A stretch of DNA of 12,393 nt from Pseudomonadota bacterium. GTDB taxonomy: Bacteria; Pseudomonadota; Alphaproteobacteria; Rhizobiales; Beijerinckiaceae. The notes below the pieces were generated by a model. That model made no database searches. It was not told the origin of the DNA and saw only the letters and a list, made by a program, of their open reading frames with translations. Shown here piece by piece: positions 1 through 12,393 of the stretch; within the stretch, counting starts at the first letter, position 1, and the number at the start of each line of letters is the position of its first letter. A program made the translations under genes and the position numbers. The DNA lies in the NCBI GenBank assembly GCA_021780015.1, contig JAJXZN010000144.1, positions 1 to 12,393 on the forward strand. Reading direction: 5' to 3'.

Positions 1-1
1 C

Positions 2-88
2 GAGACCATGCAGCATGAGGTTACGATCGATCCTTTGACGGCGGCGCGGGCGCGCCGCTCGGTCGAGCGCATGCTGGCGGTGTCGTAA
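2..88 (+). CDS. nadA: Quinolinate synthase NadA, C-terminal end (partial)
   Basis: Only the last 28 codons are inside the window, ending at TAA 86-88. They read as an acidic and basic helix containing QHEVTIDP and RRSVERML, which matches the usual C-terminus of alphaproteobacterial quinolinate synthase. NadA is a cytosolic [4Fe-4S] enzyme that condenses iminoaspartate with dihydroxyacetone phosphate to give quinolinate. The assignment rests on this short tail plus position: the next two genes are nadB and nadC, the enzymes before and after it in the pathway. The gap to nadB is only 12 bases, so one operon is likely. The cluster-binding cysteines lie outside the window. Confidence 0.8.
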   Translation, partial: ETMQHEVTIDPLTAARARRSVERMLAVS

Positions 89-100
89 GCGAGATCCGCC

Positions 101-1612
101 ATGCACATTTATGATCTCGAAGGCAAGGTTCTGATCGTCGGCGGTGGCATTGCCGGATTGATGACGGCGCTGAAGCTCGCGCCGGAACCCTGCGTGCTCC
201 TGAGCAAGGCGCCGATCGGCGAAGAGACGTCGAGCATTCTCGCGCAGGGGGGCGTCGCCGCCTGTGTCGGGTCCGACGACAGCGTCGCGCTGCAGGTCGC
301 CGATACGCTCGCAGCGGGCGATGGGCTTTGCGTCGCACCGGTCGTCGAGCGCATCGTTGCCGGCGGCCCGGCAGCCATTGAAAATCTCATCCGTCTCGGC
401 GTCCCGTTCGACCGCGCCGCAGACGGGCGTTTGAAGCGCGGCCTCGAAGCGGCGCACAGCCGGCATCGCATCGTTCATGCCGGCGGCGACAAGACCGGGC
501 GCGAGATCACGCTGACTTTGGCGGCGGCCGTCCGCGCCACGCCCTCCATCGCGATACTCGAAGGCTTTTCCGCGCGCCGCCTGAGCGTCGAGGATGGCGA
601 AGTCGCAGGCCTTCTCGCCGATGGCCCCGATGGCAGCGTCTTCCTGCGGACCAACCGCATCGTGATCGCGACCGGCGGGATCAGCGGCCTCTTCGCGCAT
701 GGCACCAATCCGGTCGGCTCCTGGGGGCAGGGCCTCGCGCTTGCCGCCCGCGTCGGCGCCAGGCTCAGCGACATGGAATTCGTGCAATTCCATCCGACCG
801 CGCTCGATGCGCCGGGACCGCAATTGAGCCTCGTCAGCGAGGCCGTGCGCGGCGAAGGGGCGATCCTCGTCGATGAAAACGGCGAGCGCTTCATGGCCGG
901 CGTGCCGGGCGCGGAACTCGCGCCGCGCGATGTCGTCGCCCGCGGCGTCTGGCAGCAGCTTCGCGCCGGCCATCGCACCTTCCTCGACGCGCGGGCCATC
1001 AAAGACCTCGCCGCGCATTTCCCCGGCGTGACGCAGCATTGCCGCGCCGCCGGCATCGATCCGGTTACGCAACCGATCCCGATCCGGCCGGCCGCGCATT
1101 ATCACATGGGCGGCATTAAAGTGGACCTTGCAGGCCGCACCACTGTCGAAGGCCTGTGGGCGGTCGGCGAAGCCGCATGCACCGGGCTACATGGCGCCAA
1201 TCGGCTCGCCAGCAATTCGCTGCTCGAAGCGCTGGTCTGCGCCGGCTTCGTCGCCGAAAGCCTCAAGGCGGCGCCGCAAAGGCCTGTGCGGCGCGGTCCC
1301 ATCGAAGCACCGCTGCGCCCGAGCGAGCCGCAATCCGTCCGGCCGATCCTGTCGCGGACTGCCGGCGTCCTGCGCGCCGGTGCCGAATTGCGGCAAGCCG
1401 CGGCCGAGCTTTATCCGCTTGCGCACGGCAATGATGCCGCGCTCGTGGGCCTGATGATCGTCATCGCGGCACTGCGGCGCGAGGAAAGCCGCGGCGCGCA
1501 TTTCCGCCTCGACTTTGCGCAGAAGGATGCGATCCCGGTTTCGCCGCGCGACATCAACCTGACGCAGGCCTTCACGGCGGCGCAGGACCTCGCGCTGGCG
1601 CAAGTCGCCTGA
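101..1612 (+). CDS. nadB: L-aspartate oxidase NadB
   Basis: This FAD flavoprotein oxidises L-aspartate to iminoaspartate, the first step of de novo NAD synthesis, and hands the product to NadA. The 503-residue protein is complete. The FAD-binding GGGIAG loop is at residues 14-19, followed by SSILAQGGVA at 44-53, which is typical of the succinate dehydrogenase/aspartate oxidase flavoprotein family. Further family motifs are HPTAL (from H231), VRGEGA (R250), HYHMGG (333-338), and GANRLASNSLLEAL around R368 near the C-terminal part of the FAD domain. The helical C-terminal domain is present. The length is slightly below the roughly 540 residues of E. coli NadB, as is common in alphaproteobacteria. 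The ATG at 101 sits 12 bases after the nadA stop and just before the FAD-binding strand, so it is the natural start. The stop shares one base with the nadC start (TGATG), implying translational coupling. Confidence 0.96.
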   Translation: MHIYDLEGKVLIVGGGIAGLMTALKLAPEPCVLLSKAPIGEETSSILAQGGVAACVGSDDSVALQVADTLAAGDGLCVAPVVERIVAGGPAAIENLIRLGVPFDRAADGRLKRGLEAAHSRHRIVHAGGDKTGREITLTLAAAVRATPSIAILEGFSARRLSVEDGEVAGLLADGPDGSVFLRTNRIVIATGGISGLFAHGTNPVGSWGQGLALAARVGARLSDMEFVQFHPTALDAPGPQLSLVSEAVRGEGAILVDENGERFMAGVPGAELAPRDVVARGVWQQLRAGHRTFLDARAIKDLAAHFPGVTQHCRAAGIDPVTQPIPIRPAAHYHMGGIKVDLAGRTTVEGLWAVGEAACTGLHGANRLASNSLLEALVCAGFVAESLKAAPQRPVRRGPIEAPLRPSEPQSVRPILSRTAGVLRAGAELRQAAAELYPLAHGNDAALVGLMIVIAALRREESRGAHFRLDFAQKDAIPVSPRDINLTQAFTAAQDLALAQVA

Positions 1613-2457
1613 TGCGTCTCGCGCCGCTGCCGCGGGTGATCCTTGAGCCGTTGGTGCGCGCCGCGCTCGCCGAGGATCTGGGTCTTGCCGGCGACCTGAC
1701 CACCCATGCCATCGTCCCGCCGCAGGCGCAGGCACAGGCGCGCTTCGTCGCCCGCAAGGCGGGCGTCGTCGCCGGCCTCGATCTCGCAAAACTCACCTTC
1801 GAACTCGTCGATCCCTCCCTCGCCTTTGCCGTCGAAAAGCCCGATGGCGCGAAAGTCGCGGCAGGCGAGACGATCGCCGCAGTCGGCGGCGCGGCGGCGG
1901 GGATTCTGATCGGCGAACGGGTGGCGCTCAATTTTCTCGGCCGTCTCAGCGGCATCGCCAGCGCGACGGCGCATTTCGTTGCCGCCGTCGCCGGAACCAA
2001 AGCCGAGATCGTCTGCACGCGAAAAACGACGCCGGGCCTGCGCGCCATCGAGAAATATGCGGTGCGTGCCGGCGGCGGCCACAACCATCGCTTCGGCCTC
2101 TATGACGCCGTGCTGATCAAAGACAATCATATCGCCATCGCCGGCGGAATCCTCGAAGCGCTGCGCCGTGCCAAAGAGAGCGTCGGCCATCTGGTGAAGA
2201 TCGAGGTCGAAGTCGATACGCTCGATCAATTGCACGCAGCGCTCGGCGAAGGTCCCGATGCGGTGCTGCTCGACAATATGAGTCCGGCGCAATTGGCCGA
2301 AGCGGTGAAGATCGTCGCCGGCCGCGCCATCACCGAGGCCTCGGGCGGCGTGTCGTTGGAGAATGCCGCCGCCGTTGCGGCAAGCGGCGTCGATCTCATT
2401 TCGATCGGCTGGCTGACCCATAGCGCGCCGGTACTCGACATCGGCCTCGACTTTTAA
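1612..2457 (+). CDS. nadC: Nicotinate-nucleotide pyrophosphorylase (carboxylating) NadC
   Basis: NadC, also called quinolinate phosphoribosyltransferase, converts quinolinate and PRPP to nicotinate mononucleotide, CO2 and pyrophosphate in the cytosol. The 281-residue length is normal for the family. Signature motifs appear in order: TRKTTPGLR at 136-144, GGGHNHR at 154-160, IKDNH at 169-173, EVE at 198-200, LLDN at 219-222 and EASGG at 242-246. The arginines and lysines in the first three build the substrate and phosphate pocket in known structures. The N-terminal alpha/beta sandwich precedes the barrel as expected. The ATG overlaps the nadB stop by one base, so it depends on the nadA-nadB transcript. 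No strong factor-independent terminator follows. A 7-bp repeat (GCCGAGC at 2458-2464, GCTCGGC at 2496-2502) flanks an AT-rich patch but is too loose to call a terminator. Confidence 0.96.
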   Translation: MRLAPLPRVILEPLVRAALAEDLGLAGDLTTHAIVPPQAQAQARFVARKAGVVAGLDLAKLTFELVDPSLAFAVEKPDGAKVAAGETIAAVGGAAAGILIGERVALNFLGRLSGIASATAHFVAAVAGTKAEIVCTRKTTPGLRAIEKYAVRAGGGHNHRFGLYDAVLIKDNHIAIAGGILEALRRAKESVGHLVKIEVEVDTLDQLHAALGEGPDAVLLDNMSPAQLAEAVKIVAGRAITEASGGVSLENAAAVAASGVDLISIGWLTHSAPVLDIGLDF

Positions 2458-2776
2458 GCCGAGCCGCGGGTCTAAATTTTATTTTATGCCCTTGAGCTCG
2501 GCCCGGCAATGCGGTCCCGTTCAAATCGGCGCGGCCGCCCCGCGGCGCAAAAGGCTGGGCGGTTATCCTCGACGCAAATTGACTTTCCCGTCGCCTTGCC
2601 CCTATAACCCGCGCCAAGCTGTTTTTATGCGTGGCCGCCGCTGAGAAGTCTTTGATTTTTCAGGGCCATGCTTGGAGGCTGCGTTTTCCCCGCTTTTGCA
2701 CATCCCTGCCCGGCCAAGCCGGCGGGCGCATTTTGCGTTGAGAGCACAGCCGCGATCTTCGGGACGGAGCGAAAAA
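2458..2776. other. Intergenic region nadC-rpmH
   Basis: This 319-base gap holds the rpmH promoter (2579-2608) and a leader of about 160 bases. I see no convincing small gene and no RNA gene. No cluster of DnaA boxes is present, so there is no support for a replication origin even though rpmH often lies near one in bacteria. An ATG at 2668 opens the rnpA reading frame across the whole of rpmH. That is discussed under findings and is probably chance. Confidence 0.6.
2579..2608 (+). promoter_or_regulatory. Sigma70-type promoter for rpmH-rnpA-yidC
   Basis: A TTGACT box (2579-2584) and a TATAAC box (2603-2608) are separated by 18 bases. This is a close match to the housekeeping sigma factor consensus and the best promoter in the window. 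Transcription would start near 2615 and leave a leader of about 160 bases before the rpmH GTG. It fits the strong expression expected of a ribosomal protein operon. Confidence 0.7.
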
Positions 2777-2911
2777 GTGAAGCGGACCTATCAACCGAGC
2801 AAGCTGGTGCGCAAGCGCCGCCACGGCTTTCGCGCCCGCATGGCGACGGTCGGCGGCCGCAAGGTAATCGCCGCCCGCCGCGCACGCGGCCGCAAGCGGC
2901 TCTCGGCCTGA
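2777..2911 (+). CDS. rpmH: 50S ribosomal protein L34
   Basis: This complete 44-residue, very basic protein opens with KRTYQPS and contains [11 protein letters not shown] and GGRKV, then ends in an Arg/Lys-rich tail. That is the full L34 pattern and the normal length. L34 binds 23S rRNA in the large subunit. The start is GTG at 2777, chosen because it lies exactly at the family N-terminus and has GGAG (2766-2769) seven bases upstream. A longer in-frame reading from TTG 2672 would add 35 unrelated residues and is rejected. The gene leads the operon with rnpA and yidC and is preceded by a strong promoter. Confidence 0.95.
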
Positions 2912-2958
2912 GCCGCGTTACACCCAATTTTCTGAGGCGCGCCACGGCGGGACGGACC

Positions 2959-3351
2959 ATGCACACGTCCGAGATCGCCGGCCGCGAAGCGCCGCCGGCC
3001 CGATTGAAAGCACGGGCCGATTTTCTCCGCGCGGCCAAGGGGCGGCGCCTGCGCATGCCCTGTTTCAGCCTGCAAATGATCGCCCAGCCGGAGGCGGCCG
3101 CGACTGAGCCGCCGCGTTTCGGTTTCACCGTAACGAAAAAACTCGGCACGGCCGTGCTACGCAACCGCATCCGCCGGCGGCTGAAGGAAGCCGTCCGCCG
3201 AGCGCCGCTTTGCGCCCGGCCGGGGCATGACTATGTAATCCTCGCGCAGCCGGCCGCGCTCACCGAAGATTTTGCGCAATTGCAACGCCAGCTCAGCCAA
3301 GCCATTGCTGATATTCATGTGGCGCCCAAACGCAAGCACCGCACCCCTTGA
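2959..3351 (+). CDS. rnpA: Ribonuclease P protein component
   Basis: RnpA is the small basic subunit that helps the RNase P RNA recognise and cleave the 5' leader of precursor tRNA. From ATG 2959 it has 130 residues, within the family range. The diagnostic RNR motif occurs as RNRIRRRLKEAVR, preceded by the FGFTVTKKLGTAV strand that contributes to the leader-binding cleft. The upstream bases GGGACGG (2949-2955) give a modest ribosome binding site. The same frame is open back to ATG 2668, through rpmH. I prefer 2959 because family similarity begins near residue 15 of this version (ARLKARADFL) and nothing upstream resembles RnpA. The gene lies 47 bases after rpmH, the classic pairing, and ends 21 bases before yidC with no yidD gene between. 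Confidence 0.92.
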   Translation: MHTSEIAGREAPPARLKARADFLRAAKGRRLRMPCFSLQMIAQPEAAATEPPRFGFTVTKKLGTAVLRNRIRRRLKEAVRRAPLCARPGHDYVILAQPAALTEDFAQLQRQLSQAIADIHVAPKRKHRTP

Positions 3352-3372
3352 TGAAGGACGAGTTTCCGCGCC

Positions 3373-5193
3373 ATGCCGCAAGACAATAACCGCAATCTCA
3401 TCCTGGCGATGGCGCTGTCGATCCTCGTCATCATCGGCTGGAACTATTTCTTCGCGACGCCACAATACAAAAAAGAACATTCCGCGCAGCTCGCCCAGCA
3501 GACGCAGACGAACCATACGCCCGGCGCGCCGAGCTCGCAGCCGCCGCACAGCCCCAACGCCCCGCCCCAGGGCGGCCCGTCGAGCGAGACGCCGCAAGCC
3601 TTTTTGACCCGCGACGCGGCACTGGCGACGACGCAGCGCGTGGCGCTCGACAGCCAGGCGCTGTTCGGCTCGATCAATCTGACCGGCGCGCGCATCGACG
3701 ATGTCTCGCTGAAGGCCTATCGCGAGACGCCGAATCCGAAGAGCCCGAATATTGTTCTGCTGTCGCCGTCGGCGGCGCCGGAGCCCTATTACGCCGAACT
3801 CGGCTATGTCGGCGCCGACCCGGCGCTGGCACTGCCCAATGCTTCGACCGTCTGGAAGTCGGACGGCGGCAAGCTCACCTCGCAGACCCCGATCACCCTT
3901 ACGGCCGATAACGGCCACGGTCTGATCTTCCATCGCCGCATTGCCGTCGATGACCATTATATGTTCACGGTCACCGATACGATCGAGAACAAGACCGGCG
4001 CGGCGGTCACGCTCTATCCCTATGCGCTGGTTTCGCGCCATGGCAAGCCGAAGACCTCCGGCTATTCGATCCTGCACGAAGGCATGATCGGGGTCATCGG
4101 CGATTCCGGCGTGCAAGAGCCGACGTACGATTCGATCCTGAAGGAAGCCAATGCGACGCAGACGCTCTCCGGCACCGGCGGCTGGCTCGGCTTTACCGAC
4201 AAATATTGGGGTGCCGTCGTCATTCCGGATCAGCATGTCAATTACCAGGGCACGTTCCACGCCTGGGACGACAACGGCAAGAAGGATTACCAGGCCGATT
4301 TCCGTGCCGACCCGGTGACCGTGGCGGCGGGAGCTTCGGCTAACGTGACCTCACGCGTCTTTGCCGGCGCCAAGGAGACGCGTCTGCTCGACGCCTATCA
4401 GAAGGACCTCGGCATCGAGCGCTTCGAACTGATGATCGATTGGGGCTGGTTCTATTTTATCACCAAGCCGATGTTCTGGCTGCTCGACAGCATCTACAAG
4501 GTCGTCGGCAATTTCGGCATCGCCATCCTTATCGTGACCGTGCTGATCAAGGGCATCTTCTTCCCGCTCGCCAATCGCTCCTATCTATCGATGGCGAAGA
4601 TGAAGGCGGCGCAGCCGCAGATGAACGCCATCCGCGAGCGCTATGCCGACGACAAGATCAAGCAGCAGCAGGAGCTGATGGAGCTCTATAAGCGCGAGAA
4701 GATCAATCCGGTCTCGGGCTGCCTGCCGATGGTGATCCAGATCCCGGTCTTCTTCTCGCTCTACAAGGTGCTGTTCATCACGATCGAGATGCGTCAGGCG
4801 CCCTTCTTCGGCTGGATCAAGGATCTCTCGCAGCCCGACCCGACCAATGTCTTCACCTTGTTCGGCCTCGTGCATTGGGATCCGATGGCGCTGCCGATGA
4901 TCGGCCATTTCCTGAACATCGGCATTTGGCCGCTGATCATGGGCGTCTCGATGTTCATCCAGATGAAGATGAACCCCGAGCCGACCGATCCCGTCCAAAA
5001 GCAGATGTTCGCCTGGATGCCGGTGATCTTCACCTTCATGCTGGGCTCGTTCCCGTCCGGCCTCGTGATCTATTGGACGTGGAACAACTTGCTCTCGGTC
5101 GCGCAGCAGACGCTGATCATGACGCGCGCCGGCGTGAAGGTCGAATTGTGGGGCAATCTCGCCAATATGTTCCGCAAAAAGGCGACGACCTGA
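3373..5193 (+). CDS. yidC: Membrane protein insertase YidC
   Basis: YidC/Oxa1 inserts and folds inner membrane proteins, alone or with SecYEG. The 606-residue protein has the Gram-negative layout. A first membrane helix lies at about residues 9-26, then a Pro/Gln/Ser-rich linker at roughly 38-75. A large periplasmic beta domain runs to about 350. The conserved C-terminal core follows from about 355, with [13 protein letters not shown] as helix 2, the cytoplasmic hairpin [12 protein letters not shown]...IRERYADDK, and later helices including [20 protein letters not shown] and [16 protein letters not shown]. Where E. coli has Arg366 in the hydrophilic groove, this protein has Lys393, a conservative change I believe is common in alphaproteobacteria. 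The ATG at 3373 places the first helix correctly. An AAGGACG at 3354-3360 lies somewhat far upstream. Its place after rpmH-rnpA and before engB is the standard rhizobial order. Confidence 0.97.
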
Positions 5194-5202
5194 GCTGCTC
5201 TC

Positions 5203-5212
5203 CCCTATAGGG
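5203..5212. repeat. Perfect 10-bp palindrome between yidC and engB
   Basis: CCCTATAGGG is fully self-complementary and sits in the 39-base gap between yidC and engB, shortly upstream of the purine-rich AGGAAGAAAG that may serve as the engB ribosome binding site. It is too short, and lacks a loop or T-tract, to be a terminator. It may be chance. Confidence 0.3.
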
Positions 5213-5232
5213 CGAGGAAGAAAGCGCCCATC

Positions 5233-5880
5233 ATGCGCGAGAACGAGGATTTCCAAGAGGCGGGGCGGAAACTTTTCGCCCAGCCGTGCGATTTCATCTG
5301 GGGCGCGACCGACGCCGCGCAATTGCCGCCGCCCGGCCCGCCCGAGATCGCCTTCGCCGGCCGCTCCAATGTCGGCAAGTCCTCGCTGCTCAATGCGCTG
5401 ACCGGCCGCAAGACCTTGGCGCGCACCTCGAACACGCCGGGCCGGACGCAGGCGCTGAATTTTTTCGCCTTGGGGGCGCCGGTGCGCCTGCGGCTCGTCG
5501 ATATGCCCGGCTACGGCTATGCGGCGACCGCCAAAAAGACGATCGCCGCCTGGACCCGCTTGATGCAGGATTATCTGCGCGGCCGGGCCGCATTGAAACG
5601 CGTCTTCGTTCTCGTCGATGGCCGGCACGGGCTGAAACCCATCGACATCGAAATGTTCGAAAAGCTCGACAAGGCCGCGGTCTCCTATCAGGTCGTCTTG
5701 ACCAAAGCGGATGCGGTGAATGCGTCGGCGCGGGAGCTTCGCATCGCCGAAACCATCGCGGCAATCGCCAAACATCCGGCAGCCTTTCCCGAGGTGATTT
5801 TTACCTCGGCCGAAAGCGGCGACGGCATTGGCGACCTGCGCGCTGCGATCGCCAGGCTTCTGGCCGAGCATTCATTGTAA
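5233..5880 (+). CDS. engB: Ribosome biogenesis GTPase EngB (YihA/YsxC)
   Basis: This TRAFAC-class GTPase is needed for late 50S subunit assembly (EngB, YihA or YsxC in different species). The 215-residue protein shows all G motifs: G1 GRSNVGKSS at 43-51, a switch I region with SNTPGRTQ at 66-73, G3 DMPGYG at 90-95, G4 TKAD at 157-160 and G5 TSA at 191-193. The [16 protein letters not shown] block is distinctive of EngB within the family. The ATG at 5233 gives the normal short N-terminal extension. The best ribosome binding site, AGGA at 5215-5218, is about 14 bases away, which is long. The gene follows yidC by 39 bases and precedes argB, so it probably belongs to the same transcript. Confidence 0.96.
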
Positions 5881-5890
5881 GGTCATGCAA

Positions 5891-5919
5891 TTGAGCTTAT
5901 CCCGCTCTCGGGCTAAAAG
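5891..5919 (+). promoter_or_regulatory. Possible weak internal promoter before argB
   Basis: TTGAGC (5891-5896) and TAAAAG (5914-5919) are 17 bases apart. Together they are a partial match to the sigma70 consensus in the short gap between engB and argB. Initiation near 5926 would leave a leader of about 40 bases to the preferred argB start at 5965. The match is weak and could be chance. Confidence 0.3.
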
Positions 5920-5964
5920 GCCGCCAACGTTGTGATGCGGCGCGGCGCCAACCGGATGGAGCAC

Positions 5965-6861
5965 ATGGCAGAATCAGCGCAGGAGAGCGCCCAGCGGCAA
6001 GCTGAAATTCTGATGCAGGCGCTGCCGCATATGCTGCATTACGACGATGCGATCGTCGTCGTAAAATATGGCGGCCACGCCATGGGCGACGAGAGCGTCG
6101 CCCGCAGTTTCGCCCGCGACATGGTTCTGCTCGAACAATCCGGCGTCAATCCGGTCGTCGTCCACGGCGGCGGCCCGCAGATCGGCGCGATGCTGAAGAA
6201 GCTCGGTATCAAATCGGAGTTTTCCGCCGGGCTACGCATCACCGACCGCGCCACGGTCGAGATCGTCGAAATGGTGCTCGCCGGCTCGATCAACAAACAG
6301 ATCGTCGGCTTCATCAATGCCGAAGGCGGCCGCGCCATCGGCCTTTCCGGCAAAGACGGCAACATGGTCACGGCGCGCAAATTCGTGCACACGGTGGAAT
6401 CGCCGTACACGGGTGAACAGGAAGAAGTCGATCTCGGCTTCGTCGGCGAGCCGAGCAAGGTCGACACGACCGTGCTCGACCAAGTGCTCGGCCGCGAGTT
6501 GATCCCGGTGCTGGCGCCGATCGCACAGGGCAGCGAGGGCGAGACCTATAACGTCAATGCCGACACCTTCGCCGGCGCCATCGCCGGCGCGCTCGGCGCC
6601 AAGCGCCTCATCTTCCTGACCGACGTGCCGGGCGTGCTCGACCGCGACGGGCGGCTGATCCACGAATTGCGGATGGACGAGATTCGTACCCTGATCGCCG
6701 ACGGGACGATCACCGGCGGCATGATCCCCAAGGTCGAGACCTGCATCTACGCGCTCGAACAAGGCGTCGAAGGCGTCGTCATTCTCGACGGCAAGCTGCC
6801 GCACGCGGTGCTGATCGAGCTTCTGACCGACCACGGCGCGGGAACCCTGATCAAACGGTGA
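5965..6861 (+). CDS. argB: Acetylglutamate kinase ArgB
   Basis: ArgB phosphorylates N-acetyl-L-glutamate with ATP, the second step of arginine synthesis. From ATG 5965 it has 298 residues, the usual alphaproteobacterial length. Motifs are KYGGHAMG at 34-41 (phosphate-binding lysine), HGGGPQI at 67-73, GLSGKDG at 126-132, YNVNAD at 195-200 and GGMIPKV at 251-257. The N-terminal stretch at about 12-26 ([14 protein letters not shown]) resembles the extra helix of hexameric, arginine-inhibited kinases, so feedback inhibition by arginine is likely, though inferred. The frame is also open from GTG 5932, ATG 5935 and ATG 5956, which would add 3 to 11 residues. I chose 5965 for family length and the nearby GGAG at 5958-5961, but the spacer there is only 3 bases and the choice is uncertain. 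The stop overlaps the next gene. Confidence 0.95.
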
Positions 6862-7646
6862 CAAGAAAAGCGACCAGGGACAATATACCGCGCCCGACGG
6901 GCGAGTTTTTCGGCGCATCCGAGGCCCGGACTGCGACCGGGCACCGTCACTTTGCAGAGATCGATACGTGGGTCTTCGACCTCGACAATACGCTTTATCC
7001 GGCCGACAGCGATCTCTGGCCGAAGATCGATCAGCGCATCACCCAGTTCATGATCGCGCTCTTCGGTCTCGACGGCCTGTCGGCCCGGGCGCTGCAAAAA
7101 TATTATTATCAGCATTACGGCACGACGCTCCGCGGCCTGATCGAGGACCACGGCATCAGCGCGATCGACTTCCTGACCTATGTCCACGACATCGATCGAT
7201 CGTCGCTCGTGCCCGACCCGCCGCTTGCGGCGGCGATCGCCGCGCTGCCCGGCCGCAAGCTCATTCTCACCAACGGCTCACGCGACCATGCGTTGCTGAC
7301 GGCCGAGGCACTCGGCCTCGGCGCAAGCTTCGAGGACATATTCGATATTATCGACGCCGAATTCGTGCCGAAGCCCGAGCTTCGGACCTATCAGCGCTTT
7401 TTCGATAAGCATCATGTCGATCCGGAGACGGCGGTGATGTTCGAGGACATCGAGCGCAATCTGATCGTGCCCCATCAGCGCGGCATGAAGACCGTGCTTG
7501 TCGTGCCGAAGCCCGGCCAAGAGGACCATCGCGAGCCGTTCGAAATTCCGACGTCGCTCGCCCTGCCGCACATCGATTTCGTCACCAACGATCTCGGCGG
7601 CTTTCTCACCGAGATCATCGCCGAAAAGCTGCTTGAGAGCCATTGA
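6858..7646 (+). CDS. HAD-superfamily hydrolase, pyrimidine 5'-nucleotidase-like
   Basis: The 262-residue protein carries all haloacid dehalogenase motifs: I, DLDNT at 41-45 with both aspartates; II, LTNGS at 137-141; III, a lysine in KPE from residue 172; and IV, FEDIERN at 195-201. The helical cap between motifs I and II, with FDLDNTLYP and FEDIERNL, matches the subfamily annotated as pyrimidine 5'-nucleotidase and related to yeast Sdt1/Phm8. Such enzymes dephosphorylate nucleoside monophosphates, but the true substrate here is not visible. The GTG at 6858 overlaps the argB stop (GTGA), suggesting coupled translation. It adds about 34 residues before the usual family start at [14 protein letters not shown], and no ATG lies in that stretch. 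An HAD gene between argB and dapD is, I believe, a recurring rhizobial arrangement. Confidence 0.85.
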
Positions 7647-7665
7647 CTCTGCCGCCCGCGCAGAG
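7647..7665. other. Short hairpin after the HAD gene
   Basis: CTCTGC (7647-7652) pairs with GCAGAG (7660-7665) around a 7-base loop, starting directly after the stop codon. No T-tract follows, so it is not a clear terminator. It may slow read-through or protect the 3' end of the message. Confidence 0.3.
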
Positions 7666-7695
7666 GAAACCTCGCCCCGGTCGGCGGAGTGAGCG

Positions 7696-8550
<855 letters not shown>

Positions 8551-8560
8551 TGCCGCAGCC

Positions 8561-8640
8561 AAAGCATCGGACCGAAAAGTGCGAAGCGGTTTTCGGAATA
8601 AATCCGCTGTGATTTAAGAAAGTAAAGGTGTTGAGCAATT
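8561..8640. repeat. Intergenic palindromic repeat, copy 1 (rhizobial type)
   Basis: Between dapD and the membrane protein gene, CCGAAAA (8572-8578) and TTTTCGG (8590-8596) form a 7-bp stem around GTGCGAAGCGG. The core, CGAAAA-GTG-spacer-TTTTCG, closely matches the inner part of the element after dapE (10575-10598). Sequences of the form CGAAAAGTG...GGTTTTCG are, from my knowledge, dispersed many times between genes in rhizobial chromosomes. The AT-richer tail to 8640 differs in composition from the flanking genes and forms most of the leader of the next gene. Confidence 0.65.
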
Positions 8641-8643
8641 GAT

Positions 8644-9129
8644 ATGAGCATCCACCGCTCCGACCTCTCCTTTCTCTATCGCTCGGACGAAGGCGAGATC
8701 GGTGTCGCGACCTGGTGGCGCGGCGCATTGATCCTCGCGACTATTTTCGCAGTGCTGACGCTCGGCTGGGTCGCGATCGAGCCCTATGCCGACAAGAGTC
8801 TCGCCACAACGGTCGTGAGCACGATCGTCGTGCTGACCGCCAATCTCTATCGCCTGGCGTATGGCTTCATTTGCCTGATGCTGCTGATCAGCCTTTATAA
8901 TCTCAGCGCCAAACGGTGGCGCAATCTCGGCCGGCCGTCGAGCTTCGCCGGGATTCTGCCGGTAGCCCTCGCGATCGCCGCCGCATTGAATTGGCTCGAG
9001 CCGCGCGTTGGCGGGGCACTGCCGCACGCGCTCATCATCGTGGCCGACGTCCTTCTGGTCGTCATCTTTCTTTGGACGCTGGGAGAGCTCGGCGGTTTGC
9101 GCGCCTACTTCGGTCCGCTGCGGCGTTGA
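8644..9129 (+). CDS. Conserved inner membrane protein, DUF805-like, four predicted helices
   Basis: This 161-residue protein has a short polar N-terminus (SFLYRSDEGEIG, WW) and about four hydrophobic segments, at residues 26-46, 57-86 (possibly with a break), 102-118 and 127-147. The signature NLSAKRWRNLGRPSS at 86-100 lies between helices and resembles the RRL-D-G-R loop of DUF805 membrane proteins. I recognise the overall pattern as a rhizobial hypothetical often found beside dapE, but the function is unknown. No catalytic residues or signal peptide are evident. The ATG at 8644 follows a palindromic repeat. The only purine-rich block is AAAGG at 8624-8628, which is too far for a good ribosome binding site. 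Given the dap neighbours a link to cell-envelope growth is possible, but that is speculation. Confidence 0.75.
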   Translation: MSIHRSDLSFLYRSDEGEIGVATWWRGALILATIFAVLTLGWVAIEPYADKSLATTVVSTIVVLTANLYRLAYGFICLMLLISLYNLSAKRWRNLGRPSSFAGILPVALAIAAALNWLEPRVGGALPHALIIVADVLLVVIFLWTLGELGGLRAYFGPLRR

Positions 9130-9410
9130 GCGACCATCCCAATCGCTAAGATCCGGTTTGAGGCTGACCCCAGGTGACGCGGCGACGCGAAAGATTCGGC
9201 GCGGGGATTTCTCAAAGTCGCACCGGCACCGAAGCCGCCGGCCAATGCGGTCGCGGCTGTCCGTGCGCCCTATTTTCCAGCGGCGATCCGCATCGTCCGC
9301 GCCGCATGGCGCGCGAACCGATTGGCCAAGCTGAGATCCTGACCTGAGCCGGATTTCCAAGGGCGGACGGTTTCCTGTAGAATGAGCGGTCCGCCATTCA
9401 TCGTCTCGCC
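9130..9410. other. Intergenic region before dapE
   Basis: In this 281-base gap I find no gene with a plausible start, ribosome binding site or family resemblance. One frame stays open from 9178 to 9342 (54 codons) but has no ATG or GTG. The right end carries the candidate dapE promoter and an inverted repeat. Confidence 0.5.
9355..9395 (+). promoter_or_regulatory. Candidate dapE promoter with overlapping inverted repeat
   Basis: TAGAAT (9378-9383) is a good -10 box, with a poor -35 match TTCCAA (9355-9360) at 17 bases. GGCGGAC (9362-9368) and GTCCGCC (9389-9395) are perfect 7-base inverted arms that bracket the -10 box. They could be a regulator site or form a hairpin at the transcript start. 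If initiation is near 9390 the leader would be only about 20 bases. Confidence 0.35.
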
Positions 9411-10565
9411 ATGTCCAGTTCCAGCAAAGCCGTCGATCTCTGCCGCGCGCTCATCCGCTGCCCGTCGGTTACGCCCGAGGACGGCGGTGCGCTCGGCGTC
9501 CTCGAAGACCGCCTGAAGGCCGCCGGCTTTAGCACGCACCGGCTGCGCTTCTCTGAGCCGGGCACGCCCGATATCGACAATCTTTACGCGCGAATCGGCA
9601 ACGGCGCGCCTTGCCTCGTCTTCGCCGGCCACACCGATGTCGTACCGCCGGGCGACACGGCTGCCTGGCGTTTCGATCCGTTTTCAGGAGAGATCGCCGA
9701 TGGCGCGCTCTGGGGCCGTGGCGCCAGCGACATGAAAGGCGGCATCGCCGCCTTCGCTGCCGCGGCGCTCGATTATGTCGCTGCCAATCCGGGCTTGAAA
9801 GGCTCGATCGGGCTGCTTATCACGGGCGACGAGGAAGGCCCCGCCGTCAACGGCACGGTGAAGCTCCTCGAATGGGCGGCCGCGCAGGGCGAGCATTTCG
9901 ATCATTGCCTCGTGGGCGAGCCGACCAATGTCGAAGCGCTCGGCGATACGATCAAGATCGGCCGGCGTGGCTCGCTCACCGGGACGCTGCAAGTCCACGG
10001 CACGCAAGGCCACGTCGCCTATCCGCAGCGTGCCGACAATCCCATCCCGCACCTGCTGCGCCTGCTGACCGCGCTGATCGAGACGCCGCTCGACGCGGGC
10101 TCAGCGCGCTTCGACCCGAGCCATCTTGAAATCCTGAGCGTCGACGTCGGCAATCCGGCGACCAATATCATTCCGGCCTCGGCGCGGGCGCGCTTCAACA
10201 TCCGCTTCAATGATCGTTGGACGCCGCAGACGCTGCAGGACGAAATCAAGCGGCGCTGCGCCGGCGCGGACAGCGGCCGCACCGATCTGAGCTTCGATCC
10301 CTGCAATGCCTTGGCCTTCGTGACCGAGGCCGACCATTTCACCGATCTCGTCGTCGAGGCGATCGCCGCGCACACCGGCCGGATCGCGCATTTTTCGACC
10401 TCCGGCGGCACCTCCGACGCGCGCTTCATCCGCGCCTATTGCCCGGTCATCGAATTCGGCCTCGTCGGCGCGACGATGCATAAGGTCGACGAGTGCGTGC
10501 CGCTCGCCGATATCGATCGGCTCACGACGATCTATCGGGAGATTTTGACGCGTTATTTCGCTTAG
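9411..10565 (+). CDS. dapE: Succinyl-diaminopimelate desuccinylase DapE
   Basis: DapE is an M20-family dizinc hydrolase that removes succinate from N-succinyl-LL-diaminopimelate, leading to lysine and peptidoglycan cross-links. All metal and catalytic residues known from Haemophilus DapE are in place, shifted by seven: H74 and D76 in [11 protein letters not shown]107 in [10 protein letters not shown], the TGDEEG pair E141/E142, E170 in GEPT, and H357 in MHKVDE. The dimerisation lid lies at about 182-295 and includes GRRGSLTG and [22 protein letters not shown] at 329-339 is also typical. The 384-residue length is normal. The ATG at 9411 is right for the family N-terminus, but no Shine-Dalgarno sequence precedes it. 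The TAG stop shares its last base with the downstream palindrome. Confidence 0.97.
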
Positions 10566-10613
10566 AGCGGGATGCGAAAAAGTGTCAGCTGTTTTTCGCA
10601 AAAAATCCCGCTC
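10565..10613. repeat. Palindromic repeat, copy 2, hairpin after dapE
   Basis: The outer arms GAGCGGGAT (10565-10573) and ATCCCGCTC (10605-10613) pair over 9 bp. The inner arms GCGAAAAA (10574-10581) and TTTTTCGC (10592-10599) add 8 bp around a 10-base loop. The only asymmetry is a 5-A bulge at 10600-10604. The first base of the outer arm is the last base of the dapE stop codon. The core is related to the repeat at 8572-8596. It may serve as a 3'-end structure or terminator for dapE. Confidence 0.75.
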
Positions 10614-10628
10614 CAAACTATGAGAATC

Positions 10629-10671
10629 GATCACGTTTATGATTTCGGGTCGATCCGAAATCATCGTGATC
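10629..10671. terminator. Second hairpin, probable terminator or 3'-end stem for lptB
   Basis: GATCACG (10629-10635) pairs with CGTGATC (10665-10671), and ATGATTTCGG (10639-10648) with CCGAAATCAT (10655-10664), closing on a 6-base loop GTCGAT. That gives 17 paired bases with one TTT bulge. The last base belongs to the lptB stop codon on the minus strand. The location between two converging genes suggests a two-way transcription end. No strong T-tract follows on either side, so the terminator role is inferred. The stem may instead be part of a dispersed repeat. Confidence 0.5.
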
Positions 10672-11813
10672 TAAAGCCTAAAGCTTTCGCCGAGATAGAA
10701 GCGGCGCACGTCGGCATTGGCGACGATTTCTTCGGGCCGGCCTTCGGTCAAGATACCGCCGCTGTGGACGATATAGGCGCGGTCGATCAGATCGAGCGTC
10801 TCGCGCACATTATGGTCGGTGATCAGCACGCCGATGCCGCGCCGCTTCAGATGCTGAACGAGCTGGCGGATGTCGCCGATGGCAATCGGATCGATGCCGG
10901 CGAAAGGCTCGTCGAGCAGCATGAAGGATGGATGACCGGCGAGCGAGCGGGCGATTTCGCAGCGCCGGCGCTCGCCACCGGAGAGGGCGATCGCCGGCAA
11001 TTTGCGCAGCCGCGCGATGTCGAATTCCTCAAGCAGGGCTTCGAGTTCGTCGGCGCGCTTGGCCTTATCCGGTTGAGTGATTTCGAGAACCGCGCGGATG
11101 TTCTCTTCGACGGAGAGGCCGCGGAAGATCGACGGCTCTTGCGGCAAATAGCCGATGCCGAGGCGAGCGCGGCGGTACATCGGCAGCGATGTCACGTCGT
11201 AGTCATCGAGCATGATCATGCCGGAATCGGGCCGGATGAGGCCGGTGACCATGTAAAACAGCGTCGTCTTGCCGGCGCCGTTTGGCCCGAGCAGGCCGAC
11301 GGCCTCGCCGCGATGGACGCGCAAGCTCACGTCTTTGATGATCTGGCGTTTGCGATAGGACTTGCTGAGCGATTGGACGATCAGCGATCCACCCGGCTGG
11401 GCCGCCTCGTCCACGGCGCCATCGCCGGGCGCCGGTCGTGCCTCGACGGGCTGGCCGGGCGCGGCGGCCGCTTTGGGCCGTGCTGTGGGACGCGGTGATG
11501 CCTTGCCTGGTAAAGCCGGGCGGCCATCGTGCAGCACCGGCGCAGGCGGCTCGGACAGTTTCGTCCCCCAGTCTTCGAGATCCTGCGGCAGCCATTCGGG
11601 CCCCAGCGCCTCTTGCGCCTCGGCGCCTTCGGCACTCTCGAAAAGCCAAGCCTCGGCGCTTTGCGGGCGCTCGCCGGCGCCGCTCTGCCGACGGCCGAAA
11701 AGACCGCGCAGCCATGTCATGACGCCCGCCCCTTGTTGCAATTGGCTGGACGGCGTTGCCGTGGCCATATCGGAAGCATTGGCGCGAAAGTCGCCCTCCG
11801 AACCTCTTGTCAT
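10671..11813 (-). CDS. lptB: LPS export ABC transporter ATPase LptB with long N-terminal extension
   Basis: LptB is the cytoplasmic ATPase that, with LptF/G, extracts LPS from the inner membrane and drives it along LptC and LptA. The ABC domain begins at about residue 143 and is complete: Walker [10 protein letters not shown] at 176-184, Q-loop Q225 in [17 protein letters not shown], signature LSGGERRR at 277-284, Walker B LLDEP at 299-303, and switch H334 in [15 protein letters not shown] and GIDPIAI are LptB hallmarks. The protein has 380 residues against about 240 for E. coli LptB, because of a 140-residue N-terminal region rich in Ala, Pro and Glu. It holds a hydrophobic/basic [11 protein letters not shown] at 32-42 and is otherwise probably disordered. 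Such extensions occur in rhizobial LptB. The ATG at 11813 overlaps the lptA stop (ATGA). M16 and M32 are possible later starts. Confidence 0.93.
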
Positions 11814-12130
11814 CGCGCCGCAGACTCCGACCGGCGCGCGCTCGACCGATGCGTTTTTTTCGGCTTTGGCTCCTCGCCCGTCGTGTTGCCGCCGCTGCTG
11901 TTGCTGTTGTCGTTGTCCGGAATGAACAGGCTGCGTACGTGCCCGGTGACGACCGCCTGCGTCGTCTTCAGATCATAGACGATATGGTCGCCGAGGGTAA
12001 CGTTCGGCCCCTGGGTCAGGCTCACATTGCCGTCAAGATAAACCTTGTCGAGGGATTTTTCATAGATGCCGGAATCGCCCGTCGCGACCTGATCCTTGGA
12101 GATCAATGTCACCGGTCCCACCGCTTCCAT
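11810..12130 (-). CDS. lptA: LPS transport periplasmic protein LptA, C-terminal half only
   Basis: LptA is the periplasmic bridge protein that carries LPS from LptC to LptD. Recognisable OstA/LptA-like sequence runs from about [14 protein letters not shown] through [29 protein letters not shown] and [17 protein letters not shown], which are repeating beta-strands of the jellyroll. It ends in a low-complexity Asn/Ser/Gly stretch and a basic tail, about 106 residues in all. The stop overlaps the lptB ATG by 4 bases, the usual lptA-lptB arrangement. The first half, with signal peptide and N-terminal strands, is missing. An open frame continues to an ATG at 12349, but those 73 residues (charged, with no signal peptide) are the antisense of a psd-like gene and not LptA. 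The gene is therefore truncated at a junction near 12115-12130. Confidence 0.8.
12113..12130. other. Sequence junction between lptA and a psd-like gene
   Basis: Leftward of this interval the minus strand encodes LptA, and rightward the plus strand encodes a phosphatidylserine decarboxylase-like protein. Both readings remain plausible across these few codons, so the breakpoint cannot be placed more exactly. No insertion sequence end, target duplication or repeat is visible at the join. Chimeric assembly or cloning is the simplest explanation, and recombination in the cell the alternative. Confidence 0.65.
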
Positions 12131-12393
12131 GCGCCTTGCGACGGCCGCATCGAACACGTCAGCCACCTCGGCGGCGACACCTGGAACGTGAACCCGATCG
12201 CGCTCCAGCGCGTCGAGCGCCTGTTCTGCCGCAACGAGCGTGCGCTGATCCGCATGCGCCTGCGCGGCGGCGAGCCGCTCGCGCTGGTGCCGGTCGCGGC
12301 GATCCTGGTCGCGAGCATCCGCCTGCGTTTCGTCGACGTGCGGCTGCATCTGCGCTGGCCGGGGCCGAACGACCTGCCTTGCGCGGCCGAGGT
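12119..12393 (+). CDS. psd: Phosphatidylserine decarboxylase (long type), internal fragment
   Basis: Psd decarboxylates phosphatidylserine to phosphatidylethanolamine at the inner membrane. This frame runs open to the window edge. It begins [19 protein letters not shown], matching the YHR-H-P-DG segment of the family, then has WNVNPIAL and LFCRNERALIRM, equivalent to the conserved SVNPLAV and LFARNER blocks. A strand AAILVASIRLRF and RWPGPNDLP follow. That order fits the longer Psd type, which I associate mainly with gamma- and betaproteobacteria; as I recall, Rhizobiales usually carry a shorter type. The N-terminal third is absent and the C-terminal self-cleavage motif (GST) would lie beyond the window. 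No start codon or ribosome binding site is present because the gene is cut at the junction. Nine of its twelve leucines use CTG. Confidence 0.7.

Follow-up and report, generated by a model that had tools for sequence, protein, structure and literature searches.

The window, a stretch of 12,393 nucleotides that makes up one whole contig (C286) of a 1.69-Mb genome bin (320 contigs, 60% complete), ends in parts of two unrelated genes on opposite strands. On the minus strand, the 3' half of lptA sits directly upstream of lptB. On the plus strand, an internal segment of psd runs to the contig end. A 179-residue open frame crosses the place where the two meet.

Table 1 Features at the right end of the contig.
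Feature	Positions	Strand	Evidence
lptB (ABC transporter ATPase), full frame	10671..11813	-	PF00005, E 5e-34; follows lptA, as it does in other genomes of the genus
3' half of lptA with stop codon, corresponding to residues 103-210 of intact P0001	11810..12135	-	PF03968 (LptA/LptD_N), scored stretch 11810-12391, profile 30-111 of 113, E 2.7e-7; 79% identity to G007; 107/108 identical to P0001
Open frame of 179 residues across the join	11810..12349	-	LptA in residues 72-179 only; judged artefactual
Join zone, up to 18 bases fitting both parents (16 without 12134-12135)	12118..12135	.	Column counts and 16-base parent comparison
Internal fragment of the phosphatidylserine decarboxylase gene (psd), truncated at the join and where the contig ends	12118..12393	+	PF02666 (PS_Dcarbxylase), scored stretch 12110-12391, profile 80-148 of 198, E 6.8e-18; named loci; blastn

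The gene order from yidC to dapE is the same in a single-contig genome of the same genus (G004), in which lptB lies about 3.4 kb past dapE. In a second same-genus genome, lptA, lptB and dapE adjoin in this order, as on our contig (G007:C38). The first 700 bases of the contig match six of the eight same-genus genomes searched in one piece, starting from base 1 or 2; the match to G002 is in two pieces and G008 has none. A second chimeric end at the contig start was therefore considered and rejected. Because of the common gene order and the matching start, the contig looks sound apart from its right end.

The LptB frame has 380 residues, of which about 150 precede the ABC domain (residues 160-305), and all 380 are covered in alignments to G004 and G007. 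The space between dapE and lptB contains a repeat of about 110 bases (10560-10675) that has 29 further matches in the bin, 19 of them at 86-91% identity; it seems partly palindromic, and a few places in the bin were matched on both strands. A scan for promoters and terminators gave nothing useful.

Affinities of the lptA and psd sides

Compared separately, a check that the preliminary description of this DNA had proposed, the two sides have their relatives in different lineages, the lptA side nearest to the same genus and the psd side mostly betaproteobacterial, although, among the matches listed, five genomes of the same family (G131, G066, G074, G149 and G125) also resemble the psd side, with 74-79% DNA identity. 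Of 40 relatives, 31 besides the bin were matched by a 101-residue translation of the lptA side; all of the ten best belong to the same genus, and the closest two have 79% and 78% identity. The source names among the LptA relatives included Methylovirgula sp. (the two closest so named at 77-80% identity), Methylocella tundrae and Beijerinckiaceae bacterium, from which the genus is probably Methylovirgula-like.

The best database protein for the 179-residue frame is P0001, an intact LptA of 210 residues encoded on a 16-kb contig. The best BLASTP alignment between them starts at residue 72 of the frame (12136-12134) and continues to its last residue with a single mismatch; it halts at the join and leaves residues 1-71 outside. 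From its sequence, the stretch from 11810 to 12135 appears to be genuine DNA of the binned organism. When searched against the bin with the whole P0001, only this contig was found, matching P0001 residues 102-210, while residues 1-101 had no match in a search for which the second half served as a positive control. With the N-terminal half of a same-genus LptA as the query, we obtained only two weak matches in the bin (E 0.1 and 0.2), both with internal stops; the absence of the 5' part of lptA says little in a bin that is 60% complete. No lptC was found in the bin with a same-genus LptC query, in a search that had no positive control. The PF03968 profile hit only our contig and a 923-residue frame on C5, which, judged by its length, is probably LptD.

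The frame on the contig is not a complete LptA with a signal peptide. It stays open over 179 residues and could in principle encode a natural, lineage-specific protein with an LptA-like C-terminal half, but the bases upstream of the join follow psd on the opposite strand, and only four of the 100 matches from a protein search with the frame (P0065, P0067, P0069 and P0092) cover more than 61% of the query. The three that were examined, all but P0067, are ordinary LptAs, and the P0065 alignment continues past the LptA half over unrelated residues. We consider the chance of such a protein practically negligible. The frame is thus almost certainly an artefact, as had been predicted from the letters, in that only its residues 72-179 are LptA, and it shows no new gene.

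The plus-strand psd segment that had been noticed over the same bases is borne out by the PF02666 match (Table 1). None of the 40 relatives matched it as protein at E ≤ 0.001. In named genomes, at least 536 candidate stretches encode a relative of this side, and the best 80 were retained; by title, 67 of these are betaproteobacterial, seven are from Gammaproteobacteria, three from Pseudomonadota or Proteobacteria, two from Prosthecobacter and one from Opitutus. The top five show 81-84% protein identity, and one of them is labelled Prosthecobacter. The best blastn match was a Rubrivivax bin (L028) with 85.9% DNA identity over 12115-12383. Two psd loci from family genomes (L112 and L113) have, when translated, 64-65% protein identity to the psd side, and a Sphingomonas plasmid has a match with 81% identity that covers 56% of the query. 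The psd fragment is most likely foreign, of betaproteobacterial type, and its donor is most likely Burkholderiales-like. Because the five same-family genomes match at 74-79%, an origin in a different class is not required, and the donor may be an alphaproteobacterium carrying such a gene.

The presence of a betaproteobacterial-type psd in five family genomes (L111, L112, L113, L114 and G125:C386) and on the Sphingomonas plasmid points to possible horizontal transfer of this gene.

The bin has another psd, a complete frame of 253 residues on C134 that covers positions 2-197 of the 198-position profile and lies beside a CDP-alcohol phosphatidyltransferase. We rejected the idea that the fragment is the bin's own psd, as this frame is complete and even its best alignment to the fragment (E 4.5) is not credible. 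The fragment itself is not a complete gene for a functional phosphatidylserine decarboxylase, covering only the part of the profile listed in Table 1 and ending with the contig.

The join zone

When aligned by columns, the window keeps to ten same-genus lptA genes as far as about 12135, and none of the ten agrees at 12136-12138. It follows 79 psd genes from 12118 onward, and none of the 79 agrees at 12117. Because the two stretches of agreement overlap, the breakpoint takes up a zone rather than a point, 12118-12135, which lies 258-275 bases or so before the contig ends. This places the loss of LptA character where the preliminary description had put it, at about 12130, and it coincides with the halt of the P0001 alignment. 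The zone is antisense to the lptA codons for R-R-M-E-A-V and contains the psd codons for H-R-F-H-A-P. Within the zone, positions 12120 and 12134 each agree with only one of the ten lptA relatives; the valine encoded by the window codon at 12119-12121 is also present in P0001.

The switch between the genes thus falls on a short sequence of 16-18 bases that is common to both. In the 16-base comparison of the parents, the lptA of G004 agrees at 15 of 16 bases with eight of 81 psd loci; for this genome, out of roughly 549,000 position pairs of these genes, a median of 5 reach the same agreement. The mean agreement over the psd loci ranges from 13.2 of 16 bases for G004 down to 8.3 for G003 and is 10.8 overall (810 pairs), so that the overlap is strong in G004 and some others and weak in G003, G006 and G010. 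Of the 84 psd loci, 81 entered the comparison; the motif was not found in the others, L111 and L114 among them. For L088 the comparison gave a six-residue fragment, which shows that this locus was anchored at the wrong place.

Both genes have intact relatives elsewhere. Besides P0001 for lptA, the psd frame stays open over 150 residues or more ahead of the join motif in 77 of 79 loci, and the other two are cut by the locus start (the join motif was found in 79 of the 80 loci, here and in the column comparison; L027 was missed in the upstream-frame count). A tblastn search of the 80 psd loci with the LptA half of the window and a same-genus LptA gave no match.

We also looked for the same lptA-psd arrangement in related genomes, as had been suggested. 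When 374 bases across the join were compared with 149 family genomes (four candidates scored per genome), the bin's own sequence was the only one among the matches listed that spans the join. The other family matches listed stop no later than query position 117 (12136) or start no earlier than position 96 (12115). In the region 11900-12393 we found no inverted repeat and a single short direct repeat, which lies inside the psd part; a repeat-mediated join was rejected for this reason.

A chimeric contig end as the best explanation

In a real rearrangement, a psd fragment from a different bacterium would have entered lptA of this strain by recombination, and lptA would be lost or kept at another place. 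This type of psd is sporadic in the family and is found on the Sphingomonas plasmid, so it occurs outside Betaproteobacteria, and no second lptA was detected in the bin, where the PF03968 and P0001 searches led to nothing beyond the matches described above. However, such an event would disrupt an LPS-transport gene that is generally held essential, P0001 is intact despite its near identity over the common half, no inverted repeat was found in 11900-12393, and the foreign part extends only to the contig end. We consider this rearrangement very improbable. Equally improbable is a strain of this lineage in which a horizontally acquired psd fragment disrupts lptA and which survives without LptA or with a second LptA.

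Instead, the last ~260-275 bases are almost certainly a false extension, in which lptA of the binned alphaproteobacterium is joined to psd of a co-occurring bacterium via a chance overlap. The sequence of the alphaproteobacterium would end inside lptA, and the overlap of about 16-18 bases would link this end to a psd fragment from the co-occurring, probably Burkholderiales-like bacterium. We infer that the join did not form in a cell but arose during assembly or through template switching when the library was prepared. An overlap of 16-18 bases falls a little short of the k-mer sizes that common assemblers use, so that a library chimera is no less possible than an error of the assembler. The preliminary description had also put a contig or clone chimera first, and this reading is supported by the differing affinities of the two sides, the near-identical intact LptA, the occurrence of the join only in the bin among the matches listed, and the short overlap near the contig end. 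Most likely, neither a real gene disruption nor a new gene is demonstrated by this locus.

The significance of the join is one of data quality only. Beyond about 12118 the contig should not be trusted. The locus gives no ground for reading the bin as one with an interrupted lptA, and databases should not take up the frame at 11810-12349 as a new LptA-like family.

Compared with known LptA proteins (PF03968), residues 72-179 of the frame match the intact P0001 at 107 of 108 positions, whereas the contig lacks residues 1-102 of that intact protein and with them the signal peptide. Similarly, the psd fragment corresponds to the middle of a Burkholderiales phosphatidylserine decarboxylase (PF02666) but has neither the N-terminal part nor the C-terminal end. 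GUNC (PMC8201837) deals with genome chimerism. Our contig resembles chimeric contigs in metagenome-assembled genomes in having two lineages on one contig, a short common switch sequence near the contig end, and a fragmented, incomplete bin. It differs in that the foreign part is confined to the final ~260-275 bases and falls short of a complete gene, and gene-based chimera checks could miss so short a foreign end.
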